Shown here in pieces: positions 1-64,000 of a stretch of 64,000 nt of DNA. This DNA is from Exiguobacterium sp. s146. GTDB lineage: Bacteria > Bacillota > Bacilli > Exiguobacteriales > Exiguobacteriaceae. The notes beneath the pieces are model-generated. The model had not been told where the DNA came from. It saw only the letters and a list, made by a program, of their open reading frames with translations, and made no database searches. Numbering within the stretch: position 1 is the stretch's first letter; every line of letters begins with the position of its first letter. The position numbers were made by a program, and so were the translations under genes. The stretch spans positions 1 to 64,000 of the forward strand of contig NZ_JACSMA010000006.1 of assembly GCF_018618415.1 (NCBI RefSeq), read 5' to 3'.

Positions 1-105
1 CTCTTGAAAATGACGAAGCTTGCGCTTCATTCAAAAATTGTAAAACTTATTTTTGCCTCATCGTTCAGTTTTCAAAGTTCGTCTGCCGCGCTTGGCGACT
101 AAATG
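1..105 (-). other. rRNA-operon leader-like sequence
   Basis: On the minus strand this stretch contains TTTGAAAACTGAACGATGAG, the conserved block found in leaders and spacers of Bacillales rRNA operons, directly downstream of a strong promoter. The 16S gene itself would lie left of the window and is not visible. Inference from sequence resemblance; an alternative is a stable-RNA remnant. Confidence 0.5.
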
Positions 106-135
106 ATAATAACATTTATCGTTATTGTGTGTCAA
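106..135 (-). promoter_or_regulatory. strong sigma-A promoter, probably of an rRNA operon reading leftward
   Basis: Minus strand: -35 TTGACA (135..130), 18-nt spacer, -10 TATTAT (111..106). It reads into the rRNA-leader-like block. In 136..333, up to the VanW-like gene, I see only AT-rich sequence without a recognisable element. Confidence 0.55.
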
Positions 136-333
136 CCACTTTGTTCACATAGTTGTAAGCATCGCTGGCAACAGAGATAACTATAGCATCCCCTTCTACC
201 AGATGGCAAGCATTATTCTAAAAAAACTTTAATTTTTTTCCATCCTCTCCATTTTAATTCTTTGGTTTCGAGAAGGGCATTATTCCCTGTTGGCGAATAC
301 ACATTAGTACCAACGTAAAGAAGGTGACACCCG

Positions 334-1167
334 ATGCTTCAACTGCAGCCAAAGAAACGATCGAACCTGCGCATATGGGCAGGAACCCAGTATTACACAC
401 TAAAACGCCAGGCTCAATGGATAACGGACGGGAAACAGTATACTACTCAACGAAACACCAAACCGTTGCCTCATCTCATCCAGGAGCACCGCACCCCACT
501 CTACCGAAGATTACGCGACGTCGATCTCGAGATGCAACAGAATAAAGTCATCAACCTCAACATCGCCATCAAACAGTTAAACGGCATCATCGTCTCTCCG
601 AACGAAGTCCTCTCCTATTGGAAAACCATTGGACGACCAACCAAGCGAAAAGGCTATGTGGACGGAATGATTTTGCATTACGGCAAGGTCACGACTGGAA
701 CCGGGGGCGGATTATGTCAATTATCCAACTTGATTTATTGGATCACACTCCATAGCCCCCTCACCGTGACCGAGCGTTACCGCCACAGTTATGATGTCTT
801 CCCAGATTCACGAAGAGATCAACCATTCGGGAGTGGGGCCACATGCTCCTACAACTATTTAGACCTTCAAATCACCAATCAGACTGCACAGACGTTTCAA
901 CTCCTTCTATATATAGAGGGGGATTATCTCGTCGGGCAATGGCGGTCCAATATTCCACCAACCGTTCAATATAAGATATATGAAGAAAACCATCACTTCA
1001 CGAATGAATGGTGGGGCGGAACCGTTCGGCATAATCAAATATTCAGAAGCGTGCTCTCGCAAGATGGCACGTTCATCCGAAATGAGTTCATCACAGAAAA
1101 CCATGCCTTAACTATGTACGACCCCTTCTTGCCAGAAAACACCGCATACAAAAAAGCCGACTCATAA
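334..1167 (+). CDS. VanW-like family protein
   Basis: A 277-residue protein. Residues about 121-136 read TGTGGGLCQLSNLIYW, the hallmark glycine-rich/cysteine motif of VanW-type proteins (named after a gene of the vanB vancomycin-resistance cluster; biochemical role unknown). After it come HSYDVFPDSRR and a beta-rich C-terminal part, as usual in the family. There is no signal peptide or membrane segment. ATG start preceded by GAAGGTG. No van resistance genes are nearby, so a resistance role should not be assumed. It converges on the purine permease and shares a bidirectional terminator whose loop contains its stop codon. Confidence 0.8.
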   Translation: MLQLQPKKRSNLRIWAGTQYYTLKRQAQWITDGKQYTTQRNTKPLPHLIQEHRTPLYRRLRDVDLEMQQNKVINLNIAIKQLNGIIVSPNEVLSYWKTIGRPTKRKGYVDGMILHYGKVTTGTGGGLCQLSNLIYWITLHSPLTVTERYRHSYDVFPDSRRDQPFGSGATCSYNYLDLQITNQTAQTFQLLLYIEGDYLVGQWRSNIPPTVQYKIYEENHHFTNEWWGGTVRHNQIFRSVLSQDGTFIRNEFITENHALTMYDPFLPENTAYKKADS

Positions 1168-1186
1168 ACCGAGTCGGCTTTCGTTT
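1151..1186. terminator. bidirectional terminator between VanW-like gene and permease
   Basis: Stem AAGCCGACTC / GAGTCGGCTT with a short loop, A-run on the left and TTTCGTTT on the right. The stop codon of the plus-strand gene lies in the loop. Confidence 0.8.
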
Positions 1187-1188
1187 CA

Positions 1189-2550
1189 TTACGCGTGTGG
1201 CAAGAATATAAAGTAAGCCAAGAAGATGACCAACATACCGTACATGATTGGGTGAATCTCTTTCGTCTTCCCTTTCGCAATCATCATGAGCGGATACAAG
1301 ATGAACCCGAGCCCAATCCCCGTCGCAATCGACGAAGTGAGCGGCATCATCAGAATCGTCATGAATGAGGGAATCGCGATTTCTAACTTTCTCCAGTCGA
1401 TATCGAGCAATGCTGAAGCCATGAGCACTCCAACAATAATCAATGCCGGGGCTGTGACTGCCGATGTAACGACTGCCAAGAGCGGTGAGAAGAAGAGCGC
1501 CAATCCGAAGAACAAACCTGCGAATACAGCTGTCAATCCCGAACGACCACCGGCCGCTACACCTGCTGACGATTCAACATATGACGTCGCAGTCGATGTT
1601 CCAAAGATTGCACCTGCCACTGTTGCTGTCGAGTCAGCCATGAGCGCCTTGCTGGCACGTGGTACTTTGTTGTCCTTCATAATCCCCGCTTGACGAGCCA
1701 CCGCTACGAGCGTACCCGCTGTATCAAAGAAGTCAATGAAGAAGAACGTCAAGATGACGACTAGCATTTGGACCGTGAAGACTTCCGAGAAGTTAATGAA
1801 CGCTTGTCCGAACGTCGATGACATGCTCGGCGGTGCCGAAATAATGTCCGAGATAGCAGTCGGTGTCGGTACAAGATTGAAGATCATACCGACGATTGCT
1901 GTAAGAAGCATACCGATAAAGATGCCGCCTTTAATGTTTCGAACCATTAACAAGGCTGTCACGACAAGACCGAATACCGAAAGGAGTGTCGTCCCTGTTC
2001 CGAGTGAACCGAGACCGACGAGCGTCGCTTCGTTGGCGACGACGATACCCGCATTTTTTAAACCGATGAAGGCGATAAAGAAACCAATCCCTGCCGCGAC
2101 CGCCATTTTGAGTGGTCCTGGAATTGCGTTGACGACTGTCTCACGAATCCCAGACAGTGTTAACACGATAAAGAACAAACCAGAAACGAGAACACCTGAT
2201 AGTGCCGTCTGCCATGGAATCCCCATGCCAAGGACTACACTGTAAGCGAAAAAGGCGTTAAGTCCCATACCCGGCGCAATCGCAATCGGATAGTTAGCGA
2301 ACAAGCCCATCATAAGAGAGCCGACGAGTGCAACGAGGCCTGTTGCCACGAAGACAGCACCCGTATCCATACCAGCTTCCCCTAATACGTTCGGGTTAAC
2401 GAACAAGATGTAAGCCATCGCTAGAAACGTAGTGAACCCTGCGACCAATTCCGTTTTGACGTTTGTTCCAAGCTCATTCAATTGGAAGTAACGTTCAATC
2501 CGACTTCCTGATGGTTGGTGATTTGGTTCTTGCTTGAGCTGTGTGCTCAT
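1189..2550 (-). CDS. pbuG: guanine/hypoxanthine permease (NCS2/AzgA type)
   Basis: A 453-residue polytopic membrane protein of the nucleobase-cation symporter 2 AzgA/PbuG branch, which imports hypoxanthine and guanine by proton symport. Visible family signatures are TELVAGFTTFLAMAYILFVN near the N-terminus, APGMGLNAFFAYSVV, FFFIDFFDTAGTLVAVARQAG, and TSTATSYVESSAGVAAGGRSG. The start at 2550 is chosen because AGGAGG sits 7 nt upstream and the family begins here; a longer reading frame to 2670 would run through the riboswitch expression platform. Transcription is predicted to be controlled by the guanine riboswitch just upstream. The symbol follows B. subtilis; PbuO is a close paralogue and could equally apply. 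Confidence 0.88.
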   Translation of the reverse strand: MSTQLKQEPNHQPSGSRIERYFQLNELGTNVKTELVAGFTTFLAMAYILFVNPNVLGEAGMDTGAVFVATGLVALVGSLMMGLFANYPIAIAPGMGLNAFFAYSVVLGMGIPWQTALSGVLVSGLFFIVLTLSGIRETVVNAIPGPLKMAVAAGIGFFIAFIGLKNAGIVVANEATLVGLGSLGTGTTLLSVFGLVVTALLMVRNIKGGIFIGMLLTAIVGMIFNLVPTPTAISDIISAPPSMSSTFGQAFINFSEVFTVQMLVVILTFFFIDFFDTAGTLVAVARQAGIMKDNKVPRASKALMADSTATVAGAIFGTSTATSYVESSAGVAAGGRSGLTAVFAGLFFGLALFFSPLLAVVTSAVTAPALIIVGVLMASALLDIDWRKLEIAIPSFMTILMMPLTSSIATGIGLGFILYPLMMIAKGKTKEIHPIMYGMLVIFLAYFIFLPHA

Positions 2551-2582
2551 TGATTTTCCTCCTTGGCTCGCCGTAAAACGAG

Positions 2583-2612
2583 AAAAGGTCCCCGATTGAT
2601 AACCGGAGACCC
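2583..2612 (-). terminator. riboswitch-controlled attenuator hairpin upstream of the permease
   Basis: Minus strand: GGTCTCCG loop CGGGGACC followed by TTTT, lying between the purine aptamer and the permease RBS. This is the classic position of an OFF-switch terminator. Confidence 0.75.
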
Positions 2613-2654
2613 CACGCGAAACATACAGGGACATACGTCCCCGGTCTATGTCTC

Positions 2655-2721
2655 GCCGTAGTGAAATCATTTAAGGTGATTTCGTAGAGACTCTCGGGCC
2701 ATATTCCCGATATTATACGGC
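2655..2721 (-). promoter_or_regulatory. purine riboswitch aptamer, guanine-type
   Basis: P1 pairs GCCGTA with TACGGC. The junction and loop blocks match the family: TATAAT, AATATGG, GTCTCTACG, CCTTAAAT and the 3' CACTACG. The specificity position in the 3' junction is C, which in this family selects guanine/hypoxanthine rather than adenine. It precedes an attenuator and the permease gene. Confidence 0.9.
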
Positions 2722-2845
2722 AAAATAATTTTTAATTGTTCGGATATGATAAGAACGTTTTTATCTTAACAACGGCGAAATTGAATGTCAACAGAAATAA
2801 CGGATTTTAATCAATTGTATTGCTTTAATGTTCGGATTTACCAAA

Positions 2846-2875
2846 TAAAAACAGAGGGGATGGTTCCCCTCTGTT
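2846..2875 (-). terminator. terminator of guaA
   Basis: Minus strand: CAGAGGGGA loop TCCCCTCTG followed by TTTTT, immediately after the guaA stop codon. Confidence 0.85.
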
Positions 2876-2877
2876 GG

Positions 2878-4419
2878 TTATTCCCACTCGATTGTCGCTG
2901 GTGGTTTCGATGTGATGTCGTACAGGACGCGGTTGACGTGACTGACTTCGTTGACGATGCGAACTGAGATTTTCTCGAGTACATCCCATGGAATGCGAGC
3001 CCAATCTGACGTCATCCCGTCAATCGATGTGACGGCACGGACGCCGACCGCATAGTCATACGTCCGCTCGTCGCCCATGACACCAACTGAACGAATCGGT
3101 GTAAGCACTGTGAAGTATTGCCAAATGTCACGTTCGAGACCGGCTTTCTTCACTTCTTCGCGTAGGATTGCATCTGACTCACGCACGATTTCGAGTTTTT
3201 CTTCAGTGATTTCGCCGAGGACACGAATGCCAAGACCTGGTCCCGGGAACGGTTGACGCCAAACGATATAGTCCGGTAACCCGAGTTCAGTCCCGAGTTC
3301 ACGTACTTCATCTTTAAAGAGCGTGTTAAGCGGCTCAATCAATTTGAAGTTCATGTCTTCCGGCAGTCCACCGACGTTATGGTGCGACTTGATCGTTTGA
3401 GCCGTATCCGTCCCACTCTCGATGATATCCGTATAAAGCGTACCTTGGGCGAGAAAATCCATGTCCACAAGTTTCGACGCTTCTTCGTCAAACACGTAGA
3501 TGAACTCGTTGCCGATGATTTTACGCTTTTGTTCCGGGTCTGAAACGCCGGCGAGTTTCGCCATGAAACGATCACGCGCGTCAATCTTGATGACTTTCAT
3601 GTTGAAGCCGTCTGCGAACGTCTTCATAACGCTGTCCGCTTCGTTTTTACGGAGCAAACCGTGATCGACGAACATACACGTCAACTGGTCGCCGATGGCG
3701 CGATGAACGAGCGCTGCGACAACCGACGAATCGACGCCGCCTGACAACGCGCAAAGAACTTGCTTGTCGCCGACAATCTCGCGAATCTTCTCGACTTCGA
3801 TGTCGATAAAGTTCTCCATCGACCATTCACCTTTGGCACCACACACTTCATAGATGAAGTTTTTCAAGATGTCGTTACCATACTCAGAGTGACGGACTTC
3901 CGGATGGTACTGGACGCCGTACATTTTGAGGTCGTCACTCTTAATCGAAGCGACCGGACATGACGGGTTCGTCCCATCGACGATAAATCCTGGTGGAGCT
4001 TCCATGACGAGGTCGCCGTGGCTCATCCACACCGTATGTTCTACTGGGAGACCCTTATAAAGAGCCGACGCTTCCGGTGTCGAGAAGAGAGTCGCTTTTC
4101 CGTACTCACGATGCGCCGCTCGTTCGACCCGTCCACCGAAGTGATGTGTCATGAGCTGCATGCCGTAGCAGATTCCGAAAATCGGAATGCCAAGTTCGAA
4201 AATTTCTGGGTCACAGCGATAAGCGCCTTCCGCGTACACACTGTTCGGTCCACCCGAGAAAATAATACCGGCCGGAGCCAGTTCACGAATCTCAGCAGCG
4301 GTCATCTTGTGGGAATGAAGCTCACTATATACACCAAGGTCACGCACGCGACGTGTGATCAACTGGTTGTACTGGCCTCCAAAGTCGAGCACCAAAATCA
4401 TCTCTTGTTCTATTTTCAC
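2878..4419 (-). CDS. guaA: GMP synthase (glutamine-hydrolysing)
   Basis: 513 residues, normal length. It converts XMP plus glutamine and ATP to GMP, the last step of guanine nucleotide synthesis. The N-terminal class I amidotransferase domain shows the nucleophile motif FGICYGMQ and the catalytic histidine in VQYHPEV. The central ATP pyrophosphatase domain has the P-loop LSGGVDSSV, and the C-terminal dimerisation domain ends in [11 protein letters not shown]. The GTG start at 4419 is preceded by GGTGGAGG at good spacing; an upstream ATG would lie in the terminator region. A guanine riboswitch and attenuator precede it, so it is repressed when guanine is abundant. Confidence 0.96.
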
Positions 4420-4447
4420 AAAACCTCCACCTTTCTGCCTTCTTCTC

Positions 4448-4500
4448 AAAAAAAGAGCGAGCTTCTCCTACGGATTCACCAAACCGAAGAAGAAGCACGC
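4448..4500 (-). terminator. attenuator of the guaA riboswitch
   Basis: Minus strand: long imperfect hairpin GCTTCTTCTTCGG / CCGTAGGAGAAGC followed shortly by a run of seven T, between the aptamer and the guaA start. Confidence 0.65.
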
Positions 4501-4526
4501 CCTTTTCTGTGTATACGAAACGTGCT

Positions 4527-4596
4527 CCTTCATAGTCGGTCCATTTACGGTGGTCCGGTAGAGACTCTCGCGCCAATTCGCGAGTATATACGAAGG
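4527..4596 (-). promoter_or_regulatory. purine riboswitch aptamer of guaA, guanine-type
   Basis: P1 pairs CCTTCGTA with TATGAAGG. Core blocks are TATAT, GTCTCTACCGG, CCGTAAATGG and CCGACTATG. The discriminating base in GACTATG is C, predicting guanine binding. Loop sequences show the TTGG and GTCTC pattern typical of P2/P3 capping loops. Confidence 0.92.
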
Positions 4597-4627
4597 AATG
4601 CTGTTCAATTATCTAACTAATGCGTCT

Positions 4628-4656
4628 ATCTTACTGTATGCATCCACCTACTTCAA
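4628..4656 (-). promoter_or_regulatory. candidate guaA promoter
   Basis: Minus strand: TTGAAG, 17-nt spacer, TAAGAT, about 30 nt upstream of the aptamer. The -35 overlaps the last codons of the transglutaminase gene. Confidence 0.45.
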
Positions 4657-6749
4657 CTCATAATTCGACGAATCATGATTTTCCAATATTCTTTATATTT
4701 TGAATTCGGCGTTTTTTCAGCATAGATACTTTGTTCAAACAATCGGGTCAATCTCGTCATTTCCGTTGATTCATAATACGCATCGACCTCTGCAGCGAGT
4801 TCGGATGGCGTGCGTCCGTCGACTTTGAAACCTGCTCCACGAAGCCGTTTGACCAAATAGCGATGCATGGCGACGAGTCGATTTTCGTTCAATGGACGCC
4901 GTGTCCACCAGAGCATCATGACGAAGCGTTCAATCGATTTGTGGTTCCATACAAGAATGGCGACCGTAAAGACAATCACAATCCAGCCCCACACCGGCAT
5001 ATTCCAGTTTTCCGTCGCCGGCTCTCCTGAAGTCACATCATCGAGTGCCAGCTCTTCTTGTGGACGGTTCGTCGGCTCGTCGTCTTGCGACGCTTGTGGA
5101 TCGTTGGCCGCTGGATCTTCTGCGTTCGCTTCATCCTCTGTCTCGACTTGAAGCAAGTTGGCATCCGAGAAACTGATGGTCGCCTCGAGCGGGACCCAGC
5201 CTGCTCCCTCGACGAAGTATTCCACCCAAGAGTGGGCATGGCGGTTTCGGATGGTGTACTCTTCTTCCCCTTGGATAATCCCGCGTGCATCACCCATCGT
5301 GAAGCCTTTAACCCAACGCGTCGGGACCCCGCTCGCCCGAAGAAGGACGGCAGCCGAGGTCGAGAAGTTGTCGCAGTAGCCAATTAATGTATCGAACAGA
5401 AATTGATCGACGTAATCCGTATCACCTTCCGGGACGGCCACATCTTCCGTGTTGTATTGGAAATCCCCAGATCGGAAGTAGGTTTGAACTGCTTGCGCCT
5501 GGTCATACGGCGTCTCGCTGTCGCCCGTGATATCGGCCGACAAGTCTCGGACACGTTCGGGAAGCGAGTCCGGTAATTGTAGGTACGCCTGTCGCTCTTC
5601 TTCCGTCAATGTCGTTACCGGTTCATTCAACGCCAGTTGTTCCTCTGTGAAGGAAGGGACACTGTAACGAAGTTGAATCGTCTGAGGAGTCGTTTGTCCG
5701 TCATTGTCGAACACGATTTTCCCGGATGGTCGGATGTGGATCGTCTCATTCGGAAACGGTTCTTCGATATTCCCGACTCGGAACTGAGTGCCGTTTTCCG
5801 TCTCGGTCGCCTGCGGATACTCTCCGCCATACGGGACGAACGTCTGGCGCCGGTCAAATCGGAGCAATGCCTGTTCCGGCGTCGTATCGACAGCTTGATC
5901 GACAAGTTGCCCACGGTTATATTCGGAATCGAGGACCGGGGACTCGACCCAACCTTTCCCCGTATAAATCTCTTTTGATTCGATGCGCCAATAGCGTGCC
6001 GGCACTCCACGGGCGATGAAGACGATGCCGTCGTCTTGCTCAAACGGTCCACCGAGTTGTTCATCGTTCACCCCATAGCCGACACGGCCGCTGCCTGAAC
6101 CTTCATCGTTCACCGCGTTTTGGAAACTCGTCGTCAAACGGTCGGACCAATCGCCTTCGAGCGTCGGGGACACGCTGGCGAGCGCCAACACGACTGAGGC
6201 GAGGAGCGCGATGCTGACATAGCGGACGAGCGACTTGCTCGGGCTTTTCGCCAAGTCGGTGACGAAGAGCAACAGAAGCGACGCTAAAATCGCCAGTAAA
6301 ATCTTCCCTTCCCCGTCATAAAGCGTCCATGTGTCAAAGTAAGCCATCAATCCGAGCGTCGAGACGATCATCCCAAGTACGAAGCCGTAGCTCGGACACG
6401 TGCGCCCGACAAGAATAGCGAACAGCACCCCGATCAGCGCCATCGCCGAGAAGAAAATCGCTTCTTCCGGCAAAGCCCCGCTCAGTACCCCGCTCAAATC
6501 GTCTAACCAAAGACCGAACCAATCTAGAATACTCCCGTGGTACACGTATAAGACGATAAAGAAGTTGAAGACGACCACGCCGATAAAACCATACCAAGGC
6601 AATAAGCTCGCAAACATCGGAACGAGAAGCAGGAACAAGAACGGCCAGTTAACATCAAATGTCGTACTGCCCACAATCGGCTCGACCCAAAATGACAACA
6701 AGTAGGCGGCAAGCGCCGTATAGACGATTCGTTTCAACCATGCCGTCAT
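4653..6749 (-). CDS. TgpA-like membrane transglutaminase
   Basis: 698 residues. The first 200 contain about six membrane segments (DUF3488/TgpA N-terminal type). A large extracytoplasmic part follows, with a transglutaminase core: nucleophile in LIGYCDNFSTSAAVLLRASG near residue 456 and histidine in RNRHAHSWVEYF near 504, followed by GWVPLEAT. A linker rich in D, E, N and Q (about 540-590), one more TM (WGWIVIVFTVAILVW) and a cytoplasmic DUF4129-like tail complete it. It is the third gene of a MoxR-DUF58-transglutaminase operon, overlapping DUF58 by 4 nt. Such operons are common in bacteria; the physiological substrate is not known. Confidence 0.85.
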   Translation of the reverse strand: MTAWLKRIVYTALAAYLLSFWVEPIVGSTTFDVNWPFLFLLLVPMFASLLPWYGFIGVVVFNFFIVLYVYHGSILDWFGLWLDDLSGVLSGALPEEAIFFSAMALIGVLFAILVGRTCPSYGFVLGMIVSTLGLMAYFDTWTLYDGEGKILLAILASLLLLFVTDLAKSPSKSLVRYVSIALLASVVLALASVSPTLEGDWSDRLTTSFQNAVNDEGSGSGRVGYGVNDEQLGGPFEQDDGIVFIARGVPARYWRIESKEIYTGKGWVESPVLDSEYNRGQLVDQAVDTTPEQALLRFDRRQTFVPYGGEYPQATETENGTQFRVGNIEEPFPNETIHIRPSGKIVFDNDGQTTPQTIQLRYSVPSFTEEQLALNEPVTTLTEEERQAYLQLPDSLPERVRDLSADITGDSETPYDQAQAVQTYFRSGDFQYNTEDVAVPEGDTDYVDQFLFDTLIGYCDNFSTSAAVLLRASGVPTRWVKGFTMGDARGIIQGEEEYTIRNRHAHSWVEYFVEGAGWVPLEATISFSDANLLQVETEDEANAEDPAANDPQASQDDEPTNRPQEELALDDVTSGEPATENWNMPVWGWIVIVFTVAILVWNHKSIERFVMMLWWTRRPLNENRLVAMHRYLVKRLRGAGFKVDGRTPSELAAEVDAYYESTEMTRLTRLFEQSIYAEKTPNSKYKEYWKIMIRRIMS

Positions 6750-7813
6750 GTCGTCACCTCGTTCGCCGTGTACAAGTGGTAGCTGCCTTGTGTCTCATTC
6801 ATGACCTCACGCACCCATTTCGTCTCGAGCGGGCTAATCAAAATTAAGTTCCCCACTTCTTGCGGTAAGTTGCGTTTGACCCGTTCAACGAGGCGTCCTT
6901 CTGGTTCCGGTGTAGCCGTCAGCAAGTAATGACCGACTTCGGCGCTTTGGTCCGGCAAATGGAATAGACGGACCTGCTCTTCGATGACATACAGTTCGAA
7001 CGGCAGATTTTTCCGCTCGAGCTGTCGGATGGCACCGACGAGAAGCGACAACGAACGTTCGAACGCTTCTTCATGTCCGGCCATGGTCGACGGGACGAAG
7101 ACGAGCGACAGTTTCTTCTCCTGTTCTTGGTCGAACGTTTTCGTCATCAAGTTCCCACGTCGAGCCGATGCTTTCCAATCGATTCGACCGATGCGGTCAC
7201 CGGCCGCATACTCACGGACACCGCTCGTCGTATTGGCGACCTCGGTATATATCCGCGTGCGACGATACTGTTCACCTCGACCTCCGACTTGTTCGTCACG
7301 CGGCAAGTCGAACGGAAGTTCAGCAGGCGAGACTTCGACGACCGTCTCGAGCCGCAACGTCCGTTTGCGGTCAAACAGGCCGAACACGTCTCTCACGTGA
7401 AGGACCGTCCGATCGAACACGTGAATACCGCGGCGAATTTGCTCGATTTCATAATGGACCGTCTCCGTCCGTCGAAAGAAGCGGTCGACCGGGGTAACAA
7501 TGACGTCCGTCGATGATGCAAGTCGCAGTGGCGGTGTCTCCTCCAACGTGACGACCCCGATGAGAAACGGGTATTTGCGCTCCACTTGCAGTTCTACGTC
7601 CATCGTTTGGCCCGAGACGAGCCGTTTCGTCGTCACACGTCGTGACACGTTCGCGGCTGTGACCGGATAAACCATGAAAATCGTCCAATAGGCGGCCAGG
7701 ACAAAAAATGACCACCAGAGCGTCGACGCGACGATACTGCCTTCAATCCGGGCGAATGCGTAAAGTCCGAATGCCGCCGCCCACACAAGGAACAGCTTCA
7801 TCCAATTTTTCAT
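6746..7813 (-). CDS. DUF58 domain protein
   Basis: 355 residues with two N-terminal membrane segments, then a von Willebrand factor-like DUF58 domain. The signature is visible as REYAAGDRIGRIDWKASARR and NLMTKTFDQE at about residues 200-230. In operons of this type the protein works next to a MoxR AAA ATPase, but its molecular role is not established. Start and stop codons overlap both neighbours by 4 nt (ATGA), so translation is coupled. Confidence 0.85.
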   Translation of the reverse strand: MKNWMKLFLVWAAAFGLYAFARIEGSIVASTLWWSFFVLAAYWTIFMVYPVTAANVSRRVTTKRLVSGQTMDVELQVERKYPFLIGVVTLEETPPLRLASSTDVIVTPVDRFFRRTETVHYEIEQIRRGIHVFDRTVLHVRDVFGLFDRKRTLRLETVVEVSPAELPFDLPRDEQVGGRGEQYRRTRIYTEVANTTSGVREYAAGDRIGRIDWKASARRGNLMTKTFDQEQEKKLSLVFVPSTMAGHEEAFERSLSLLVGAIRQLERKNLPFELYVIEEQVRLFHLPDQSAEVGHYLLTATPEPEGRLVERVKRNLPQEVGNLILISPLETKWVREVMNETQGSYHLYTANEVTT

Positions 7814-8763
7814 ACTTCTTTGACCTCACGATCCATCGGTACCGGGAGTGAGTCGAGCCAGCCTTTGACGAGCTGTTCAGCCGTCTTGCCTTTATATCGC
7901 GCTTCGGCCGTCAATAGGATCCGATGGCCGAGCACACTGCCGGCGAGCGCCTTCACGTCATCCGGCAACACGAAGTCGCGGTCGTGGATATAAGCCCACG
8001 CTTGTGCCCCTTTCATTAAAGCGAGCGTCGCCCGTGGGCTGCCCCCGAGATACGTATTTGGGTCGTTGCGCGTCTCGTGAATCAAACGGACGATATATTG
8101 TTTGACGGCACTCGAGACGTGGACGTCACGCACTTCCCGTTGCATCTGTTCGACTTCTTGCTTCGTGATGACACTTTGCAACGCCTCGAGCGGTTCCGCC
8201 TTTTCAAATCGTGTCAGCAGCGCAATCTCTTCATTGAAAGACGGATAGCCCATCTCGATTTTAAGGAGGAATCGGTCCAGTTGCGCTTCTGGGAGCGGAT
8301 ACGTCCCTTCATGCTCGATCGGGTTTTGCGTCGCCATGACGAAAAACGGGGACGGCAAGATTTTAACTTCCCCGTCTACGGTCACGCTACGTTCCGCCAT
8401 CGCCTCAAGCAGGGCCGATTGCGTTTTCGGAGAGGTTCGGTTGATTTCATCGGCCAAGACGATATTGCCCATCAATGGGCCTGGCCGATATTCGAACTCT
8501 TTCGTCTTTTGGTTGTACATCGAGATTCCGGTCAAATCAGACGGTAACATGTCCGGCGTGAACTGGACCCGTTTGAAATCCAAATCGATGGCTCGACTGA
8601 ACGTCCGGACGAGCATCGTCTTCCCGACACCCGGGACATCTTCTAACAACACGTGCCCTCCGGCAAGTAAAGCAGTCAAACTTTTTGCGATGACATCTTC
8701 TTTTCCGACAATCACCGTCTCAATGGCATTGATAATCGATTGAATGGCTGGACGATATGACAT
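7810..8763 (-). CDS. MoxR-family AAA+ ATPase
   Basis: 317 residues. Walker A is DVPGVGKTML, Walker B is NIVLADEINR followed by TSPKTQSALLEAM, and the sensor region is MATQNPIEHEGTYPLPEAQLDRF. The C-terminal lid contains GGSPRATLALMKGAQAWA. MoxR ATPases act as chaperone-like remodelers for partner proteins with vWA or DUF58 domains, which fits its place as first gene of the operon with DUF58 and transglutaminase. ATG start follows AAAGGGG. Confidence 0.9.
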   Translation of the reverse strand: MSYRPAIQSIINAIETVIVGKEDVIAKSLTALLAGGHVLLEDVPGVGKTMLVRTFSRAIDLDFKRVQFTPDMLPSDLTGISMYNQKTKEFEYRPGPLMGNIVLADEINRTSPKTQSALLEAMAERSVTVDGEVKILPSPFFVMATQNPIEHEGTYPLPEAQLDRFLLKIEMGYPSFNEEIALLTRFEKAEPLEALQSVITKQEVEQMQREVRDVHVSSAVKQYIVRLIHETRNDPNTYLGGSPRATLALMKGAQAWAYIHDRDFVLPDDVKALAGSVLGHRILLTAEARYKGKTAEQLVKGWLDSLPVPMDREVKEV

Positions 8764-8894
8764 AGCCGACTCCCCTTTTTTTCTCTGATCGCTGACGCGT
8801 TAGAAATTAGAATGTTCTGACTTTATTGTGACACATTCCGACTCTCGTGTGAAAGAAAACCATCATGCCAATGGGCTTTCCGTTCTTTACCCGA

Positions 8895-8933
8895 AAAAAG
8901 ACGCCTTGTCTCCGATATGAGCAGGCGCCATTG
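8895..8933 (-). terminator. terminator of flavin reductase gene
   Basis: Minus strand: GGCGCCT / AGGCGTC hairpin followed by TTTTTT just past the stop codon. Confidence 0.6.
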
Positions 8934-8936
8934 CAT

Positions 8937-9542
8937 TTATTTTGGGCGTTCGATTTCGAACGATTCGCCGAGCGTCGCGTAGAAGTTACCAGCGAGTCGA
9001 CTCACCGGCCCCAAACGTTCGGCCTCGATACGTCCGGCTTCATAAAGCACCGGGTCAACGTGAAACCGAACGACTCGCGCAATCAATAAGTCGGCCGTCA
9101 CTTTTCCGTCATGCTCGATCGGGACATGGTGATGCAGTTTACACTCCATCCGAATTTTGGCTTCATGCACACCAGGCGTCTCGATGACATCACTCGGAGC
9201 GGTCGTGAACGTCGTGCGCTCGAGCTCACTTTCCGTCGGTCCTAAATTGGCCGCCGTCTCGTTGATGAGCGCGACGTTCGTCTCGTCGACGATATGGATG
9301 ACGAGTTCTTCGGTCGTTACCGCATTACGGGCCGTATCTTTCATGACACCGTTCTTCCGTTGAACCGACACCGATAACAGTGGCGGCTCGGACGACACGA
9401 TGTTGAAGTAACTAAATGGCGCAGCATTAATCGTCTCGCCGTTTCGGGTCGTCACAAATGCGATCGGTCGTGGTACGACACTTCCAATTAGAAATTTGTA
9501 CGTGTCTCGCTCGGTTAACGCGGATGGTTCAATCGATAGCAT
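8937..9542 (-). CDS. flavin reductase-like (FMN-binding split barrel) protein
   Basis: 201 residues. The N-terminal block YKFLIGSVVPRPIAFVTTRN followed by NAAPFSYFNIVSSEPPLLSVSV is typical of the flavin reductase/DIM6-NTAB family, which binds FMN and reduces flavins or acts as an FMN-dependent oxidoreductase. Later the family histidine-containing strand ECKLHHHVPI is present. It is monocistronic with its own terminator, and no partner monooxygenase is nearby, so the electron acceptor is unknown. Confidence 0.85.
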   Translation of the reverse strand: MLSIEPSALTERDTYKFLIGSVVPRPIAFVTTRNGETINAAPFSYFNIVSSEPPLLSVSVQRKNGVMKDTARNAVTTEELVIHIVDETNVALINETAANLGPTESELERTTFTTAPSDVIETPGVHEAKIRMECKLHHHVPIEHDGKVTADLLIARVVRFHVDPVLYEAGRIEAERLGPVSRLAGNFYATLGESFEIERPK

Positions 9543-9803
9543 AATAGCACCTCTTCCTTAGTCATTCCTTCCCTTTCAAACTAGCCTTTCCACTTCATCC
9601 CTGTCAATCAGAAGCATATTTGAATGTGTAGGATACGGAAATCTCGGGTATAACCGTCTAGATATCACATTTAAATAGAGAATCTTTAAGAACACCTTAT
9701 CTGAGCAATTCGGTGTTCATCAGATTTATCTTTCTGTATATTGCCGTTATACGACGATGGAATTGGAGATGGTTTTTAGTTAAGGAAGGAAGTAGAGAGT
9801 ATT

Positions 9804-11642
9804 ATGAGCAAGTGGGTTGAACAATTGAACAGTCGTCAAATTCTCGGCATCCTATATGGAGTCTGTATCGCCAGTCTCTTTTTAACGGCGATCGGCGCAT
9901 GGTTCGTTCGGGACGATAACGTGTCACCGACCGAACTTCTGACATTGCGTTGGATTTGGATGACCGGGCTAGTCATGTTTATCACTGCTATTTTATTAAT
10001 TGGACGTCCTATGATTACACGAATGATCAGTCAAAACGAAAAGATGCATGCAAAGCAAACGGAGATGCAAGCCGTCCTCGAGGCGTCAAAACAAAATGAG
10101 ATAAAACTACAGTACCGGAACGAGTTGATTGAAGTGCTCGCTTCCAAGGAGTCATTACTCGACTATTCGGCCGTCATCGAAAAGATTGTCTGGCTGACCG
10201 AAGCCGAGTTCGGGGCTGTACTGCTCGTCAAAGACAATGAAATCACGTCTGTCGTACCGAAAGGGATGACCGCTGAGCAACAAGAAGATTTGAAAGTACA
10301 GTCGCTCTTGCTCAAGCGCGTGATGATTTCGCGCACGCTTGAGGCGAGTTCGAAAAAGGTGGCCGATCAGCTTCACGGTTACCCGCACTATATCCACGAG
10401 ACGGTCATTCCAGTAAAAGATCCGTCAGACGGGACGATGATGGGTTGCTTGTATTTGGCCTGTTACGATGAACCGTTCGATGCGAGTGAAACATCCGAGT
10501 TGAACGCGTTCGCGAACCAGTTAGCGATTTCACTTTTACGGACGCGACTTTACCGCCAGATGCAACAAGACCGGAAAGAGACGGCACAACTTATCAACTC
10601 GGTGCGCGAAGCGATTCTTTATTTTAACTATGAAGAAGACACGATTGTCGGTAACCGCGCCTTTATCCGCATGTTCGGTGAACTTCAATTCGAATACGCA
10701 GGCTACGAGGAACTGACGACGTTATCGATCGACATCGAACAGTTTGCCGAACGCGTTGACCAACAAGATCTCTTCATCAGTTATATCAAACGCGTCTTCG
10801 ACCAAGAGCCACCGGAAGACGGCTTGTCGATTTCAATGGACCAAGGCGATTGTTTCCTCCAAGTCTATGCCGAGAGTATCTACCGAGATAGGAAGATTCA
10901 CGGCACGATGCTCGTCTTGCGCGACGTGACAGCCGAGACTGAAATCGACCGCATGAAATCAGAACTTGTCTCGACAGTCTCTCACGAATTGAGAACGCCA
11001 CTGTCATCCATCTACGGATTCACAGAGTTGATGCTCGAGCGTGACTTGAAAGAGAGTCGTCGCGAATTGTACTTGAAGACGATTCATGATGAGGCGAAAC
11101 GTCTTTCCTACTTAGTAAACGACTTCCTCGACCTTCAAAAAATGGAGGCTGGAAAGCAGACGTTTGAGTGGGAGACGGTTGATTTGCTCGAACTCGCTCG
11201 TGATAGTCTCAACTTTTATCAAGAGACGACCGACACGCATCACCTATATTTAGATGCTGATGTAGGACAAGACTTTAAAATCGAAGCCGACTTGGAAGGG
11301 ATGCGGCAGTTGCTCGGTAATTTACTCAGCAACGCCATCAAGTATTCACCAGAAGGCGGTAACGTTCTCGTATCACTGGAACGATTGGAAGGTCAAGTCG
11401 TTATGAAAGTCCGGGATAACGGGATGGGAATTCCGTCATCGGCGCTACCGAACTTGTTCGGCAAGTTTTACCGGGTCGACAATTCAGACCGACGTAAAAT
11501 CGGAGGGACAGGGCTTGGTCTCGCCATCTGTAAAGAAATCGCGAAAGCGCATGACGGACATTTACACGTTGAATCGATTTACGGGGAAGGTAGCACATTC
11601 ATCTGCGAATTGCCGATGTCAAAAGAAGCAATTCATCAATGA
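9804..11642 (+). CDS. orphan sensor histidine kinase (GAF-PAS-HisKA-HATPase)
   Basis: 612 residues. Two N-terminal membrane helices (about 12-35 and 48-70), a short coiled coil, a GAF-like domain (about 95-245) and a PAS domain (about 258-375) precede the kinase core. The phosphoacceptor block is STVSHELRTPLSSIYGF near residue 393. The ATP-binding domain shows LLGNLLSNAIKYSPEGG, DNGMGIP and GGTGLGLAICKEIAKAHDG. The loop between the two TMs is short, so sensing is more likely cytoplasmic through GAF/PAS. No response regulator gene adjoins it, so its partner is encoded elsewhere. A clear terminator follows. Confidence 0.92.
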   Translation: MSKWVEQLNSRQILGILYGVCIASLFLTAIGAWFVRDDNVSPTELLTLRWIWMTGLVMFITAILLIGRPMITRMISQNEKMHAKQTEMQAVLEASKQNEIKLQYRNELIEVLASKESLLDYSAVIEKIVWLTEAEFGAVLLVKDNEITSVVPKGMTAEQQEDLKVQSLLLKRVMISRTLEASSKKVADQLHGYPHYIHETVIPVKDPSDGTMMGCLYLACYDEPFDASETSELNAFANQLAISLLRTRLYRQMQQDRKETAQLINSVREAILYFNYEEDTIVGNRAFIRMFGELQFEYAGYEELTTLSIDIEQFAERVDQQDLFISYIKRVFDQEPPEDGLSISMDQGDCFLQVYAESIYRDRKIHGTMLVLRDVTAETEIDRMKSELVSTVSHELRTPLSSIYGFTELMLERDLKESRRELYLKTIHDEAKRLSYLVNDFLDLQKMEAGKQTFEWETVDLLELARDSLNFYQETTDTHHLYLDADVGQDFKIEADLEGMRQLLGNLLSNAIKYSPEGGNVLVSLERLEGQVVMKVRDNGMGIPSSALPNLFGKFYRVDNSDRRKIGGTGLGLAICKEIAKAHDGHLHVESIYGEGSTFICELPMSKEAIHQ

Positions 11643-11674
11643 ACACGACCGGAGTCGTTCCGGTCGTGTTTTTT
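11643..11674 (+). terminator. terminator of the histidine kinase gene
   Basis: ACACGACCGGA loop TTCCGGTCGTGT followed by TTTTTT, directly after the stop codon. Confidence 0.9.
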
Positions 11675-11833
11675 ACGCAGAAGGCTCTATTTTTTGCAGG
11701 AATGTTTTGGCATAATCTAGAAAAAGAGTGAGAAGGTAACGTCGATGCACCCTTCTTATTTTTCTCACAGGCTAATTTCAGAAAAAGAGCTATACTAGTA
11801 AGGAAGAGACAGACAAGATTGGAGGTCATGAAG

Positions 11834-12151
11834 TTGGATCACCGCGACCCACCGTTTTCAGAACTAGGCGACTTTAAACAATGGGGACGTTTTGATATAA
11901 ACGTGCCACTTCAAGGCGGGCAAGCTGAACTACAAGCTGCCGTATCGATTGTTCGACATCATATTCCTTTGCGGTTGGGTGGGTTTTATATCATCGCAAG
12001 TGAGGATGGGATTTTGCGAAGCGGGTCACATGATGCCAATTTGCAAAAACATATCATTCACCTGCTCCAACAAGTTCAAACGGGCCACGTGGAAGACGAA
12101 GCATTGATGAACGAACCGATTTGGACGATTCATTATTTCACCACTCCATAA
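11834..12151 (+). CDS. small soluble protein of unknown function
   Basis: About 105 residues, not recognised. It has acidic and histidine-containing stretches (ATG/TTG-DHRDPPFSELGDF, IVRHHIPLRLGGFYI) and no membrane segment. The start is uncertain. GGAGG lies at 11821-11825: the ATG at 11828 is only 2 nt from it, whereas the TTG at 11834 is at 8 nt, so TTG is preferred. It sits alone between the kinase and the AT-rich quorum-sensing island and ends in its own terminator. Confidence 0.6.
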   Translation: MDHRDPPFSELGDFKQWGRFDINVPLQGGQAELQAAVSIVRHHIPLRLGGFYIIASEDGILRSGSHDANLQKHIIHLLQQVQTGHVEDEALMNEPIWTIHYFTTP

Positions 12152-12156
12152 ATGAC

Positions 12157-12184
12157 AAGAGACGATTCGGGCGTCTCTTTTTTT
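12157..12184 (+). terminator. terminator of the 105-aa gene
   Basis: AAGAGACG loop CGTCTCTT followed by TTTTTT. Its stem resembles the terminator after the pheromone gene (14746). Confidence 0.85.
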
Positions 12185-12189
12185 GTGCA

Positions 12190-12214
12190 AAAAAAGAACG
12201 CCTGTGGAGGCGTT
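12190..12214 (-). terminator. terminator of the HTH-TPR regulator gene
   Basis: Minus strand: AACGCCT loop AGGCGTT, then a run of T; the stem begins within the stop codon. Confidence 0.75.
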
Positions 12215-13475
12215 AATCTGCTTGGGAGCGTATAGATATAACTTTTTCGTAATATTCGGTAGCAAGTTTATATTTACCATTTTCTCTAAGTTCACGCGCC
12301 AGCCAAAGAGCATATTTTTCAATATAAACGTAATCGTCGTAGAGTTCGAAATATTGAACTGCCTTTTTTAACGTGTTAATCAATTTGACTTTATCTTGTT
12401 CTTGATAACAGTTTTTATAGATTTCAAAATGATGATCAAATTCTTCTAAACCTTCTTTATCGCCTTTTAATTCATACCCCTTGTGGAGCCAATTTAATAT
12501 TTCACGTTTATCATTATAATTCGTGTAGCCCTCGATTAAAGACAGTACGCTAAATAGTTTACTTTTAACTTCAATCTTATATTCAAAACTGCGCATAAAG
12601 TACTCGAGTGCTTTTTCTTGGTCTCCGAGAGAAGAATAAACTTCCCCCATATTGTTGTAAAGCATACCATTATAGTTTTTTAAATCTGTTGCACTTATAA
12701 CCTTTACTGCCCGTTGATAGTAGGAAAGCGCTTCTGAGAACCTCTTTCTCCGCTTGTGTGATAACCCAATTAACAAATGACATTCTACAATTCGTTCTAA
12801 ATAAAAGTGATCTTGAAAATAATCAAGACCGATTTTGACATTTTCAATAGCCTGTAAGTAATCTGCACATCTATAATAAAGTCCGCCCATAATATACCGC
12901 ATATCAGCGACTTCCCAGTCAGGAATTCCTGTATTGATCATTTGTTCGTTCAATCGTTCCAAAGCCTCTAAACCTGCTTCTTTTTCATTTGCTTGAAATA
13001 ATTTAAGACATTTTAGCAAGTCATATCTGAGCATGTTATCACGGTCTAACTGATCTTCTATCCACCCGATTTCTGTAAAATATCTACCTTCTCTACCTGG
13101 CATTACGTCAAATCTAGCTAGGACTAGTAATAAACAAATGTATACTTCCTTTGATTGATTCACCACTTGGTTAGAAAGATATTTCTCCACTTCTTTTTGT
13201 TTGTCTATATCTTTCCTAGTTAAAATTGCTTCTTTTAGTAGCCCTTGAATTTCCAATCTCACTTTCTCTATTTGTTCACTTAAGTCATAGTAGAGTGGAA
13301 CATCAATACTTAACCTCTCAAATATCATTTCTAGTACTTCTTCACTAGGAGAAGTTTGATTGTTTTCGATTTTGCTCAAATAAGAAATCGAACAAACTCC
13401 TCTGGCTAGTACCGATTGCTTCATATTCCTACGCATCCGCTCGATTTTTATTAAGTTACCGTAGTTATATTCCAT
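12213..13475 (-). CDS. RRNPP-type quorum-sensing regulator (XRE HTH + TPR)
   Basis: 420 residues. The N-terminal XRE helix-turn-helix spans about residues 5-58 (NLIKIERMRRNMKQSVLARG, SYLSKIENNQTSPSEEVLEM). The rest is helical with recognisable tetratricopeptide repeats, such as YYRCADYLQAIENVKIGLDY, RKRFSEALSYYQRAVKVI and YSSLGDQEKALEYFMRSFEY. This is the architecture of PlcR, NprR, PrgX and related regulators that bind a re-imported peptide pheromone in the TPR groove. The ATG at 13475 is preferred because the HTH begins there; a TTG at 13508 would add 11 residues. It is divergent from the acyltransferase-like gene and the pheromone precursor, so it likely regulates them. The coding sequence is visibly AT-richer than the window average, suggesting transfer. 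Confidence 0.85.
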   Translation of the reverse strand: MEYNYGNLIKIERMRRNMKQSVLARGVCSISYLSKIENNQTSPSEEVLEMIFERLSIDVPLYYDLSEQIEKVRLEIQGLLKEAILTRKDIDKQKEVEKYLSNQVVNQSKEVYICLLLVLARFDVMPGREGRYFTEIGWIEDQLDRDNMLRYDLLKCLKLFQANEKEAGLEALERLNEQMINTGIPDWEVADMRYIMGGLYYRCADYLQAIENVKIGLDYFQDHFYLERIVECHLLIGLSHKRRKRFSEALSYYQRAVKVISATDLKNYNGMLYNNMGEVYSSLGDQEKALEYFMRSFEYKIEVKSKLFSVLSLIEGYTNYNDKREILNWLHKGYELKGDKEGLEEFDHHFEIYKNCYQEQDKVKLINTLKKAVQYFELYDDYVYIEKYALWLARELRENGKYKLATEYYEKVISIRSQAD

Positions 13476-13514
13476 CTTATGCGATAGCCCCTTCGTCCTA
13501 ATATCCAATGGTTT

Positions 13515-13542
13515 TTTATATAATTTTTAGCGGAAGTGCAAG
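13515..13542 (-). promoter_or_regulatory. candidate promoter of the regulator gene
   Basis: Minus strand: CTTGCA, 16-nt spacer, TATAAA, ending about 40 nt before the ATG. Confidence 0.45.
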
Positions 13543-13658
13543 TAATCAGGAAACTTTATCTAGAAATCCATTAAAAAACGTGTTTCTCGGCTCCGATTTT
13601 CCCAATCAACAACAGTTCGATGGGCGTATTATTCATGATAAGATTTAACTATAAACAG

Positions 13659-13680
13659 CTAATAACAATGTGATTATTAG
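13659..13680. promoter_or_regulatory. inverted repeat, candidate pheromone-regulator operator
   Basis: CTAATAA, 8-nt centre, TTATTAG: a perfect 7-bp inverted repeat in the divergent intergenic region, 64 nt before the start of the acyltransferase-like gene. A weak TATAAA lies just before it at 13650 with no good -35, as expected of an activator-dependent promoter. Function is inferred from position. Confidence 0.4.
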
Positions 13681-13744
13681 GTATAAGGAATCAGCTCAAG
13701 TATTTCCAATAAATAATTCATTTATTATGGAGGTGAATACGACA

Positions 13745-14422
13745 ATGGGGAAATTAAATTTTTTGCTCGCTGAAGATTACATTAAACCTAAAATCTATTT
13801 TCAATCTAAACAAACACCTACATTTAATGCATCTTATTCGTACGCTGATCGCAATCAGTTTGAGGGGTTAGAGCATTTGACCCAATTGTTATTTTCATCT
13901 AAAGGATTCATTATTAATGCATTTCAAATCGATTATTATCAAACTTTGCCACAATTAATTGCCAGAACTCTAAAAGAAAATCGTTCTTACAAAAAACTAT
14001 ACATTCTTGGACCTGAACTGTCTCTCTCTATTCTAAAGCGCAGTTCAAAAACCGTCTATGAGAAACACTTTCAAGAATTTGGATATATCAATGTGGAACG
14101 AGAATTTCAAGGAGTTGTTCGCCAATGCTTAGCTTTATTGCAAGAAGGTCATATCTTATATATTCTTCCGGAAGCATCGATTTGCTGGCGACCAGAAACT
14201 TTTCAATCATTAGAGAACCAACTTTCTCCTCTATGTAGCACATTACTCAGTCAAGAAGCACATGTTCCAATCTTATCCTCTTCTACCAAAGAAGGATCTG
14301 ATAAAGTCGTGTTACATGAACCGAATGTACCACAACAATATGTAGGAGATTTGGAGTCACGTGTTTACCAACAATCAGAATCGGTATATAATTTACTAGA
14401 ATCTCCAGTTTCTGACTACTGA
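13745..14422 (+). CDS. acyltransferase-like protein linked to the pheromone gene
   Basis: 225 residues, AT-rich coding sequence. I do not recognise it with certainty. The middle resembles the lysophospholipid acyltransferase fold of the LpxL/HtrB or PlsC kind: VVRQCLALLQEGHILYILPE recalls the 'aLl..G..v.ilPe' strand, and AHVPILSSS recalls the later 'VPIvp' strand. The canonical HxxxxD catalytic pair is not evident; INAFQIDYYQ occupies the equivalent early region, so catalysis is doubtful. There is no signal peptide. The start at 13745 follows GGAGGTG; upstream in-frame codons lie in the promoter region. It precedes the pheromone precursor by 63 nt and is probably co-transcribed, so it may be the regulated output or a processing factor. 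Confidence 0.6.
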   Translation: MGKLNFLLAEDYIKPKIYFQSKQTPTFNASYSYADRNQFEGLEHLTQLLFSSKGFIINAFQIDYYQTLPQLIARTLKENRSYKKLYILGPELSLSILKRSSKTVYEKHFQEFGYINVEREFQGVVRQCLALLQEGHILYILPEASICWRPETFQSLENQLSPLCSTLLSQEAHVPILSSSTKEGSDKVVLHEPNVPQQYVGDLESRVYQQSESVYNLLESPVSDY

Positions 14423-14485
14423 GTATCATCATACTAGGAATTGAAGCTTTCAACACAATATTATTTTTTAACGGAGGGATTCAGC

Positions 14486-14737
14486 ATGAAAAAGATTACA
14501 GGTCTATTATTCATCGTAGCAGCAGTTTTATTACTTGGCAGCTCGATCAAACCAATGGGCGAAGAACTACCACGCCTCGGAAAATTTGATGTACAAATTC
14601 AACCATTCGGCGAAGAACTCCCACGTCTAGGTAAACTTACAGTACCAGTAAAGCAATTTGGTGAAGAATTACCTCGTCTTGGAAAAGTAGAAAGTACAAT
14701 CAAACCGCTTGGCGAAGAACTTCCACGCCTCGGATAA
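14486..14737 (+). CDS. secreted pheromone precursor with four GEELPRLG copies
   Basis: 83 residues. MKKITGLLFIVAAVLLLGSS is a Sec-type signal: positive N-end, hydrophobic core, small residues. Then the octapeptide GEELPRLG occurs four times at residues 25-32, 42-49, 59-66 and 76-83, each exactly 17 residues apart. The last copy ends precisely at the C-terminus, as in PapR, NprX and Phr precursors. Linkers vary (KFDVQIQPF, KLTVPVKQF, KVESTIKPL), each internal copy being followed by K. The four DNA copies differ at synonymous positions, so the peptide is under selection. ATG start with GGAGGG. It lies on the same strand and downstream of the acyltransferase-like gene, and divergent from the HTH-TPR regulator. 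The mature peptide is predicted to be secreted, trimmed, re-imported by an oligopeptide permease and bound by the regulator. Confidence 0.85.
   Translation: MKKITGLLFIVAAVLLLGSSIKPMGEELPRLGKFDVQIQPFGEELPRLGKLTVPVKQFGEELPRLGKVESTIKPLGEELPRLG
14558..14734 (+). repeat. four in-frame 51-nt repeat units of the pheromone gene
   Basis: Four copies of a 24-nt core encoding GEELPRLG, spaced 51 nt. Core third positions differ: for example Leu is CTA, CTC, TTA and CTT in the ELP part, and Gly is GGA, GGT, GGA and GGA at the end. The amino-acid cores are identical. Confidence 0.9.
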
Positions 14738-14745
14738 TTTTTTCG

Positions 14746-14776
14746 AAAGAGACGCCCTCGTGCGTCTCTTTTTTAT
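14746..14776 (+). terminator. terminator of the pheromone gene
   Basis: AAAGAGACGC loop GCGTCTCTTT followed by TTTT. Confidence 0.9.
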
Positions 14777-14933
14777 TTCCGAAACCCTGGAAATAATCCT
14801 ATCGAAAAAAAGTCAAACAATTTACATATTAACCTCCATTTTTTTCTTGTTTCCTTATATAATAACGAAGACATGATGACGATTTCATTTCACAGCTACT
14901 TCACCCAACTATGAATAAAGGAGCGGATCTCGA

Positions 14934-16262
14934 TTGAACCAAACGAAATCATCTTGGAACTTGAAACTGTTGCTTAGCTCTTCCCTTGTCATTGGTGGCA
15001 TGGCCGTCGCCCCATTCGACTTGACGCCGACCGGTTTCGAATCGAGCCGAGTCGAAGCTGCATCTACATACACGACGACCGCTAACTTGAACCTTCGCTT
15101 GAGTGCCGCTACGTGGAGTCCGATCCTCTTGACGATCCCAAACGGGGCGACCGTCAAATATGTCAGCACGTACGGCTCTTGGTATAAAGTCAGCTATGGG
15201 GGCAAGACTGGCTACGTCGCTTCACAATACGTGAAAGTCTCGACTGCCTCGACGATGACGCCGAGCTCAGCCTCATACTATAAAACGACAGTCAATTTGA
15301 ACATGCGCTTAACGGCTGCCTCATGGAGCACGGTTTTGACGACAATCCCGAACGGCGCCACAGTGAAATACGTCAGTCGTTACGGCTCTTGGTATAAAGT
15401 CAGTTATAACGGAAAGACTGGGTACGTCGCTTCGCAATACTTAACTGCTACGGGAGCCCCGACTACGACGACTTCTACCACGTCATACCAAACGACGGTC
15501 AACTTGAACATGCGTTTGACGGCAGCCTCATGGAGTACGGTCTTGATGACCATCCCGAACGGTTCCACTGTTAAGTACGTCAGCAAGTACGGCTCGTGGT
15601 ATAAGGTCAGTTACGGCGGGAAGACGGGCTACGTCGCTTCCGAATACTTGAAGCCAGCCACAACGACGACACCGACGACCTCCACCGGTACAGGCCGGAC
15701 GATTGTCATCGATGCCGGACATGGCGGGAATGACCCCGGTGCTGTGTACGGATCAGTGTACGAAAAAGTTATCGCTTTCGATATCGCCGCACGTCTCGCG
15801 AGTACGCTCTCGAATACATATGGCTATAACGCACGGATGACACGCTCGAACGATGTCTACTTGTCGCTCGCACAACGCGTCGAATTGACAAAATCGTATA
15901 AAGGTAGCGCCTTCGTCAGCATTCATAACAACTCGTCGACGAACACATCTTACCATGGTCATGAAGTTCTCGTCCCGACTGGTGAAAGTTATACGACGAA
16001 CCCATACATCTCGGCCAGCCGCAGTTTAGGCGCCGCCATCAACCGTGAGCTCGGTGTCCGCATCCCAACGATTCGTAACCGTGGCGTGAAATACCAAAAC
16101 GTTTATGTCGTCGGCAAGAACAGCGTTCCATCAACTCTTGTCGAATATGGTTTCATCAGCAACTCGAACGACCGCTCGCACTTGACGAGCACGACATACC
16201 GGCAACGGATGGCAGATGCCACCGCTTCTGGGATTCATCAATTCATGAGCACTTATAAATAA
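14934..16262 (+). CDS. N-acetylmuramoyl-L-alanine amidase with three SH3b domains
   Basis: 442 residues. A signal peptide (about 1-42) is followed by three bacterial SH3 repeats (about 45-100, 120-175, 190-245), each with the pattern LN(L/M)RLxAAxWSxxLxTIPNG and YGSWYKVSYxGKTGYVAS. A zinc amidase_3 domain follows: IVIDAGHGGNDPGAV (zinc His), a Glu in YEKVIAFDIAARL, FVSIHNN (zinc His) and the catalytic Glu in STLVEYGFISN. It cleaves the lactyl-Ala bond of peptidoglycan while SH3b domains bind the wall. The TTG start at 14934 has AAGGAG 10 nt upstream; an ATG at 14911 opens only a tiny reading frame closed by TGA at the same place. The SH3b coding repeats are very similar at DNA level. Confidence 0.93.
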   Translation: MNQTKSSWNLKLLLSSSLVIGGMAVAPFDLTPTGFESSRVEAASTYTTTANLNLRLSAATWSPILLTIPNGATVKYVSTYGSWYKVSYGGKTGYVASQYVKVSTASTMTPSSASYYKTTVNLNMRLTAASWSTVLTTIPNGATVKYVSRYGSWYKVSYNGKTGYVASQYLTATGAPTTTTSTTSYQTTVNLNMRLTAASWSTVLMTIPNGSTVKYVSKYGSWYKVSYGGKTGYVASEYLKPATTTTPTTSTGTGRTIVIDAGHGGNDPGAVYGSVYEKVIAFDIAARLASTLSNTYGYNARMTRSNDVYLSLAQRVELTKSYKGSAFVSIHNNSSTNTSYHGHEVLVPTGESYTTNPYISASRSLGAAINRELGVRIPTIRNRGVKYQNVYVVGKNSVPSTLVEYGFISNSNDRSHLTSTTYRQRMADATASGIHQFMSTYK

Positions 16263-16265
16263 GCA

Positions 16266-16299
16266 AGAGACCTGATCGCATGCGATCAGGTCTCTTTTT
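16266..16299. terminator. bidirectional terminator between amidase and GNAT
   Basis: AGAGACCTGATCGCA / TGCGATCAGGTCTCT is a perfect palindrome with TTTTT on the right. It overlaps the last codons of the GNAT gene on the minus strand. Confidence 0.85.
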
Positions 16300-16819
16300 C
16301 ACTGGCGGGGCAACGCCAAATCTTATGATGCGCCCCAGGCCCCCAATAGTGCTCAATCGTTACGAGCGGCGGACCGAGTTGCTTCTCCCAATAGGCTTGT
16401 GACGTCGGAAAGCCGGCATCTAAATAAAACGCCGCTTGACCATTTTCCACGAGCTGCCGTCTCAAGTTGTCAATCAGAAAACGACCGACACCTTGTCGTT
16501 GGGCCCCGGGAGACACATACATACATCCGATTTCAGGAACGTCCGGTTCGATGTCGACGTGGGCGGTAATGATGTCGTTCGGAGGTAAAATCGCGGCCGT
16601 CCCTACGATGACGTCGTCTTGAATCACCACGAAAATTTGAACGGTCTCGTCCTCGAAACTGTCTTGGACGGTCGTATTCAGCCGCCCTACTTCCTCATCC
16701 AACAAATCGGCATCCTCAAACTGTTCTCGCCGAATCAAATCACTCAGACTCTCCATAAACAGCCGTTGGAGCGACTTTACATCTTCACGTTCGAGCGGGC
16801 GAAAGTTCAATCTGTCCAC
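16286..16819 (-). CDS. GNAT family N-acetyltransferase
   Basis: 177 residues. The acetyl-CoA binding motif A is visible as IGCMYVSPGAQRQGVGRFLI, with Q/RxxGxG/A at RQGVGR, followed by YLDAGFPTSQAYWEKQLG. The N-terminal half is acidic. Substrate is not predictable; many such proteins acetylate small amines or protein N-termini. It follows the CPBP gene on the same strand with a short gap, so the two may be co-transcribed. The 3' end overlaps the shared terminator. Confidence 0.85.
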   Translation of the reverse strand: MDRLNFRPLEREDVKSLQRLFMESLSDLIRREQFEDADLLDEEVGRLNTTVQDSFEDETVQIFVVIQDDVIVGTAAILPPNDIITAHVDIEPDVPEIGCMYVSPGAQRQGVGRFLIDNLRRQLVENGQAAFYLDAGFPTSQAYWEKQLGPPLVTIEHYWGPGAHHKIWRCPASEKET

Positions 16820-16845
16820 TTCCCTCTGGTCCTGAATGATACGTG

Positions 16846-17688
16846 CTAGTCTTTACCCGCGTCCGGTTCTGGCGTAACGTTCGGTTGATGCGATCCTTCC
16901 ACCGCTTCAAGCTGCTCCAGATGATCATACCCGAGATGTCCGTGTGTCTGCCAGATCAGGACGATTGCGGTCGTGACAAGCAACAACGTCAAATGGAGAA
17001 AACCAATCGGGAACACGCCTGGATCCATCAACGGAATGAGTGCGAATGAAACATTGAACATCGTATGAAGCAAGAAGACGGACCACAAATTCATCGTTGT
17101 GACATTATAGAGCCAGGAGATGATAAACGTGAAGGCGAGAATCGCCATCGCATATGCCCAAAAAGGAATCAGCGCTTGCCCGGTCCCGCCCATGAAAAAG
17201 AGCGGAGTATGCCAGACGGTCCATATCCCTCCTACAAACAGGCTCGCCTTGATTGGTGTCGTCTTTAATTGAAACGCATCGAGCAAATAGCCGCGCCACC
17301 CGTACTCTTCTTGAATCGTCCCGCCTATGAACAACATGTAAACGAAGATCGGCAAGATAAGCCACGTACGCTCAAACAGCAAGGCACCTTCTCCATCGGA
17401 CCACCAGTAGGCAATCAGGAAAATCATAGGGAGGAACAACAGACCGAATGCATAAAATCTGCCGGCCATCCGCCACTCGAAGCCTCGCTTCCATAACGTG
17501 ATGACGCCTGCCCAACCGTTCTCACGGAACGCCATATAACTACCGGCAAGACTTGGACCGAACGCTCCAATCAGCACAATCGCCTCAATTGGCAACCGGG
17601 TCCCGATATATAGTCCCCACCACGCCAGCCATGAGAACCCGAACGCGATGAGGAGAAATAACATGATGTCTTTCTTTGTCGGAATCAA
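16846..17688 (-). CDS. CPBP family intramembrane metalloprotease
   Basis: 280 residues with about eight membrane segments. The Abi/CPBP motifs are present: motif 1 GGTIQEEYGWRGYLL (EExxxR), motif 2 VWHTPLFFMGG, and motif 3 LLHTMFNVSF, giving the Glu-Glu-His-His set of this membrane protease family (relatives of Rce1). Functions in Firmicutes include bacteriocin self-immunity and signalling; none can be assigned here. The TTG start is favoured by AGGAGG 8 nt upstream. It probably forms a small operon with the GNAT gene. Confidence 0.88.
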   Translation of the reverse strand: MIPTKKDIMLFLLIAFGFSWLAWWGLYIGTRLPIEAIVLIGAFGPSLAGSYMAFRENGWAGVITLWKRGFEWRMAGRFYAFGLLFLPMIFLIAYWWSDGEGALLFERTWLILPIFVYMLFIGGTIQEEYGWRGYLLDAFQLKTTPIKASLFVGGIWTVWHTPLFFMGGTGQALIPFWAYAMAILAFTFIISWLYNVTTMNLWSVFLLHTMFNVSFALIPLMDPGVFPIGFLHLTLLLVTTAIVLIWQTHGHLGYDHLEQLEAVEGSHQPNVTPEPDAGKD

Positions 17689-17851
17689 TCGTCTCTCCTC
17701 CTTCTATCCGTAGTTTACCCGCTTTCCGAACGACTTCCCTATTTCATACAAAAAATATTTTCACTGTGGGAAGCAAAATGATAGATAGACTTTTGTTTTC
17801 CAAGGTATAATTGAAATTACAACAAAAATAACATTTCAGAGCGAGGTATAT

Positions 17852-20209
17852 ATGGAACCAGTCGTTGAACACTCGATGAGTCACAACCTGTTTCTTGTGA
17901 TCCTATCCTATCTGATTGCCGCCGTTTCCGCTTACGCCGCCATCGAACTGGCGCGACGTGTCAATTCAGCGAACCGTTCCGTCCAAAACGTCTGGATTGT
18001 CGCTGGTGGCGCGACGCTCGGTCTCGGTATTTGGTCGATGCACTTTATCGCCATGTTGGCCCATGAGGTATTGCGACCGATCACCTATTCGGTCCCACTT
18101 GTCTTATTATCTGTCGTCATTGCCATGGCCGGCTGTATGTTCGGCTTCTTGATTGTCTCCCGTCGCACGACCCGTCCGGCTCTGATCGGTGCAGGTTTTG
18201 TCATGGGAGGCAGTATCGCCAGTATGCATTACGTCGGAATGGCCGCGCTCCAAGGCGTCACGACTTCCTACAATCCATGGTTGGCGGCGCTATCAATTTT
18301 GATTGCGTTCGCTGCATCGCTCGTCGCCCTATGGATTGGGTTCTTTTCGAAGTACACGCAGAAAAAGATGCACATCGAATTGAAAGTGTTCTTCTCCCTC
18401 TTGATGGGTGTCGCCATCTTCGGGATGCATTTCGTCGGCATGTTAGCGGCGACGTTCACGTTCGTCGAGACAGACGGACCGTTCGCGAATGCGATTGAGC
18501 CTTCGTTACTCGCATGGCTCGTGAGCGCGATCACGATTCTCTTGTTCGCCATCTTCTTCTTATCACTCACGATTGACCGTCATTTGCGCAGACGGGACTT
18601 CATTCAAGCAACGATTCTTGACTCAACGACAGATGCGGTCGTCACGACGACAAAAGATGGAATGATTCAATATGCGAACACAGCGTTTTATCGCTTGTTC
18701 GACCAAGTCGAGAAGGATGCTTTCTTCCAAGACTTTCATCCGTCACTCACCATCAATCAACCATTTTATGAACCGAGACGCGTCGATCTCGGTGACCAAA
18801 CGATTGAAGTGACGAACTATCCGCTTAAAGGGGAAACGATGGACCAGGTACTTTGGTTCATGCGCGACGTCTCAGAAACGATCGCCTCACAGCGCCTCGT
18901 CGAACATATGGCGTATCACGATACGCTCACGAATTTGCCGAACCGGCATAAACTTGAACGGATTTTGGCCGAACATATTCAAATCCAAGATCCGGTTGCT
19001 TGCCTCTACATCGACATCGACCGTTGGCGTTTCTTGAGCGATATGCTTGGACATCACGGCTCGGACGAACTGACGATGCAAATCGCCGAGCGTCTGCAAG
19101 TGACGATTCACCCGGATGATATTTTGACACGCGTTGGTTCATCCGAGTTTATCATCTTGCTGTTCGACAAGCGGAGCACGCTTGCCAAACAAAAAGCCGA
19201 GAAGTGTATCAAAGCGATCTCGCAACCTTTCAATATCGATGGGACGACTGTCGAACTAACGATGAGCGCCGGCATCAGCCATTATCCGAACGATACGACA
19301 TCGGCCGAGGAGCTTGTGCAGTACGCTCGGCTCGCCGTCCACGAATCGAAACGTACTGGGAAGAACCAAATCAAAGAATTCGAAGACGAGTCGAAACATC
19401 AAATCCTGCGCACCGTCGAAATCGAGAAGGCACTCGCACAGGCGCTCGACCGGAATGAGTTTTCACTCGTGTACCAGCCGAAAGTGTCACTGACGCAGAA
19501 CCGGCTCGATGGCGTCGAGGCGCTTCTCCGTTGGAACAACCGCGAGCTCGGTCACGTTCCACCGGACGACTTCATTCCGATCGCAGAGAACACCGGCCTG
19601 ATTCACCTGATCGGCAGTTGGGTCATGCGTGAGTCGTGCCGGGCCTGGGTCCGCTGGAAGAAATCCGGCGTAAAACCGTTCATGCTTTCGGTCAACGTCT
19701 CCCCGCTCCAGTTCGCTCGGGAAGATTTCGTCGAGTCGCTTCAGGCCATCTTGGATGAGACCGGCATGGACCCGATGTTCCTCGAGCTCGAGGTGACGGA
19801 GTCGTCGATGCTCTCATACGAAGAATCGACACGGGAGAAACTTACCCAGCTCCATCAGTTCGGGATTTTAATCTCACTCGACGATTTCGGGACCGGCTAC
19901 TCATCGTTCCGTCAATTGCGTGAACTTCCGGTCCAAGTGTTAAAAATCGATCGCTCGTTCATCGTCAACTTGTTCACGGATCGCAACCAAGAAGCCATCG
20001 TCCGCTCGATGATTCAACTCGGTCATAATCTAGGCATGAAAGTGCTCATGGAAGGTGTCGAGACGTCGGATCAGCTCGAATGGTTACTGAACGAACAGTG
20101 TGATTACGTCCAAGGCTATTACTTCAGTCGTCCACTTCTGGAAAAGGACGTCGTGAAACATGTCAAATCGGTCACAACGTACATCGAGTTCGGAAAAACA
20201 CGCGCTTAA
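17852..20209 (+). CDS. MHYT-GGDEF-EAL protein, probable c-di-GMP phosphodiesterase
   Basis: 785 residues. The N-terminal seven-TM MHYT sensor has three motif copies (MHFIAML near 62, MHYVGMAAL near 125, MHFVGMLAA near 192), thought to bind copper and sense gases. A PAS-like linker (about 250-345) follows. The GGDEF domain is degenerate: the active loop reads RVGSSEF near 428, so cyclase activity is unlikely. The EAL domain looks intact: GVEALLRW, ELEVTESSM, LDDFGTGYSS, LKIDRSFI and MEGVE. The likely output is cyclic-di-GMP hydrolysis regulated through the MHYT/GGDEF part. ATG at 17852 follows GCGAGG. Monocistronic with a terminator. Confidence 0.93.
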   Translation: MEPVVEHSMSHNLFLVILSYLIAAVSAYAAIELARRVNSANRSVQNVWIVAGGATLGLGIWSMHFIAMLAHEVLRPITYSVPLVLLSVVIAMAGCMFGFLIVSRRTTRPALIGAGFVMGGSIASMHYVGMAALQGVTTSYNPWLAALSILIAFAASLVALWIGFFSKYTQKKMHIELKVFFSLLMGVAIFGMHFVGMLAATFTFVETDGPFANAIEPSLLAWLVSAITILLFAIFFLSLTIDRHLRRRDFIQATILDSTTDAVVTTTKDGMIQYANTAFYRLFDQVEKDAFFQDFHPSLTINQPFYEPRRVDLGDQTIEVTNYPLKGETMDQVLWFMRDVSETIASQRLVEHMAYHDTLTNLPNRHKLERILAEHIQIQDPVACLYIDIDRWRFLSDMLGHHGSDELTMQIAERLQVTIHPDDILTRVGSSEFIILLFDKRSTLAKQKAEKCIKAISQPFNIDGTTVELTMSAGISHYPNDTTSAEELVQYARLAVHESKRTGKNQIKEFEDESKHQILRTVEIEKALAQALDRNEFSLVYQPKVSLTQNRLDGVEALLRWNNRELGHVPPDDFIPIAENTGLIHLIGSWVMRESCRAWVRWKKSGVKPFMLSVNVSPLQFAREDFVESLQAILDETGMDPMFLELEVTESSMLSYEESTREKLTQLHQFGILISLDDFGTGYSSFRQLRELPVQVLKIDRSFIVNLFTDRNQEAIVRSMIQLGHNLGMKVLMEGVETSDQLEWLLNEQCDYVQGYYFSRPLLEKDVVKHVKSVTTYIEFGKTRA

Positions 20210-20213
20210 TCAG

Positions 20214-20243
20214 ACTGTAGCCCCTGCGCTACAGTCTTTTTTG
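20214..20243 (+). terminator. terminator of the MHYT-GGDEF-EAL gene
   Basis: GACTGTAGC loop GCTACAGTC followed by TTTTTT. Confidence 0.88.
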
Positions 20244-20248
20244 TATGC

Positions 20249-20286
20249 AAAAATTCTCCCATGCCACTTAGGCACAGGAGAATTGG
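20249..20286 (-). terminator. terminator of the mtlAFD operon
   Basis: Minus strand: AATTCTCC-TG-TGCC loop GGCA-TG-GGAGAATT followed by TTT, right after the mtlD stop codon. Confidence 0.75.
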
Positions 20287-20287
20287 T

Positions 20288-21433
20288 TTACGAGACTTGC
20301 GCTTTCTCTTGCTCGCGAATCAACTGGTATTGTTCGAGGATCAGCTTCGTCAGTGTATCCCCCTCATGCAACTGAAGGTATTTCTCCACTGTCGAGACGA
20401 TGCCATCCTCTTCAATCGAGAGGTAGAGTTCAGAAGATTCTGAATCATCAGGGTTGTAATAGGTCAAGGCAGCGGCAATTCCATAGGCCAGTTCATTCGG
20501 TTCGATGCCGTTATCGATAAGTTCACGGGCCGGTTTGACGAGCCGGTCACTCGGTCCGAGCTTGCGGATCGGGGAACGGGCGACGCGCGACACTTCATCT
20601 TTCAACTTCGGATTCTCGAACCGTTTGATGATCTTTTGAATGTATCGGCTATGTTCTTTCGCTTCAAATCCATATTTTTCGAGCAAGAGCCAACCGGTCT
20701 CATACAATGCCCCTTGGACGACTTGGCGGACGCGGCGGTCTTTAAGCGCCTCGTCAATCGTTTCTTTCCCGAACAAGGAACCGATGTACGACGCGATGGC
20801 GTGACCCGTGTTGACCGTGAACAGCTTCCGCTCGATGTATGGACCAATCTCGTCGACCCACGTCACACCTTGAAGCGGGGGCCGCTCGGCCAATCCTGTC
20901 GTCTCGATGACCCACTCGTAAAACGTCTCGACCTCGACGAACAGTGGATCTGCGTGTTGCTGGAGCGGGACAATCCGGTCGACGGCCGCGTTCGGGAACG
21001 AGACGTTCGCCGTCCCGACACCGCCCGATGTCTCGATTGCTTGATGGAGTGATGCGCTACCGCCAATCATATTCTCGCAAGCGATCACATACACCGGGGC
21101 ATACGTCTCACGGTCACGGAGTCCTTCGCTGATGAGTGGTGCGACTTTCGGGAGAAGCGTCGGTCCGACCGCCGTCGTGACGAGATCGGCCTCCGCGATG
21201 AGCGCGATGACGCGCTCCGGGTCAGTCAAACTATTGACGCCGCGAACCCGGTCGACGACGACGTTGTCGACGCCTTCTTCGGCAAATCCGACTTCATAGA
21301 ACCGCTTGTCTTCTAATGCTTGGATGACCGTATCGTTAATATCGACGAACGTGACTTCGTAGCCGCTCTGATTGAGCAACAACCCGATAAAGCCCCGTCC
21401 GATATTCCCTGCCCCAAAATGTACAGCTTTCAT
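20288..21433 (-). CDS. mtlD: mannitol-1-phosphate 5-dehydrogenase
   Basis: 381 residues, full length. It oxidises mannitol-1-phosphate to fructose-6-phosphate with NAD+. The N-terminal nucleotide-binding motif is MKAVHFGAGNIGRGFIG; family blocks PVYVIACENMIGGSA, VSFPNAAVDRIVP and KLFTVNTGHAIASYIG (catalytic Lys) are present. The start overlaps the mtlF stop by one base (TAATG), showing translational coupling. It is the last gene of mtlA-mtlF-mtlD. Confidence 0.96.
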   Translation of the reverse strand: MKAVHFGAGNIGRGFIGLLLNQSGYEVTFVDINDTVIQALEDKRFYEVGFAEEGVDNVVVDRVRGVNSLTDPERVIALIAEADLVTTAVGPTLLPKVAPLISEGLRDRETYAPVYVIACENMIGGSASLHQAIETSGGVGTANVSFPNAAVDRIVPLQQHADPLFVEVETFYEWVIETTGLAERPPLQGVTWVDEIGPYIERKLFTVNTGHAIASYIGSLFGKETIDEALKDRRVRQVVQGALYETGWLLLEKYGFEAKEHSRYIQKIIKRFENPKLKDEVSRVARSPIRKLGPSDRLVKPARELIDNGIEPNELAYGIAAALTYYNPDDSESSELYLSIEEDGIVSTVEKYLQLHEGDTLTKLILEQYQLIREQEKAQVS

Positions 21434-21864
21434 TACGCCACCTCTTCCATGAATAGCGACAAAATCTCTTCTTTCGTCTTCGCCTGCACGAGGCGCTCGA
21501 CGTTATCTTCATCTGAGCAGATGATCGCGATTTGGGACAGGAGTTCCAAATGTTCGTCATCCACCCCGGCAATCCCGATGACCAATTTCGCCGTCTGGCC
21601 ACCAAAGTCGACGCCTTCCGGCACTTGGAGGATAGAAATCCCCGTCTTTTGAACGGCGGATTTCGCTTCCTCAGTCCCGTGCGGAATCGCGACGTGGTTC
21701 CCGATATACACGCTCGAGAGCGCTTGTCGTTCGTGCATCGCTTGAACGTAAGCCGGCGACACGCAGCCGGCTGCTTCTAACACGTGACCGGCCGCGTCAA
21801 TCGCTTCGGCCGACGTGTTGAACGATTGGTTGAGTCGAATCATCTCTGTCTGAATGAATGGCAT
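21433..21864 (-). CDS. mtlF: mannitol-specific PTS enzyme IIA
   Basis: 143 residues, PTS EIIA type 2 (fructose-mannitol) fold. The phosphorylated histidine lies in IGNHVAIPHGTEEAK near residue 65. It receives phosphate from HPr and passes it to the EIIB domain of MtlA. It lies 44 nt after mtlA and overlaps mtlD by one base. Confidence 0.94.
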   Translation of the reverse strand: MPFIQTEMIRLNQSFNTSAEAIDAAGHVLEAAGCVSPAYVQAMHERQALSSVYIGNHVAIPHGTEEAKSAVQKTGISILQVPEGVDFGGQTAKLVIGIAGVDDEHLELLSQIAIICSDEDNVERLVQAKTKEEILSLFMEEVA

Positions 21865-21908
21865 TTTAGTTCCTCCTATACCTTAACCCTTGTCTCTGTC
21901 TGCTTCTG

Positions 21909-23330
21909 TTATGAGATTTTGCTACGTTCGGCTTTAATTTCTTCAATCAATTGATCGTAATAGTCCGCGTTCAAGAAGTTCGTGACCGAACGATGAATCG
22001 CATCCGGCACTTGTGCCTCGGCCCGGTCCGTCAAATCCTCATGGGTGATGACGAATTGGGCATCTTTCGGCAATTGGCTGATCGATGTGTTCGTGACTTT
22101 GATTGGCAAGTTCGCCTTGTTCACTTTATTGCGAAGCACTGACGCGCCCATCGCACTCGAACCCATCCCGGCGTCACAAGCGAAGATGATGTGATCGACT
22201 TTGTCGAGACGGTCGTGGACGAGAGCCGACGCATACGACTGCTTGCCTTTCATCGCGCTGACGTTTTGCGTCGCTTCTTCGAGTGACACTTCTTCAGCTG
22301 CGCTTGATTTCAAGATGACGCTCGCCACAGCGAACGTGACCGCTGCGGACAAGAGAATCCCCGCAATCAATCCAACGTAAGAACCGCGTGACGCCATCGC
22401 GAGAATCGCGAAGATACTACCTGGTGACGCTGGTGCGACGAGACCGACATCGAACAAGACGAATGTGAAGACCCCGGTTGCGCCCCCTGCAATCATTGCA
22501 AGAATCAAGATCGGTTTCATCAAAACGTATGGGAAGTAAATCTCGTGAATCCCACCGAGGAAGTGAATGATGGCTGCCCCTGGTGCTGTACGTTTGGCCG
22601 CACCTTTGGCAAATACCATATACGCGAGCAGTAAACCAAGACCTGGTCCTGGGTTTGCTTCAAGTAAGAACAAGACCGATTTCCCGGCGTCCGCCACTTG
22701 ATCGACACCAAGCGGGCTCAAAATCCCATGGTTAATGGCGTTGTTCAAGAACAAGATTTTCGCTGGCTCGATGAATAGACTTGCGATCGGCAACAATTTC
22801 GCGCCGACAATCCAGTCGACACCGGCTGCCATGACTTTATCGAGGCCGCTCATGATTGGACCGAACACCTCGAAGCCACCAATCATGAGAAGACCACCGA
22901 TGATTCCGACCGAGAAGTTGTTGACGAGCATTTCAAATCCAGCTTTGACTTTGCCTTCGATGAGACGATCAAACTGTTTAATGACATATCCGCCGAGTGG
23001 ACCCATGATCATCGCACCGAGGAACATCGGAATGTCCGTCCCGACGATGACCCCCATCGTGGCGAGCACCCCGACGACTCCGCCTCGTACGTCGTGAATC
23101 AACTTACCGCCGGTGAACCCGATTAAGAGCGGTAACAGATACGTGATCGTCGGACCGACGAGTTCGGCTAATTTTTCATTCGGCCACCAACCTGTTGGAA
23201 TGAAGAGAGCTGTGATAATCCCCCAGGCAATGAAGGCACCGATGTTCGGCATGACCATCCCGCTCAGGAAACTCCCGAACCGTTGTACTTTGACCCGGAC
23301 ACCGCCCGGGCTTGCTTGCGCATTCGCCAT
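21909..23330 (-). CDS. mtlA: mannitol-specific PTS enzyme IICB
   Basis: 473 residues. The membrane EIIC domain (about 15-340) includes FIAWGIITALFIPTGWWPNE, HFLGGIHEIYFPYVLM and several TM segments. The C-terminal EIIB domain (about 380-465) has the phosphocysteine motif IIFACDAGMGSSAMGAS. EIIA is absent and is supplied by MtlF. It transports and phosphorylates mannitol. First gene of the operon; the promoter shows a MtlR-type palindrome upstream of -35 and a cre site in the spacer. Confidence 0.96.
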   Translation of the reverse strand: MANAQASPGGVRVKVQRFGSFLSGMVMPNIGAFIAWGIITALFIPTGWWPNEKLAELVGPTITYLLPLLIGFTGGKLIHDVRGGVVGVLATMGVIVGTDIPMFLGAMIMGPLGGYVIKQFDRLIEGKVKAGFEMLVNNFSVGIIGGLLMIGGFEVFGPIMSGLDKVMAAGVDWIVGAKLLPIASLFIEPAKILFLNNAINHGILSPLGVDQVADAGKSVLFLLEANPGPGLGLLLAYMVFAKGAAKRTAPGAAIIHFLGGIHEIYFPYVLMKPILILAMIAGGATGVFTFVLFDVGLVAPASPGSIFAILAMASRGSYVGLIAGILLSAAVTFAVASVILKSSAAEEVSLEEATQNVSAMKGKQSYASALVHDRLDKVDHIIFACDAGMGSSAMGASVLRNKVNKANLPIKVTNTSISQLPKDAQFVITHEDLTDRAEAQVPDAIHRSVTNFLNADYYDQLIEEIKAERSKIS

Positions 23331-23406
23331 GTATAAAACCTCCAGTCGTTAATTGTGAAAGGTAGATTGTTGTCGTGTAGCTAACCGGTTTGTGCTCTAC
23401 ACCTGT

Positions 23407-23436
23407 ATTGTAGTCTCAGCGTAAGCGCTTTCTCAA
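23407..23436 (-). promoter_or_regulatory. mtlA operon promoter
   Basis: Minus strand: -35 TTGAGA (23436..23431), 18-nt spacer, -10 TACAAT (23412..23407), about 75 nt before the mtlA start. Confidence 0.65.
23420..23433 (-). promoter_or_regulatory. CcpA cre site in the mtlA promoter
   Basis: Minus strand AGAAAGCGCTTACG matches the cre consensus TGAAAGCGCTTWCA at 12 of 14 positions and lies across the -35/spacer. Binding there would block RNA polymerase, giving carbon catabolite repression. Confidence 0.6.
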
Positions 23437-23453
23437 TTCAATCCAGTTCATAC

Positions 23454-23475
23454 TTTGGCAACATTTCGTGCCAAA
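23454..23475. promoter_or_regulatory. candidate MtlR operator
   Basis: TTTGGCA, 8-nt centre, TGCCAAA: a perfect inverted repeat resembling known Bacillus/Geobacillus MtlR boxes. It is 17 nt upstream of the -35 of the mtlA promoter, a normal position for an activator. Confidence 0.65.
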
Positions 23476-23480
23476 TAAAA

Positions 23481-23503
23481 AAATGACCACGGCGGGTCAT
23501 TTT
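23481..23503 (-). terminator. terminator of mtlR
   Basis: Minus strand: AAATGACC loop GGTCATTT with a T run; the stem starts within the last codons of mtlR. Confidence 0.8.
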
Positions 23504-25530
23504 TCGTGCAACGTCTCTTGAATCAGTTTCTTCATACATTCATGGAGCAACAGACGCAGTTGTTGCGTTGAACCGGTACTATATACCTTCATATGTTGTT
23601 CGCTCTCAATCAACGATCCGCTGACGGCACTGAGGAACTGGAGCTCGACATCTTCCGCCTCTTCCGGTGCGAGCAGGACGAGCAGACGTGACACCGGCTC
23701 AGTCGATTGATCCATCATCAGAAGTGGAATCGACTGTTTCAAATCGAACGCGAACACACTCGCCCGCTCGATTGACGCATGACGTCCGTGGAATAACGCC
23801 AGCTTCGTGCCCGGAATCCCGAGACCGGCCACTTCATGACGCCGGAGCAATCGGGCCGATAACTGGATGCCGCTCTGGACGAGACCCCGTTCTTCGAGGT
23901 GTGTCCCGATATCGAGCAAGATATCTTCCAATCGGTCGCTATTATCGAGCGTGACGAGGTCGAACTGCCGGTCCATCCGTTCAAACGTCTCGACGAGGGC
24001 ACCGAGCTCGTTGAAGTCGAGCATCGTCGAATGACTCTTCCCTTTCGTCTGGAACGACTGGGGGAGCGACAACAGCAAATGACGGACGCGTTGCACTTCC
24101 TCGTTCGTCAACAACGGATTGACGATAAGCGTCGGCACCGACAGCGGTGGCAACGGGACGGTCGATAGGATGACGTCATAGTCGTCGAGTCGATGCTGCT
24201 CGAGCCCGAACAACGAGGAGTTGACGACGTCTTGCATCTCTGGAAACTCCTGCTTCACCCGGTTGACGAGCATCTTCGAGGAACCGAGACCGGCCGAACA
24301 GACGACGAGAGCCCGATATTCCCGGCGCCGGACCGGTTTGACAAGCGCGGCGGCGAAATGCATCGCCCAAAAAACGGTCTCTTCTTCCATGAACGTGTTC
24401 GTCCCGAAGACGATATCGGCCGCCTGTTGGATGGCCGATCGTAAATGCGGATAGTCACGGTCGATGTGAGGACGGACCGTGTCCGTATCGGGAAGTGCCT
24501 GGGTGTTCATGCTCGATAGGATGTGGGCAAGGAGCCCTTTCTCGAGCGCGGCATCGTCCGTGAAGGCGAACCGGTGGATGAGCGAGACGTGATGAATCAA
24601 TTTATGGACGCGAATCTGCATGACCCAGCGCTCTTCTTCATCTTCTTTCATTTGTTCTTTTAATGACCGAAGCCGATTCGCTTCCTCGGCGAACCAGACC
24701 CGCTCCGCCATCGAGAACGGTGTCCCGAGCGCCGTCTCCATATCGAGCGCGACTTTCAAATAATCGTCCGAGCGCCCTTTCGTGTAAATCTCTAGGAAAA
24801 AGCCGGCGTCCAGACGGGCTTGTTGCACGCCATAGGCGAACGTCACCCGCATGATCGTCCGGTCGTCCATCCGTTCATACGGATGTTCCTTTAGATAGTC
24901 ATAACCGTCACGGAGCGCCTCGAGCATGACATCACACGGAACGGTCTTTAAAAACGCCGGGATATAGTCATCCTCCCCGCGCACGAAGCGATAGAATGCG
25001 AGCGTGTCCCAATGGGCGAGAAGCGCATTGATCATCAGCTTCCGCTTCTCGGCTTCAAGGCCGAGCACTCGGGCCCCGACCCCTTTCTTCCGCTCGACTT
25101 CAAGATGATACTCGTCGAACCAACGATCGAGTTTCTCAAGGTCTTGTGTGAGCGTGCTCGGGGAGACGTGCATCTGTTTCGCGACCGCCTGCAGTTTGAG
25201 CGTGTCTTTTTCAAACAGAAGCCGCCAGGCGAGCTCGAAGATGCGGTCCTCCGCCGTCGGAATCGCCTCGGCCGACAAAATCAAGTCTTCGCGCAGCTGT
25301 TGCTTCGCATCGGAACGACCGATGAGACTGAGACCGTGCCCGCGCTGCCAAGCGAGTTCCAATTCGAACTCGCGCAAGACGCCCTCTAGCAGTTGACGCT
25401 CCCGTTGAATCGTCCGCTCAGACAAATTGACCGCTTGCGCGATTTCTGCGAGCGGTGTCGACGTCTCCGTTGCCAATAGATGTAGTAAAATCGAGCGCTC
25501 CCGGGCGCTCCACTCATGTTTCATATCCAT
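23497..25530 (-). CDS. mtlR: mannitol operon activator, PRD/PTS-regulated
   Basis: 677 residues, the usual MtlR size. Order: HTH_11 (about 8-60, LAEIAQAVNLSERTIQRERQ), a second Mga-like HTH (about 95-150, AVAKQMHVSPSTLTQDLEKL), two PRD domains (about 185-395) with regulatory histidines such as HPYERM and HKLIHHVSLIHRF, a galactitol-type EIIB domain (about 415-500) with the cysteine in VVCSAGLGSSKML, and a C-terminal EIIA domain (about 535-675) with histidine in ALFHGRHASIERA. It activates mtlA when phosphorylated by HPr and dephosphorylated by MtlA/MtlF. It overlaps the upstream EIIB-like gene by 17 nt. It lies upstream of mtlA on the same strand, separated by a terminator and mtlAFD's own promoter. 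Confidence 0.93.
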   Translation of the reverse strand: MDMKHEWSARERSILLHLLATETSTPLAEIAQAVNLSERTIQRERQLLEGVLREFELELAWQRGHGLSLIGRSDAKQQLREDLILSAEAIPTAEDRIFELAWRLLFEKDTLKLQAVAKQMHVSPSTLTQDLEKLDRWFDEYHLEVERKKGVGARVLGLEAEKRKLMINALLAHWDTLAFYRFVRGEDDYIPAFLKTVPCDVMLEALRDGYDYLKEHPYERMDDRTIMRVTFAYGVQQARLDAGFFLEIYTKGRSDDYLKVALDMETALGTPFSMAERVWFAEEANRLRSLKEQMKEDEEERWVMQIRVHKLIHHVSLIHRFAFTDDAALEKGLLAHILSSMNTQALPDTDTVRPHIDRDYPHLRSAIQQAADIVFGTNTFMEEETVFWAMHFAAALVKPVRRREYRALVVCSAGLGSSKMLVNRVKQEFPEMQDVVNSSLFGLEQHRLDDYDVILSTVPLPPLSVPTLIVNPLLTNEEVQRVRHLLLSLPQSFQTKGKSHSTMLDFNELGALVETFERMDRQFDLVTLDNSDRLEDILLDIGTHLEERGLVQSGIQLSARLLRRHEVAGLGIPGTKLALFHGRHASIERASVFAFDLKQSIPLLMMDQSTEPVSRLLVLLAPEEAEDVELQFLSAVSGSLIESEQHMKVYSTGSTQQLRLLLHECMKKLIQETLHEK

Positions 25531-25783
25531 TCACCCATTCCTCGACGAGTTGTCGATATTCCGTGAGCGATAACATGTGTCTGACCGAGCGAACGTGCGC
25601 GGTCGGATGATCGATCGTCGCTGTCCCGGCTTGATAGATAATCCAATCGACGTCTTCTGGGACGTCCCGAGGCGTGCCGTGTTGAATCACACACGACAAT
25701 TTTCCCGAACACGCCTCGGCAAACAGTTTCGCTGCCATCGCGCTCGTGACGAACCCGCATGGACAAGCAATATATACGTTCAT
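25514..25783 (-). CDS. stand-alone PTS EIIB-like protein upstream of mtlR
   Basis: 89 residues. The N-terminus NVYIACPCGFVTSAMAAKLF matches the phosphocysteine loop of galactitol/mannitol-type EIIB proteins (CxxG.xTS..). A C-terminal strand DWIIYQAG and a final helix fit the compact EIIB fold. It has no EIIC partner here and is translationally coupled to mtlR (17-nt overlap). It may relay phosphate to or from MtlR; this is an inference from position. Start ATG with AGAAGG upstream. Confidence 0.7.
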   Translation of the reverse strand: MNVYIACPCGFVTSAMAAKLFAEACSGKLSCVIQHGTPRDVPEDVDWIIYQAGTATIDHPTAHVRSVRHMLSLTEYRQLVEEWVNGYET

Positions 25784-25883
25784 GTCAGACCTTCTTTCAT
25801 CGCTTATCTTTATCTAACCATACGATGCAACCGCTTACTCTACCTACTATTTTGCTTGTTGGCAAAGATATCGGCAAGCAGTA

Positions 25884-25914
25884 AAAAGCACCTCTCTGTT
25901 TTAGAGAGGTGCTT
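25884..25914 (-). terminator. terminator of glmS
   Basis: Minus strand: AAGCACCTCTCT loop AGAGAGGTGCTT followed by TTT. Confidence 0.85.
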
Positions 25915-25928
25915 AGCAATCAATCAGC

Positions 25929-27725
25929 TTATTCGACCGTCACCGATTTCGCCAAGTTGCGCGGCTTATCGACGTCACAGCCACGCGCGAGCGCGGCATA
26001 ATACGCCATGAGTTGAACCGGTAGCACCGTGATGAGCGGCGCGAGAATCGGTTCGACGTGCGGCAGGATGAACTCGTCATTCTCATGCTCGACGCCTTGC
26101 ATCGAGATGATACATGCGTTCGCACCGCGGGCGACGACTTCTTTGACGTTGCCGCGGATGTTCAAGTTCGTCTTCGGTTGCGAGATGAGCGCGATGACCG
26201 GCGTACCATCTTCAATCAAGGCGATCGAGCCGTGTTTGAGTTCTCCGCCCGGATACCCTTCCGCTTGGATGTACGAAATCTCTTTTACCTTGAGCGCGCC
26301 TTCGAGACAGACCGACGCATCAAGTCCACGTCCGATGAAGAACGTGTTCGGTGTCGTCTTCAAGTAACGGTCCGCCAAATCTTCGAACAGCTCTTTTTGC
26401 GACATGATCGAGTCCATGATTGTCGCGACACGCGCGAGTTCTGGCATCAACTCGAACGGCAATTCTTTCCCGTTCGCGCGGGCGATGTCATAGGCGAGAA
26501 TCGCGAGCACGGCGATTTGGGCCGTGTATGCTTTCGTCGATGCGACTGCGATTTCTGGACCGGCATGGAGGAGCATCGTCTCGTTCGCTTCACGTGAGAG
26601 TGTCGAACCTGGTACGTTCGTCATCGTCAGTGCCTTATAGCCGCGCTTCTTCACTTCAACGAGGACGGCTCGGCTGTCGGCCGTCTCTCCAGACTGCGAC
26701 AAGAAGACGAAGAGCGGACGTGAACTTAAGAGCGGCATGTTGTAGCCGAATTCCGATGAGACGTGGACCTCGGTCGGGATGCCGGCAATCCGCTCAAGGA
26801 TGTCTTTTCCGACGAGCCCGGCGTTATAGCTCGTGCCACAGGCGACGATGTAGATGCGGTCGGCTTGCGAGACGAGCGAGCGCACGCCTTCCGTGAGTTC
26901 GATGTCACCGTTCTCGTTCTGGTAGTGCTGGATGATGTTGCGGATGACGGCCGGTTGCTCGTCCATCTCCTTCAACATGTAATGCGCGTACGTGCCCTTC
27001 TCGATGTCTGACGCATCGATCTCGGCCGTGTACGGCGCACGCTTGAGCACGTCTCTGTCGAGTGTCTTAATCGTCGCCGACTCGCGTGTCAAGATGACGA
27101 TCTCGCCGTCGTGGAGCTCGAGGTACTGGTCCGTCACCTGGAGCATCGCCATCGCGTCAGACGCCACGACATTGAACGTGCCGTCGCCGAGTCCGACGAG
27201 GAGTGGTGACTTGTTTTTGCCGATATAGAGGCGTTCTTTATCTTCCGAGTCGATCATCGCGATCGCGTACGAGCCGTGGAGCTCAGACAACGTCTTGCGG
27301 AACGCCGCCTCGACGTCGCCGAGTTCGACGAAGTTCTTCTCCATCAACTGGACGATGACTTCCGTGTCCGTCTCAGAGAGGAACGGCACATCAAGTGTCG
27401 CCTTGATCTGCTCGTCGTTCTCGATGACACCGTTGTGGACGAGCGTGAAGCGACCCGTCGTGCTCTGGTGCGGGTGGGCGTTCGGTACGCTCGGTACCCC
27501 GTGTGTCGCCCAACGTGTATGACCGATACCGATAGCCCCTTCCGCTTCGTCCGGTACGATGTCACGAAGTGCGGCAATCCGGCCGACTTCCTTGAACACA
27601 TGGACATCCTCACCGACGAGCGCGATGCCGGCCGAGTCATAGCCTCGATATTCGAGCTTCTCGAGCCCTTTCAATAAAATCTCTTTCGTTCCAACTTGAC
27701 CAATCATTCCTACAATTCCACACAT
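25929..27725 (-). CDS. glmS: glutamine-fructose-6-phosphate aminotransferase
   Basis: 598 residues. It makes glucosamine-6-phosphate for peptidoglycan. The N-terminal glutaminase domain starts MCGIVGMIG with catalytic Cys2, followed by [11 protein letters not shown]. Two SIS domains follow (about 285-425 and 455-590) with [12 protein letters not shown] and [15 protein letters not shown]. The C-terminus [13 protein letters not shown] is the family signature. The gene is controlled by a self-cleaving glmS ribozyme in its 5' leader. Confidence 0.97.
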
Positions 27726-27774
27726 ACAAAAATCTCCTCTATATTCGATTTCTCGAAAAAGGAAACGGGCTTTT

Positions 27775-27921
27775 TAGAGTGCTGTCAATGTGCTCTCGTT
27801 TGTCCGTCCGGTCACCCGAACGTTTTAAAAGAACACTTTTAGTCGTGACAGGCGACTAGAGAGCATCCGCCGAAATTTCGATCACCCTCGTCCTCGTCAA
27901 CTCCGCAGAGTTCTGGCGCTT
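27775..27921 (-). ncRNA. glmS ribozyme/riboswitch
   Basis: Minus strand begins AGCGCCAGAACT (cleavage just before the GCGCC), then GCGGAGTTGACGAGG, ATCGAAATTTCGGCGGATGC and a 3' P3-P4 segment ending near GCACATTGACAGCAC. These are the diagnostic conserved blocks of the GlcN6P-activated ribozyme. It lies about 50 nt before glmS. The exact 3' border is approximate. Confidence 0.93.
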
Positions 27922-28139
27922 TTGTTTCATATCCAGCCGTTTCTCCAGATACCCCTTCATGCTAGCGGTTCTAGATGTAAACGAATAGTGATTTTGTCAC
28001 AACGTGCTTCAATACTTTTTTACTGTTCATGTAAAAGTCACCACTTTCACTAAAAAGCTACTTTTTTTGAACAGGCTTGTCCCGGCGAGCTCGTTCGGGC
28101 ATGATGGAAGTATCTATTAGATGGAGTGGAGGAATGGCT
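27922..28139. other. intergenic region between glmS leader and the 111-aa membrane protein
   Basis: It holds the presumed glmS promoter on the minus strand (TTGTGA, 17 nt, TACATC) and on the plus strand a weak TTGTCC, 17 nt, CATGAT before the next gene. No further element is seen. Confidence 0.35.
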
Positions 28140-28475
28140 ATGAATATCGTCTTTCTCGTCATCGGCATCATCTTATCGACCGCATCGAAATGGCTACAAT
28201 TTGAAGGACAGAGTGAGATTGGGGATTTACTTGTGTTCCCCGCTGCTTCGTTTTTGGCGCTCGCGCTCATGTTCAGCTTCCCGTTCTTTAAAGAGTGGTG
28301 GGACGACCCATCGCTCCGTCCGAAAGCGTATCGCTTTGTCGGGTTGGCTACTGCAGGCGTGTTGTCCTTTCAACTGTTCGCCTGGCTCGTCTTTGGACAA
28401 GGGGAATGGCTCGGGGCGCTGTTTCTCGTTCCGTTCTTGGTTTGTCTCTACTTCGTCATCCGTACGTTCAAATAA
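28140..28475 (+). CDS. small four-TM membrane protein, unknown
   Basis: 111 residues with four hydrophobic segments (about 2-19, 31-46, 62-82, 90-108) and the linker FKEWWDDPSLRPKAYR. Not recognised. GGAGG lies 7 nt before the ATG at 28140; a second ATG six bases earlier (28134) is too close to the RBS. It ends in a bidirectional terminator shared with the nuclease gene. Confidence 0.65.
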   Translation: MNIVFLVIGIILSTASKWLQFEGQSEIGDLLVFPAASFLALALMFSFPFFKEWWDDPSLRPKAYRFVGLATAGVLSFQLFAWLVFGQGEWLGALFLVPFLVCLYFVIRTFK

Positions 28476-28476
28476 A

Positions 28477-28508
28477 ACAGGGGAAGCGCTCAAGCGCTCC
28501 CCCGTTTT
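28477..28508. terminator. bidirectional terminator
   Basis: GGGGAAGCGCT / AGCGCTCCCC with A run left and TTTTT right, between the 111-aa gene and the EEP nuclease gene. Confidence 0.8.
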
Positions 28509-29257
28509 TATGTGATGTCGAAGTCGACGAAAAACCCATAGTGATCACTCGGCAACACGTCAGTGACGGACGTCTTGCCAAACATGTCCACGTTTGAGAT
28601 GAGCGGGACATCTTCGACACAACGCAACAATATCCAATCATAGCGCGCTGGTTGTTTCAGCAAGGCATCCTGCTTCAAATACGGGTTATGTACATAGTCC
28701 AGTGTCGGCTCATCCCCACCACGATGACACGTAGCGACATCGATCCAACGATACTCAGTCAAGTAACGATGAATCTTCGAACGTGGGTCGTCATTGAAGT
28801 CCCCGCATAACAGTTCGTAGCGTACTCCTTCCCCGATCCATTCGCGAACCGCCTGGATTTGCGCCTCCCGGATGTCCGGCGACCGCCAATTCAGATGGAC
28901 GTTCGTCAACCCGAACGCGTGCTCTTCCACTTGAAACGTCACCCGCATCGCACAGTAGTTCGCTTCTTCGACATCGTGGTGCCAAATCGCATCATGCGTA
29001 TCGAGCGGAATGTTGCTTAAGATTGCGAGTCCTTCATCGGGTGAGTCCGGATAGGCGAGAAACACGCAATTTCGATAACCCGTCTCGTTGGCGATCTGCT
29101 TGGCTACACTGATGCCTCGCTCCCCGTCCATATAGGTTTTGACTTCTTGAAGCGCTAGCACATCGGCGTCAATCGCCTTCACCGTCGCACAGATCGATGC
29201 AATCCGCTCGGACCAACATGTCGGATTGTTCCAGATGTTGAACGTGGCAATCCTCAT
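28508..29257 (-). CDS. endonuclease/exonuclease/phosphatase family protein
   Basis: 249 residues. EEP-fold motifs are visible: MRIATFNIWNN, DVLALQEVKT (metal Glu), TNVHLNWRS, LLCGDFNDDPRS, and the final LPSDHYGFFVDF (catalytic His). The family includes DNA repair exonucleases and phospholipid phosphatases; the substrate cannot be predicted. It overlaps the upstream P-loop kinase gene by 4 nt. Confidence 0.88.
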   Translation of the reverse strand: MRIATFNIWNNPTCWSERIASICATVKAIDADVLALQEVKTYMDGERGISVAKQIANETGYRNCVFLAYPDSPDEGLAILSNIPLDTHDAIWHHDVEEANYCAMRVTFQVEEHAFGLTNVHLNWRSPDIREAQIQAVREWIGEGVRYELLCGDFNDDPRSKIHRYLTEYRWIDVATCHRGGDEPTLDYVHNPYLKQDALLKQPARYDWILLRCVEDVPLISNVDMFGKTSVTDVLPSDHYGFFVDFDIT

Positions 29258-29799
29258 GCTCGTTCCCCTTCTCTGCTCTCACGCCGCAATAAAAACTGTT
29301 CGCTTTCTTGAAACTGTCGAATCGTCCGGTTCAACTCACCGCCCGTGTTGTCTACATAGTAGCGGTCCGGTGCACCCGAGCTTAAAAACTCGTTCCGTAA
29401 TATGATGACCCGCTCCCCCATCTGTGAATCCGCCGGTCGGTGCTGATCGCGTTGGACGTGAACGTCTTGATCCGCCCATAAGATGACGTAGCGCACCTCG
29501 ATGCCTTGCTCGATCCAGTGCGCCGTGTAGCGCTGCACGTCTTTCCAAAAAGCGACCCAATCCACGACGACGTCATAACCGGCCTCCACAAAGTTCTCGG
29601 TCAAGGCGACGATGTTTCTCCACACCAGGTCGTTCGCTTGCTCTGACTCCCACGGTCTTTCACGACCCGAGACCGCCATATGACTGATGTCGTCACCCGA
29701 CACGTAGGCACTTTTCTTCATATCTTGAGCGAGCCGTCGCGCCGTTGTCGACTTTCCGACGCCAGCAGGTCCCGATATAATCCATACTTTTCTTGCCAT
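29254..29799 (-). CDS. P-loop kinase-like AAA family ATPase
   Basis: 181 residues. Walker A is IISGPAGVGKSTTARRLA. DDISHM and the later DVVVDWVAFWKD fit small-molecule kinase or zeta-toxin-like P-loop enzymes. The ATG at 29799 follows GGGGAAG; an extended frame to 29940 would overlap the upstream gene and is rejected. Its stop overlaps the nuclease start (ATGA), so the pair is co-expressed, suggesting a nucleotide or sugar-phosphate salvage/detoxification pair (inference). Confidence 0.8.
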   Translation of the reverse strand: MARKVWIISGPAGVGKSTTARRLAQDMKKSAYVSGDDISHMAVSGRERPWESEQANDLVWRNIVALTENFVEAGYDVVVDWVAFWKDVQRYTAHWIEQGIEVRYVILWADQDVHVQRDQHRPADSQMGERVIILRNEFLSSGAPDRYYVDNTGGELNRTIRQFQESEQFLLRRESREGERA

Positions 29800-29833
29800 C
29801 CGTACTTCCCCTTTCATATAGAAGAGGAAGCCC

Positions 29834-30304
29834 CTAAGCGCTCCCCCACTTTTGTTCTTCTTGCAATTCGGCTTCCGTGACATAATTGTCATCGAGTTGA
29901 ACCATGTGCCGCTCGTACAGACGATGCTCGAGAATAGCAAGTACGTAAGCTCCTAGCCCAATCAAAGCGAACGTTTGAAGTGAAATCAAATCCGTGAACA
30001 ATGCGTAAACCCACACTAGGAAGAATGGTAGCGTCACAAGCCCAAAGATGGAGTTGAGATGGATGAGCCGCTTTGCTGCTTCCGACTTTAAAAACTGCTT
30101 TTTGATGTTCTCACGTAGCCACATCTTGCGAAAATCGGGCAGCCCCGCCGCGACGCTGAGAAATATGACTGTCATTGGTGATAGCCAATTGTATTCTAAT
30201 GAGAAAAAGAGAAGCGCGGCCAACACTGCTGACAAGAATACTTGTGTGGAATGCTTTCTCTGGTCGAACGCCGTCAATTCACGCATTTGGCTCCGTTTAT
30301 CCAT
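29834..30304 (-). CDS. small four-TM membrane protein (EHV family), divergent member
   Basis: 156 residues; hydrophobic segments near 22-37, 42-54, 85-104 and 110-125. Loop KKQFLKSEAAKRLIHLNSIF and tail MVQLDDNYVTEAELQEEQK correspond to the FxxxxxxKxxxR loop and DPEHVTxxEL tail of better-conserved paralogues in this window. Last gene of a five-gene operon; AAGGAG precedes the ATG and the start overlaps the upstream stop by 8 nt. Function unknown. Confidence 0.75.
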   Translation of the reverse strand: MDKRSQMRELTAFDQRKHSTQVFLSAVLAALLFFSLEYNWLSPMTVIFLSVAAGLPDFRKMWLRENIKKQFLKSEAAKRLIHLNSIFGLVTLPFFLVWVYALFTDLISLQTFALIGLGAYVLAILEHRLYERHMVQLDDNYVTEAELQEEQKWGSA

Positions 30305-30806
30305 GACTTTGCTCCTTCTCGATGTCGCGGGCTTCGCGAATCAGTTTTAAATCTTCTCCCGTCAAATAATGACCGTCATGCTTTTGGATGATGCGGTCGA
30401 GCCATCTGCCGAAAAAGGCAGCTCCCCAAAAAAAGGCTTGCGACAACAAGAACGCCTGGAACGTCTGCGGTTGTGTCGTATCATAGAATACGACGATCCC
30501 GTAATATCCGATCGCACTAAACCCAATCAAATAAATCGTGAACCGCAGCGTGAGCAGCTTTCGTGCTGTTTCGTTTTTCACGAACCGAAGCCACATGAGG
30601 AATCGAGTCGTTTCGATGCTGAGCAACATAGCAAAAATCGCTACTAAGAACACTAGGAAAAACGAATCGGGCATGTCCCAGTACGATGCGTAAACGAGCA
30701 TCCCAACGATTGCAGAGACAACGAAGACACCAAAGCCCCAACCGGTCCACTTTTCAAATCGAAGGATCGTATCAATTTGTTGTTTTGATTGTGGTGACAG
30801 TTCCAT
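30297..30806 (-). CDS. small four-TM membrane protein (EHV family), divergent member
   Basis: 169 residues; TM near 21-43, 50-65, 90-108 and 119-135. Central loop MWLRFVKNETARKLLTLRF and tail IIQKHDGHYLTGEDLKLIRE align by position with the family. Starts directly after the stop of its upstream neighbour and overlaps the next gene; fourth in the operon. Confidence 0.75.
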   Translation of the reverse strand: MELSPQSKQQIDTILRFEKWTGWGFGVFVVSAIVGMLVYASYWDMPDSFFLVFLVAIFAMLLSIETTRFLMWLRFVKNETARKLLTLRFTIYLIGFSAIGYYGIVVFYDTTQPQTFQAFLLSQAFFWGAAFFGRWLDRIIQKHDGHYLTGEDLKLIREARDIEKEQSHG

Positions 30807-31250
30807 TCAACTCATCCTCTCGATGACTTCATCATATGTCGGTATATCGGGATCATATTGTTTCAATTGACGCGCAATGATGCGGGAACGATATTTTTCA
30901 GTCAAGCCCCAAACCCCAAATAGAAATCCAATTCCAAATCCAAGCGACTCCGTTGTGAGCAAGGTCGTCATGAACGTACCCATCAGTATTGCGCTAATCC
31001 ACGTGTCCGCGTATTCGACTTGCAACCACCGTAAGCTTTTCGGATGCGTCGAGAAGTGCCGAAGGAGGCGGTATTGTGTATGCCCCATGAAAATCAGAAA
31101 CAGCGCCACGGACCACATTAAAGGAATCAACAACATCTTTTCGAATAGAAGGGCCACAATCGTAAATAGGATATAGAGGACTAGTACTGGTACACCGATT
31201 CGTCGGATTCGCTTCACCCATCGGACTTCTTGTTGAATCTGATTCTCCAT
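30807..31250 (-). CDS. small four-TM membrane protein (EHV family)
   Basis: 147 residues; TM near 16-33, 36-52, 88-106 and 108-122. Loop YRLLRHFSTHPKSLRWLQVE and tail ARQLKQYDPDIPTYDEVIER are the family positions with DPDIPT replacing DPEHVT. Third gene of the operon, 4 nt after its neighbour; GAGGGGG before the ATG. Confidence 0.78.
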   Translation of the reverse strand: MENQIQQEVRWVKRIRRIGVPVLVLYILFTIVALLFEKMLLIPLMWSVALFLIFMGHTQYRLLRHFSTHPKSLRWLQVEYADTWISAILMGTFMTTLLTTESLGFGIGFLFGVWGLTEKYRSRIIARQLKQYDPDIPTYDEVIERMS

Positions 31251-31254
31251 CCGC

Positions 31255-31686
31255 TCACCCCCTCAGCTGTTCATATGTAGGACGCCACACATCCTCTTCT
31301 TTCATCCGCTTCTCGATTCGCATCGTCAGCCATCCGGCCACGCCCACAATCAGAACTCCACCGATATATGCTGTATTCGACTCTAGCAGCTTCTCCCCAT
31401 TGATGGCGATAAAAAAGGCGACCGTATTCAAGCAGTCACTTCCGATTTGTCGGCGATAGAGATGTGACAATTGCGGATTCAACGTCCGCCGCATCCGGTA
31501 ACGCTTGACGTACATCACATTGATGGGGACGAGCATAAGCCCCGTATAAACGATGCCCCAATCCAAACTGTCCGTCCATATCGTGACGGGAATCACGATG
31601 ACGAGAAACACGCCTAAAATCCCAAAAATCAGTTGGTGGAATGCGCGAAACCAGGCGCGCTCCGCCTCTACTCGACGATTCTTCAT
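31255..31686 (-). CDS. small four-TM membrane protein (EHV family)
   Basis: 143 residues; TM near 16-33, 39-55, 84-100 and 105-120. Loop YRMRRTLNPQLSHLYRRQIG closely parallels that of the next gene upstream. The tail EKRMKEEDVWRPTYEQLRG is degenerate. ATGA overlap with the upstream gene. Function unknown. Confidence 0.78.
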   Translation of the reverse strand: MKNRRVEAERAWFRAFHQLIFGILGVFLVIVIPVTIWTDSLDWGIVYTGLMLVPINVMYVKRYRMRRTLNPQLSHLYRRQIGSDCLNTVAFFIAINGEKLLESNTAYIGGVLIVGVAGWLTMRIEKRMKEEDVWRPTYEQLRG

Positions 31687-32126
31687 TTCACTTCCTCCAA
31701 CTCAAGGGCGCGTAACATCGGGTCATGAGCCTGTAGCGCCCGGTTCAAACGACGCGACACGACCTCGGCAATCACTCCCCAGATAACGACGGCGAACGCC
31801 CAATAGAGGTTGTCTCGACTAAAGATCAAGAGACCGCCGACCATGATAATAAGTACGCTCGTGTTCACGATGTCGTATCCTAACTGCCAGCGGAGCATCT
31901 TTTTAGCGACAGGATTGACCAGAAACGACCGTCTCATCCGATATTTCGCCACGTCCGAGACGAGCAGGGCGATTCCGACGAGACCGAGCGGGACAGTCAT
32001 CCACGTCGTCTGTCCAACGAACATCAACGCGAACGTCAGGATGACCACCACCAATAAGACGTACCCGATGCGTGTATGCCGTTGCTTCCATTCTCGTTCC
32101 CGTTCCATTCGAACTGATTGTGCCAT
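31683..32126 (-). CDS. small four-TM membrane protein (EHV family)
   Basis: 147 residues, first gene of the five-gene operon, with AGGAGG upstream. TM near 18-35, 40-55, 83-100 and 105-121; loop YRMRRSFLVNPVAKKMLRWQ; tail LNRALQAHDPMLRALELEEVK. Charged N-terminal helix MEREREWKQRH as in other members. Function unknown. Confidence 0.78.
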   Translation of the reverse strand: MAQSVRMEREREWKQRHTRIGYVLLVVVILTFALMFVGQTTWMTVPLGLVGIALLVSDVAKYRMRRSFLVNPVAKKMLRWQLGYDIVNTSVLIIMVGGLLIFSRDNLYWAFAVVIWGVIAEVVSRRLNRALQAHDPMLRALELEEVK

Positions 32127-32325
32127 ATCCTTCTCCTCCTCAACTCTTCTCCTTTTCTATACGAAACCCTTTCAAATTTGTTTCGCCATTTTCAAGGATT
32201 CTCTTCACAATCGTTCGACGTTTTTCAACAAATGCCGAAGGATTGTCGTCCATCAATCTATAATTTCTGATATACTGATGGCGTATTCATACCTACAAAT
32301 TTTGTTGCGAAAGGTGCAGAAAATC

Positions 32326-33036
32326 ATGGGTCCAAAGTATAAGCAAGTCGCTGAACAGATTGAGACGGATATTATGAATCACGTCTATCAACATACGAAC
32401 AAGCTCCTCACCGAGGAGGAATACGCCACGAAATACGGCGTCAGCCGCAACACGATCCGAAAAGCGATCGAGATTCTTGTCAATAAAGGCTACGTCTATC
32501 AAGTGCAAGGGAGCGGTGTCTTCGTCCGTGACCATTATATGAGCGATTATGTGAACCTCGAGAAGTTGCAAGGTCTCACGAGTGACTTCAGTGGACGGAA
32601 AGTCGAGACGTGCGTCCTAGATTTCGAATTGACGACAGCGAACGATGAAGTGGCCGAGCGGATGAAGTGTGATATCGGCACACCTGTCTATTACGTCAAA
32701 CGCCTTCGTCTCGTCGATGACCATCCGTTCTCGGTCGAGGATTCGTATTTCCGGAAAGACCTTGTCGTCTATCTCGATCGGAACATCACCGAGAAGTCGA
32801 TTTACAACTACTTCCGCAACGACCAAAAACTCGCCATTGGTTTCGCCGATCGTGTCATTTACGCCGACTTTTTGAACGCAGAAGATGCCAAACTACTCGG
32901 GTTGAACGAAAACGATCCGGCCCTCCTCGTCGACAACACCGTCTATTTGACGAACGGTCAAATCTTCGACGTATCGCGCTCGACACATCATTTCCGCCAT
33001 GTGAAGATGCTCAAAGTCTCAAACATCAAGTCCTAA
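32326..33036 (+). CDS. GntR/UTRA-family transcriptional regulator
   Basis: 236 residues. The winged HTH occupies about 4-68 (LLTEEEYATKYGVSRNTIRK, NKGYVYQVQGSGVFV); the UTRA effector domain follows (YYVKRLRLVDDHPFSVEDSY, LLVDNTVYLTNGQIFDVSRS). This HutC-type subfamily senses sugar phosphates and often controls adjacent PTS genes. Here the neighbour downstream is a broken cellobiose-type PTS gene, its likely original target. The ATG at 32326 follows GAAAGGTG; the longer open frame upstream is rejected as it lies in the promoter region. Confidence 0.88.
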   Translation: MGPKYKQVAEQIETDIMNHVYQHTNKLLTEEEYATKYGVSRNTIRKAIEILVNKGYVYQVQGSGVFVRDHYMSDYVNLEKLQGLTSDFSGRKVETCVLDFELTTANDEVAERMKCDIGTPVYYVKRLRLVDDHPFSVEDSYFRKDLVVYLDRNITEKSIYNYFRNDQKLAIGFADRVIYADFLNAEDAKLLGLNENDPALLVDNTVYLTNGQIFDVSRSTHHFRHVKMLKVSNIKS

Positions 33037-33074
33037 ACGCGCTCGAGAGATTGTTCTCGTGTGCGTTTTTTTAT
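33037..33074 (+). terminator. terminator of the GntR gene
   Basis: AACGC-GCTCGAGA loop TCTCG-TGTGCGTT followed by TTTTT; imperfect stem. Confidence 0.6.
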
Positions 33075-33187
33075 GTTCGCATTTCGGGCAAAAGAAAGGG
33101 TTTATATGTAAGCGGTATCGTACTACTATCATCTTGTAGAATTTATACCTATGAATTTTGGTTATCCGTACAAAAAGGAGAGATAAT

Positions 33188-34048
33188 ATGGTTTCTGAAA
33201 CAATTGAAATTACTCCCGAAGATATCTTCGGTTTAATCGTCCTTTCAGGCGACGCGAAAGCAAGCTACCATCATGCGATGCTGTTGATGCAAGAAGGCAA
33301 AGCAGAAGAAGCGGCTGAAGCGGTCAAAGCTGCTGACGCGACATTAAAAGAAGCACACGCCATCCAGACGAAATTCGTCACACTCGAGGCACAAGGGAAA
33401 ACGGCTACGGTCGGAGTCCTCATGGTGCTCATGTCAGTCATGTGGTGGTGTGGAATTCACGGTACTGCCATCCTCAGGGGGATTATGGGACCACTCCTTA
33501 CAGCAAACGCGCTTTAAAACCAAGTGCTCATCGATGCGGGTGAAACACTCGTGGCCGGTGAGAACGCGAAAATCGTTACCATCCAATTCCTCGATTTCTT
33601 CACGAAGTTCGGTGGATCAGGAATCACAATCGGTTTCATCATCGCGACACTCATCGTCGCCCGTTCGGCTCACTTGAAGCAACTCGGTAAGCTCTCGCTT
33701 GCACCAAGTCTCTTCAACATCAACGAGCCGGTCATCTTCGGGATGCCGATTGTGTTCAACCCGATCATGTTCGTACCGTTCGTCATCGTTCCTGCCATCG
33801 CATCGTTCATGGTGTACTTCTCAATCCTTTGGGGCTGAGTCGACCCGTTCAACGCGCTTCAAGTGCCATGGACGACACCACCGATTATCTCTGGTTTCTT
33901 AATCGGCGGATGGCGTGCAGCGCTCTTGGAGATCGTGACAATCGCGATGGCCGTTGCCGTCTACCTCCCGTTCGTTCGCATGCAAGACCGCGTCTCGTAC
34001 GGTGAAGAATTGAAAGCACAAGAAGACGAAGACAAAGCGTCAGCCTAA
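33188..34048 (+). pseudogene. broken lactose/cellobiose-type PTS gene, EIIA joined to EIIC, two stops
   Basis: One frame of 287 codons interrupted by TAA at 33515-33517 and TGA at 33836-33838. Codons 1-75 are the start of a lactose/cellobiose EIIA (EDIFGLIVLSGDAKASYHHA, AADATLKEAHAIQTKFV) but lack its C-terminal active-site part. It runs directly into the second half of a cellobiose EIIC (VMWWCGIHGTAILRGIMGPL, LFNINEPVIFGMPIVFNPIM, VPWTTPPIISGFLIGGWRAA). An internal deletion therefore fused two genes, then two nonsense changes followed. The RBS AAAAAGGAG is intact. It cannot encode a working PTS. Confidence 0.85.
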
Positions 34049-34058
34049 GCAAATAACG

Positions 34059-34090
34059 ACAGCCCTTCTCAGCGATGAGAAGGGCTGTTA
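34059..34090 (+). terminator. hairpin after the PTS pseudogene
   Basis: ACAGCCCTTCTCA loop TGAGAAGGGCTGT followed by TATATTT; strong stem, weak T tract. Confidence 0.65.
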
Positions 34091-34125
34091 TATTTAGGAA
34101 AATGAGTATGAGAGTTGGTACATAG

Positions 34126-34275
34126 ATGAAACGAAACTATACGGTTGCGTTCTGCTTACTGATGAGCGCCTCGTTCCTTGCCGGTATCGCCTTCGAATCT
34201 GTCATCCCGTTCGTGTTCGGAGTCGCCTTTCTGTTCGCAGCTGGCATTCAAGCCAGAAAAGAAATCATTCATTAA
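34126..34275 (+). CDS. 49-aa two-TM membrane protein, unknown
   Basis: 49 residues: MKRNYTVAFCLLMSASFLAG, a short polar turn, then FVFGVAFLFAAGIQ and a charged end RKEIIH. Two hydrophobic helices with positive ends. No strong RBS (GAGAGTTGG is distant), so moderate confidence; a terminator-like hairpin follows. Confidence 0.5.
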   Translation: MKRNYTVAFCLLMSASFLAGIAFESVIPFVFGVAFLFAAGIQARKEIIH

Positions 34276-34314
34276 CAAGCTGCCAGCCTATTCATAGCGC
34301 TGGCTGCTTTTTCG
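34276..34314. terminator. hairpin between the 49-aa gene and the WapI-like gene
   Basis: AGCTGCCAGC / GCTGGCTGCT with one T-T mismatch and TTTTT on the right. Confidence 0.55.
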
Positions 34315-34315
34315 G

Positions 34316-34765
34316 TTACAACTCTCGGATCGGGTATGCGTCGGCGATTGCCTGTAAACCTTCTAAAAAGCGCGCCACATGGTCCACAGACGTCCCAAAC
34401 GTGAACGCAAGCTCCTCAGACTCACCTTCAAGCGGATGCTCTAGATGGCCTCGTACGTCCACTTCGTCCCCATCCCCATCCCTTCTCGTCACCGTCAAGC
34501 TGACGAACGGTTCTGTCGGCTCAAACTCAACTTCGGATACGTCACCCGCTACGAATGACTCGAACACTCCTATGTAGTGAGCTACGAGCAGGCTGTCGAG
34601 CATGACGTCATCGAACGTGATGCGATGGTCCGGCATATGGAGCCCGACCCAATTTCGATGCCAGGCCGCGTCATGGACGTTGTCAGCGTCCGGATAGGCA
34701 TACGCGTAGCTCTCAATCGTCACATCACATGACTCGTCACGCGACATCAGTTTGGCGATAGCCAT
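34316..34765 (-). CDS. unknown soluble protein, possibly WapI-type immunity
   Basis: 149 residues, strongly acidic, no membrane segment. The layout (SYAYAYPDADNVHDAAWHRN, WVGLHMPDHRITFDDVML, HLEHPLEGESEELAFTFGTS) resembles proteins annotated as WapI-family immunity proteins; the match is from general pattern and is weak. It starts 2 nt after the upstream membrane-protein gene stop, so they form one transcript. An inner ATG seven codons in is an alternative start. Confidence 0.5.
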   Translation of the reverse strand: MAIAKLMSRDESCDVTIESYAYAYPDADNVHDAAWHRNWVGLHMPDHRITFDDVMLDSLLVAHYIGVFESFVAGDVSEVEFEPTEPFVSLTVTRRDGDGDEVDVRGHLEHPLEGESEELAFTFGTSVDHVARFLEGLQAIADAYPIREL

Positions 34766-34767
34766 CG

Positions 34768-35271
34768 TTATCCGTCCTTCCTTAGCGAATAACCGTCAAT
34801 CTCCTGCAGACGCATCCGTTTCTGATCGACGGCCGCGTGGACGATAACGGTCACCCCTGGGTTGAGTTCCATCATTTTCTTGATTTTCGTCAAGTCGTCC
34901 CCTTTAATCTCGACGGGCAAGATGAACTCCCCTTCCTTCAAGTGAATGAACTTGATCTTACCTTTGTCGTCATAGCCTGTCACTTCGTACGTCGCGTATT
35001 CACGTTTCATCAACATCTCCCCTTCTTCCGAATCAATCTCCACACCGAGATCACAAATTTCCCGTTCCCGTTCAATCCGTTTGTCCCGTTCCATCAGTCC
35101 TCTCACGCCTAAAAAAGAAGAGAACAACACAATAAAGATCATGAGGACATTCGAATAGACAAACCCATAGAGCAAACCGTACATGAACCAGCACAGCAAC
35201 GACATCATCATAAGCGTGGTCGTCTTACCCTGTTCCCTCTCTTGATCCGTTCTATGGTGTGACGCCATCAT
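34768..35271 (-). CDS. membrane-anchored protein of unknown function
   Basis: 167 residues. Two N-terminal TM helices (about 14-50), then a charged helix (RDKRIEREREICDLGVEIDS) and a soluble beta-rich part (YATYEVTGYDDKGKIKFIHL). GGAGGAGG precedes tandem ATGs at 35271. Co-transcribed with the downstream WapI-like gene. Not recognised. Confidence 0.65.
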   Translation of the reverse strand: MMASHHRTDQEREQGKTTTLMMMSLLCWFMYGLLYGFVYSNVLMIFIVLFSSFLGVRGLMERDKRIEREREICDLGVEIDSEEGEMLMKREYATYEVTGYDDKGKIKFIHLKEGEFILPVEIKGDDLTKIKKMMELNPGVTVIVHAAVDQKRMRLQEIDGYSLRKDG

Positions 35272-35322
35272 CCGTCCTCCTCTCCATATTTCATACGTTC
35301 CCCGCTTGAATCGGTTCCACAC

Positions 35323-35356
35323 AAAAAATCCATCCCTGTAGCGGCAGGGATGGATT
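35323..35356 (-). terminator. terminator after the binding-protein pseudogene
   Basis: Minus strand: AATCCATCCCTG loop CAGGGATGGATT followed by TTTT. Confidence 0.85.
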
Positions 35357-35360
35357 CATC

Positions 35361-36291
35361 TTACGCCTCGACGCTATCCGCGTGTTTGGCTTTATGGTCC
35401 GCAATGACGCCGGCGTACCATTCCGCGCTGTTTTTCCAGACGCTGTGGAGACCCCATGTTGGAAGGACGTAAGAGAAGACTTGTGTCTCCACTTCTTTGC
35501 CCTCTTCTTTCACTTTGATCGGCTTCGACATCCCTTCGAACCAAGATGGTGACCATTCTGGAGCGAGTGCCGTGTATTGTTTCTCACGAAGCTCCTTCGC
35601 GTAGTCCATGTAGTTGATCTTGTCTTCTGTCAAGACGAGTTCGTTCTTGTCGTTTACCCATGCTTCTGGGTTCGCGCCTTGTGAGAACCAACGAATCGCG
35701 CCTTCGTCCGGGAACATTTTGTAGCCTTTTTGCTTCATCTTCTCTGCAACTTCGAAGACGCCGTCCATCGAGCTCATCATGTTGCCGATTTCAGCCGGAT
35801 CGTCCGTACCGAGCACTTCTTTCGCTAAGCTACGTTTGTAGTAGACGCCACCTGGTGTCGTTTGCCACGAAAGCGCGCACGTTGCCATCTTTATCTTTCC
35901 CGAGGTCGAAGACGTAAGGGATGTAATCGTTTGAGATATCGTCGACGTTATAAGGCTCCTCTGAAAGGTTTTCCCAGTATCCTGCGTCAACCCATTGCTT
36001 GAGGAACGCGATTTCTCCTGTGAAGACATCCGGTGCCCCAACGCCGCTTTCAAGTGCCGGCTTAAGTTTTGTCGGATAGTCCGCGATTGGAACGATTGTC
36101 AATTCAACCTTAACGCCGTTCTGCTATTCGTATGTTTTGATTGGCTCTTTAAGCTCGTCCGTGAACGACCAAACTTTAAGTACGTCGTCTTTGCTTGATG
36201 ATTCTGAAGATCCTTCGTCGTTTGAGCATGCGCCCAAGACGCCGACTGATAGTGCTCCGATAGAGAGTAAGCTAACGAATTTTTTACGCAT
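35361..36291 (-). pseudogene. broken sugar ABC transporter substrate-binding lipoprotein
   Basis: The N-terminus MRKKFVSLLSIGALSVGVLG ACS is a lipoprotein signal with lipobox LGAC, followed by DVLKVWSFTDELKEPIKTYE as in maltose/oligosaccharide-binding proteins. An in-frame TAG interrupts at 36124-36126; the frame continues QNGVKVELTIVPIADYP. Near 35870 a 2-nt loss shifts the frame inside the conserved ALSWQTTPGGVYYKRSLAKE block. The remainder reads on to 35361 and ends KHADSVEA. No permease or ATPase gene accompanies it. Controlled in the past by the LacI operators and cre site upstream. Confidence 0.85.
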
Positions 36292-36320
36292 GTGTGAAAA
36301 ATCCTTTATAAGTGTTTTGT

Positions 36321-36334
36321 AGAAAGCGTTTGCA
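36321..36334 (-). promoter_or_regulatory. candidate CcpA cre site
   Basis: Minus strand TGCAAACGCTTTCT fits TGWAARCGYTWWCW closely; 30 nt before the binding-protein start codon. Confidence 0.5.
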
Positions 36335-36353
36335 AGAAGAGGTAAATATTTGT

Positions 36354-36367
36354 CGAAAGCACTTTCG
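36354..36367. promoter_or_regulatory. LacI-family operator O1
   Basis: CGAAAGC-ACTTTCG, near-perfect palindrome, upstream of the binding-protein pseudogene; same half-site as O2 and O3. Confidence 0.65.
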
Positions 36368-36386
36368 AAATTGTTCAAATAAAATA

Positions 36387-36402
36387 TCGAAAGCGGTTTC
36401 GA
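36387..36402. promoter_or_regulatory. LacI-family operator O2
   Basis: TCGAAAGCGGTTTCGA, palindrome with one central deviation, 33 nt from O1, about three DNA turns. Confidence 0.65.
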
Positions 36403-36489
36403 TTTAGGGTGAATGATTTTCGAAATCGCTCTCTTCTCTCCAGTCCGCTGAAGCTAACAGAGCGACTTCGAAAGATCATCGTGACTTGT

Positions 36490-37515
36490 TTACTTTTTGA
36501 CCGGCGCGCAGGACGCCCGTTCAATCAAGCGGACCGGGATGACGCGTCGTTCCGTGCGTCGTTCCGTGCGTCGTTCTTTGGCCGTCATCTGTTCAATCAA
36601 CAGTTCGGCCGCCGCTTCCCCGATTTCGTCTGTATCTTGACGAATCGTTGTCAGCTTCGGTGTGATGTACTTGATCATCTCGATATCATCATACCCGATG
36701 ACCGAGATGTCCTCTGGAACCCGGAGACCATGTTCATGGACGGCTTCGATGGCCCCTATGGCCATTTGATCGCCTGCGACGAAGACAGCCGTAGGTGGAG
36801 ATGAAAGCTGTAGCAGTTGCTCCATCGCTTGTTTACCTTCTTCGACCGAGAAGAACCCCGCGTTCACCAAATATCCTGGTTGAATCGGTAAATCGAGCGC
36901 GTGCATAGCGAGCTCATACCCTTTCACCCGGGCCGCCCCAGCGTCAATCGACGAATCTCCGGCGATGTGAGCGATGGCGCGATGGCCTAACTCATACAAG
37001 TAGTTCACAGCCATGCGAGCACCTTCCGTGTTGTCCGAGTAGACGACGCTACAGTTGGCGCTGTCCATGTCGACGACGACGAACGGGATGTCGCTTTGCA
37101 TGAGCTCTTGGACTTGCTCATCCATCCGGTCCGAGCAAATGACGACGATGCCGTCGACCGCTCGATGTTTAAAGTGCTCGAGATAACTCATGTCACGATT
37201 GCGGAGGTTCCGTGAGGCGAAGATTAAATCATAGCCATGTTCCTCGGTGGCGTGACGGAAACTTTCGATGATGCCGTTGAAGAATGGATGCTTCATTCCG
37301 ACTTCGTTCGCTTCTGAGAACATGACCCCGATCGCCCACGATCTTTTCGTCGATAACGACTGCGCGTGTGCGTTCGGCAAGTAGTCCATCTCAGCGGCAG
37401 CTTGTAATATTTTGGCTCTCGTCTTTTCACTGACGTCCTTATAGTTGTTCAACGCTTTGGACACGGTTGTGATCGAAAAGCCCGTCTTTTTCGCTAAATC
37501 ATAAATCGTACCCAT
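36490..37515 (-). CDS. LacI-family transcriptional regulator
   Basis: 341 residues. The N-terminal HTH (GTIYDLAKKTGFSITTVSKALNN) and hinge (YLPNAHAQSLSTKRS) are followed by a periplasmic-binding-protein-like effector domain (IGVMFSEANEVGMKHPFFNG, DGIVVICSDRMD, SVIGYDDIEM). It probably represses the adjacent sugar-binding gene and itself: a perfect palindrome lies 15-30 nt upstream of its start. Near the C-terminus ERRTERRTERR reflects a 12-nt tandem duplication (36543-36575), an expansion not expected in the family. Confidence 0.92.
   Translation of the reverse strand: MGTIYDLAKKTGFSITTVSKALNNYKDVSEKTRAKILQAAAEMDYLPNAHAQSLSTKRSWAIGVMFSEANEVGMKHPFFNGIIESFRHATEEHGYDLIFASRNLRNRDMSYLEHFKHRAVDGIVVICSDRMDEQVQELMQSDIPFVVVDMDSANCSVVYSDNTEGARMAVNYLYELGHRAIAHIAGDSSIDAGAARVKGYELAMHALDLPIQPGYLVNAGFFSVEEGKQAMEQLLQLSSPPTAVFVAGDQMAIGAIEAVHEHGLRVPEDISVIGYDDIEMIKYITPKLTTIRQDTDEIGEAAAELLIEQMTAKERRTERRTERRVIPVRLIERASCAPVKK
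36543..36575. repeat. 12-nt tandem repeat within lacI-type gene
   Basis: CGTTCCGTGCGT repeated about 2.6 times, encoding (ERRT)n on the minus strand. Confidence 0.8.
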
Positions 37516-37530
37516 GTCAGTCTCCTCTTC

Positions 37531-37546
37531 CCGAAAGCGCTTTCGG
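37531..37546. promoter_or_regulatory. LacI-family operator O3, autoregulatory
   Basis: CCGAAAGCGCTTTCGG, a perfect 16-bp palindrome just upstream of the regulator's RBS. Confidence 0.75.
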
Positions 37547-37661
37547 TAACTTGATTGTAGCGCATGAATTTGTAGGAATCAATTCTTTTTCGTGGAATAT
37601 TTTGAGATTTCTATTCGTAAAGTGTTTCTTCTATATTACTGCATCCAAACACTTTTTGTCG

Positions 37662-38534
37662 TCAGTGTGTCCGTGTATACAACCAAACGAGATTCGTAAA
37701 TTTCTGGACTTCTGTCTCCCCCGTCACCCCTTTGAACAACCGTTGGAACGGTTTGAGCAATTGTTCGATAACGATTTTACGGAGACGGTCTTGATGCAGC
37801 TCATACGTGATCGCCTCAAACAAATCCGCTTGTTCTTCGGTCATCTTGACGTGTGCATGAATCCGTTCCGCCATCTCAATCAACTCGTCTTTCGTGACGA
37901 GGTTTTTATCCGTCGTGCCACGCATCTGGTCGACCGTGACCGGATTTAAAATATGCTCGTTCGTCTCGACCATGCGAGCTGCCATCTGCTCGACGTAGGC
38001 GTACAAGTTCCGAATCAGTTTTTGAATCGAATAGGCCGTGTTCGTGATGCGGAGCGTGAACAGGATGTGTTGCAACATCCCGTTGAAGAGCACGGTCAAC
38101 TCGACCGAATACGGACGAATCTCCTCCCCGATAATCTCAGTCAAACGCATGGCGAGCCACTCAATCTCATAGACACGGTGCTGCAAGACGAGCTTCTTCA
38201 GTTCGGGCTCGTTCGCCGACATGATCGACTCGAACAAAGCGTGGAGATTCCGCTCTTCATTCAATTGAATGAGAATCGAAATTTGCTCGATAAAGACGTC
38301 TTTGTCCCGCTTGTCCCGTCCCATCTGCATCTCGATGCGGCGTTGCCCGGCATCATAGCGCAAGTTTTCGAGGATGTTGGCGACACAGTCCGTCTTCGAG
38401 GCAAAGTAATTGTAGAACGTGCCTTTCGAGATGTTCGCCCGCTCAATGATTTCTTGGACCGACGTCTGTTGCACCCCGTTCTCAATGAAGAGGTTCATGG
38501 CGACATCGGCGACTTTTCGTTTCTTATCTTTCAT
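37662..38534 (-). CDS. TetR-family transcriptional regulator
   Basis: 290 residues. The HTH is VADVAMNLFIENGVQQTSVQ, EIIERANISKGTFYNYFASK at about 8-55. The C-terminal ligand domain is longer than the usual ~200 residues and ends around KFTNLVWLYTRTH. It is divergent from an EmrB/QacA-type MFS exporter, whose expression it very likely represses until a drug binds. The ATG at 38534 follows AGGAAATGAT; the frame open to 38561 has no better RBS. Confidence 0.88.
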   Translation of the reverse strand: MKDKKRKVADVAMNLFIENGVQQTSVQEIIERANISKGTFYNYFASKTDCVANILENLRYDAGQRRIEMQMGRDKRDKDVFIEQISILIQLNEERNLHALFESIMSANEPELKKLVLQHRVYEIEWLAMRLTEIIGEEIRPYSVELTVLFNGMLQHILFTLRITNTAYSIQKLIRNLYAYVEQMAARMVETNEHILNPVTVDQMRGTTDKNLVTKDELIEMAERIHAHVKMTEEQADLFEAITYELHQDRLRKIVIEQLLKPFQRLFKGVTGETEVQKFTNLVWLYTRTH

Positions 38535-38571
38535 ATCATTTCCTGCTCCGTTCTGTTTCATTTATAGATTC

Positions 38572-38599
38572 AGTATATCATTTTGAACTGATAGTACAA
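38572..38599 (-). promoter_or_regulatory. promoter of the TetR gene
   Basis: Minus strand: TTGTAC, 16-nt spacer, TATACT, about 35 nt before the start codon. Confidence 0.55.
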
Positions 38600-38612
38600 A
38601 ATGGTTGATTTA

Positions 38613-38631
38613 TTTATACGACGGGTATAAA
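38613..38631. promoter_or_regulatory. candidate TetR operator in divergent region
   Basis: TTTATAC, 5-nt centre GACGG, GTATAAA. The right arm is also a -10-like TATAAA for the MFS gene, so binding would occlude that promoter. Confidence 0.55.
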
Positions 38632-38689
38632 ATCATCACATCGACACTTACTAGTATATAACTATTCAGAACATAAAGGAGCAACTCGT

Positions 38690-40189
38690 ATGAAACCAGA
38701 ATTCCAAAAGAAACCGCCATATCTCATGCTCGCGGTCCTCTTTGCGGGGGCGTTCATCGCCTTCTTGAACAACTCATTATTGAACGTCGCGCTCCCATCA
38801 ATCATGGTCGATTTGGAGATTGCCGACTACTCGACCGTCCAATGGCTCGCGACGGGCTTCATGCTCGTGACAGGTGTCCTCGTCCCTGCATCCGCCTACT
38901 TAATCACTCGGTTCTCAAACCGAAGCCTCTTCATCACCTCGATGGCGATTTTCGCTGTGGGGACGGCCATTGCCGCTTTCTCACCAAACTTCGGGATGTT
39001 ACTCACGGGTCGGATGATTCAAGCGGTCGGTGCCTCGACGATGGGTCCACTCTTGATGAACGTCATGCTCGTCAGTTTTCCACGTGAAAAGCGTGGAACG
39101 GCGATGGGCATCTTCGGGCTCGTCATGATCTCAGCACCAGCCATCGGGCCGACGCTCTCTGGTTATATCGTCGAGTATTATGACTGGCGCGTCTTGTTCG
39201 AGATGATTCTCCCGCTCGCCATCATCGGGCTCGGTCTTGCCATCTGGAAAGCCGAGAACGTCATGGTCCAAAACAAGGACCAATCACTCGACTATCTATC
39301 ACTCGTCTTGTCGACAATCGGTTTTGGTGGCGTCTTGTACGGTGTCAGCTCAGCGAGTTCAGACGGTTGGGACAACCCGATCGTCTTGGCAACGATGATC
39401 GTCGGATTCGTCGCATTGATCGCCTTCGTCATCCGTCAGCTCAACATGGAGAAGCCGCTGCTCGACCTTCGGGCATACAAATACCCGATGTTCGCGCTCG
39501 CCTCAATCATCGCGATGGTCAACGCCGTCGCCATGTTCTCGGGGATGATTTTGACACCTGCCTACGTCCAGAGCGTTCGCGGCATCTCGCCGCTCGACTC
39601 AGGGCTCATGCTGTTACCGGGTGCCATCATCATGGGAATCATGTCCCCAATCACTGGGAAACTGTTCGATAAATTCGGACCGAAGTTGCTCTCAATCACG
39701 GGTCTTACGATCACAGCCATCTCGACGTACATGCTCGCCAACGTCCAACTCGACTCGACGTATACGTATATCGTCTTGACGTACACGCTCCGCATGTTCG
39801 GGATGTCGATGGTGATGATGCCGATCATGACGAACGGTCTCAACCAGTTACCGACGAGCCTCAACCCGCACGGAACGGCCATCAATAACACGGCCCAACA
39901 AGTGTCGGGTGCAATCGGGACAGCCGTACTTGTCACAATCATGAACTCGGTGACACGGACGGAAGCCGAATCGCTCATGACCGGCGTCGACCCAGCTACA
40001 CTCACCGAGAGTGCGATGGGCGCGTTGACGCAGCAAGCGCTCCTGTCTGGAATTCAGTATTCGTTCTACGTCGCGCTCGGGATGAACATTTTGGCGCTCG
40101 TCCTCGCCTTCTTCGTGAAGCGCGTCGATGTGAAGAACCAAACGTTTGCCGAGGATGCTTCGAACGAAGAACTCAAAAAAGCGAACTAA
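38690..40189 (+). CDS. DHA2-family MFS multidrug exporter
   Basis: 499 residues, about 14 TM. The start region FIAFLNNSLLNVALPSIMVD resembles motif D1 of DHA2 exporters; SFPREKRGTAMGIFGLVMIS and APAIGPTLSGYIVEYYDWRV (motif C-like) are typical of EmrB/QacA drug-proton antiporters. C-terminal polar tail of about 20 residues. Regulated by the divergent TetR protein. AAAGGAG precedes the ATG. Confidence 0.93.
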   Translation: MKPEFQKKPPYLMLAVLFAGAFIAFLNNSLLNVALPSIMVDLEIADYSTVQWLATGFMLVTGVLVPASAYLITRFSNRSLFITSMAIFAVGTAIAAFSPNFGMLLTGRMIQAVGASTMGPLLMNVMLVSFPREKRGTAMGIFGLVMISAPAIGPTLSGYIVEYYDWRVLFEMILPLAIIGLGLAIWKAENVMVQNKDQSLDYLSLVLSTIGFGGVLYGVSSASSDGWDNPIVLATMIVGFVALIAFVIRQLNMEKPLLDLRAYKYPMFALASIIAMVNAVAMFSGMILTPAYVQSVRGISPLDSGLMLLPGAIIMGIMSPITGKLFDKFGPKLLSITGLTITAISTYMLANVQLDSTYTYIVLTYTLRMFGMSMVMMPIMTNGLNQLPTSLNPHGTAINNTAQQVSGAIGTAVLVTIMNSVTRTEAESLMTGVDPATLTESAMGALTQQALLSGIQYSFYVALGMNILALVLAFFVKRVDVKNQTFAEDASNEELKKAN

Positions 40190-40194
40190 CACAC

Positions 40195-40231
40195 AAGCCG
40201 TCCTGTACATACAGGGCGGCTTGTTTTTTCG
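40195..40231 (+). terminator. terminator of the MFS gene
   Basis: AAGCCGTCCTG loop CAGGGCGGCTT followed by GTTTTTT. Confidence 0.85.
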
Positions 40232-40232
40232 T

Positions 40233-40691
40233 TTATCCTTTTGTAAAACTCAAATCGTGCCGACTCGGATGTTCCGGGTCGAGCTGGCGAATCTTGCGTT
40301 CGTAATACAGCGTCGTCGCCGCCTGACCTGCAATCGCACCGAAGAAAATCATCATCCATAAGAATAAATTTGACTGGAAACCATTCTTGAACAACAGGCA
40401 GAACCCGATCGCCCCGAACAACGAGAGCGCGTTGCGGCCAAGATACGTGCGACGAATGAACTTCTGGACGGACGGTTCGGCTGTCAACCGTTGCATGAAT
40501 CGACTCTCACGCCACTCCAGATAAATCAGCACAACGAGCGCCGCTAAGAAAGCAACTGCATAACCCGTTTTAAATTCGTTCATGACCAATAACGCAAATG
40601 AGAGTCCGACCGCGATGACAACTGATACATGCAATGGCATCCATCTTTTTTGATACGATTGAATCGAACGCATGCGTGCTTGTTTCTCCAT
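40233..40691 (-). CDS. small four-TM membrane protein (EHV family), solitary
   Basis: 152 residues; TM near 20-35, 40-57, 85-100 and 105-122. Loop FMQRLTAEPSVQKFIRRTYL and tail ERKIRQLDPEHPSRHDLSF match the family (DPEHP variant). Charged N-terminal helix. Isolated copy convergent with the MFS exporter. Function unknown. Confidence 0.8.
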   Translation of the reverse strand: MEKQARMRSIQSYQKRWMPLHVSVVIAVGLSFALLVMNEFKTGYAVAFLAALVVLIYLEWRESRFMQRLTAEPSVQKFIRRTYLGRNALSLFGAIGFCLLFKNGFQSNLFLWMMIFFGAIAGQAATTLYYERKIRQLDPEHPSRHDLSFTKG

Positions 40692-40804
40692 TCGTAATCA
40701 CCTCACTTCTATCTTACGTAGGGAAACGAGTTTTTGTTCCCTTAAAAGTTGGAAGTTTGTATCCGATTTTTATGGCACAGTTTACTGTTCAATCCGTTGT
40801 TTTT

Positions 40805-41449
40805 TCATTTCACTCTCTTTACAGTCACATACTCTTGCAACAGGAAATTGATTCTATCCTCTTGATAAGATTGCACTTCTTGAGACGCTCCCACATACTC
40901 CTCGTGTTGCGGATGAGACAGATTATTTAAGATGTCTTGAATCATCTGATTTCCAGCCATCCCGCCCACGTCTTCAAATGGCGTCTCCCCTTCCCACTCT
41001 GTCACCATCGGATAAGGATACGGATAATCGTCAATGACTTTCTCAAGCGTTAGTTCGTGTCGCCAGTCATCTCCGTAGTCATACGTATAGTATAGTGTCG
41101 GATTCGATTCGATGACGGCCGGCAACTTCACGTTCTTCATCTGACGAATGGATAATTGCCGATACATCTCATAAATCTGTTGTTAAAATGCTTCTAGTTG
41201 CGGCTTTGATTTAAAGTAAGCTAACCGAGCCTTATACTCTTCGACCTCGTCTGAGGATAAGACGAACCGGAACGTCGGCTTTCGTAAATCATTTTCAAAC
41301 TTTGCCAAGTGGGAGTCGTCCCACAACATGACAATTTGAATCGCGTCATGGAGACGTTTGAAGTTCGTCTCGGCCGGGATGATAAAGCGCCGCCAGACCG
41401 GTGTCGGGCTGTCGAGCAGTTGAATGTGGAACTGATACGCGTTGAACAT
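40805..41449 (-). pseudogene. plasmid pRiA4b ORF-3-like protein gene with in-frame stop
   Basis: A single 215-codon frame interrupted by TAA at 41183-41185 (context TTT TAA CAA, probably CAA to TAA). The first part, YQFHIQLLDSPTPVWRRFII and FKRLHDAIQIVMLWDDSHLA, and the second, YYTYDYGDDWRHELTLEKVI and FEDVGGMAGNQ, together form the complete pRiA4b ORF-3/IS1096-passenger-like family fold. Function of the family is unknown. Both halves are otherwise well preserved, so the lesion is recent, or a sequencing error. Confidence 0.8.
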
Positions 41450-41679
41450 AGATTCGATTCCTCCTAGTTTTGTTTCGGGTTCTTCTTTTTCCTGATCGAG
41501 GTTCTTCCTGTTTCAAAAATACCCGACTGAATGGAAACTCGTTACTTAAAAAAACGCCTTGCGAAAGAAAATACATAAATTTGGATGATTCCTTCTCTTT
41601 AATCAAAATGAAATAATTTAAAAACCTAATATATGGTATTATTTGCATAGTTTATTTGTTGATTATGGGAGGAACAAAG

Positions 41680-42297
41680 ATGAGACACATGTTCGTTTAT
41701 TCGTTAGGAATTGCTATAATCCTATTTTCGTTGATTCTATCCATGCCATCGGTTTCAGCTGCGTCAAAAAAAGAAAATCGTGCTATTATGGGAACATCAG
41801 CATTAACACCTCAACAGATGGCGGACTTTGTCAAAAAGAAAAATCCGAGAAACGTCCGGCTTCAAACTGTGACCGTCGAAGAGCTCGCCAAGCTGTTCGT
41901 CGTCATCGGCGCAAAAGAAGGTGTCCGTGGCGATGTCGCGTTCGCGCAAGCGTTGAAGGAGACCGGCTATTTCAGTTACAAAGGAGACGTCCTCCCGAGG
42001 CAACATAATTACGCGGGCATCGGAACGGTCGGTAACGGGGTAAAAGGTCATACGTTCCGCTCGCCTTTCCAAGGCGTCACAGCCCATATTCAGCATCTGA
42101 AAGCATACGCTTCGACAGACAAACTGAACATGAAGCTCGTCGACCCTCGCTTCCGTTACGTAAAACGAGGATCCGCACCAACATGGCCCGCCCTCCAAGG
42201 CAAATGGGCGATGCAGCCGAGAGGCAACTATGGCAACGACGTCCTTTCTATCTACAAAGAGATGGAACGAACAAAACTTCGCGTCGCCAAAAAATGA
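41680..42297 (+). CDS. secreted glucosaminidase-type peptidoglycan hydrolase
   Basis: 205 residues. Signal peptide MRHMFVYSLGIAIILFSLIL up to SVSAAS. The domain matches mannosyl-glycoprotein endo-beta-N-acetylglucosaminidase/LytD type: VVIGAKEGVRGDVAFAQALK with catalytic Glu in KETGYFSYKGDV, NYAGIGTVG and GVTAHIQHLKAYAS. No cell-wall binding domain. ATG at 41680 follows GGGAGG; an upstream in-frame codon lies before this RBS. Confidence 0.88.
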   Translation: MRHMFVYSLGIAIILFSLILSMPSVSAASKKENRAIMGTSALTPQQMADFVKKKNPRNVRLQTVTVEELAKLFVVIGAKEGVRGDVAFAQALKETGYFSYKGDVLPRQHNYAGIGTVGNGVKGHTFRSPFQGVTAHIQHLKAYASTDKLNMKLVDPRFRYVKRGSAPTWPALQGKWAMQPRGNYGNDVLSIYKEMERTKLRVAKK

Positions 42298-42330
42298 ACG
42301 ACCTACCATGACTTACAGGGGTGAAAGATA

Positions 42331-42408
42331 GTGACTTGCAAACAAGTACGATTGTTTAGCGGACTCGCGCTTCTCGTATCAGGCGTCGTCTTGCTACTCA
42401 AACGCTGA
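42331..42408 (+). CDS. 25-aa single-TM peptide
   Basis: GTG start with AGGGGTG 7 nt upstream; reads MTCKQVRLFSGLALLVSGVV then LLLKR. One hydrophobic helix flanked by K/R, directly downstream of the glucosaminidase gene and followed by a terminator. Coding status inferred from RBS and composition. Confidence 0.5.
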   Translation: MTCKQVRLFSGLALLVSGVVLLLKR

Positions 42409-42410
42409 CC

Positions 42411-42443
42411 AGCATTCGGGCATCTGCCCGGATGCTTTTTTGT
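42411..42443 (+). terminator. terminator after glucosaminidase and 25-aa peptide
   Basis: AGCATTCGGG loop CCCGGATGCT followed by TTTTT. Confidence 0.85.
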
Positions 42444-42461
42444 CACCTACAATAAAGGAGG

Positions 42462-42633
42462 TGCGACCGGGATTCATAAAATCAACTTGAGTGTCATCGA
42501 GACAAACGAAAAAGCCGTCGCACTCTATGAGCGTTACGGCTTCGAACAGGAAGGCAGATTGCGACACGACAAGCGACTGCGTGACGGTCACTACTACGAT
42601 ACGATTTGGATGGGTCGTCTGAACGGAATTTGA
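42462..42633 (+). pseudogene. 3' fragment of a GNAT acetyltransferase gene
   Basis: Reads GATGIHKINLSVIETNEKAV, then ALYERYGFEQEGRLRHDKRL and DTIWMGRLNGI, the C-terminal half of RimJ/RimL-like acetyltransferases (motif B with YERYGF). The N-terminal half and acetyl-CoA motif A are missing; a terminator occupies the preceding sequence. An RBS-like AGGAGGTG occurs just before but without a proper start codon. Confidence 0.75.
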
Positions 42634-42654
42634 GCCTCGCGCTCGAATCCCGTT

Positions 42655-43668
42655 TTAATGTCCCCGATACTTCCCAAGCGCGCGCAGATTGAGCACGTAG
42701 AGCACCCCGGCGTAGACAACGAGGCCGAGTACGTATCCCCAAATCCCAGCAAACCCGCTCCCATACACCATCACTTCTTTAATCGCCGTCGCCCCATAGA
42801 AAATCGGCATGACGTAACTCAAGTTGCCGAGCCCGTATGGAATCAAGTCGAGCGGAATCAATCCCGAGAAGAACACTTGCGGAATAATCGTGAACGGGAT
42901 CATTTGGACGACTTGGAGCTCTGAACGGGCGAACACCGAGATCGTCGCCCCGAACAAGACGGCCGTCCCGGCCATGAGCAGCATGACCAACATGACCCAG
43001 CCGATATTCCCGAGCGACGTCAATCCGAGCACATAAATCGTATACAGCACGATCAAAACGGATTGGACGATCGCGAACACGCCATACCCGAGCGTATACC
43101 CTAAGATGACCTGTCCCCGTTTGATCGGGGTCATGAGGAGCCGTTCGAGCGTCCCCCCACTCCGCTCTTTGACGAGCGCCATCGCCGACAGGATAAAGAC
43201 GAAAAAGAACGAGAATAACGACAAGAACACATAGCCGAATGAGTCGAACGTCGACTGCCCTTCTTCCCCGTACACATAATTCATCTCGATATCCGCCGCC
43301 GGATTCAACGTCGACAGCGCCGCTTGAATCTCTCGTACCGCTTTCGAGGATTTTGTCGACGGTTCTCGGAGCGTGATGACGGTACCTGCTTGCGTTGCTT
43401 CAAAGACGGCATCGACGTCGGCATTCTCCTCTAAATAGCCAAACGGATTGGTGATCGTGTCCAGACGCACTTCGAGCGTCTCGGCTTCGAACGCATCGAC
43501 GAGCTGGGCAGGCACGTTCTCCTCGACCACGACGACCGGCACGTAATCCGAGTCGCCGAGCAGGAAGTAGACGAGCGTTAAAATGAGGAGTGGGGCAATC
43601 AAAATCAAGGCGACGCTCCGCTTATCGTTGAGCGTCTGGAAAATGACGCGTTTCGCCAAGTTACGCAT
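42655..43668 (-). CDS. ABC-2 type transporter permease
   Basis: 337 residues. One TM near the N-terminus (VALILIAPLLILTLVYFLL), an extracellular domain (about 45-160), then five TM helices including VFLSLFSFFFVFILSAMALV and MVLVMLLMAGTAVLFGATIS. LVKERSGGTLERLLMTPIKR is the ABC-2 signature. The start at 43668 overlaps the ATPase gene by 8 nt. Pairs with the upstream ATPase as an exporter of unknown substrate. Confidence 0.9.
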   Translation of the reverse strand: MRNLAKRVIFQTLNDKRSVALILIAPLLILTLVYFLLGDSDYVPVVVVEENVPAQLVDAFEAETLEVRLDTITNPFGYLEENADVDAVFEATQAGTVITLREPSTKSSKAVREIQAALSTLNPAADIEMNYVYGEEGQSTFDSFGYVFLSLFSFFFVFILSAMALVKERSGGTLERLLMTPIKRGQVILGYTLGYGVFAIVQSVLIVLYTIYVLGLTSLGNIGWVMLVMLLMAGTAVLFGATISVFARSELQVVQMIPFTIIPQVFFSGLIPLDLIPYGLGNLSYVMPIFYGATAIKEVMVYGSGFAGIWGYVLGLVVYAGVLYVLNLRALGKYRGH

Positions 43669-44386
43669 GAGTGCCTCCCTCTCGCCCGGCGATGAGGAAC
43701 AGTTCCTCGACGCGGCCGTTCTCTGTCTGTTCCAACAGACGCGGCACCGTGTCGTAAGCAATCAAGCGGCCGTTATAGATGAGCGCGGCCCGGTCACACT
43801 CGAGCACTTCGTCCATGACGTGCGTCGAGACGATGATGGTCGTCCCATTCGCCCGAATCGCCTGGAACTGATCCCAAATCTGACGGCGCAGAATCGGATC
43901 GATGCCAACGGTCGGCTCATCTAAAAATAAGACGTCCGGTTGATGCAGGATGGCGATGGCGAGCGACAACCGTTTCTTCATCCCGCCCGAGAAGTGGCGG
44001 ACGAGTTTTTTCCGGTCGGCTGTCAAATCGACGAGGGTGAGCACGTCCGTGATCCGTTGTTGCAGCTTTGCCTTACCAAGCTGATAGATTGAACCGAAAA
44101 ATGCGAGGTTCGCCTCGGCCGATAAGTCGTCATACAGCCCGTCATTCTGAGGCATGAACCCTATATTATGAAGCATGTTCATGCTTGGCATGTCCGTCTC
44201 ACCAATCCGGATTGAGCCCGCGTCCGCTTTCAACGAACCAATCATGAGACGGATGAGCGTCGTCTTCCCAGAACCTGACGGGCCGAGCAGACAACAAATG
44301 TCTCCCGAGTTGATCGTGAAGCCGACCTGCTCAATCGCCATTTGGTCGCCGAACGCTTTAGTCACGCCTTGTAGTTGAATATCCAT
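43661..44386 (-). CDS. ABC transporter ATP-binding protein
   Basis: 241 residues. Walker A GPSGSGKTTL, Q-loop MPQNDGLYDDLSAE, signature FSGGMKKRLSLAIA, Walker B DVLFLDEPTVGIDP, switch His in IIVSTHVMDE. It belongs to the drug/lipid exporter-type subfamily with a separate ABC-2 permease, encoded next. Confidence 0.93.
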   Translation of the reverse strand: MDIQLQGVTKAFGDQMAIEQVGFTINSGDICCLLGPSGSGKTTLIRLMIGSLKADAGSIRIGETDMPSMNMLHNIGFMPQNDGLYDDLSAEANLAFFGSIYQLGKAKLQQRITDVLTLVDLTADRKKLVRHFSGGMKKRLSLAIAILHQPDVLFLDEPTVGIDPILRRQIWDQFQAIRANGTTIIVSTHVMDEVLECDRAALIYNGRLIAYDTVPRLLEQTENGRVEELFLIAGREGGTHA

Positions 44387-44720
44387 CGCTGACTCCTTCT
44401 TCTTGTGCCGTTGTGATGTTCCGTATAGTTATAGTATAAGCCCTCGCGGATATGCTCAACAATCGACATTTCGCCGATTGGGAACAGGGAAAATCCAACC
44501 GCTACACGAAGAGTTTGATTATTGACCCGTGTGAATCGAGGACACAAATCACGTCATCGTGCTCCGTTGTGCTCGGACATGGATAATCACCCAAGCATTC
44601 GGGTATGTATACGAAGATAAAACGCTAGCCTAGAACGTTCATCGAGTTCGTTCCAACCGAATCCGTTTAGTAAATGGAATGCACATAAAAAATACATATC
44701 AAGAAAGAGGCGGGACAAGC
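44387..44720. other. divergent intergenic region between ABC exporter and carotenoid gene
   Basis: 334 nt. A -10-like TATACT/TATAAC cluster on the minus strand near 44430-44450 is the probable exporter promoter. A short minus-strand frame ending near 44510 (EHDDVICVLDSHGSIIKLFV) looks protein-like but has no clear start; it may be a gene remnant. Nothing else is recognised. Confidence 0.35.
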
Positions 44721-46223
44721 ATGCAAGATGTGAACAAGTCTGTGATTGTGATTGGTGGAGGGCTCGGGGGAATTTCGGCGGCCATTTCACTCGCACAAAA
44801 AGGATACGACGTCTCCTTATACGAAAAGAACGACCATATCGGCGGGAAAGTGAACCGGCTCGAACAAGACGGCTTCGGTTTCGACCTCGGGCCGTCGATT
44901 TTGACGATGCCACAGATTTTTGAGAAGCTGTTCGCAGGTAGCGGCAAGCGGATGGAAGACTACGTGCCGATTAAACGGCTCGACCTCGAGTGGCGCTCGT
45001 TCTTCCCGGACGGCACGGTGCTCGACTTATATCATGACTTGGACGTGATGGAGCGCGCCAATCCGACATTGTCTCGGAAAGACATGTACGAGTATCGCGA
45101 GCTGTTGAAATATGCGGAGCGGATTTACAACACGACAGAAAAGGCGTATTTGAAAGAAGGGTTCGAATCGCCGCGCGAAGCGGTCGCGAAGAACGGTCTG
45201 TTCTCGACGTTGTTCGGCTTCGATTTGACGTCGACGATGTACGACGGCATCGCCAAACGGATCAGCAACCCGCACCTACGGACGATGCTGTCGTATTACG
45301 TGAAATATGTCGGCTCGTCGCCATACAGTGCACCGGCCGTCCTCAATATGATGATTTACATGCAGCACGCCCAAGGCTGCTGGTATGTCGAAGGCGGCAC
45401 GCATAAACTCGCGGAAGGATTGACGAAACTCGCGGAAGAGATTGGCGTCCAGCTCCATACCGGTCAAGGCGTCGTCCGCGCGCACACGCTGAATGGTCAA
45501 CTGACGGCCATCGAACTTGAGGACGGAAGGCTCCGCTCGGCTGACTATTTCGTCTCGAATATGGAAGTCATCCCGTTCTATCAAAAGATGGTCGAAGCGG
45601 ATGACCAATTCGTCGACAAGCTCGTCGAAAAATATGAGCCGGCCAGTTCTGGCTTCGTGCTCCATCTCGGCGTGAACAAAGAATATCCAGCGCTCGGCCA
45701 CCACAACTTCTTCTTCTCAGAGAACTTGCATGAACAGATGGACAAGATTTTCGAGCAGCACGAGTTGCCGGACGATCCGACGATTTATTTGGTGAACGTC
45801 AACAAGACCGACCCGACACAGGCACCGCCTGGGCACGAGAATATCAAGATTTTGCCGCATATCCCGTATATCCAAGACAACCCGTTCACACCAGAACAGT
45901 ACGCCGCGTTTGAAGAGCGCGTCCTCGACAAGCTCGAACGGATGGGCTTGGACGGCTTGCGGGAACATACGGTGACACGCGACGTCTGGACGCCGCACGA
46001 TATCGAGCGGACGTATGGTTCGGACCGAGGCGCAATTTACGGCACTGTCGCCGATAAGAAGCGAAACGGCGGCTTCAAACACAAGAAACAGAGCGAGCTA
46101 TACGACAACCTCTACTTCGTCGGCGGCACGGTCAATCCCGGCGGCGGCATGCCGATGGTGACATTGAGCGGCCAACAAGTGAGTGACAAGATTGCGAAGC
46201 GTGATGGGGTCACAACCCAATGA
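44721..46223 (+). CDS. phytoene desaturase/diapolycopene oxygenase-type carotenoid enzyme
   Basis: 500 residues. FAD-binding motif VIVIGGGLGGISAAISLAQK and GGKVNRLEQDGFGFDLGPSI near the N-terminus; the C-terminal signature YFVGGTVNPGGGMPMVTLSG closes the FAD site. CrtI/CrtN/CrtP enzymes desaturate or oxidise C30/C40 carotenoids. The NPGGGMPMVTLSG ending is closer, by recall, to CrtP/CrtNb-type oxygenases than to CrtN, but this needs a tree. It is the only carotenoid gene in the window. ATG at 44721 follows AGAGGCGGG. A 29-aa membrane peptide overlaps its stop. Confidence 0.85.
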   Translation: MQDVNKSVIVIGGGLGGISAAISLAQKGYDVSLYEKNDHIGGKVNRLEQDGFGFDLGPSILTMPQIFEKLFAGSGKRMEDYVPIKRLDLEWRSFFPDGTVLDLYHDLDVMERANPTLSRKDMYEYRELLKYAERIYNTTEKAYLKEGFESPREAVAKNGLFSTLFGFDLTSTMYDGIAKRISNPHLRTMLSYYVKYVGSSPYSAPAVLNMMIYMQHAQGCWYVEGGTHKLAEGLTKLAEEIGVQLHTGQGVVRAHTLNGQLTAIELEDGRLRSADYFVSNMEVIPFYQKMVEADDQFVDKLVEKYEPASSGFVLHLGVNKEYPALGHHNFFFSENLHEQMDKIFEQHELPDDPTIYLVNVNKTDPTQAPPGHENIKILPHIPYIQDNPFTPEQYAAFEERVLDKLERMGLDGLREHTVTRDVWTPHDIERTYGSDRGAIYGTVADKKRNGGFKHKKQSELYDNLYFVGGTVNPGGGMPMVTLSGQQVSDKIAKRDGVTTQ

Positions 46224-46309
46224 CCGACTCGTTTTGGGAACGACACCGCTTCAAGTTTTATACAATTGGCATGGTCATCTGCGGAATTTTGGTGGGTATG
46301 TTTTCATAA
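46220..46309 (+). CDS. 29-aa membrane peptide coupled to the carotenoid gene
   Basis: ATGA overlap with the desaturase stop codon. It reads MTDSFWERHRFKFYTIGMVI followed by CGILVGMFS: a charged amphipathic start and one TM helix. Position, overlap and the terminator right after it support coding. It may help membrane association of the desaturase (inference). Confidence 0.55.
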   Translation: MTDSFWERHRFKFYTIGMVICGILVGMFS

Positions 46310-46310
46310 G

Positions 46311-46345
46311 AAAAAGCATCTGACGTCGCGTCAGATGCTTCTTTT
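46311..46345. terminator. terminator after the carotenoid gene
   Basis: AAGCATCTGACG loop CGTCAGATGCTT followed by CTTTT; on the minus strand A/T runs would also serve the facing 37-aa gene. Confidence 0.8.
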
Positions 46346-46457
46346 AGTTGCGTGTACTCGATTTTCCGACAAGCAGTTTCAATACAACTAAGATTCCGCC
46401 TAACACGACCGCATAGGTAACAAGCGACCACAACATGTCCAATACTCGTAAATCCAT
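46344..46457 (-). CDS. 37-aa single-TM peptide
   Basis: Perfect AGGAGG before the ATG. It reads MDLRVLDMLWSLVTYAVVLG then GILVVLKLLVGKSSTRN: one TM and a basic tail. It lies 11 nt after the EHV-family gene and is followed by a terminator, so it ends that operon. Function unknown. Confidence 0.6.
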   Translation of the reverse strand: MDLRVLDMLWSLVTYAVVLGGILVVLKLLVGKSSTRN

Positions 46458-46468
46458 CGAACTCCTCC

Positions 46469-46954
46469 TTATTTGAGCTGACGTTTCGCTTCATCGCGAT
46501 GCGCCGTTCGCAACTCATGATTCGTCACGTGTTCCGGGTCAATCAATTCAATCTTCCGATTCACCCACACCGACAAGAAAATGAACGGAATGAACAACGC
46601 GAGCAACATACCGGCGAACACGAGCAGCGACCCTTCAATCGTCCAGGCGATGGCGATAAACACGCCAAGCAAGAGGACGTTCGCCAGCACGATCCCAAAC
46701 TCGAGACGGACATACTTCTGATAGCGCGCCTCGTCATTGAACGTGCGTAACAACTTCATCCGATGCCAGGCCCGATATAGACTCGGCAATTGCGTCGCCA
46801 TGATGATGACGGCAAACGTCGTCACATTGATTTCTCGGGTGAAGATGAAGGCAAATGCAACCCCTAATATCGCAAGTGTGAGCAGGAGTGCCGTCCGATT
46901 CACCTTCCGCTCGTTCTCGACCATTAGTTTCAGTCGTTCGTTCTTGTTAATCAT
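46469..46954 (-). CDS. small four-TM membrane protein (EHV family), typical member
   Basis: 161 residues. N-terminal charged helix NKNERLKLMVENERK, TM near 22-40 and 45-60, loop MKLLRTFNDEARYQKYVRLE, TM near 90-110 and 115-135, tail NRKIELIDPEHVTNHELRTA. This is one of the clearest members. The start at 46954 is chosen for GGGAG 8 nt upstream; the frame opens at 46972. Downstream of a broken paralogue. Confidence 0.82.
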   Translation of the reverse strand: MINKNERLKLMVENERKVNRTALLLTLAILGVAFAFIFTREINVTTFAVIIMATQLPSLYRAWHRMKLLRTFNDEARYQKYVRLEFGIVLANVLLLGVFIAIAWTIEGSLLVFAGMLLALFIPFIFLSVWVNRKIELIDPEHVTNHELRTAHRDEAKRQLK

Positions 46955-46968
46955 ATGTATGTCTCCCA

Positions 46969-47448
46969 TCATGATGTCTTTCGTTTTTCACGTTCGATTT
47001 GCGCTTCGCCGAGTTCAGTCGCTGTCACATGTTCCGAATCCATCTCTTTCAGCTCGCGATCGATTCGAAAACGAAGTGCCAAAAACGTGATGAGGCCGAC
47101 GATGATGACGATGGAGAAAGTGAGGAGCGTGATCCAGCCTAACATCGTACTCGCGACCACTAGCAGAAGAAACACGAGGTTCCCGACGGCCAATCCGAAT
47201 TCAGATCGGACTTTCTGTTAGTAGCGCGGATCCTCGTTGAACGTAAGCAACAGCTTCATCCGATGCCAGCCTTTATATAGCACAGGGATCTGTCCGGCCA
47301 AAATGATGGGCAACAGCAAGAGGACGTCCGTCACCCAAAAATACACGATGAATAGCGCCAGGAAGCCGAGCATCGGATACCACGTCTGTTTTTGTCGCTT
47401 CTGCTCGTTCTCAAGCATCTGTTCGAGTCTTACGTTATGGTCAACCAT
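46969..47448 (-). pseudogene. EHV-family membrane protein gene with in-frame TAA
   Basis: 160 codons, closely similar to the next gene. The stop TAA at 47218-47220 lies in the loop: MKLLLTFNEDPRY-stop-QKVRSEFG, where the paralogue has RYQKYVRLEFG; CAA to TAA explains it. Both flanks remain intact to the tail KEMDSEHVTATELGEAQ. AGGAGG precedes the ATG at 47448. Recent inactivation or sequencing error. Confidence 0.8.
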
Positions 47449-47505
47449 CCAATCCTCCTCATCAAATCTCATTACCTTCTTTTACGAAGGAATCGAAGAA
47501 AGGTT

Positions 47506-48300
47506 TCATTCGAACGGAATGTCATGCTCTACGATATATTTTGTCTCCTCGTAACTTTGTTTACTGAACGAGTCGTCGTTCTGCCGCAGCGCCTCAAAGA
47601 AGGCTTCGATTGATGCGTCATCTTGAAGCTTTCTCATAAGTATCAAATGTTGCATCGTACAGATTGCCGTGACTTGAAGCGTCTCATCTTTCATCCACGT
47701 TAGCAATTCCTTGACGAGCTCGTCTGTACCAAGCATGTCTACTCCATTCAACCACGTGTTTGCACCCTGCGCCTTTTCAAGCTTATCTGTGCTATACAGT
47801 TGCCGTCGAGCGTAATCAATCAACATTTCACCCTCAGCGAGTCCGATGAACGGCTCATACTCGACCGTCGTGAGCGCTTCGGTGAACTGCTGGAACGAGT
47901 CGAACAAGATATCAATCTGTTCGGTGTCCGTATCGATGAAAGCGATGTTCGGATGAGGCCCATCTCGGTAATCAAACGCGAGGAAAAAGTGCCCGTCCCC
48001 GGCGAACGCAATCAATCGCTCATCCTCGACGCCCCATTCCTTCAATAACGCCTTCGATTCGATCAGCCCTTTATGTAGTCCGACCCCGGCAATCGAGTCG
48101 ACGAGGGCGATATCTTCAAGCCCGTTCCATATAACCGGCAAATCGCGCTGTTCGACATATCCCCCGTTTTGGACACAAATCATCTCAAGGTAATCCATCG
48201 GTAGTTTCACTCCGAGTCGTGTCTCCACTTCGTTCAATACATCTTCCGTTAATGTGGGTAACCGGTTCGGGTCGTCTGGTGTATCGTTCCAAATAATCAT
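47506..48300 (-). CDS. SMI1/KNR4 (SUKH) family protein
   Basis: 264 residues. The N-terminal 150 show the SUKH pattern: LTEDVLNEVETRLGVKLPMD, YLEMICVQNGGYV, and DGHFFLAFDYRDGPHPNIAF. SUKH proteins often serve as immunity proteins to contact-dependent or secreted toxins. The C-terminal 110 residues are helical and unassigned. No toxin gene is adjacent. Lies between two EHV-family genes on the same strand. Confidence 0.8.
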   Translation of the reverse strand: MIIWNDTPDDPNRLPTLTEDVLNEVETRLGVKLPMDYLEMICVQNGGYVEQRDLPVIWNGLEDIALVDSIAGVGLHKGLIESKALLKEWGVEDERLIAFAGDGHFFLAFDYRDGPHPNIAFIDTDTEQIDILFDSFQQFTEALTTVEYEPFIGLAEGEMLIDYARRQLYSTDKLEKAQGANTWLNGVDMLGTDELVKELLTWMKDETLQVTAICTMQHLILMRKLQDDASIEAFFEALRQNDDSFSKQSYEETKYIVEHDIPFE

Positions 48301-48325
48301 TGTTCCCCTGCTTTCTTCACTAGCC

Positions 48326-48820
48326 TTATTTCTGATCCCAACTACGCTTCAACCGCTCCCGTTTTGTGAATCCAAGCAAACTGTCCGTGACATGCTCGTG
48401 ATCAATCCGAAGCAAGCGAGAATCGAGCCATGTTTCGATCACTAACATCCCTGCAATCAACGTTGCTGACAGTCCGCTGAACATCGACAACGCGAAGAAT
48501 CCGGATACGTATCCAAACATCAGACCGAGCATGCCCCACAACATTGCAATCGCGATGACGCCTTTCGCCCGAATTAACCGTTGATAAGAGCGATTGTCAT
48601 TGAATGTCAAAAGTGTGCGCGTCTTCTGCCACGTGATAAAGCTGAATGGAACAGCGGTCATCGTAAAAAAGAAGAACAAGGCAAGCAGGGGCAACGATGC
48701 GTTGGCGTAAATCCACCACCCTAGTCCTAGTCCGGCCGCAGCCGCCCATAACAATCTAAAGACACCTTTTTTCGGACGCTTCTGTAACTGTTCGATTCGT
48801 TCTTCCCGTGTCACCATCAT
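48326..48820 (-). CDS. small four-TM membrane protein (EHV family)
   Basis: 164 residues. N-terminal helix VTREERIEQLQKRPKKGVF, TM near 22-38 and 43-58, loop RTLLTFNDNRSYQRLIRAKG, TM near 92-112 and 116-132, tail DSRLLRIDHEHVTDSLLGFT. AAGGAGG precedes tandem ATGs. It is 25 nt upstream of the SUKH gene and probably co-transcribed. Confidence 0.8.
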   Translation of the reverse strand: MMVTREERIEQLQKRPKKGVFRLLWAAAAGLGLGWWIYANASLPLLALFFFFTMTAVPFSFITWQKTRTLLTFNDNRSYQRLIRAKGVIAIAMLWGMLGLMFGYVSGFFALSMFSGLSATLIAGMLVIETWLDSRLLRIDHEHVTDSLLGFTKRERLKRSWDQK

Positions 48821-48895
48821 TTGTTCCTCCTTGAAACCAATTCGGACCGTTTACCGTACATAGGAGTAGCATACCAATAATTAGGAGGTATTTCG

Positions 48896-49099
48896 ATGGA
48901 TATTCTGATTTTAGTCGTCCTGCTCGGTATCGTCGGCTTTATTGTGACTCGCTCTTATACCATTTATCCGTCCTCGTTCGGAGACCGCTCCCCCGCCCAA
49001 CCACGTGCCTCGTTCACGACAAAATGCCCGCATTGTCAAGCCGTCGTTAAGCGGCAGGAACACGGGCAGACTTGTTCAACTTGTCGGAAATCGTTTTAA
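48896..49099 (+). CDS. small membrane-anchored zinc-ribbon protein
   Basis: 67 residues. One N-terminal TM (MDILILVVLLGIVGFIV) then a basic linker and a C-terminal zinc ribbon KCPHCQAVVKRQEHGQTCST CRK with two CxxC pairs. AGGAGG 7 nt before ATG. It converges with the DUF606 gene, overlapping by 4 nt tail to tail. Function unknown. Confidence 0.75.
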   Translation: MDILILVVLLGIVGFIVTRSYTIYPSSFGDRSPAQPRASFTTKCPHCQAVVKRQEHGQTCSTCRKSF

Positions 49100-49569
49100 C
49101 CAACTTGTTTCGCTTTTAGGTGGGCCGTCTCTCTCTTCCCACTCAATTGAAATAACAATACGCCGCCGACAATCAATACGATCCCAAGCGCTGTCTTCCA
49201 TGTGAATGGGATGGCTTCTAACCCGAACCAGCCGAGCGTGTCCCATAAGAGTGCGAATAGGATTTGCGATACCATGACGATGGAGATGGCGTGGCTCGGT
49301 CCGAGCTGTTGGACGCCTTGCGTCACGCTCATGACGACGCCGACGCCGATGATGCCGCTGAACCAATACCACGTCTCCATTCCCGTGACGGCGAACAGAC
49401 CAAATCCTTCACTGATCAACCCAACGAATAGCGACGCCAAAAATCCGAGCGCGAGCACGAGCGTTGTTGTCGCCCACGCCCCGACCTGCTCTTTCACTTT
49501 CGCGTTGAACGTGTTCTGCACACAGACGAGCATGCCTCCCATGACCGCAAGCATCATTCCAAGTGCCAT
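49096..49569 (-). CDS. DUF606/YdcZ-type DMT transporter
   Basis: 157 residues, five TM. MALGMMLAVMGGMLVCVQNT, FNAKVKEQVGAWATTTLVLA and GIIGVGVVMSVTQGVQQLGP match the DUF606 (YdcZ) half-transporter family, related to EamA/DMT drug-metabolite carriers. Last gene of an operon with two more DUF606 genes and a Crp/Fnr regulator. Substrate unknown. Confidence 0.85.
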   Translation of the reverse strand: MALGMMLAVMGGMLVCVQNTFNAKVKEQVGAWATTTLVLALGFLASLFVGLISEGFGLFAVTGMETWYWFSGIIGVGVVMSVTQGVQQLGPSHAISIVMVSQILFALLWDTLGWFGLEAIPFTWKTALGIVLIVGGVLLFQLSGKRETAHLKAKQVG

Positions 49570-49581
49570 GATGTGTCCTCC

Positions 49582-50250
49582 TCATTCATAAATACTCTCC
49601 CCGGCAACAGCAATCAACCTGTCCCGGTCCATGATGGTGATGTGGCGACGGTCGCGCGCGATCAATCCCGCCTCGACGAACCGTTTGAGCGTCCGATTGA
49701 CGTGACGATAGCTCGTCCCAATCAAATCAGCGATATCGGTCAACTCATCGACCGTCGACCCGAGCGTCGTCTCTTCCGGCGTCATCGACAACAGATAGCT
49801 CGCGAGTCGGACATCGACCGGATAGAACAAGTTGAAACTCATCGACTGCGACTTCATCTCAAACTTCTTCGTGATTCCTTCGAGCAAATAGCGAAGCCAG
49901 GTCACGTCGTCCTTGGCGTGACGGTCAAGGTCATCAAAGCGCACGACGAGCATCTCGACCGGTGTGACCGCCTCGACCGTGTTCAAGAACGGCGTGCGAC
50001 GGATGTATTCAATATCGCCAATCAAGTCGAGCGGATATTTGAACGACAAAACGAGCCGCTTCCCAGCTGCCGATGTATGGGATACGCGAATCTTTCCGCT
50101 CACAAGAAAATGGAGCTGTTCCGCCTTTGCGCCTTGGGTACAGATCACCTCACCCGGTGTGTAACGGACGAGCTTAAGTTGAGGTCGGATGGCTGATGGA
50201 AGCACCTCATCAAGCCCATATCGCTTCATATAATGGTCAATCTGTTCCAT
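49582..50250 (-). CDS. Crp/Fnr-family transcriptional regulator
   Basis: 222 residues. Cyclic-nucleotide-binding-like beta barrel (about 15-125: YTPGEVICTQGAKAEQLHFL, VSGKIRVSHTSAAGK) and C-terminal HTH (ELTDIADLIGTSYRHVNRTL). No cysteine set for an iron-sulfur cluster is seen, so it is YeiL/Crp-like rather than Fnr. Embedded between DUF606 genes and probably their regulator. ATG at 50250 with AAAGGATG; a GTG codon precedes it directly. Confidence 0.88.
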   Translation of the reverse strand: MEQIDHYMKRYGLDEVLPSAIRPQLKLVRYTPGEVICTQGAKAEQLHFLVSGKIRVSHTSAAGKRLVLSFKYPLDLIGDIEYIRRTPFLNTVEAVTPVEMLVVRFDDLDRHAKDDVTWLRYLLEGITKKFEMKSQSMSFNLFYPVDVRLASYLLSMTPEETTLGSTVDELTDIADLIGTSYRHVNRTLKRFVEAGLIARDRRHITIMDRDRLIAVAGESIYE

Positions 50251-50256
50251 CACGTG

Positions 50257-50682
50257 TCATCCTTTCAATACGAGAATCCCGACAATCATCATAATGACAC
50301 CTAGCAGTTGCGTCCGGTTCAAGTCACGGCGCAACATCCCGAACCAACCGCGCCAGTCAATGACGAGCGCGAGGGCGAGCTGGGCAATCAAAAATAATGA
50401 GATCGTGAGCGTGACACCGAGCTCATGTACGGCCGTCATATTGCTGAACAAGATGAAGGCAGCGAACGCGCCCCCTGACAAATAGAGCGGTTCGACGCGG
50501 CGCATGCGGACGTACGTCCGGTCGCGAACGAGAAGCATGATGACGAGCGCGACGAGAAATCCTGTCAACTGCGTGAGCGTGGCGGCCTGCCACGTCCCGA
50601 TACTTGAACTGATGCGAGCGTTGGCGACGCTTTGCAGCGTCAAAAAGAAGCCGCCGCTGATGGCGAACAGTACTCCGCGCAT
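50257..50682 (-). CDS. DUF606/YdcZ-type DMT transporter
   Basis: 141 residues, five TM. MRGVLFAISGGFFLTLQSVA, NARISSSIGTWQAATLTQLT and ALVIDWRGWFGMLRRDLNR follow the DUF606 pattern. Single-unit half-transporter; probably forms a heterodimer with the other small copy (inference). Second gene of the operon. Confidence 0.85.
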   Translation of the reverse strand: MRGVLFAISGGFFLTLQSVANARISSSIGTWQAATLTQLTGFLVALVIMLLVRDRTYVRMRRVEPLYLSGGAFAAFILFSNMTAVHELGVTLTISLFLIAQLALALVIDWRGWFGMLRRDLNRTQLLGVIMMIVGILVLKG

Positions 50683-50695
50683 GATCTCTTCCCCC

Positions 50696-51634
50696 TTACG
50701 ATAAACGAATCAACATGATCCCGATGACCATGACGAGTAAACTGACGAGTTGAATCCCGGTGACCGGGTTCTTCGCGGCCCCGAACCAGCCGAAGCGGTC
50801 GATGAGCAGACTTCCGCACAGCAAGCCGACAATGACGATGACGACGGCGATGCCGGTCCCGACCATTGGCACAATCAACACGTTCCCACCGATGAACAAT
50901 GCCCCGATGATGCCGCCGAGCCAAATCCACCACGGCTGACCACGTAGCCCGCGCCATTCGACGCTCGGCCGCAAGACGAGCAAGATGAGCAGTAACGTGA
51001 CCGTCCCGACGACGAACGAGACGAGCGCCCCTTTCAAAGCCGATTCAAGCACTGTTCCCAAATAGCCGTTAATGGCCGTCTGTGTCGCGCTCATCATCCC
51101 GGTCCCGATTCCGACGATACGCCAGACGTTCAAATTGCCGGTTCCCGTCTGCGATGAGGCGACGAGTTTACCACGGCGACGATTAATCCAGTCCGTCAGT
51201 GCGACCGTCCCGACGACGCCGAGCAACACGAGCAAGGCCCCGAACACGCGCCACGGCGTGAGGACGTTGTCGGCCGAGTTGAACCAACCGAAGTGGTCAA
51301 TCAACAGTCCCATCAAAATCTGTCCAAAAATCGGCATGATGACAGTCTGAACGCTACCGAGCCTCGGGAACAAGAGGATGTTCCCCGTTAAAAAGATGAC
51401 CCCCAACAAGCCGCCCGACCACATCCAAAGCGGCTCTGCTTGGAAGATGGACGATTCAATCCCGAACGATTGTCCGGTGAGTAATAACATAAGTGTTAAA
51501 AAGGTCGTCCCGATGGCGAACGACAGGAACGACGCGACGAACGGTGACCCGACGATGGTGCGCAGACGTGAGTTCACGCTCGTCTGCATCGGCAACAAAA
51601 TCCCGATGACGAGTCCAATTACAATGGCTAACAT
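50696..51634 (-). CDS. two-unit DUF606 transporter
   Basis: 312 residues, about ten TM, two tandem DUF606 units: unit 1 MQTSVNSRLRTIVGSPFVAS and LIDHFGWFNSADNVLTPWRV; unit 2 TQTAINGYLGTVLESALKGA and LIDRFGWFGAAKNPVTGIQL. An internal duplication of the half-size genes downstream. First gene of the operon. Confidence 0.87.
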   Translation of the reverse strand: MLAIVIGLVIGILLPMQTSVNSRLRTIVGSPFVASFLSFAIGTTFLTLMLLLTGQSFGIESSIFQAEPLWMWSGGLLGVIFLTGNILLFPRLGSVQTVIMPIFGQILMGLLIDHFGWFNSADNVLTPWRVFGALLVLLGVVGTVALTDWINRRRGKLVASSQTGTGNLNVWRIVGIGTGMMSATQTAINGYLGTVLESALKGALVSFVVGTVTLLLILLVLRPSVEWRGLRGQPWWIWLGGIIGALFIGGNVLIVPMVGTGIAVVIVIVGLLCGSLLIDRFGWFGAAKNPVTGIQLVSLLVMVIGIMLIRLS

Positions 51635-51723
51635 AGTCTCTTCCTCGATTCTCTATATACTGTGTACGTCTCCAGCTTACTCCTCACACACTTTAGCATA
51701 AAGGACCGATGTCCTGAAATGTG

Positions 51724-51760
51724 AAAAAGACGAGTTCCGATAATCAGGAACTCGTCTTTT
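51724..51760 (-). terminator. terminator of the 53-51.7 kb EHV operon
   Basis: Minus strand: AAAGACGAGTTCC loop GGAACTCGTCTTT then TTC; overlaps the last codons of the final gene. Confidence 0.75.
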
Positions 51761-52232
51761 GGTGTGTATGGCGCTCAGTTTTCGCTTCGTCGAACATCCG
51801 ATTCGTGACGTGCTGTTGATCAAATGTCAGAACGATTCGGTTGACCACGCGTGAAAACACCATCCCACCAATCGTCCCCGTCATCAAGATGGTCATGAGC
51901 GGCCAAATCGTGAGAAGATCGGTGTGATACGCAGCGAGCAGACAAAGGAACAGCAAAAAAATGAACCATTCGACAATGAAATCACTATAAATCCAACGCC
52001 GATAGCGAGGATCTGGATTAAACGTCAGCAATACTTTCGTCTTGCACCACGTGACACACAATTGTGGTAAGTACACGGCAAAGAGGATAAGCGGTAAGTA
52101 AATCGATGTCTGATACGAGATGAACGCGACGGCGATGAGGTTGAAGAACAGACCCCAGTAGCGCCAATGCCACGTCGCATCCTCATGCGCGAGCAATCGC
52201 TCGATTCGTTCTTGTTTCATCAACATGTTCAT
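51744..52232 (-). CDS. small four-TM membrane protein (EHV family)
   Basis: 162 residues. N-terminal helix MLMKQERIERLLAHEDATWH, loop VLLTFNPDPRYRRWIYSDFI and tail VNRIVLTFDQQHVTNRMFDE fit the family (DQQHVT variant). TM near 27-42, 45-58, 88-108 and 112-130. Last of a five-gene operon; overlaps the upstream stop by 4 nt. Confidence 0.8.
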   Translation of the reverse strand: MNMLMKQERIERLLAHEDATWHWRYWGLFFNLIAVAFISYQTSIYLPLILFAVYLPQLCVTWCKTKVLLTFNPDPRYRRWIYSDFIVEWFIFLLFLCLLAAYHTDLLTIWPLMTILMTGTIGGMVFSRVVNRIVLTFDQQHVTNRMFDEAKTERHTHQKTSS

Positions 52233-52684
52233 ATCAACCCATTCGCCGTTGCCAATTCAGAGCGGACCGGTTGAGCTGCATCTGCGCTATGGACAGTTTC
52301 ATTGAAGCGTTTATACAGAAGCGATAGCAGGACGGCAATCCCAATGATGAGAACCCACGTCCACCAAGGGGCCACCAGTTTATAGCATGTCACGCTACCG
52401 AGGATGAAGGCGTACCACCCGCTTAACACCCAGTAGACGCTTCGCGTCGCGACTTGCGCTTTTGGTTCCGTAGACAGGTCGGCGAGCGCCTTGCCTTCTT
52501 TTATTACATATACAATCGAACCGATTGCGAATATAGTCATCAAACCTGCCCATGCCCACCATAGTTGATCGGCGAGTAACGTGACAAACAATAGTCCAGG
52601 GACAGGAGTGAATAGCATGTCTCGTCGCCGCTTCTTTTGCTCACGGTATCGGTTCATTTCGTCAATCCGTTGTTGTTTCGTCAT
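52229..52684 (-). CDS. small four-TM membrane protein (EHV family), divergent member
   Basis: 151 residues. N-terminal helix MTKQQRIDEMNRYREQKKRR, TM near 26-38, 42-58, 85-103 and 107-121, loop ALADLSTEPKAQVATRSVYW, tail HSADAAQPVRSELATANGLI. The DPEHVT motif is lost, although a similarly placed A-QPVRSEL remains. Fourth gene of the operon. Confidence 0.75.
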   Translation of the reverse strand: MTKQQRIDEMNRYREQKKRRRDMLFTPVPGLLFVTLLADQLWWAWAGLMTIFAIGSIVYVIKEGKALADLSTEPKAQVATRSVYWVLSGWYAFILGSVTCYKLVAPWWTWVLIIGIAVLLSLLYKRFNETVHSADAAQPVRSELATANGLI

Positions 52685-52701
52685 ACGATTCCATTCCTTT
52701 T

Positions 52702-53184
52702 CTAATCATTGATTCCGTCAAGTCGACGCTTCAGCTTCTCACGATTGGCTTTAGCCAGCATGTTTGACGTGACGTGTTCCGGGTCGAGTTTGAGCAGTTT
52801 TCGATCCATCCACAACGGCAACAACACAGACGGTGGTGCCCCGATGACCATCGCCCACATCAACACGTCCGGATGAATCTGCCCCGTCAAAAACAGGGTG
52901 ATGAGACTGAACAACGTGAGGAAGGTAGCTACCAAGATAAAGAATTGTCCTTTCACGAGACGCCGATATGTCCAGTCGTCATTGAACCGAAGATACAGGA
53001 CGGTCTGTTTCCATTCGAAAAACAGTGTCGGCACAAGACTGGCCACCGCAATCATGCCAGAATACGTCGTGTGCATCATGAAATAAAGCGCGCTCACAAA
53101 GATGACGACACTGCTTCCAATCATGAAACGACGATACGTCGTGTAGATTTGTAACAATGCCTCAGTCCGGGTTTCTCGATCCAT
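52702..53184 (-). CDS. small four-TM membrane protein (EHV family), typical member
   Basis: 160 residues. Loop VLYLRFNDDWTYRRLVKGQF and tail DRKLLKLDPEHVTSNMLAKA are canonical. TM near 20-37, 42-55, 88-107 and 112-130. GGAGGG before the ATG. Third gene of the operon. Confidence 0.82.
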   Translation of the reverse strand: MDRETRTEALLQIYTTYRRFMIGSSVVIFVSALYFMMHTTYSGMIAVASLVPTLFFEWKQTVLYLRFNDDWTYRRLVKGQFFILVATFLTLFSLITLFLTGQIHPDVLMWAMVIGAPPSVLLPLWMDRKLLKLDPEHVTSNMLAKANREKLKRRLDGIND

Positions 53185-53195
53185 CTCATCCCTCC

Positions 53196-53657
53196 TCAGT
53201 CTCTAACGTTGTCGAGCCGTATCTCACGAAGCATCGGATGCTCCGGATCGATGTTCATCAACCGCTCGTCTTGCTTTCGGATCAAACGATACCCGACATA
53301 GATGACACCGACCGCTACACCTAATATCCACGCGTATGTCCACCCTAGCTTAAGCGTCAGGGCAAACGACAAAAGGAAAAGGACGAACAGCGCAAAGACG
53401 AATCCGTTCCGACGGACGATCATCGTTTTGGCTTCCTCTTGCTCGGTCAACTCGGTCTCGACTCGATTCGCCTTGAAGAAGATTCCGCCTAATAGCAACA
53501 GACAGACGAGCGCTCCGGCCACGTACCAACCGTTCCATGAATCCGACTCGATCAATCCGACGAGACAAAACACCATTGGAAACGTGAGCAGACTTTGGAA
53601 AACGGCCGTCTTCACATTCGCTTTATAAATCAGATTGATGCGTTCTTGTTTGGTCAT
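53196..53657 (-). CDS. small four-TM membrane protein (EHV family)
   Basis: 153 residues. N-terminal MTKQERINLIYKANVKTAVF, loop RVETELTEQEEAKTMIVRRN, TM near 20-35, 43-58, 88-103 and 107-122, tail DERLMNIDPEHPMLREIRLD (DPEHP variant as in the solitary copy at 40.2 kb). AAGGGGGG before ATG. Second gene of the operon. Confidence 0.8.
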   Translation of the reverse strand: MTKQERINLIYKANVKTAVFQSLLTFPMVFCLVGLIESDSWNGWYVAGALVCLLLLGGIFFKANRVETELTEQEEAKTMIVRRNGFVFALFVLFLLSFALTLKLGWTYAWILGVAVGVIYVGYRLIRKQDERLMNIDPEHPMLREIRLDNVRD

Positions 53658-53668
53658 CAAATCCCCCC

Positions 53669-54124
53669 TTAAAAACTTTCCTGCTTGACGTCTCGACGCG
53701 TCGGTTGCTGGGGATCAATCAGCTTTACTTTCTCGTCAAGTAACCGCTCGACAATCACTAGCGCTAACGCTGTGAAGGAGAAGATGAAGAATGGGACCCA
53801 ACTGATTGTTTCGAGCTTCATGAGCAACGGGAAAAACAAACAGATAAAGACGACCATCATGTAGTCGAACACATATTGGATATGGATGACCTGCTTCGCT
53901 CGAATGTGGTCTGTGAAACTGCTCATGAATCGACTTTCTCGTCCAATCATCACGCCGTATATCAGCAACGATGCAATCATCAAACTGCCATACAAGATTG
54001 ATCGTGTCTCGGTTTGTAAAAAGAAAAAGAGTAATACTCCTATTGGAATCGCAAAGCCAAGTCGTACGAGAAGCCATTTTCGGTTTGCGGTAACCATTTG
54101 CTTCGAACGCTGATGTTTATTCAT
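53669..54124 (-). CDS. small four-TM membrane protein (EHV family)
   Basis: 151 residues, first gene of a five-gene operon. N-terminal MNKHQRSKQMVTANRKWLLV, loop FMSSFTDHIRAKQVIHIQYV, TM near 18-36, 42-57, 84-103 and 108-124, tail DEKVKLIDPQQPTRRDVKQE (DPQQPT variant). The ATG at 54124 is preferred because GAGGTG lies 6 nt upstream; an in-frame GTG at 54133 is inside that RBS. Confidence 0.78.
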   Translation of the reverse strand: MNKHQRSKQMVTANRKWLLVRLGFAIPIGVLLFFFLQTETRSILYGSLMIASLLIYGVMIGRESRFMSSFTDHIRAKQVIHIQYVFDYMMVVFICLFFPLLMKLETISWVPFFIFSFTALALVIVERLLDEKVKLIDPQQPTRRDVKQESF

Positions 54125-54207
54125 CTTGTTCACCTCTTATCTCACTATACGATTTTCACAGAATAAAGTTCCGTTTTTTTACAATTGTTTTGTAACTGCC
54201 TACTCGC

Positions 54208-54236
54208 TTGACGGGAAAGTCACTACGCCTTATAGT
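54208..54236 (+). promoter_or_regulatory. promoter of the MFS-MarR operon
   Basis: TTGACG, 17-nt spacer, TATAGT: near-consensus sigma-A promoter, with a palindromic operator right after the -10. Confidence 0.7.
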
Positions 54237-54237
54237 T

Positions 54238-54252
54238 TAGTTAACTTAACTA
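54238..54252. promoter_or_regulatory. candidate MarR operator
   Basis: TAGTTAA-C-TTAACTA, perfect 7-bp arms about one base centre, placed at the transcription start of the MFS-MarR operon. Size and AT-rich arms are typical of MarR sites. Confidence 0.65.
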
Positions 54253-54284
54253 TATTAAAAGACAGAAAGACTGAGGTTTTCTTT

Positions 54285-55490
54285 ATGAATTTGCTACAAA
54301 ATCTACGCTTCGTATTCACGTGGTTATCCGGGATGACGCTCACGCTCGGCTTCTCGATTTTCTTCTTGAGCGTATCGTGGCTTACGATTGACGTGTTACA
54401 ACAGCCGGCTTTGCTCGGGATTATCATGACCGCCGTCTCGTTGCCGCGTGTCGTGATGATGGTGTTCGGCGGCGTGTTCGCCGACCGATTCCAAAAGAGT
54501 CGCCTCTTGTTTTTGACGAACCTCGGGCAAGGTCTTCTCATGGTCGCAGTCGTGGCACTACATCTTGCGGACGCGTATTCGGTGTCCGCCTTGATCATGA
54601 TTTCCATCGTGTTCGGACTCCTCGACGGCATGTCCTATCCGGCGTTGTCTTCCTTGATCCCTTCGCTCGTCAAACAAGAAGAGTTGCAGCGTGCCAACTC
54701 ACTTTTCCAAGGAACGCTCGAGCTCATGTTCGTGTTCGGTCCGTTCCTCGCCGGGGCCTTACTGACATGGGGTGGCTTCGGGCTCAGCTTCGGGACGGCA
54801 GCCGTCTTGATTTTCATCGCGGCTATCTTGATTATGCCGCGCTTGATTCGCGACTCGATTCCCCTAGCCCGTGCCATGTCGCTCGGTCACGTCATCGTTG
54901 ATTTGAATGAAGGCATCCGTTACGTCTCGAGCACACCGATTTTACGGAGCGGGACGTTATCCATCGCCATCGTCAACCTGTTCGTCATGGGACCGCTCAT
55001 CATGAGCATCCCGATCCTCGTCGGTGCTCAAGACGGGACGGCGTTTGACTTAAGTTTGATTGAAGGGGGCCTCGCCGTCGGGACGTTCGTGGCGAGTTTT
55101 CTCGTCCTGTTGTTCCGCTCGGTCCATCGTGGACGCTTCGTCTTCCGCGTCCTGTTTTTGACGATTGGGGCATTCTTCCTCTATACGCAGGCCCAGTCCA
55201 TCACGCTCCTCGCCTTGGCTGCGGCCGCGAGCGGATTTATGTTGATGCTCGTCTATTTGCCGACGGTCACGCTCATGCAAGAACATAGCGACCACGACAA
55301 GATTGGACGTGTCATGAGCATCATGGCGCTCGCCGCATCCGGGTTAGAGCCGATTGCGTTTGCGGTCCTGTCGATTTTGGTAGCCTTGGCCGTACCGATT
55401 CAAACGTTACTCATCTCGTTTGGTATAATCGGATTAGTATTCAGTATCGTGTTATACGTGCGGAGCCAGACGTTCCGTGACACGCGATGA
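54285..55490 (+). CDS. MFS transporter
   Basis: 401 residues, about 12 TM. FADRFQKSRLLFLTNLGQGL is the conserved MFS loop 2-3 motif (GxxxDRxxRR-like), and LLDGMSYPALSSLIPSLVKQ EELQRANSLFQ is typical of the MFS_3/enterobactin-exporter-like branch. Probably a drug or siderophore-type exporter. ATG at 54285 follows GAGG; the longer upstream frame runs through promoter and operator. Stop overlaps the possible first start of the MarR gene, so both are co-regulated. Confidence 0.9.
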   Translation: MNLLQNLRFVFTWLSGMTLTLGFSIFFLSVSWLTIDVLQQPALLGIIMTAVSLPRVVMMVFGGVFADRFQKSRLLFLTNLGQGLLMVAVVALHLADAYSVSALIMISIVFGLLDGMSYPALSSLIPSLVKQEELQRANSLFQGTLELMFVFGPFLAGALLTWGGFGLSFGTAAVLIFIAAILIMPRLIRDSIPLARAMSLGHVIVDLNEGIRYVSSTPILRSGTLSIAIVNLFVMGPLIMSIPILVGAQDGTAFDLSLIEGGLAVGTFVASFLVLLFRSVHRGRFVFRVLFLTIGAFFLYTQAQSITLLALAAAASGFMLMLVYLPTVTLMQEHSDHDKIGRVMSIMALAASGLEPIAFAVLSILVALAVPIQTLLISFGIIGLVFSIVLYVRSQTFRDTR

Positions 55491-55504
55491 AAGGAGAACG
55501 ACGA

Positions 55505-55936
55505 TTGAACGACACACGCAAACAGCAAGTCATCGAGATGTACCGTCAAATTGACGAGCTCGACTTGTTGTTCACTAAATATTTTACCGAGTTGAATGAA
55601 TTCGAACTCAGTTACCAGCAAGAACAGATGTTACTCCTGTTCAAACGACAAGACACTTGGACGACGACGGAGATTGCCACAAAGATGAATATCTCGAAGA
55701 GTGCGGTCAGCCAAGTGCTCAAAGTGCTCGAGCAACGCGGCTTCGTCCAAAAAGAGAAGAATCCAGACAACTTGCGCGAGAGCTTCATCCGGCTCGGACC
55801 GATCGGTATGGAGTATTCGAAACAAATCGATGCAATCGAAGAGCGGCTCGCCGAAGAGATGTTCTCCGTGCTTGAAGATGTTGAGATGACGATGATCAAT
55901 CGCTCACTCGCGCTGATGATCCAAAAGTTCAAATGA
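55505..55936 (+). CDS. MarR-family transcriptional regulator
   Basis: 143 residues. Winged HTH DTWTTTEIATKMNISKSAVS, QVLKVLEQRGFVQKEKNPDN LRESFIRL. Second gene of the MFS operon; it likely represses the operon through the TAGTTAA palindrome. The start is uncertain: TTG at 55505 has AAAGGAG at 8 nt, while ATG at 55487 overlaps the MFS stop (ATGA) but lacks an RBS. Confidence 0.88.
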   Translation: MNDTRKQQVIEMYRQIDELDLLFTKYFTELNEFELSYQQEQMLLLFKRQDTWTTTEIATKMNISKSAVSQVLKVLEQRGFVQKEKNPDNLRESFIRLGPIGMEYSKQIDAIEERLAEEMFSVLEDVEMTMINRSLALMIQKFK

Positions 55937-55979
55937 AAAATGCGCATCGTCCCTGACTCGGGAAGATACGCATTTTTTG
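55937..55979. terminator. bidirectional terminator between marR-type gene and amine oxidase
   Basis: AAAATGCG...CGCATTTT outer stem with inner ATC.TCCC / GGGA.GAT pairs, T run on both sides. Confidence 0.75.
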
Positions 55980-55980
55980 G

Positions 55981-57021
55981 TTAGAGTTGCTCGACGACAC
56001 GTTCCGCTGAACGGAGCACGCCTTCGAGATGACCGCCGAACAAGGGGTCCGTCTCCGTCCCAGCGAGTGAGAGCCTTCCTCCCCATACTGAATCGAGCGT
56101 GATTGGCTGATAGACGGGAAATTCAGTCAACGGTTCCCTGTCTTGAACCGTGGCCGTCTGCCGGTCACTCGACCAATCGACGTAGTAGATGTCACGCGGA
56201 TGGCGCGCCTCTTCCCCATATAGACGGACGAGCTGGTCGATGACGAGACGATTCAATTCGTCCCAGTCGAGTACCGAGCGTTCAGCAGCAGACAACCGGA
56301 AAAAACCGAATAACGCGGCAAGTCCGTCCGGCTGCGAGGCATCATGAATCTCTTGCAACAGACCGGCCCAACTCATGCCTTGACCGGATAAACCGTTGTC
56401 TCGCCAAAACGGGCGGTCGTAGACGGCGAGTACTTTTGCCTGCCCGGCCATCCAGGTCGGCGTGTTTGCCAGCTTCGCCTTCGTCGTCTCAGACAGTTCC
56501 GGTTGAAACGAGATGTGTGAGACGAGTCGCGGTGGAATGGCTAGGATGACGTGACTGAACGCATGGGACCCTCCCGTTTCGAGTTCGATGGATATCCCGT
56601 CCTCAATCTGTTGAATCGAGGTGACCGCAGACTCGAGTTGAATCGTCCCGGCAGGCAATGTCGCCGCGAGCGCCGTCGACAAACTGGCCATGCCACCGAC
56701 GAGTCGCATCGATGGGATTGTATGGCCTGGCGGGAGCGTATGGCGTTCGATGACACCGAACTGCCGCTCGAGCATCAAGTCTCCGGCCGTATATTGTGAG
56801 AACGCTTGAAGACCAAGTTGGTCGATCAGTTGCGTAATCGTCGTCTCCGTCTCTGGCCAATACCAGGTCGGACCGAGGTCGAAGCCATCATGACTCAACA
56901 CCCGTCCGCCGATGCGGTCGCGTGACTCGAACACGGTGACGTTATAGCCTTTCTCGATGAGGAGCGACGCGGCATACAGTCCGCTCACACCGGCTCCGAT
57001 AATCGCAATTGATGGATTCAT
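55981..57021 (-). CDS. flavin-containing amine oxidase-like protein
   Basis: 346 residues. FAD motif SIAIIGAGVSGLYAASLLIE then VFESRDRIGGRVLSHDGFDL GPTWYWPE, C-terminal closing block GGRLSLAGTETDPLFGGHLE GVLRSAERV, all typical of monoamine oxidase/protoporphyrinogen oxidase-like flavoproteins. Shorter than eukaryotic MAOs, usual for bacterial members. Substrate unknown. AAGGAG before the ATG at 57021. Its 5' end and upstream region were duplicated (see 58738-58854). Confidence 0.88.
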   Translation of the reverse strand: MNPSIAIIGAGVSGLYAASLLIEKGYNVTVFESRDRIGGRVLSHDGFDLGPTWYWPETETTITQLIDQLGLQAFSQYTAGDLMLERQFGVIERHTLPPGHTIPSMRLVGGMASLSTALAATLPAGTIQLESAVTSIQQIEDGISIELETGGSHAFSHVILAIPPRLVSHISFQPELSETTKAKLANTPTWMAGQAKVLAVYDRPFWRDNGLSGQGMSWAGLLQEIHDASQPDGLAALFGFFRLSAAERSVLDWDELNRLVIDQLVRLYGEEARHPRDIYYVDWSSDRQTATVQDREPLTEFPVYQPITLDSVWGGRLSLAGTETDPLFGGHLEGVLRSAERVVEQL

Positions 57022-57175
57022 GAAAAAGCTCCTTCTTCGCATGTAGTGCTCCTATTATACTGAAAAAGACGAATACACATAATTTGGGCGCACTGCTCAG
57101 GAAAGGGCGTTACGACTTGAAGCGTTTCTTCTATTACGTCTTATTTCCTTACATCTTATTAATGCGAGGATTATA
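56935..57175. repeat. segmental duplication, copy 1
   Basis: The first ~90 nt of the amine oxidase gene, its upstream region and the start of the 94-aa gene are repeated with high similarity at 58768-59010. Confidence 0.85.
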
Positions 57176-57401
57176 TCGATTTATCAAAACGGAAAGTACA
57201 ATGTCTTATGCATTCATGCTGTTCTTTGTCCCCGTCCATGTCCTCATCATCGGATATGGCCTCCAAGCGTCACGATTTCTAGAAACCCTTTTCGTGCTCT
57301 ATCTCTCGGCAGGATTGTTTACCCCGATGTGTTACTTCGAATCGGATGTCGTAAGAAGGCGTACAAAACTTGGATACATCCAACTCGATGAAACCAAATA
57401 G
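57117..57401 (+). CDS. small membrane protein A1 of the duplicated block
   Basis: 94 residues: KRFFYYVLFPYILLMRGLYRF IKTE-type start, two to three TM, and a conserved end CYFESDVVRRRTKLGYIQLD. Its paralogue is at 58950. The TTG start is preferred because AGGAAAGGG lies 9 nt upstream and the same spacing holds for the GTG of the paralogue; an upstream TTG at 57084 has no RBS. Divergent from the amine oxidase. Unknown function. Confidence 0.65.
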   Translation: MKRFFYYVLFPYILLMRGLYRFIKTESTMSYAFMLFFVPVHVLIIGYGLQASRFLETLFVLYLSAGLFTPMCYFESDVVRRRTKLGYIQLDETK

Positions 57402-57528
57402 CAGGTTGAAACGTACTCTATTTGTATAGCGTACGTTTTTTTAGTGCCTCACAATGATCGAATACGTTCGCACCACTTGTTAGCATTTGAAAGACTTCGA
57501 ATTTCATGAGTTACATAGGAGGAAAAGA

Positions 57529-57756
57529 ATGGACTTCTTATTTGTTTCACTGTTCAGTTTATTAGCGATGATTGTACCACTCGCTTTGCTCATCACGGCC
57601 ATCGTGATGGTCCTGAAGTTTATGAAGCGGCACGAGCAACGTGCTCATGTACGACTTGAATTAGAACGTCAAGCCGCCGCCGATCAACGACAACAGTTCG
57701 CTGTCTTGATGGAACGCCTCGACCGAATTGAAGAGAAGGTGGAGGCAATGAAGTGA
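57529..57756 (+). CDS. small membrane-anchored coiled-coil protein B1
   Basis: 75 residues: one N-terminal TM (about 5-32), then a basic/acidic helix RLELERQAAADQRQQFAVLM ERLDRIEEKVEAMK that looks coiled-coil. Paralogue at 59559 with the same ending xFxVLMERLDRIEEK. AGGAGG before ATG. The stop overlaps the next gene start. Confidence 0.7.
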   Translation: MDFLFVSLFSLLAMIVPLALLITAIVMVLKFMKRHEQRAHVRLELERQAAADQRQQFAVLMERLDRIEEKVEAMK

Positions 57757-57971
57757 GTATGACACAATTCCAGCCATGGACGAAACAACTCCTCGTCATA
57801 GCCATCATTGGCGGCTTTCTACTGCTCGCCTCCGTCATCTGTCAACGGATATTCCATACGTCTGAGATTCATCTCTTGATTGAAAAGGCGGACGAACGAC
57901 AGCTCAGTTATGAGTTAATCATCCATAACTCGCTCACCAATGCTTACAGGTTCGATATCATCGATGATTAA
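57753..57971 (+). CDS. small single-TM protein, unknown
   Basis: 72 residues, GTG start with GGAGG 7 nt upstream and 4-nt overlap with B1. TM about 12-28, then a short extracytoplasmic part EIHLLIEKADERQLSYELII HNSLTNAYRF. Unique to the first copy of the duplicated block. Confidence 0.65.
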   Translation: MSMTQFQPWTKQLLVIAIIGGFLLLASVICQRIFHTSEIHLLIEKADERQLSYELIIHNSLTNAYRFDIIDD

Positions 57972-57989
57972 ATCGAAAGGAGTGTTTGA

Positions 57990-58262
57990 ATGGATTGGAC
58001 CACAATCATGTTGATTGCTTCATTGATATTGAACGGGTTCTTCCTCAATATCATTTCGCGACAAGCGAAGGATATGAATGCATTGAAACGAAAACAACTC
58101 CATACCGAACCAATCGTGCAAGATGACGAGTTTTATGCGTCCATCAAAGAAAAAATCGATACGATTGGCGTGATTCCAACCGTGAAATTCTTGCGTGAGA
58201 CATATGGATTGTCGCTGCTTGAAGCGAAACAGTTGGTTGATCGCGTAAATGAAAAGGAGTAG
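57990..58262 (+). CDS. membrane-anchored ribosomal L7/L12 C-terminal-like domain protein
   Basis: 90 residues. N-terminal TM (about 4-23), linker, then IGVIPTVKFLRETYGLSLLE AKQLVDRV at about 60-87. This matches the L7/L12 C-terminal helix-loop pattern (K..VIKxxRExTGLGLKEAKxLV). Such anchored domains occur in Firmicutes with unknown role. AAAGGAG before the ATG. Last gene of the B1 operon. Confidence 0.75.
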   Translation: MDWTTIMLIASLILNGFFLNIISRQAKDMNALKRKQLHTEPIVQDDEFYASIKEKIDTIGVIPTVKFLRETYGLSLLEAKQLVDRVNEKE

Positions 58263-58281
58263 CCCGCGCTACTCCTTTTTG
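58252..58281. terminator. terminator after the L7/L12-like gene
   Basis: AAAGGAGTAGC loop GCTACTCCTTT then TT; similar in sequence to the one at 59812. Confidence 0.8.
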
Positions 58282-58288
58282 ACTGCCT

Positions 58289-58737
58289 TTATTTTGGAAA
58301 GAAACCGACTTTTCCCTGAGCATACACTTTATGTGTCACATGCTCCGGGTCAAGTTCGCCAAGGCTTCGATCGAGCCGAGACGACGCAATGATTCCGATT
58401 CCGGAGAGTCCCGTTGCAAGCACCAACAAACTGATTTGTTCCGGGTTGAGCAGGAGTGTCAGCATCAACACCACGTAGGCTCCAATCAGCCCAATCGCTG
58501 TCCACCCTTCAAGACGCACAAGCCGCTTGTAGGCGGCAGACGAGTTGAAGCGTAGCAATGTGTTCGTCCGGGTCATTATTTTCACGAGACCGACAGATGG
58601 GAATACGAGGAGGAACCAGATGAATTCAGCGAGACGATGTTTGTCAATGATATCAAAATCCCACTGACTCCTGTGATCAGTGCAAATAACGCGATTGCCT
58701 GACGGGGCGAGCGTTTGAAACTTCCAAATAAATGTCA
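58289..58737 (-). pseudogene. frameshifted EHV-family membrane protein gene
   Basis: The 3' two thirds are intact (LAEFIWFLLVFPSVGLVKIM, LLRFNSSAAYKRLVRLEG, tail DRSLGELDPEHVTHKVYAQG). The 5' part is in another frame: GSFKRSPRQAIALFALITGV SGILISL matches residues 12-40 of the paralogue at 59855, so a frameshift occurred near 58635. The true start is missing, replaced by the truncated amine oxidase fragment. Inactive copy. Confidence 0.8.
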
Positions 58738-58854
58738 TCATTCCACCCCACGAGTCGCATCGAAGATGGTGACGTCATAGCCTTTCTCCATGAGGAGCGA
58801 CGCAGCATACAGTCCGCTCACGCAGGCTCCGATAATCGCAATTGATGGATTCAT
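58738..58854 (-). pseudogene. truncated duplicate of the amine oxidase 5' end
   Basis: 38 codons: MNPSIAIIGACVSGLYAASL LMEKGYDVTIFDATRGVE, nearly identical to the start of the gene at 57021 (there GAGVSG), then stop. Left by tandem duplication of the segment. The RBS and upstream sequence are also duplicated. Confidence 0.9.
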
Positions 58855-59010
58855 GAAAAAGCCCCTTCTTTCTATATGGTGTTCCTATTATACTGGAGAA
58901 GACGAATATACATAATTTGGTTACGCCGCTTAGGAAAGGACTTTACGATGTGAACCGATTCTTCTATTATCTTTATTTCCCATTCATTTCGTTGATGTGT
59001 CTATTGTATC
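58768..59010. repeat. segmental duplication, copy 2
   Basis: Counterpart of 56935-57175. It contains the amine oxidase start fragment, CTATTATACTG promoter-like element and the start of the 93-aa gene. Confidence 0.85.
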
Positions 59011-59231
59011 GGTTCATCAAAACAGAAGTGATGATGACAGTTGCATTGATTGTCATAGCTTTCCCATTGATGTTTTTAGTATTGGATGATTTCTTTCCAC
59101 TGCCACTCTATTTGAAGACATTTGCTTCGGTTTATATCTCAACGGCCATGTACACACCGTTTCATTATTTTGATTCGGAAGTCAGACGGCGACGCACCAA
59201 ACCAGGATATGTTCCGCTCAATGAACGGTAA
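58950..59231 (+). CDS. small membrane protein A2 of the duplicated block
   Basis: 93 residues, GTG start with GGAAAGGA 9 nt upstream. NRFFYYLYFPFISLMCLLYR FIKTE and end HYFDSEVRRRRTKPGYVPLN match A1 at 57117. Two or three TM. The pair has diverged clearly at protein level in the middle part, so the duplication is not very recent. Confidence 0.65.
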   Translation: MNRFFYYLYFPFISLMCLLYRFIKTEVMMTVALIVIAFPLMFLVLDDFFPLPLYLKTFASVYISTAMYTPFHYFDSEVRRRRTKPGYVPLNER

Positions 59232-59254
59232 CGTCTAAGAAAGGATTTACCAAC

Positions 59255-59509
59255 ATGTCCAATACAGTTAAGACGTTACTTTATCCATTTATTCAAGGTA
59301 TTCGTCTTTTTTCCCGATTACGAAAAGGAAAGGCTTTAATGTATCTCCTTGCCTATATCGTTGTGTTCACATTTGAAGTCCTTTTATTTTTTAGGATGAT
59401 TTATCTACCTGAATCACTTCGATTTTTGATCATCATGTACATCATGGCAGGTATGATTTTTACAGAATTTCATTTTGAAGACTATGCAGTCAAAAATGGA
59501 ACATCTTGA
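59255..59509 (+). CDS. small membrane protein, remote A-type
   Basis: 84 residues. Two TM (about 27-46 and 50-70); LYPFIQGIRLFSRLRKGKAL and ending FTEFHFEDYAVKNGTS loosely parallel the A1/A2 layout. AAAGGA 9 nt before ATG. Downstream of A2 in the same transcript. Confidence 0.6.
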   Translation: MSNTVKTLLYPFIQGIRLFSRLRKGKALMYLLAYIVVFTFEVLLFFRMIYLPESLRFLIIMYIMAGMIFTEFHFEDYAVKNGTS

Positions 59510-59516
59510 ACAAAAC

Positions 59517-59546
59517 GATACGTGACAAAAAGATACGTGACAAAAA
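59517..59546. repeat. 15-nt perfect tandem duplication
   Basis: GATACGTGACAAAAA twice in direct tandem, between the 84-aa gene and B2, just before the B2 RBS. Confidence 0.9.
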
Positions 59547-59558
59547 GGAGTAACGACA

Positions 59559-59786
59559 ATGGAACTCGCAATCCTCTCATTTCTAAGTTTGTTCATGTCA
59601 TTCTTACCGATTTTATTAATTCTCATATTTGTCATAGCGATTATTCGATATACACAGCGGCAAGAAAAACGTGCGATTGAACGCCTTGAAGCCGAGCGCC
59701 AAGCGGCCTTACTTCAAGAAGCACAATTCAATGTGCTGATGGAACGCCTCGACCGAATCGAAGAAAAACTAGAAATACATAATTGA
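59559..59786 (+). CDS. small membrane-anchored coiled-coil protein B2
   Basis: 75 residues, the same length as its paralogue B1: one TM (about 8-30), charged helix RQEKRAIERLEAERQAALLQ and ending FNVLMERLDRIEEKLEIHN. AAAAGGAG before ATG. Unknown function. Confidence 0.7.
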   Translation: MELAILSFLSLFMSFLPILLILIFVIAIIRYTQRQEKRAIERLEAERQAALLQEAQFNVLMERLDRIEEKLEIHN

Positions 59787-59811
59787 TATCAGCTTCATTG
59801 CCGAGATAGAC

Positions 59812-59842
59812 AAAAGGGAGTAGCACGTGCTACTCCCTTTTG
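59812..59842. terminator. terminator between B2 and the facing EHV gene
   Basis: AAAAGGGAGTAGCA / TGCTACTCCCTTTT, perfect palindrome; bidirectional. Confidence 0.85.
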
Positions 59843-59854
59843 ACTACCTTTATT

Positions 59855-60319
59855 TTAAAAGAAGCCGACTTTCCCACGCTCATACACTTTGTGCGTCACG
59901 TGTTCTGGGTCAATCTTCGCAAGCTTTTGATCAATCCTAGAAGAGACGACCCATCCGATTACATAGAGACCCGCTGCGGCAACACTTAAACCGACCTGCT
60001 CGGGATTTAAGAGCGTTGTCAGCATCAACAGACAATAGAGTGCAATGAGGCCCATCGCCACCCAAAACTCAAGGCGAACTAGTCGCGTGTATTTAGGGGA
60101 CGAGTTGAATCGCAGTAACGTGGTCGTACGTGCCCAAATCTTAACGAGAAAGATGGAAGGAACAAAAAGCACAAACCAAATCAGTTCAGCAAGCTGCCGT
60201 TCCTCGCTCATCAATAAAATGAATCCAATGGCTGTGACCAAGGAAAACAGAAGTGCCGCCTGTCTTGTCGAGCGCTTTCCTGAGCGATAGAGTTGTTCAA
60301 ATCGTTCGCGTTGAATCAT
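59855..60319 (-). CDS. small four-TM membrane protein (EHV family), typical member
   Basis: 154 residues. N-terminal IQRERFEQLYRSGKRSTRQA, loop TLLRFNSSPKYTRLVRLEFW, tail DQKLAKIDPEHVTHKVYERG. TM near 22-36, 42-60, 88-106 and 112-128. AGGAAG before the ATG. It is the intact version of the frameshifted copy at 58289, which shares the same tail. Confidence 0.82.
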   Translation of the reverse strand: MIQRERFEQLYRSGKRSTRQAALLFSLVTAIGFILLMSEERQLAELIWFVLFVPSIFLVKIWARTTTLLRFNSSPKYTRLVRLEFWVAMGLIALYCLLMLTTLLNPEQVGLSVAAAGLYVIGWVVSSRIDQKLAKIDPEHVTHKVYERGKVGFF

Positions 60320-60391
60320 ATTCGGCTTCCTTTCTGACGATTCCTTCGTTTATATTCAAATTGACTGTCATACAAAGAAAAGAGGGTGTTC

Positions 60392-60832
60392 ATGAATTCT
60401 GCACAAACCGAAGTCTTGGTTTACTTCCGACTGTTAGCCGATGATTTCTCAATCGAAGACGTGACAAATCGGCTCGGATTAACCCCTACCGAAACATTTG
60501 AACGAGGCGATAAGAGTACCTACTCGTCTCGTCCTCGTGAATATACATCATGGTCACTCGGTACCGGCTATCAACCTTCACTCGATGTGAACGAGCAACT
60601 GCAACAGATCATTGCTCAACTTCGTGGCAAAGAAACAATTTTAGATAACATTTATAGCACGTACGATGACATGCAAGCGCGATTCATCATCGTAATCGTG
60701 ATGGAAGACGGACAAACACCTTCGCTTGCGTTTGATTTGGAGACCATTCAATTCGCCCATCGGATCCGTGCCGAGTTCGATATCGACTTATATGCGAACC
60801 CGTATGAAGAGGATTCATACTTCAAAGACTGA
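60392..60832 (+). CDS. DUF4279 domain protein
   Basis: 146 residues, soluble. EVLVYFRLLADDFSIEDVTN RLGLTPTETFERGDK and SRPREYTSWSLGTGY resemble the DUF4279 family, small proteins of unknown function that are often found among immunity-type genes. ATG at 60392 follows GAGGG; GTG two codons earlier is possible. No partner nearby. Confidence 0.7.
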   Translation: MNSAQTEVLVYFRLLADDFSIEDVTNRLGLTPTETFERGDKSTYSSRPREYTSWSLGTGYQPSLDVNEQLQQIIAQLRGKETILDNIYSTYDDMQARFIIVIVMEDGQTPSLAFDLETIQFAHRIRAEFDIDLYANPYEEDSYFKD

Positions 60833-60879
60833 ATTTATAAAATGACCATTCATTACTTATACCCGAACCATCTCCGCAT

Positions 60880-61302
60880 TTATTCGACCGCCTTAAACGG
60901 AACCGGTGACGACAGGTTGATAAGCGACGATGGCTGGCCGTATGCCATCGATTCATCGATGAACGTCTCGAGCGTGCGCACGTTCTCCGTCACCACTTTG
61001 ACCAAGTAGCTGTACTGTCCGGCGAGACGATGGCATTCCATCACGCTCGGTTGTTGCCGGCAAAACTCGCGGAACGCTTCACACCGTGTCGTGTCGTACA
61101 AGATGAAAGCCGTCACATGCTTCCCTAACTTTTCAGGATTGACCACGGCACGATACCCGGTGATGACTTCGCGTTCTTCGAGCCGCTTCAACCGTTCATT
61201 CGCAGCAGGTGTTGATAAGCCAATTCGCTTCCCGAGCTCCGTGACAGAAATTCGCGCGTTCTCTTGCATCAAGCTGACGATATGTCGATCAATTTCATCC
61301 AT
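60880..61302 (-). CDS. Lrp/AsnC-family transcriptional regulator
   Basis: 140 residues. HTH MDEIDRHIVSLMQENARISV TELGKRIGLSTPAANERLKR; C-terminal RAM effector domain (VTAFILYDTTRCEAFREFCR, SYLVKVVTENVRTLETFID). Divergent from the isochorismatase-family hydrolase, its likely target. The ATG at 61302 has GGGG 6 nt upstream and is the family start. Confidence 0.88.
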   Translation of the reverse strand: MDEIDRHIVSLMQENARISVTELGKRIGLSTPAANERLKRLEEREVITGYRAVVNPEKLGKHVTAFILYDTTRCEAFREFCRQQPSVMECHRLAGQYSYLVKVVTENVRTLETFIDESMAYGQPSSLINLSSPVPFKAVE

Positions 61303-61448
61303 TTCTGTCCCCACTTTCAAATCGTAAGTTGTGCGTCCAATCTTCCGTTCATTTTAAGGAATCACGCATACAACTCCGTTGATCTCTTATGTAATCGAAC
61401 CTGTCTCCCCGCTACACTTAAGGTAACGTTAACAAGGGGGAAACAGAC

Positions 61449-62030
61449 ATGAAGCAAAACACAGTCGTACCATTATTGATTATCGACGTCCAACAAGCGT
61501 TCCACGATCCGAGTTGGGGCAACCGGAACAATCCGATGTTTGAAGCAAACACTGCACGTCTCATCTCGACTTGGGAAGAGGCCAATCAACCAATCATCTA
61601 CGTCCAACACGTCTCACAAGTGTCTGAATCGTTATTTTACTTCCAGAAGGACGGTCATTTGTTCCAAGACTTCATTCGTCCATGCGAACAAGACACCATC
61701 CTCACCAAGCAGGTCAACAGCGCCTTCATCGGTACGAACCTGCAAGAGCTTCTCGAAGCGTATCAAGCGAGATCCATCATCGTCACAGGATTAATCACGA
61801 ACCACTGTGTCGAGACGACCGCCCGCATGGCCGGCAATCTCGGGTTCGGACCGATTGTTGTATCCGATGCGACGGCGACGTTCGACCGTCGTTCATTGAG
61901 CGGTTCATTGATTCCAGCAGATGTCATTCATGACGTCTCCCTCGCCAACTTGAACGAAGAGTTCGCGGACATCCAAACGACGGATGAGGTCATCGCGATG
62001 ATTCAGACGAAAGCAGTACAGTCCCAGTAA
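61449..62030 (+). CDS. isochorismatase-family cysteine hydrolase
   Basis: 193 residues. Catalytic triad Asp in PLLIIDVQQAFHD, Lys in TILTKQVNSAFIGT and Cys in GLITNHCVETTARMAGNLGF. The family hydrolyses amide or vinyl-ether bonds (nicotinamide, N-carbamoyl compounds, isochorismate); the substrate is not predictable. GGGGG before ATG. Next to a divergent Lrp/AsnC regulator, consistent with amino-acid-linked control. Confidence 0.9.
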   Translation: MKQNTVVPLLIIDVQQAFHDPSWGNRNNPMFEANTARLISTWEEANQPIIYVQHVSQVSESLFYFQKDGHLFQDFIRPCEQDTILTKQVNSAFIGTNLQELLEAYQARSIIVTGLITNHCVETTARMAGNLGFGPIVVSDATATFDRRSLSGSLIPADVIHDVSLANLNEEFADIQTTDEVIAMIQTKAVQSQ

Positions 62031-62050
62031 CGGGCTGTCCTGCTTTTTTT
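62010..62050 (+). terminator. terminator of the hydrolase gene
   Basis: AAGCAG-T-ACAG-T-CCC / GGG-CTGT-CCTGCTT followed by TTTTTT; stop codon in the loop. Confidence 0.75.
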
Positions 62051-62084
62051 CTTAATGTTAATACCGTACCTAGTTCCTGTAACA

Positions 62085-62510
62085 TCATTCAGCAACTTCT
62101 TCTTTATAGCCACTAATTAAAAATGGAATCTTTAAGTTCGCAAGTTTCATCAAGAAATCAGGTTCAAACTCTAGTTTCACATCAAGATGATAGACGACAC
62201 CTAAATCTATATAGATATCATCGGCTCCACAAGAGCGAAGCGTATCGATATGTTCCGTAAGGGTGTCCACCATCCAAAAGAGTCCGATATACGGATTTTC
62301 CATCTGTTGAAATTCCAGTGGTGGTTCAAATGACGCATCGCCGTACGTAGCAATCCGTTTTCCTATGCGCTCCATCTCTCCGACTTCGGTCTGGGTATAA
62401 AATTGAATGCCTGTTTTCTCCGATGCGACGCGAGGTGAGAAATTCTTTCCGGTTAAATGGCAAGGAATCATAAATTGATCTGGAGGATACCTTACGAGCG
62501 TTTCACTCAT
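62085..62510 (-). CDS. unknown protein in the helicase-MazG operon
   Basis: 141 residues, soluble, not recognised. RYPPDQFMIPCHLTGKNFSP, IGLFWMVDTLTEHIDTLRSC and DDIYIDLGVVYHLDVKLEFE suggest an alpha/beta fold. Overlaps the MazG-like gene by 4 nt (ATGA), so its role is presumably connected with the operon. Confidence 0.6.
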   Translation of the reverse strand: MSETLVRYPPDQFMIPCHLTGKNFSPRVASEKTGIQFYTQTEVGEMERIGKRIATYGDASFEPPLEFQQMENPYIGLFWMVDTLTEHIDTLRSCGADDIYIDLGVVYHLDVKLEFEPDFLMKLANLKIPFLISGYKEEVAE

Positions 62511-62815
62511 GATTGTGGACCCGGATATTTGACCGCATTTTTCTCGAGCTTCTCTTCAATTGCCTGCGACACATCAATCCCTGCCGCATGAGCAAACGTC
62601 AGCGCGTAGATGAGGACATCCGCGAGCTCTTCTTTCATCTCGACGTGTTTCGTCTCGAGCGCTTCTTCGCTCGACACCCATTGGAACAACTCCAACAGTT
62701 CGCTCGCCTCGAGCGATAACGATAATGCCAAGTCTTTCGGGTTATGGTGGAACGCCCAATCGCGCTCGTCTCGGAATTCAATTACTTTGTCCATCAGTCG
62801 TTGTATTTCGTTCAT
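62507..62815 (-). CDS. MazG-like nucleotide pyrophosphohydrolase
   Basis: 102 residues. All-alpha NTP-PPase signature: SLSLEASELLELFQWVSSEE and MKEELADVLIYALTFAHAAG (EExxE...ExxD metal ligands). RS21-C6/dCTPase-like small MazG enzymes hydrolyse (d)NTPs to monophosphates. Overlaps both operon neighbours by 4 nt. Confidence 0.88.
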   Translation of the reverse strand: MNEIQRLMDKVIEFRDERDWAFHHNPKDLALSLSLEASELLELFQWVSSEEALETKHVEMKEELADVLIYALTFAHAAGIDVSQAIEEKLEKNAVKYPGPQS

Positions 62816-64000
62816 ATCTGTACCTTCTCTCTTTGAATGAGTAACAGCTTATCTCGCAACGCTTGATTGCTCGCATATAAGTAAAGTCCTCGGACGCCTC
62901 GCTTCATCAACACATTAATCGAGTTCAAGACAATCTGTTCTTTCGCCAACTCGACATCTTTGAAACCGTCAATCCCAGCATAGGCACCCGTGTCTTTATA
63001 AAGATTCGTGTCGATTGCCAAGCAATCCTTCGTCTCATCGTAGGTGACAGAAGGACCTAACACGACGCCGACGTAGTTCAAATCAAAGCCTTGAATCGTA
63101 TAAATCGACCCGGCCTCAGCAATCGTCTCTGACTTCTCGGCCCACGTCGTTTTTCCACCGGTCGTATTCCATGGCATCTTATACTCCCCGTTCGACTCAC
63201 AGACGTAATACGTTTCCCCGTCCTTTTTATGAAGATAATCGAACGTCGACACAACTCGGCTGAGTCCATGTTTCTGATCTTGTTCGATAATCATTTGATG
63301 CATCGCTTCCAACGTTTCAAAAATGCGTAGGTCATAATCTCGAGATTCCGGAAAAGCCTGTATACGCTTAGCTTTGAAGGCGTTGATCCAATCGATGACA
63401 TCCTCATCTGCCTGCATACGAAACTGATTCGTCAGTTTATATGTTTTCAAACACTTCGCTTTTTGTTTATATCTCTTTAATACACTTTGGTCCCACCGGC
63501 TCTTCAGCTTCAACACTTGGTCTTGGTCGAAGATGACAATGACAACTTTGGCGATCTTCATCAATTCTTCGAGATGATTTTCTGCCCGAAAGTTGTTGTA
63601 TGCATCTGACTTCGTCAATAGAAGGTGCGCCTCGTCGACCAAGATGATATCGACCTTCTTATCTTTTAACTTGTTAAGGAGCGGCGTCGGTTTGACGAAA
63701 TTGACAGCCTTCAAGTGTTTGACTTGTTTGGCAATCCCTTTATACGTCTTTAGCATCTCCTCATGATTGACGACCAGATAGTTCTCCGTTTGATACAGCT
63801 TCGAACCCGCTTCATTCGTTCGCGCCTGAATCGTATTGAAGATGGAGCTCAGTACAACACTCTTGCCGACACCGGCCTCGCCTTCGATGACATATAAGTT
63901 TCCATATGTATCATCGGGCTTCGACTCCGTAATCCGTGTCTCACAGAACTCGAGCACACTCTCTTTTAAGTCCATTTGCTCCACAGATAGTTCTTTGAAA
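62812..64000 (-). CDS. DUF2075 helicase-like ATPase, 5' end outside window
   Basis: At least 396 codons, open to the window edge with no convincing start (a GTG at 63984 lacks an RBS and the frame FKELSVEQMDLKES continues). Walker A VIEGEAGVGKSVVLSS, Walker B VDIILVDEAHLLLTKSDAY, motif III-like VIVIFDQDQVL, TNQFRM and the final IYTIQGFDLNYVGVVLGPSV typical of DUF2075/superfamily 1 helicase-like proteins. Such ATPases appear in phage-defence settings. Operon with MazG and an unknown protein. Confidence 0.82.
   Translation of the reverse strand, partial: FKELSVEQMDLKESVLEFCETRITESKPDDTYGNLYVIEGEAGVGKSVVLSSIFNTIQARTNEAGSKLYQTENYLVVNHEEMLKTYKGIAKQVKHLKAVNFVKPTPLLNKLKDKKVDIILVDEAHLLLTKSDAYNNFRAENHLEELMKIAKVVIVIFDQDQVLKLKSRWDQSVLKRYKQKAKCLKTYKLTNQFRMQADEDVIDWINAFKAKRIQAFPESRDYDLRIFETLEAMHQMIIEQDQKHGLSRVVSTFDYLHKKDGETYYVCESNGEYKMPWNTTGGKTTWAEKSETIAEAGSIYTIQGFDLNYVGVVLGPSVTYDETKDCLAIDTNLYKDTGAYAGIDGFKDVELAKEQIVLNSINVLMKRGVRGLYLYASNQALRDKLLLIQREKVQI

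Follow-up and report, generated by a model that had tools for sequence, protein, structure and literature searches.

A candidate RRNPP-type quorum-sensing cassette with a multi-copy octapeptide precursor in Exiguobacterium

Repeated pheromones are known from several peptide quorum-sensing systems of the RRNPP(A) type. Repeated Phr peptides, identical or not, were described in 2016 (PMC5199041); for RRNPPA propeptides, as many as six identical copies were reported in 2022 (PMC9765709), and a 2024 study tested whether internal copies mature (PMC11343458). In Rap-Phr systems with tandem pheromones (Phr3T, Phr105) the propeptide holds two copies, both produced and active (PMC11343458), and for NprR 17 out of 17 atypically large propeptides are reported to be repeated; most quorum-sensing propeptides carry the pheromone at the C-terminus (PMC9765709). 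Rap-Phr receptor-peptide pairs diversify and move horizontally, with gain of additional paralogous systems, and in the same 2016 paper duplicated pheromone copies were proposed to be an intermediate for switching signal specificity (PMC5199041). As to gene order, RRNPP_detector demands adjacency of receptor and propeptide genes (PMC10075063), and in the 2022 survey the scan covered 1,000 bases; adjacency is not universal in RRNPP(A), since the pheromones of PrgX are usually not nearby (PMC9765709).

Layout of the locus and kinship of the receptor

The window, a stretch of 64,000 nucleotides of Exiguobacterium DNA, holds a locus of three genes, namely a minus-strand HTH-TPR regulator and, divergent from it, a gene of 225 aa followed by the precursor gene of 83 aa (Table 1). 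Positions and open reading frames were read again, and the description in an earlier note proved exact, both for the regulator, divergent from two plus-strand genes, and for the octapeptide GEELPRLG at residues 25-32, 42-49, 59-66 and 76-83 of the precursor, with a spacing of 17 and the last copy at the C-terminus. That note overlooked the separation of precursor and receptor by a third gene, as well as the block exchange of the three genes. The starts of receptor and precursor are 1011 nt apart, with the middle gene in between, and the relatives within the genus share this order. Similar systems may have been missed elsewhere, because such a placement falls outside the adjacency rule of RRNPP_detector and slightly beyond the 1,000 bases reached by the 2022 survey (PMC10075063, PMC9765709).

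Table 1. Features of the cassette and its surroundings (window coordinates)
Feature	Coordinates	Strand	Basis
HTH-TPR receptor/regulator, NprR-like RRNPP, 420 aa	12213..13475	-	ATG at 13475, stop at 12213; Pfam, structure match
Middle gene, 225 aa; fold predicted as lysophospholipid-acyltransferase-like, usual His absent	13745..14422	+	AlphaFold, fold match, alignment A2
Putative pheromone precursor, 83 aa	14486..14737	+	repeats, comparison among loci
N-terminal export-type region, residues 1-24	14486..14557	+	MK/MR and hydrophobic stretch, 18 loci
Octapeptide copy 1, GEELPRLG	14558..14581	+	
Octapeptide copy 2, GEELPRLG	14609..14632	+	
Octapeptide copy 3, GEELPRLG	14660..14683	+	
Octapeptide copy 4, GEELPRLG, C-terminal	14711..14734	+	
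TTTCCCAA, candidate operator half	13598..13605	+	18/18 loci
GGAAA, candidate inverted partner, 43-45 nt upstream of TTTCCCAA	13549..13553	+	16/18 loci
TGATA (TGTTA in G011), candidate extended -10, exactly 30 nt after TTTCCCAA	13636..13640	+	18/18 loci
Terminator-like hairpin GAGACG...CGTCTC, left cassette edge	12157..12179	+	
Terminator-like hairpin GAGACG...CGTCTC, right cassette edge	14745..14772	+	

The receptor matches HTH_3 (E 5.5e-8) and TPR_12 (E 1.7e-14) in Pfam, and its length of 420 aa with TPR matches lies inside the 250-500 aa of RRNPP(A) receptors with peptide-binding TPRs. Its AlphaFold model (mean pLDDT 84, low in the HTH region) aligns with NprR apo at Z 29.5 (rmsd 4.6, 348 residues, 17% identity) and equally with Rap-Phr complexes, NprR and Rap being tied at about 29.5 versus 22.5 for the best TPR protein outside RRNPPA. 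Rap, unlike the window receptor, has a 3-helix bundle in place of the HTH (PMC3601957). The tandem Phr precursors carry peptides other than GEELPRLG. The N-terminal HTH and NprR-type TPR domain are shared with the NprR subfamily, NprR of the Bacillus cereus group is an HTH-TPR receptor of similar length, and a profile match to it spans the TPR half at E 2.3e-10. The receptor is named NprR-like and not NprR because no pheromone gene lies directly downstream on the same strand; the additional middle gene also sets the locus apart from NprR-NprX, and we take its octapeptide to be unlike NprX in sequence. Asn275 is invariant in 17 of 17 rows of alignment A1, which omits G013, and in 12 of 12 of A3, and is aligned with the Asn of the NprR SNMG motif. 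The conserved Asn (RapF Asn227) anchors the peptide (PMC3601957); the equivalence of Asn275 to it is by motif.

In the rest of the genome the receptor profile gives one further match, to the N-terminal part only, and a phage source of the receptor was rejected, since a search of 50,697 phage records at E 1e-5 found no match. Spo0F binding is a trait of the NprR subfamily, and a Spo0A_C match is present in the genome, as are five SBP_bac_5 genes, a family of peptide-binding proteins.

Octapeptide arrays within the genus and beside related receptors

An MK/MR start followed by a hydrophobic stretch is conserved at the precursor N-terminus across 18 loci, including that of G002, which a contig end truncates and which is excluded from precursor counts. 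The 83-aa product of the window begins with MKK and such a stretch, secretion being judged by eye, and its size lies inside the RRNPP(A) propeptide range of 10-100 aa, although its gene does not adjoin that of the receptor. Each of the 17 complete Exiguobacterium precursors has at least two recognisable copies, and 48 of 51 spacings measure 17 residues. Totalled across all pairs of the four DNA copies in the window, there are 26 silent differences and no replacement difference. Such repeats are not a product of chance, because the copies differ only silently and all 17 precursors are repeat-bearing with this regular spacing. Within the complete precursors pN was 0.034 and pS 0.657 between copies, versus 0.284 and 0.628 between spacers; silent sites between copies are thus saturated and their protein is nearly invariant, a pattern of selection on the copies, all of which look selected at this level. 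The conserved block is sharply eight residues long (identity 0.86-1.00 inside, 0.28 just before, 0.84 in the residue after), with F/L/M/Y preceding 61 of 68 copies and K following 45 of 51 internal ones.

Recognised copies are all identical in 11 of the 17 precursors, and these uniform arrays represent seven peptide versions. Identical copies may boost signal gain, as the earlier note proposed; 6/17 precursors hold at least one differing recognised copy, and in five (G004, G005, G006, G018, G010) the differing copy is the C-terminal one. The octapeptide changes between species, internal copies included, so that sensor and secreted-type precursor look like a candidate quorum-sensing pair whose "dialect" differs between species. 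G009, with a decayed array, counts against a pheromone function, as does G013, which pairs an intact array with a receptor interrupted by internal stops. Homologues of the 83-aa protein lacking an HTH-TPR neighbour, which the earlier note held would speak against its reading, were found at none of the 18 loci, all searched beside receptors, and the interrupted G013 gene is the nearest approach to such a case.

Inter-copy gene conversion was considered as the cause of copy identity and rejected: silent divergence between G000 and G008 (0.222 in repeats, 0.167 in receptor, 0.156 in middle gene, 0.524 in signal region, 0.059 in spacers) gave no clear silent excess in the repeats, on small numbers. 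Across species, spacers resemble those at their own position only slightly more than those at other positions (0.567 vs 0.542 when every four-copy precursor is taken, 0.702 vs 0.598 for the GE.. group); either array re-expansion or independent copy change may thus have taken place.

On a broader scale, 60 relatives of the receptor were taken from the listed matches in nearly E-value order, with some places skipped. In 45 of them a secreted-like ORF immediately follows the receptor gene on its strand; in the window the precursor is elsewhere, which counts against the reading. The short motif [DE]x(0,2)P showed no enrichment among these precursors, 35/45 carrying it against 32.6 +/- 2.4 in shuffles, and was rejected as a common feature. 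An octapeptide motif model, a second look made after that null result, recognised 14 of 47 receptor-adjacent precursors at p<0.05, with 2.4 expected; the 47 include near-identical ones (e.g. L133, L134) and four added plasmid precursors, and the doubtful ORFs L126 and L164 were dropped. A close parallel is a Mesobacillus foraminis plasmid (L102), where a homologous NprR-like receptor (25% identity) is accompanied by a repeat-bearing precursor with units EELPPPLAP and EEFPPPLAP, which, unlike that of the window, lies directly downstream on the same strand.

Covariation, block exchange and competing explanations

Receptor and peptide covary: across 16 genomes peptide distance followed receptor distance given the middle gene (partial r 0.81, p 0.0002; label permutation, phylogeny ignored), against -0.30 for middle-gene distance given the receptor. 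Counting against a pheromone reading are the weak relation of peptide to middle gene once the flanking kinase is controlled for (0.18, p 0.007) and a covariation that extends throughout the receptor (0.48-0.49 in HTH windows, 0.36-0.73 in the others). Several clades of the receptor tree are rejected by the flank data, and vice versa; the receptor, cassette and flank clades were named after the trees had been seen, those of the flank coming from other genes. G004, on a short contig without flank genes, is outside the 16 covariation genomes and the 17 of the flank tree, and G013 entered covariation, trees and clade tests as a tblastn segment covering 90%, with X in place of its stops. To look for an empty site, the flanking kinase and amidase were matched in G012 and three sister-genus genomes; the best kinase match in G012 is 44% identical and goes to one of many kinases, and no clear empty site emerged. 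In one genome, G011, the three-gene block has been exchanged as a unit: cassette windows are 61-79% identical to those of the window and adjoining ones 95-98%, and the divergent allele is confined to the three genes, with edges that lie some ten bases or less from the stop codons of receptor and precursor. Rap-Phr gains paralogous systems (PMC5199041), whereas here a resident locus was replaced in place.

Kinship of the receptor with NprR and Rap, selected copies and receptor-peptide covariation thus uphold the earlier note's RRNPP pheromone locus, and the pheromone reading is well supported by these comparisons; its remark that the combination looks undescribed fails, repeat-bearing RRNPP precursors having been published in 2016, 2022 and 2024. 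We consider it quite probable that the cassette works as a whole in the following way, the steps from export to regulation being those we infer. After export, cleavage of the precursor would release one octapeptide several times over, the conserved context of the cuts being a bulky hydrophobic residue ahead of each copy and usually a Lys behind internal ones. An oligopeptide permease would re-import the octapeptide, which would bind the TPR groove of the NprR-like regulator; acting at the divergent promoter region TTTCCCAA-N30-TGATA, the latter would drive middle gene and precursor in a positive loop. Receptor and peptide would co-diversify into pherotypes, and the three-gene block could be replaced by recombination.

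It could be argued that only the C-terminal copy is active, internal copies being duplication leftovers or a carrier, as the usual C-terminal position of pheromones (PMC9765709) and the divergent last copy of five precursors would suggest. This is unlikely, given that 11 of 17 precursors have no replacement difference among their recognised copies while silent sites and spacers have diverged, and that internal copies also change between species. A further notion is that the repeats are a secreted signal for another main receptor, the neighbouring HTH-TPR gene being a bystander. In its favour, the precursor does not adjoin the regulator, and the genome holds the further, N-terminal profile match; the receptor-specific covariation, the motif common to relatives' receptor-adjacent precursors and the joint replacement in G011 make this very unlikely. 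Antimicrobial and self-recognition loci also undergo block exchange and fast diversification, and a secreted peptide of that kind, with an immunity gene and a regulator, would let allele swapping reflect warfare. Such a role appears extremely unlikely: the octapeptide style recurs in precursors beside related receptors, the peptide follows the regulator and not the middle gene, and, as a weak point, the 83-aa protein has no Pfam or NCBIfam match better than E 0.15.

Exiguobacterium provides a natural series at one locus, comprising the 11 uniform arrays in their seven versions, the five with a divergent last copy and one whole-block replacement. In this series one can test whether receptor or copies changed first, and locus, layout and block replacement make signal switching easy to study. 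New to us are an NprR-like system with its precursor apart from the receptor, behind a genus-restricted predicted-acyltransferase gene, the fixed promoter-region element and the block exchange.

The middle gene and the promoter region

The middle gene occurs in 18 of 398 class genomes, all Exiguobacterium, and its protein gave nothing in Pfam at E 1. The AlphaFold model (mean pLDDT 76.5, residues 1-24 below 50) matches PatA at Z 12.3 (rmsd 3.6, 160 aligned), LpxM at 10.3 and PlsC at 9.8, with a Foldseek match to PatA at E 1.7e-4 and TM 0.49. In lysophospholipid acyltransferases the HX4D/E motif holds the catalytic His. By eye, the 18 rows of alignment A2 have no His at residues 55-66; Asn58 (Ser in G010) is followed after four residues by the invariant Asp63. 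A three-part pherotype cassette is possible, if doubtful, in which this predicted acyltransferase-fold protein, its usual catalytic His lost, would be a working third component, serving octapeptide export, processing or import at the membrane, or the circuit output. In such a cassette all copies of an array would switch specificity in step with the receptor, in part through recombination, and a conserved divergent C-terminal copy would be a second signal in some lineages.

Rfam returned nothing at gathering threshold on 11600-15100. The promoter-region element is conserved at all loci (Table 1), and the search for TTTCCCAA-N29..31-TGATA in 19 genomes identified no regulon beyond the locus and no further promoter to which the element could be assigned. 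G012 had no match, and G011 was left out of the count because of its TGTTA. The pattern gave 24 matches in 17/19 genomes, 17 at the cassette and seven elsewhere (four in G002), and the reversed-pattern control gave 3.

The locus and its distribution

On re-reading, every coordinate in the earlier note, including those of the regulator (here the receptor, 12213..13475, minus strand) and of the GEELPRLG copies, was right; its two plus-strand genes are the middle gene (13745..14422) and the precursor (14486..14737). Within the genus set of 19 genomes (G000 to G018; G000, which holds the window, comprises 2.85 Mb in 22 contigs), 18 carried both the receptor and the middle gene, G012 being the only member in which neither was found. 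Gene order was identical at 18/18 loci, with the receptor divergent from the middle gene and the precursor next. The middle gene was missing from 19/19 genomes of the sister genus and, class-wide, occurred in 18/398 genomes, all within Exiguobacterium; when 84,980 species were scanned by pattern, 14 middle-protein loci emerged, every one an Exiguobacterium record.

The receptor matched HTH_3 and TPRs in Pfam, and its AlphaFold model (mean pLDDT 84, low in the HTH region) had its best alignments with Rap structures and with NprR (Z about 29.5), TPR proteins not belonging to the family reaching 22.5 at most. NprR was also retrieved by the receptor profile (E 2.3e-10), and Asn275, invariant in both receptor alignments (17 and 12 rows), occupies the position of the Asn in the NprR motif SNMG; an anchoring Asn is described RNPP-wide (PMC3601957). 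A second receptor-profile match, covering the first 100 or so residues only, lies in an ORF of 408 aa (G000:C13:121412-121696), and such ORFs (397-424 aa) occur in 16/19 genomes of the genus, including G012. Genomes of the sister genus carry clusters of several HTH ORFs of ~300 aa, possibly PlcR- or Rgg-like (G028:C14:1064077-1068256; G036:C7:625942-630023; G019:C1:1869418-1874360). A Spo0A C-terminal domain match exceeds the cut-off (G000:C1:996302-996595, E 5.7e-30), and the genus is called non-spore-forming in print.

The middle-protein model (mean pLDDT 76.5) resembles the acyltransferases PatA (Z 12.3), LpxM (10.3) and PlsC (9.8). By eye, LPEA/LPET at residues 141-144 resembles the acyltransferase PEG motif, and the usual His is absent from 18/18 aligned proteins, being Asn58, or Ser in G010. 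The protein is likely to be a catalytically altered member of the acyltransferase fold, and may serve as the output or a helper of the circuit.

In the region between the divergent genes, TTTCCCAA stands exactly 30 nt ahead of TGATA (TGTTA in G011) at 18/18 loci, with GGAAA 43-45 nt upstream of TTTCCCAA in 16/18; this composite pattern is rare outside the cassette. Since a sigma-70 scan listed no plus-strand promoter there, a putative activator site is proposed. Both cassette edges bear a hairpin, GAGACG...CGTCTC, followed by a T-run (12159 and 14749), and a further occurrence within the window, at 41351, is without one. Downstream, 14934-16262 encodes a secreted-type protein of 442 aa that contains internal repeats, varies between species and is, by eye, an SH3/amidase-like cell-wall enzyme.

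The octapeptide copies

Seventeen precursors are complete, that of G002 being interrupted by a contig end. They hold two to five recognised copies (four in twelve, five in three, three in one, two in one), identical throughout in 11/17.

Recognised octapeptides in the precursors of Exiguobacterium genomes
Octapeptide	Divergent or second form	Genomes
GEELPRLG		G000, G008
GEDFPRLA		G007, G015
GEDLPRLT		G016
ADDFPRLT		G011
ADEMPRIG		G001
VDEMPRIG		G003
VDDMPRIV		G013, G014, G017
VDEMPRLT	VDELPRLV (last copy)	G004, G005
AEEAPRIT	SEELPRLI (last copy)	G006, G018
AEERPRIV	NESMPRIV (last copy)	G010
ADERPRLF	ADELPRLF	G009

Pooled within precursors, pS was 0.657 and pN 0.034 in the copies, against 0.628 and 0.284 in the spacers; octapeptide identity was 0.949 among the copies of one precursor and 0.522 when copies of equal index were compared across species. 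Because, in addition, the conserved unit is eight residues with sharp edges, selection appears to act on every copy. F, L, M or Y precedes 61/68 copies and K follows 45/51 internal ones, which suggests a processing pattern. G004 shares its divergent last copy with G005, at one silent difference, and G006 shares its own with G018, at five; the last copy may therefore also be used. The five-copy precursor of G014 shows the reverse of the others, its spacers being DNA-identical but for one base and its copies carrying silent differences. In G009 the array has decayed, and in G013 the receptor has internal stops (pseudogene or sequencing error) beside an intact five-copy precursor.

Receptor-peptide pairing and cassette exchange

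Across 16 genomes, each represented by its commonest octapeptide, peptide distance correlated more strongly with the receptor (r 0.84) than with the flanking kinase (0.50) or the middle gene (0.48). The association with the receptor persisted given the middle gene (partial r 0.81, p 0.0002); for the middle gene, partial r was -0.30 once the receptor was controlled for and 0.18 (p 0.007) with the kinase as control. Among 28 close genome pairs (kinase distance <0.13), divergence was lower in the receptor than in the middle gene for 4/5 pairs sharing a peptide (G000/G008, 0.019 vs 0.013, being the exception) and higher for 20/23 pairs whose peptides differ (the exceptions being G001 with G013, G014 and G017). 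The association is broad along the receptor (window partial r 0.36-0.73, HTH windows 0.48-0.49).

The flank tree joins G000, G008 and G011 (support 97/98), a clade rejected by the receptor (p-AU 0.005) and middle-gene data (0.009); the cassette grouping of G000, G007, G008, G015 and G016 was not rejected by the flank data (p 0.144). Compared with the window, G011 is 81-97% identical in DNA in the outer flanks and 95-98% in the adjoining windows; its identity drops to 61-79% between 12200 and 14800 and then recovers to 98%, and in G008 it is 90-98% throughout the cassette. Since the drop in G011 is confined to the three genes, its edges lying no more than about ten bases from the stops of receptor and precursor, these genes were replaced as one block. 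Elsewhere, G001/2/3/10/13/14/17 and G005/9/18 are clades of the flanks that the receptor data reject, and G006/10/18 and G001/2/3/4/5/13/14/17 are clades of the receptor that the flank data reject; the middle gene agrees with the flanks on G001/2/3/10/13/14/17 and rejects both receptor clades. This mutual rejection argues that, in those lineages, receptor and peptide style were separated from the middle gene lying between receptor and precursor.

Relatives and earlier descriptions

The earlier note held that the combination looked undescribed; repeat-bearing RRNPP precursors are, however, already reported (PMC5199041, PMC9765709, PMC11343458), with mention of up to eight pheromone copies (PMC11343458). 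The system itself was not described among the matches listed by full-text searches on Exiguobacterium with peptide quorum sensing, NprR and Phr topics; KEGG annotation places an NprR, which may or may not be the present receptor, in one Exiguobacterium genome, and no peptide is named with it (PMC5521131). Multiple copies are thus ordinary, and the layout, the third gene and the block exchange unusual. A 2022 survey examined 1,000 bases alongside receptors (PMC9765709) and RRNPP_detector demands receptor-propeptide adjacency (PMC10075063); Exiguobacterium may go unnamed in the main text of both because 1011 nt separate the start of its precursor from that of the receptor.

Receptor matches at E 1e-20 or better occurred in 110/398 class genomes, 18 of them Exiguobacterium. 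Among 60 of the listed receptor places outside the genus, 45 showed a secreted-like ORF whose start lies no more than 60 nt from the receptor stop, two of these (L126 and L164) being doubtful. An exact internal repeat of at least 5 aa, in up to nine copies, was present in 13 of the 45, counting L164, so that repeat arrays are ordinary within this receptor group. Four plasmid receptors (22-25% identity) likewise have a small ORF directly 3' on the same strand; that of Mesobacillus foraminis, unlike the Exiguobacterium precursor, directly follows its receptor and repeats EELPPPLAP and EEFPPPLAP units. The Exiguobacterium octapeptide motif model matched 14/47 relatives' precursors (for example VDDLPPIT and YDEMPKLT) at a tail-shuffling p<0.05, against 2.4 expected (binomial p 4e-8), a cruder motif test on relatives' precursors being negative. 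At four class loci outside the genus (L127, L144, L141 and L154, in G390, G243, G161 and G306), NprR-like receptors adjoin precursors with 7-9 repeated peptide copies.
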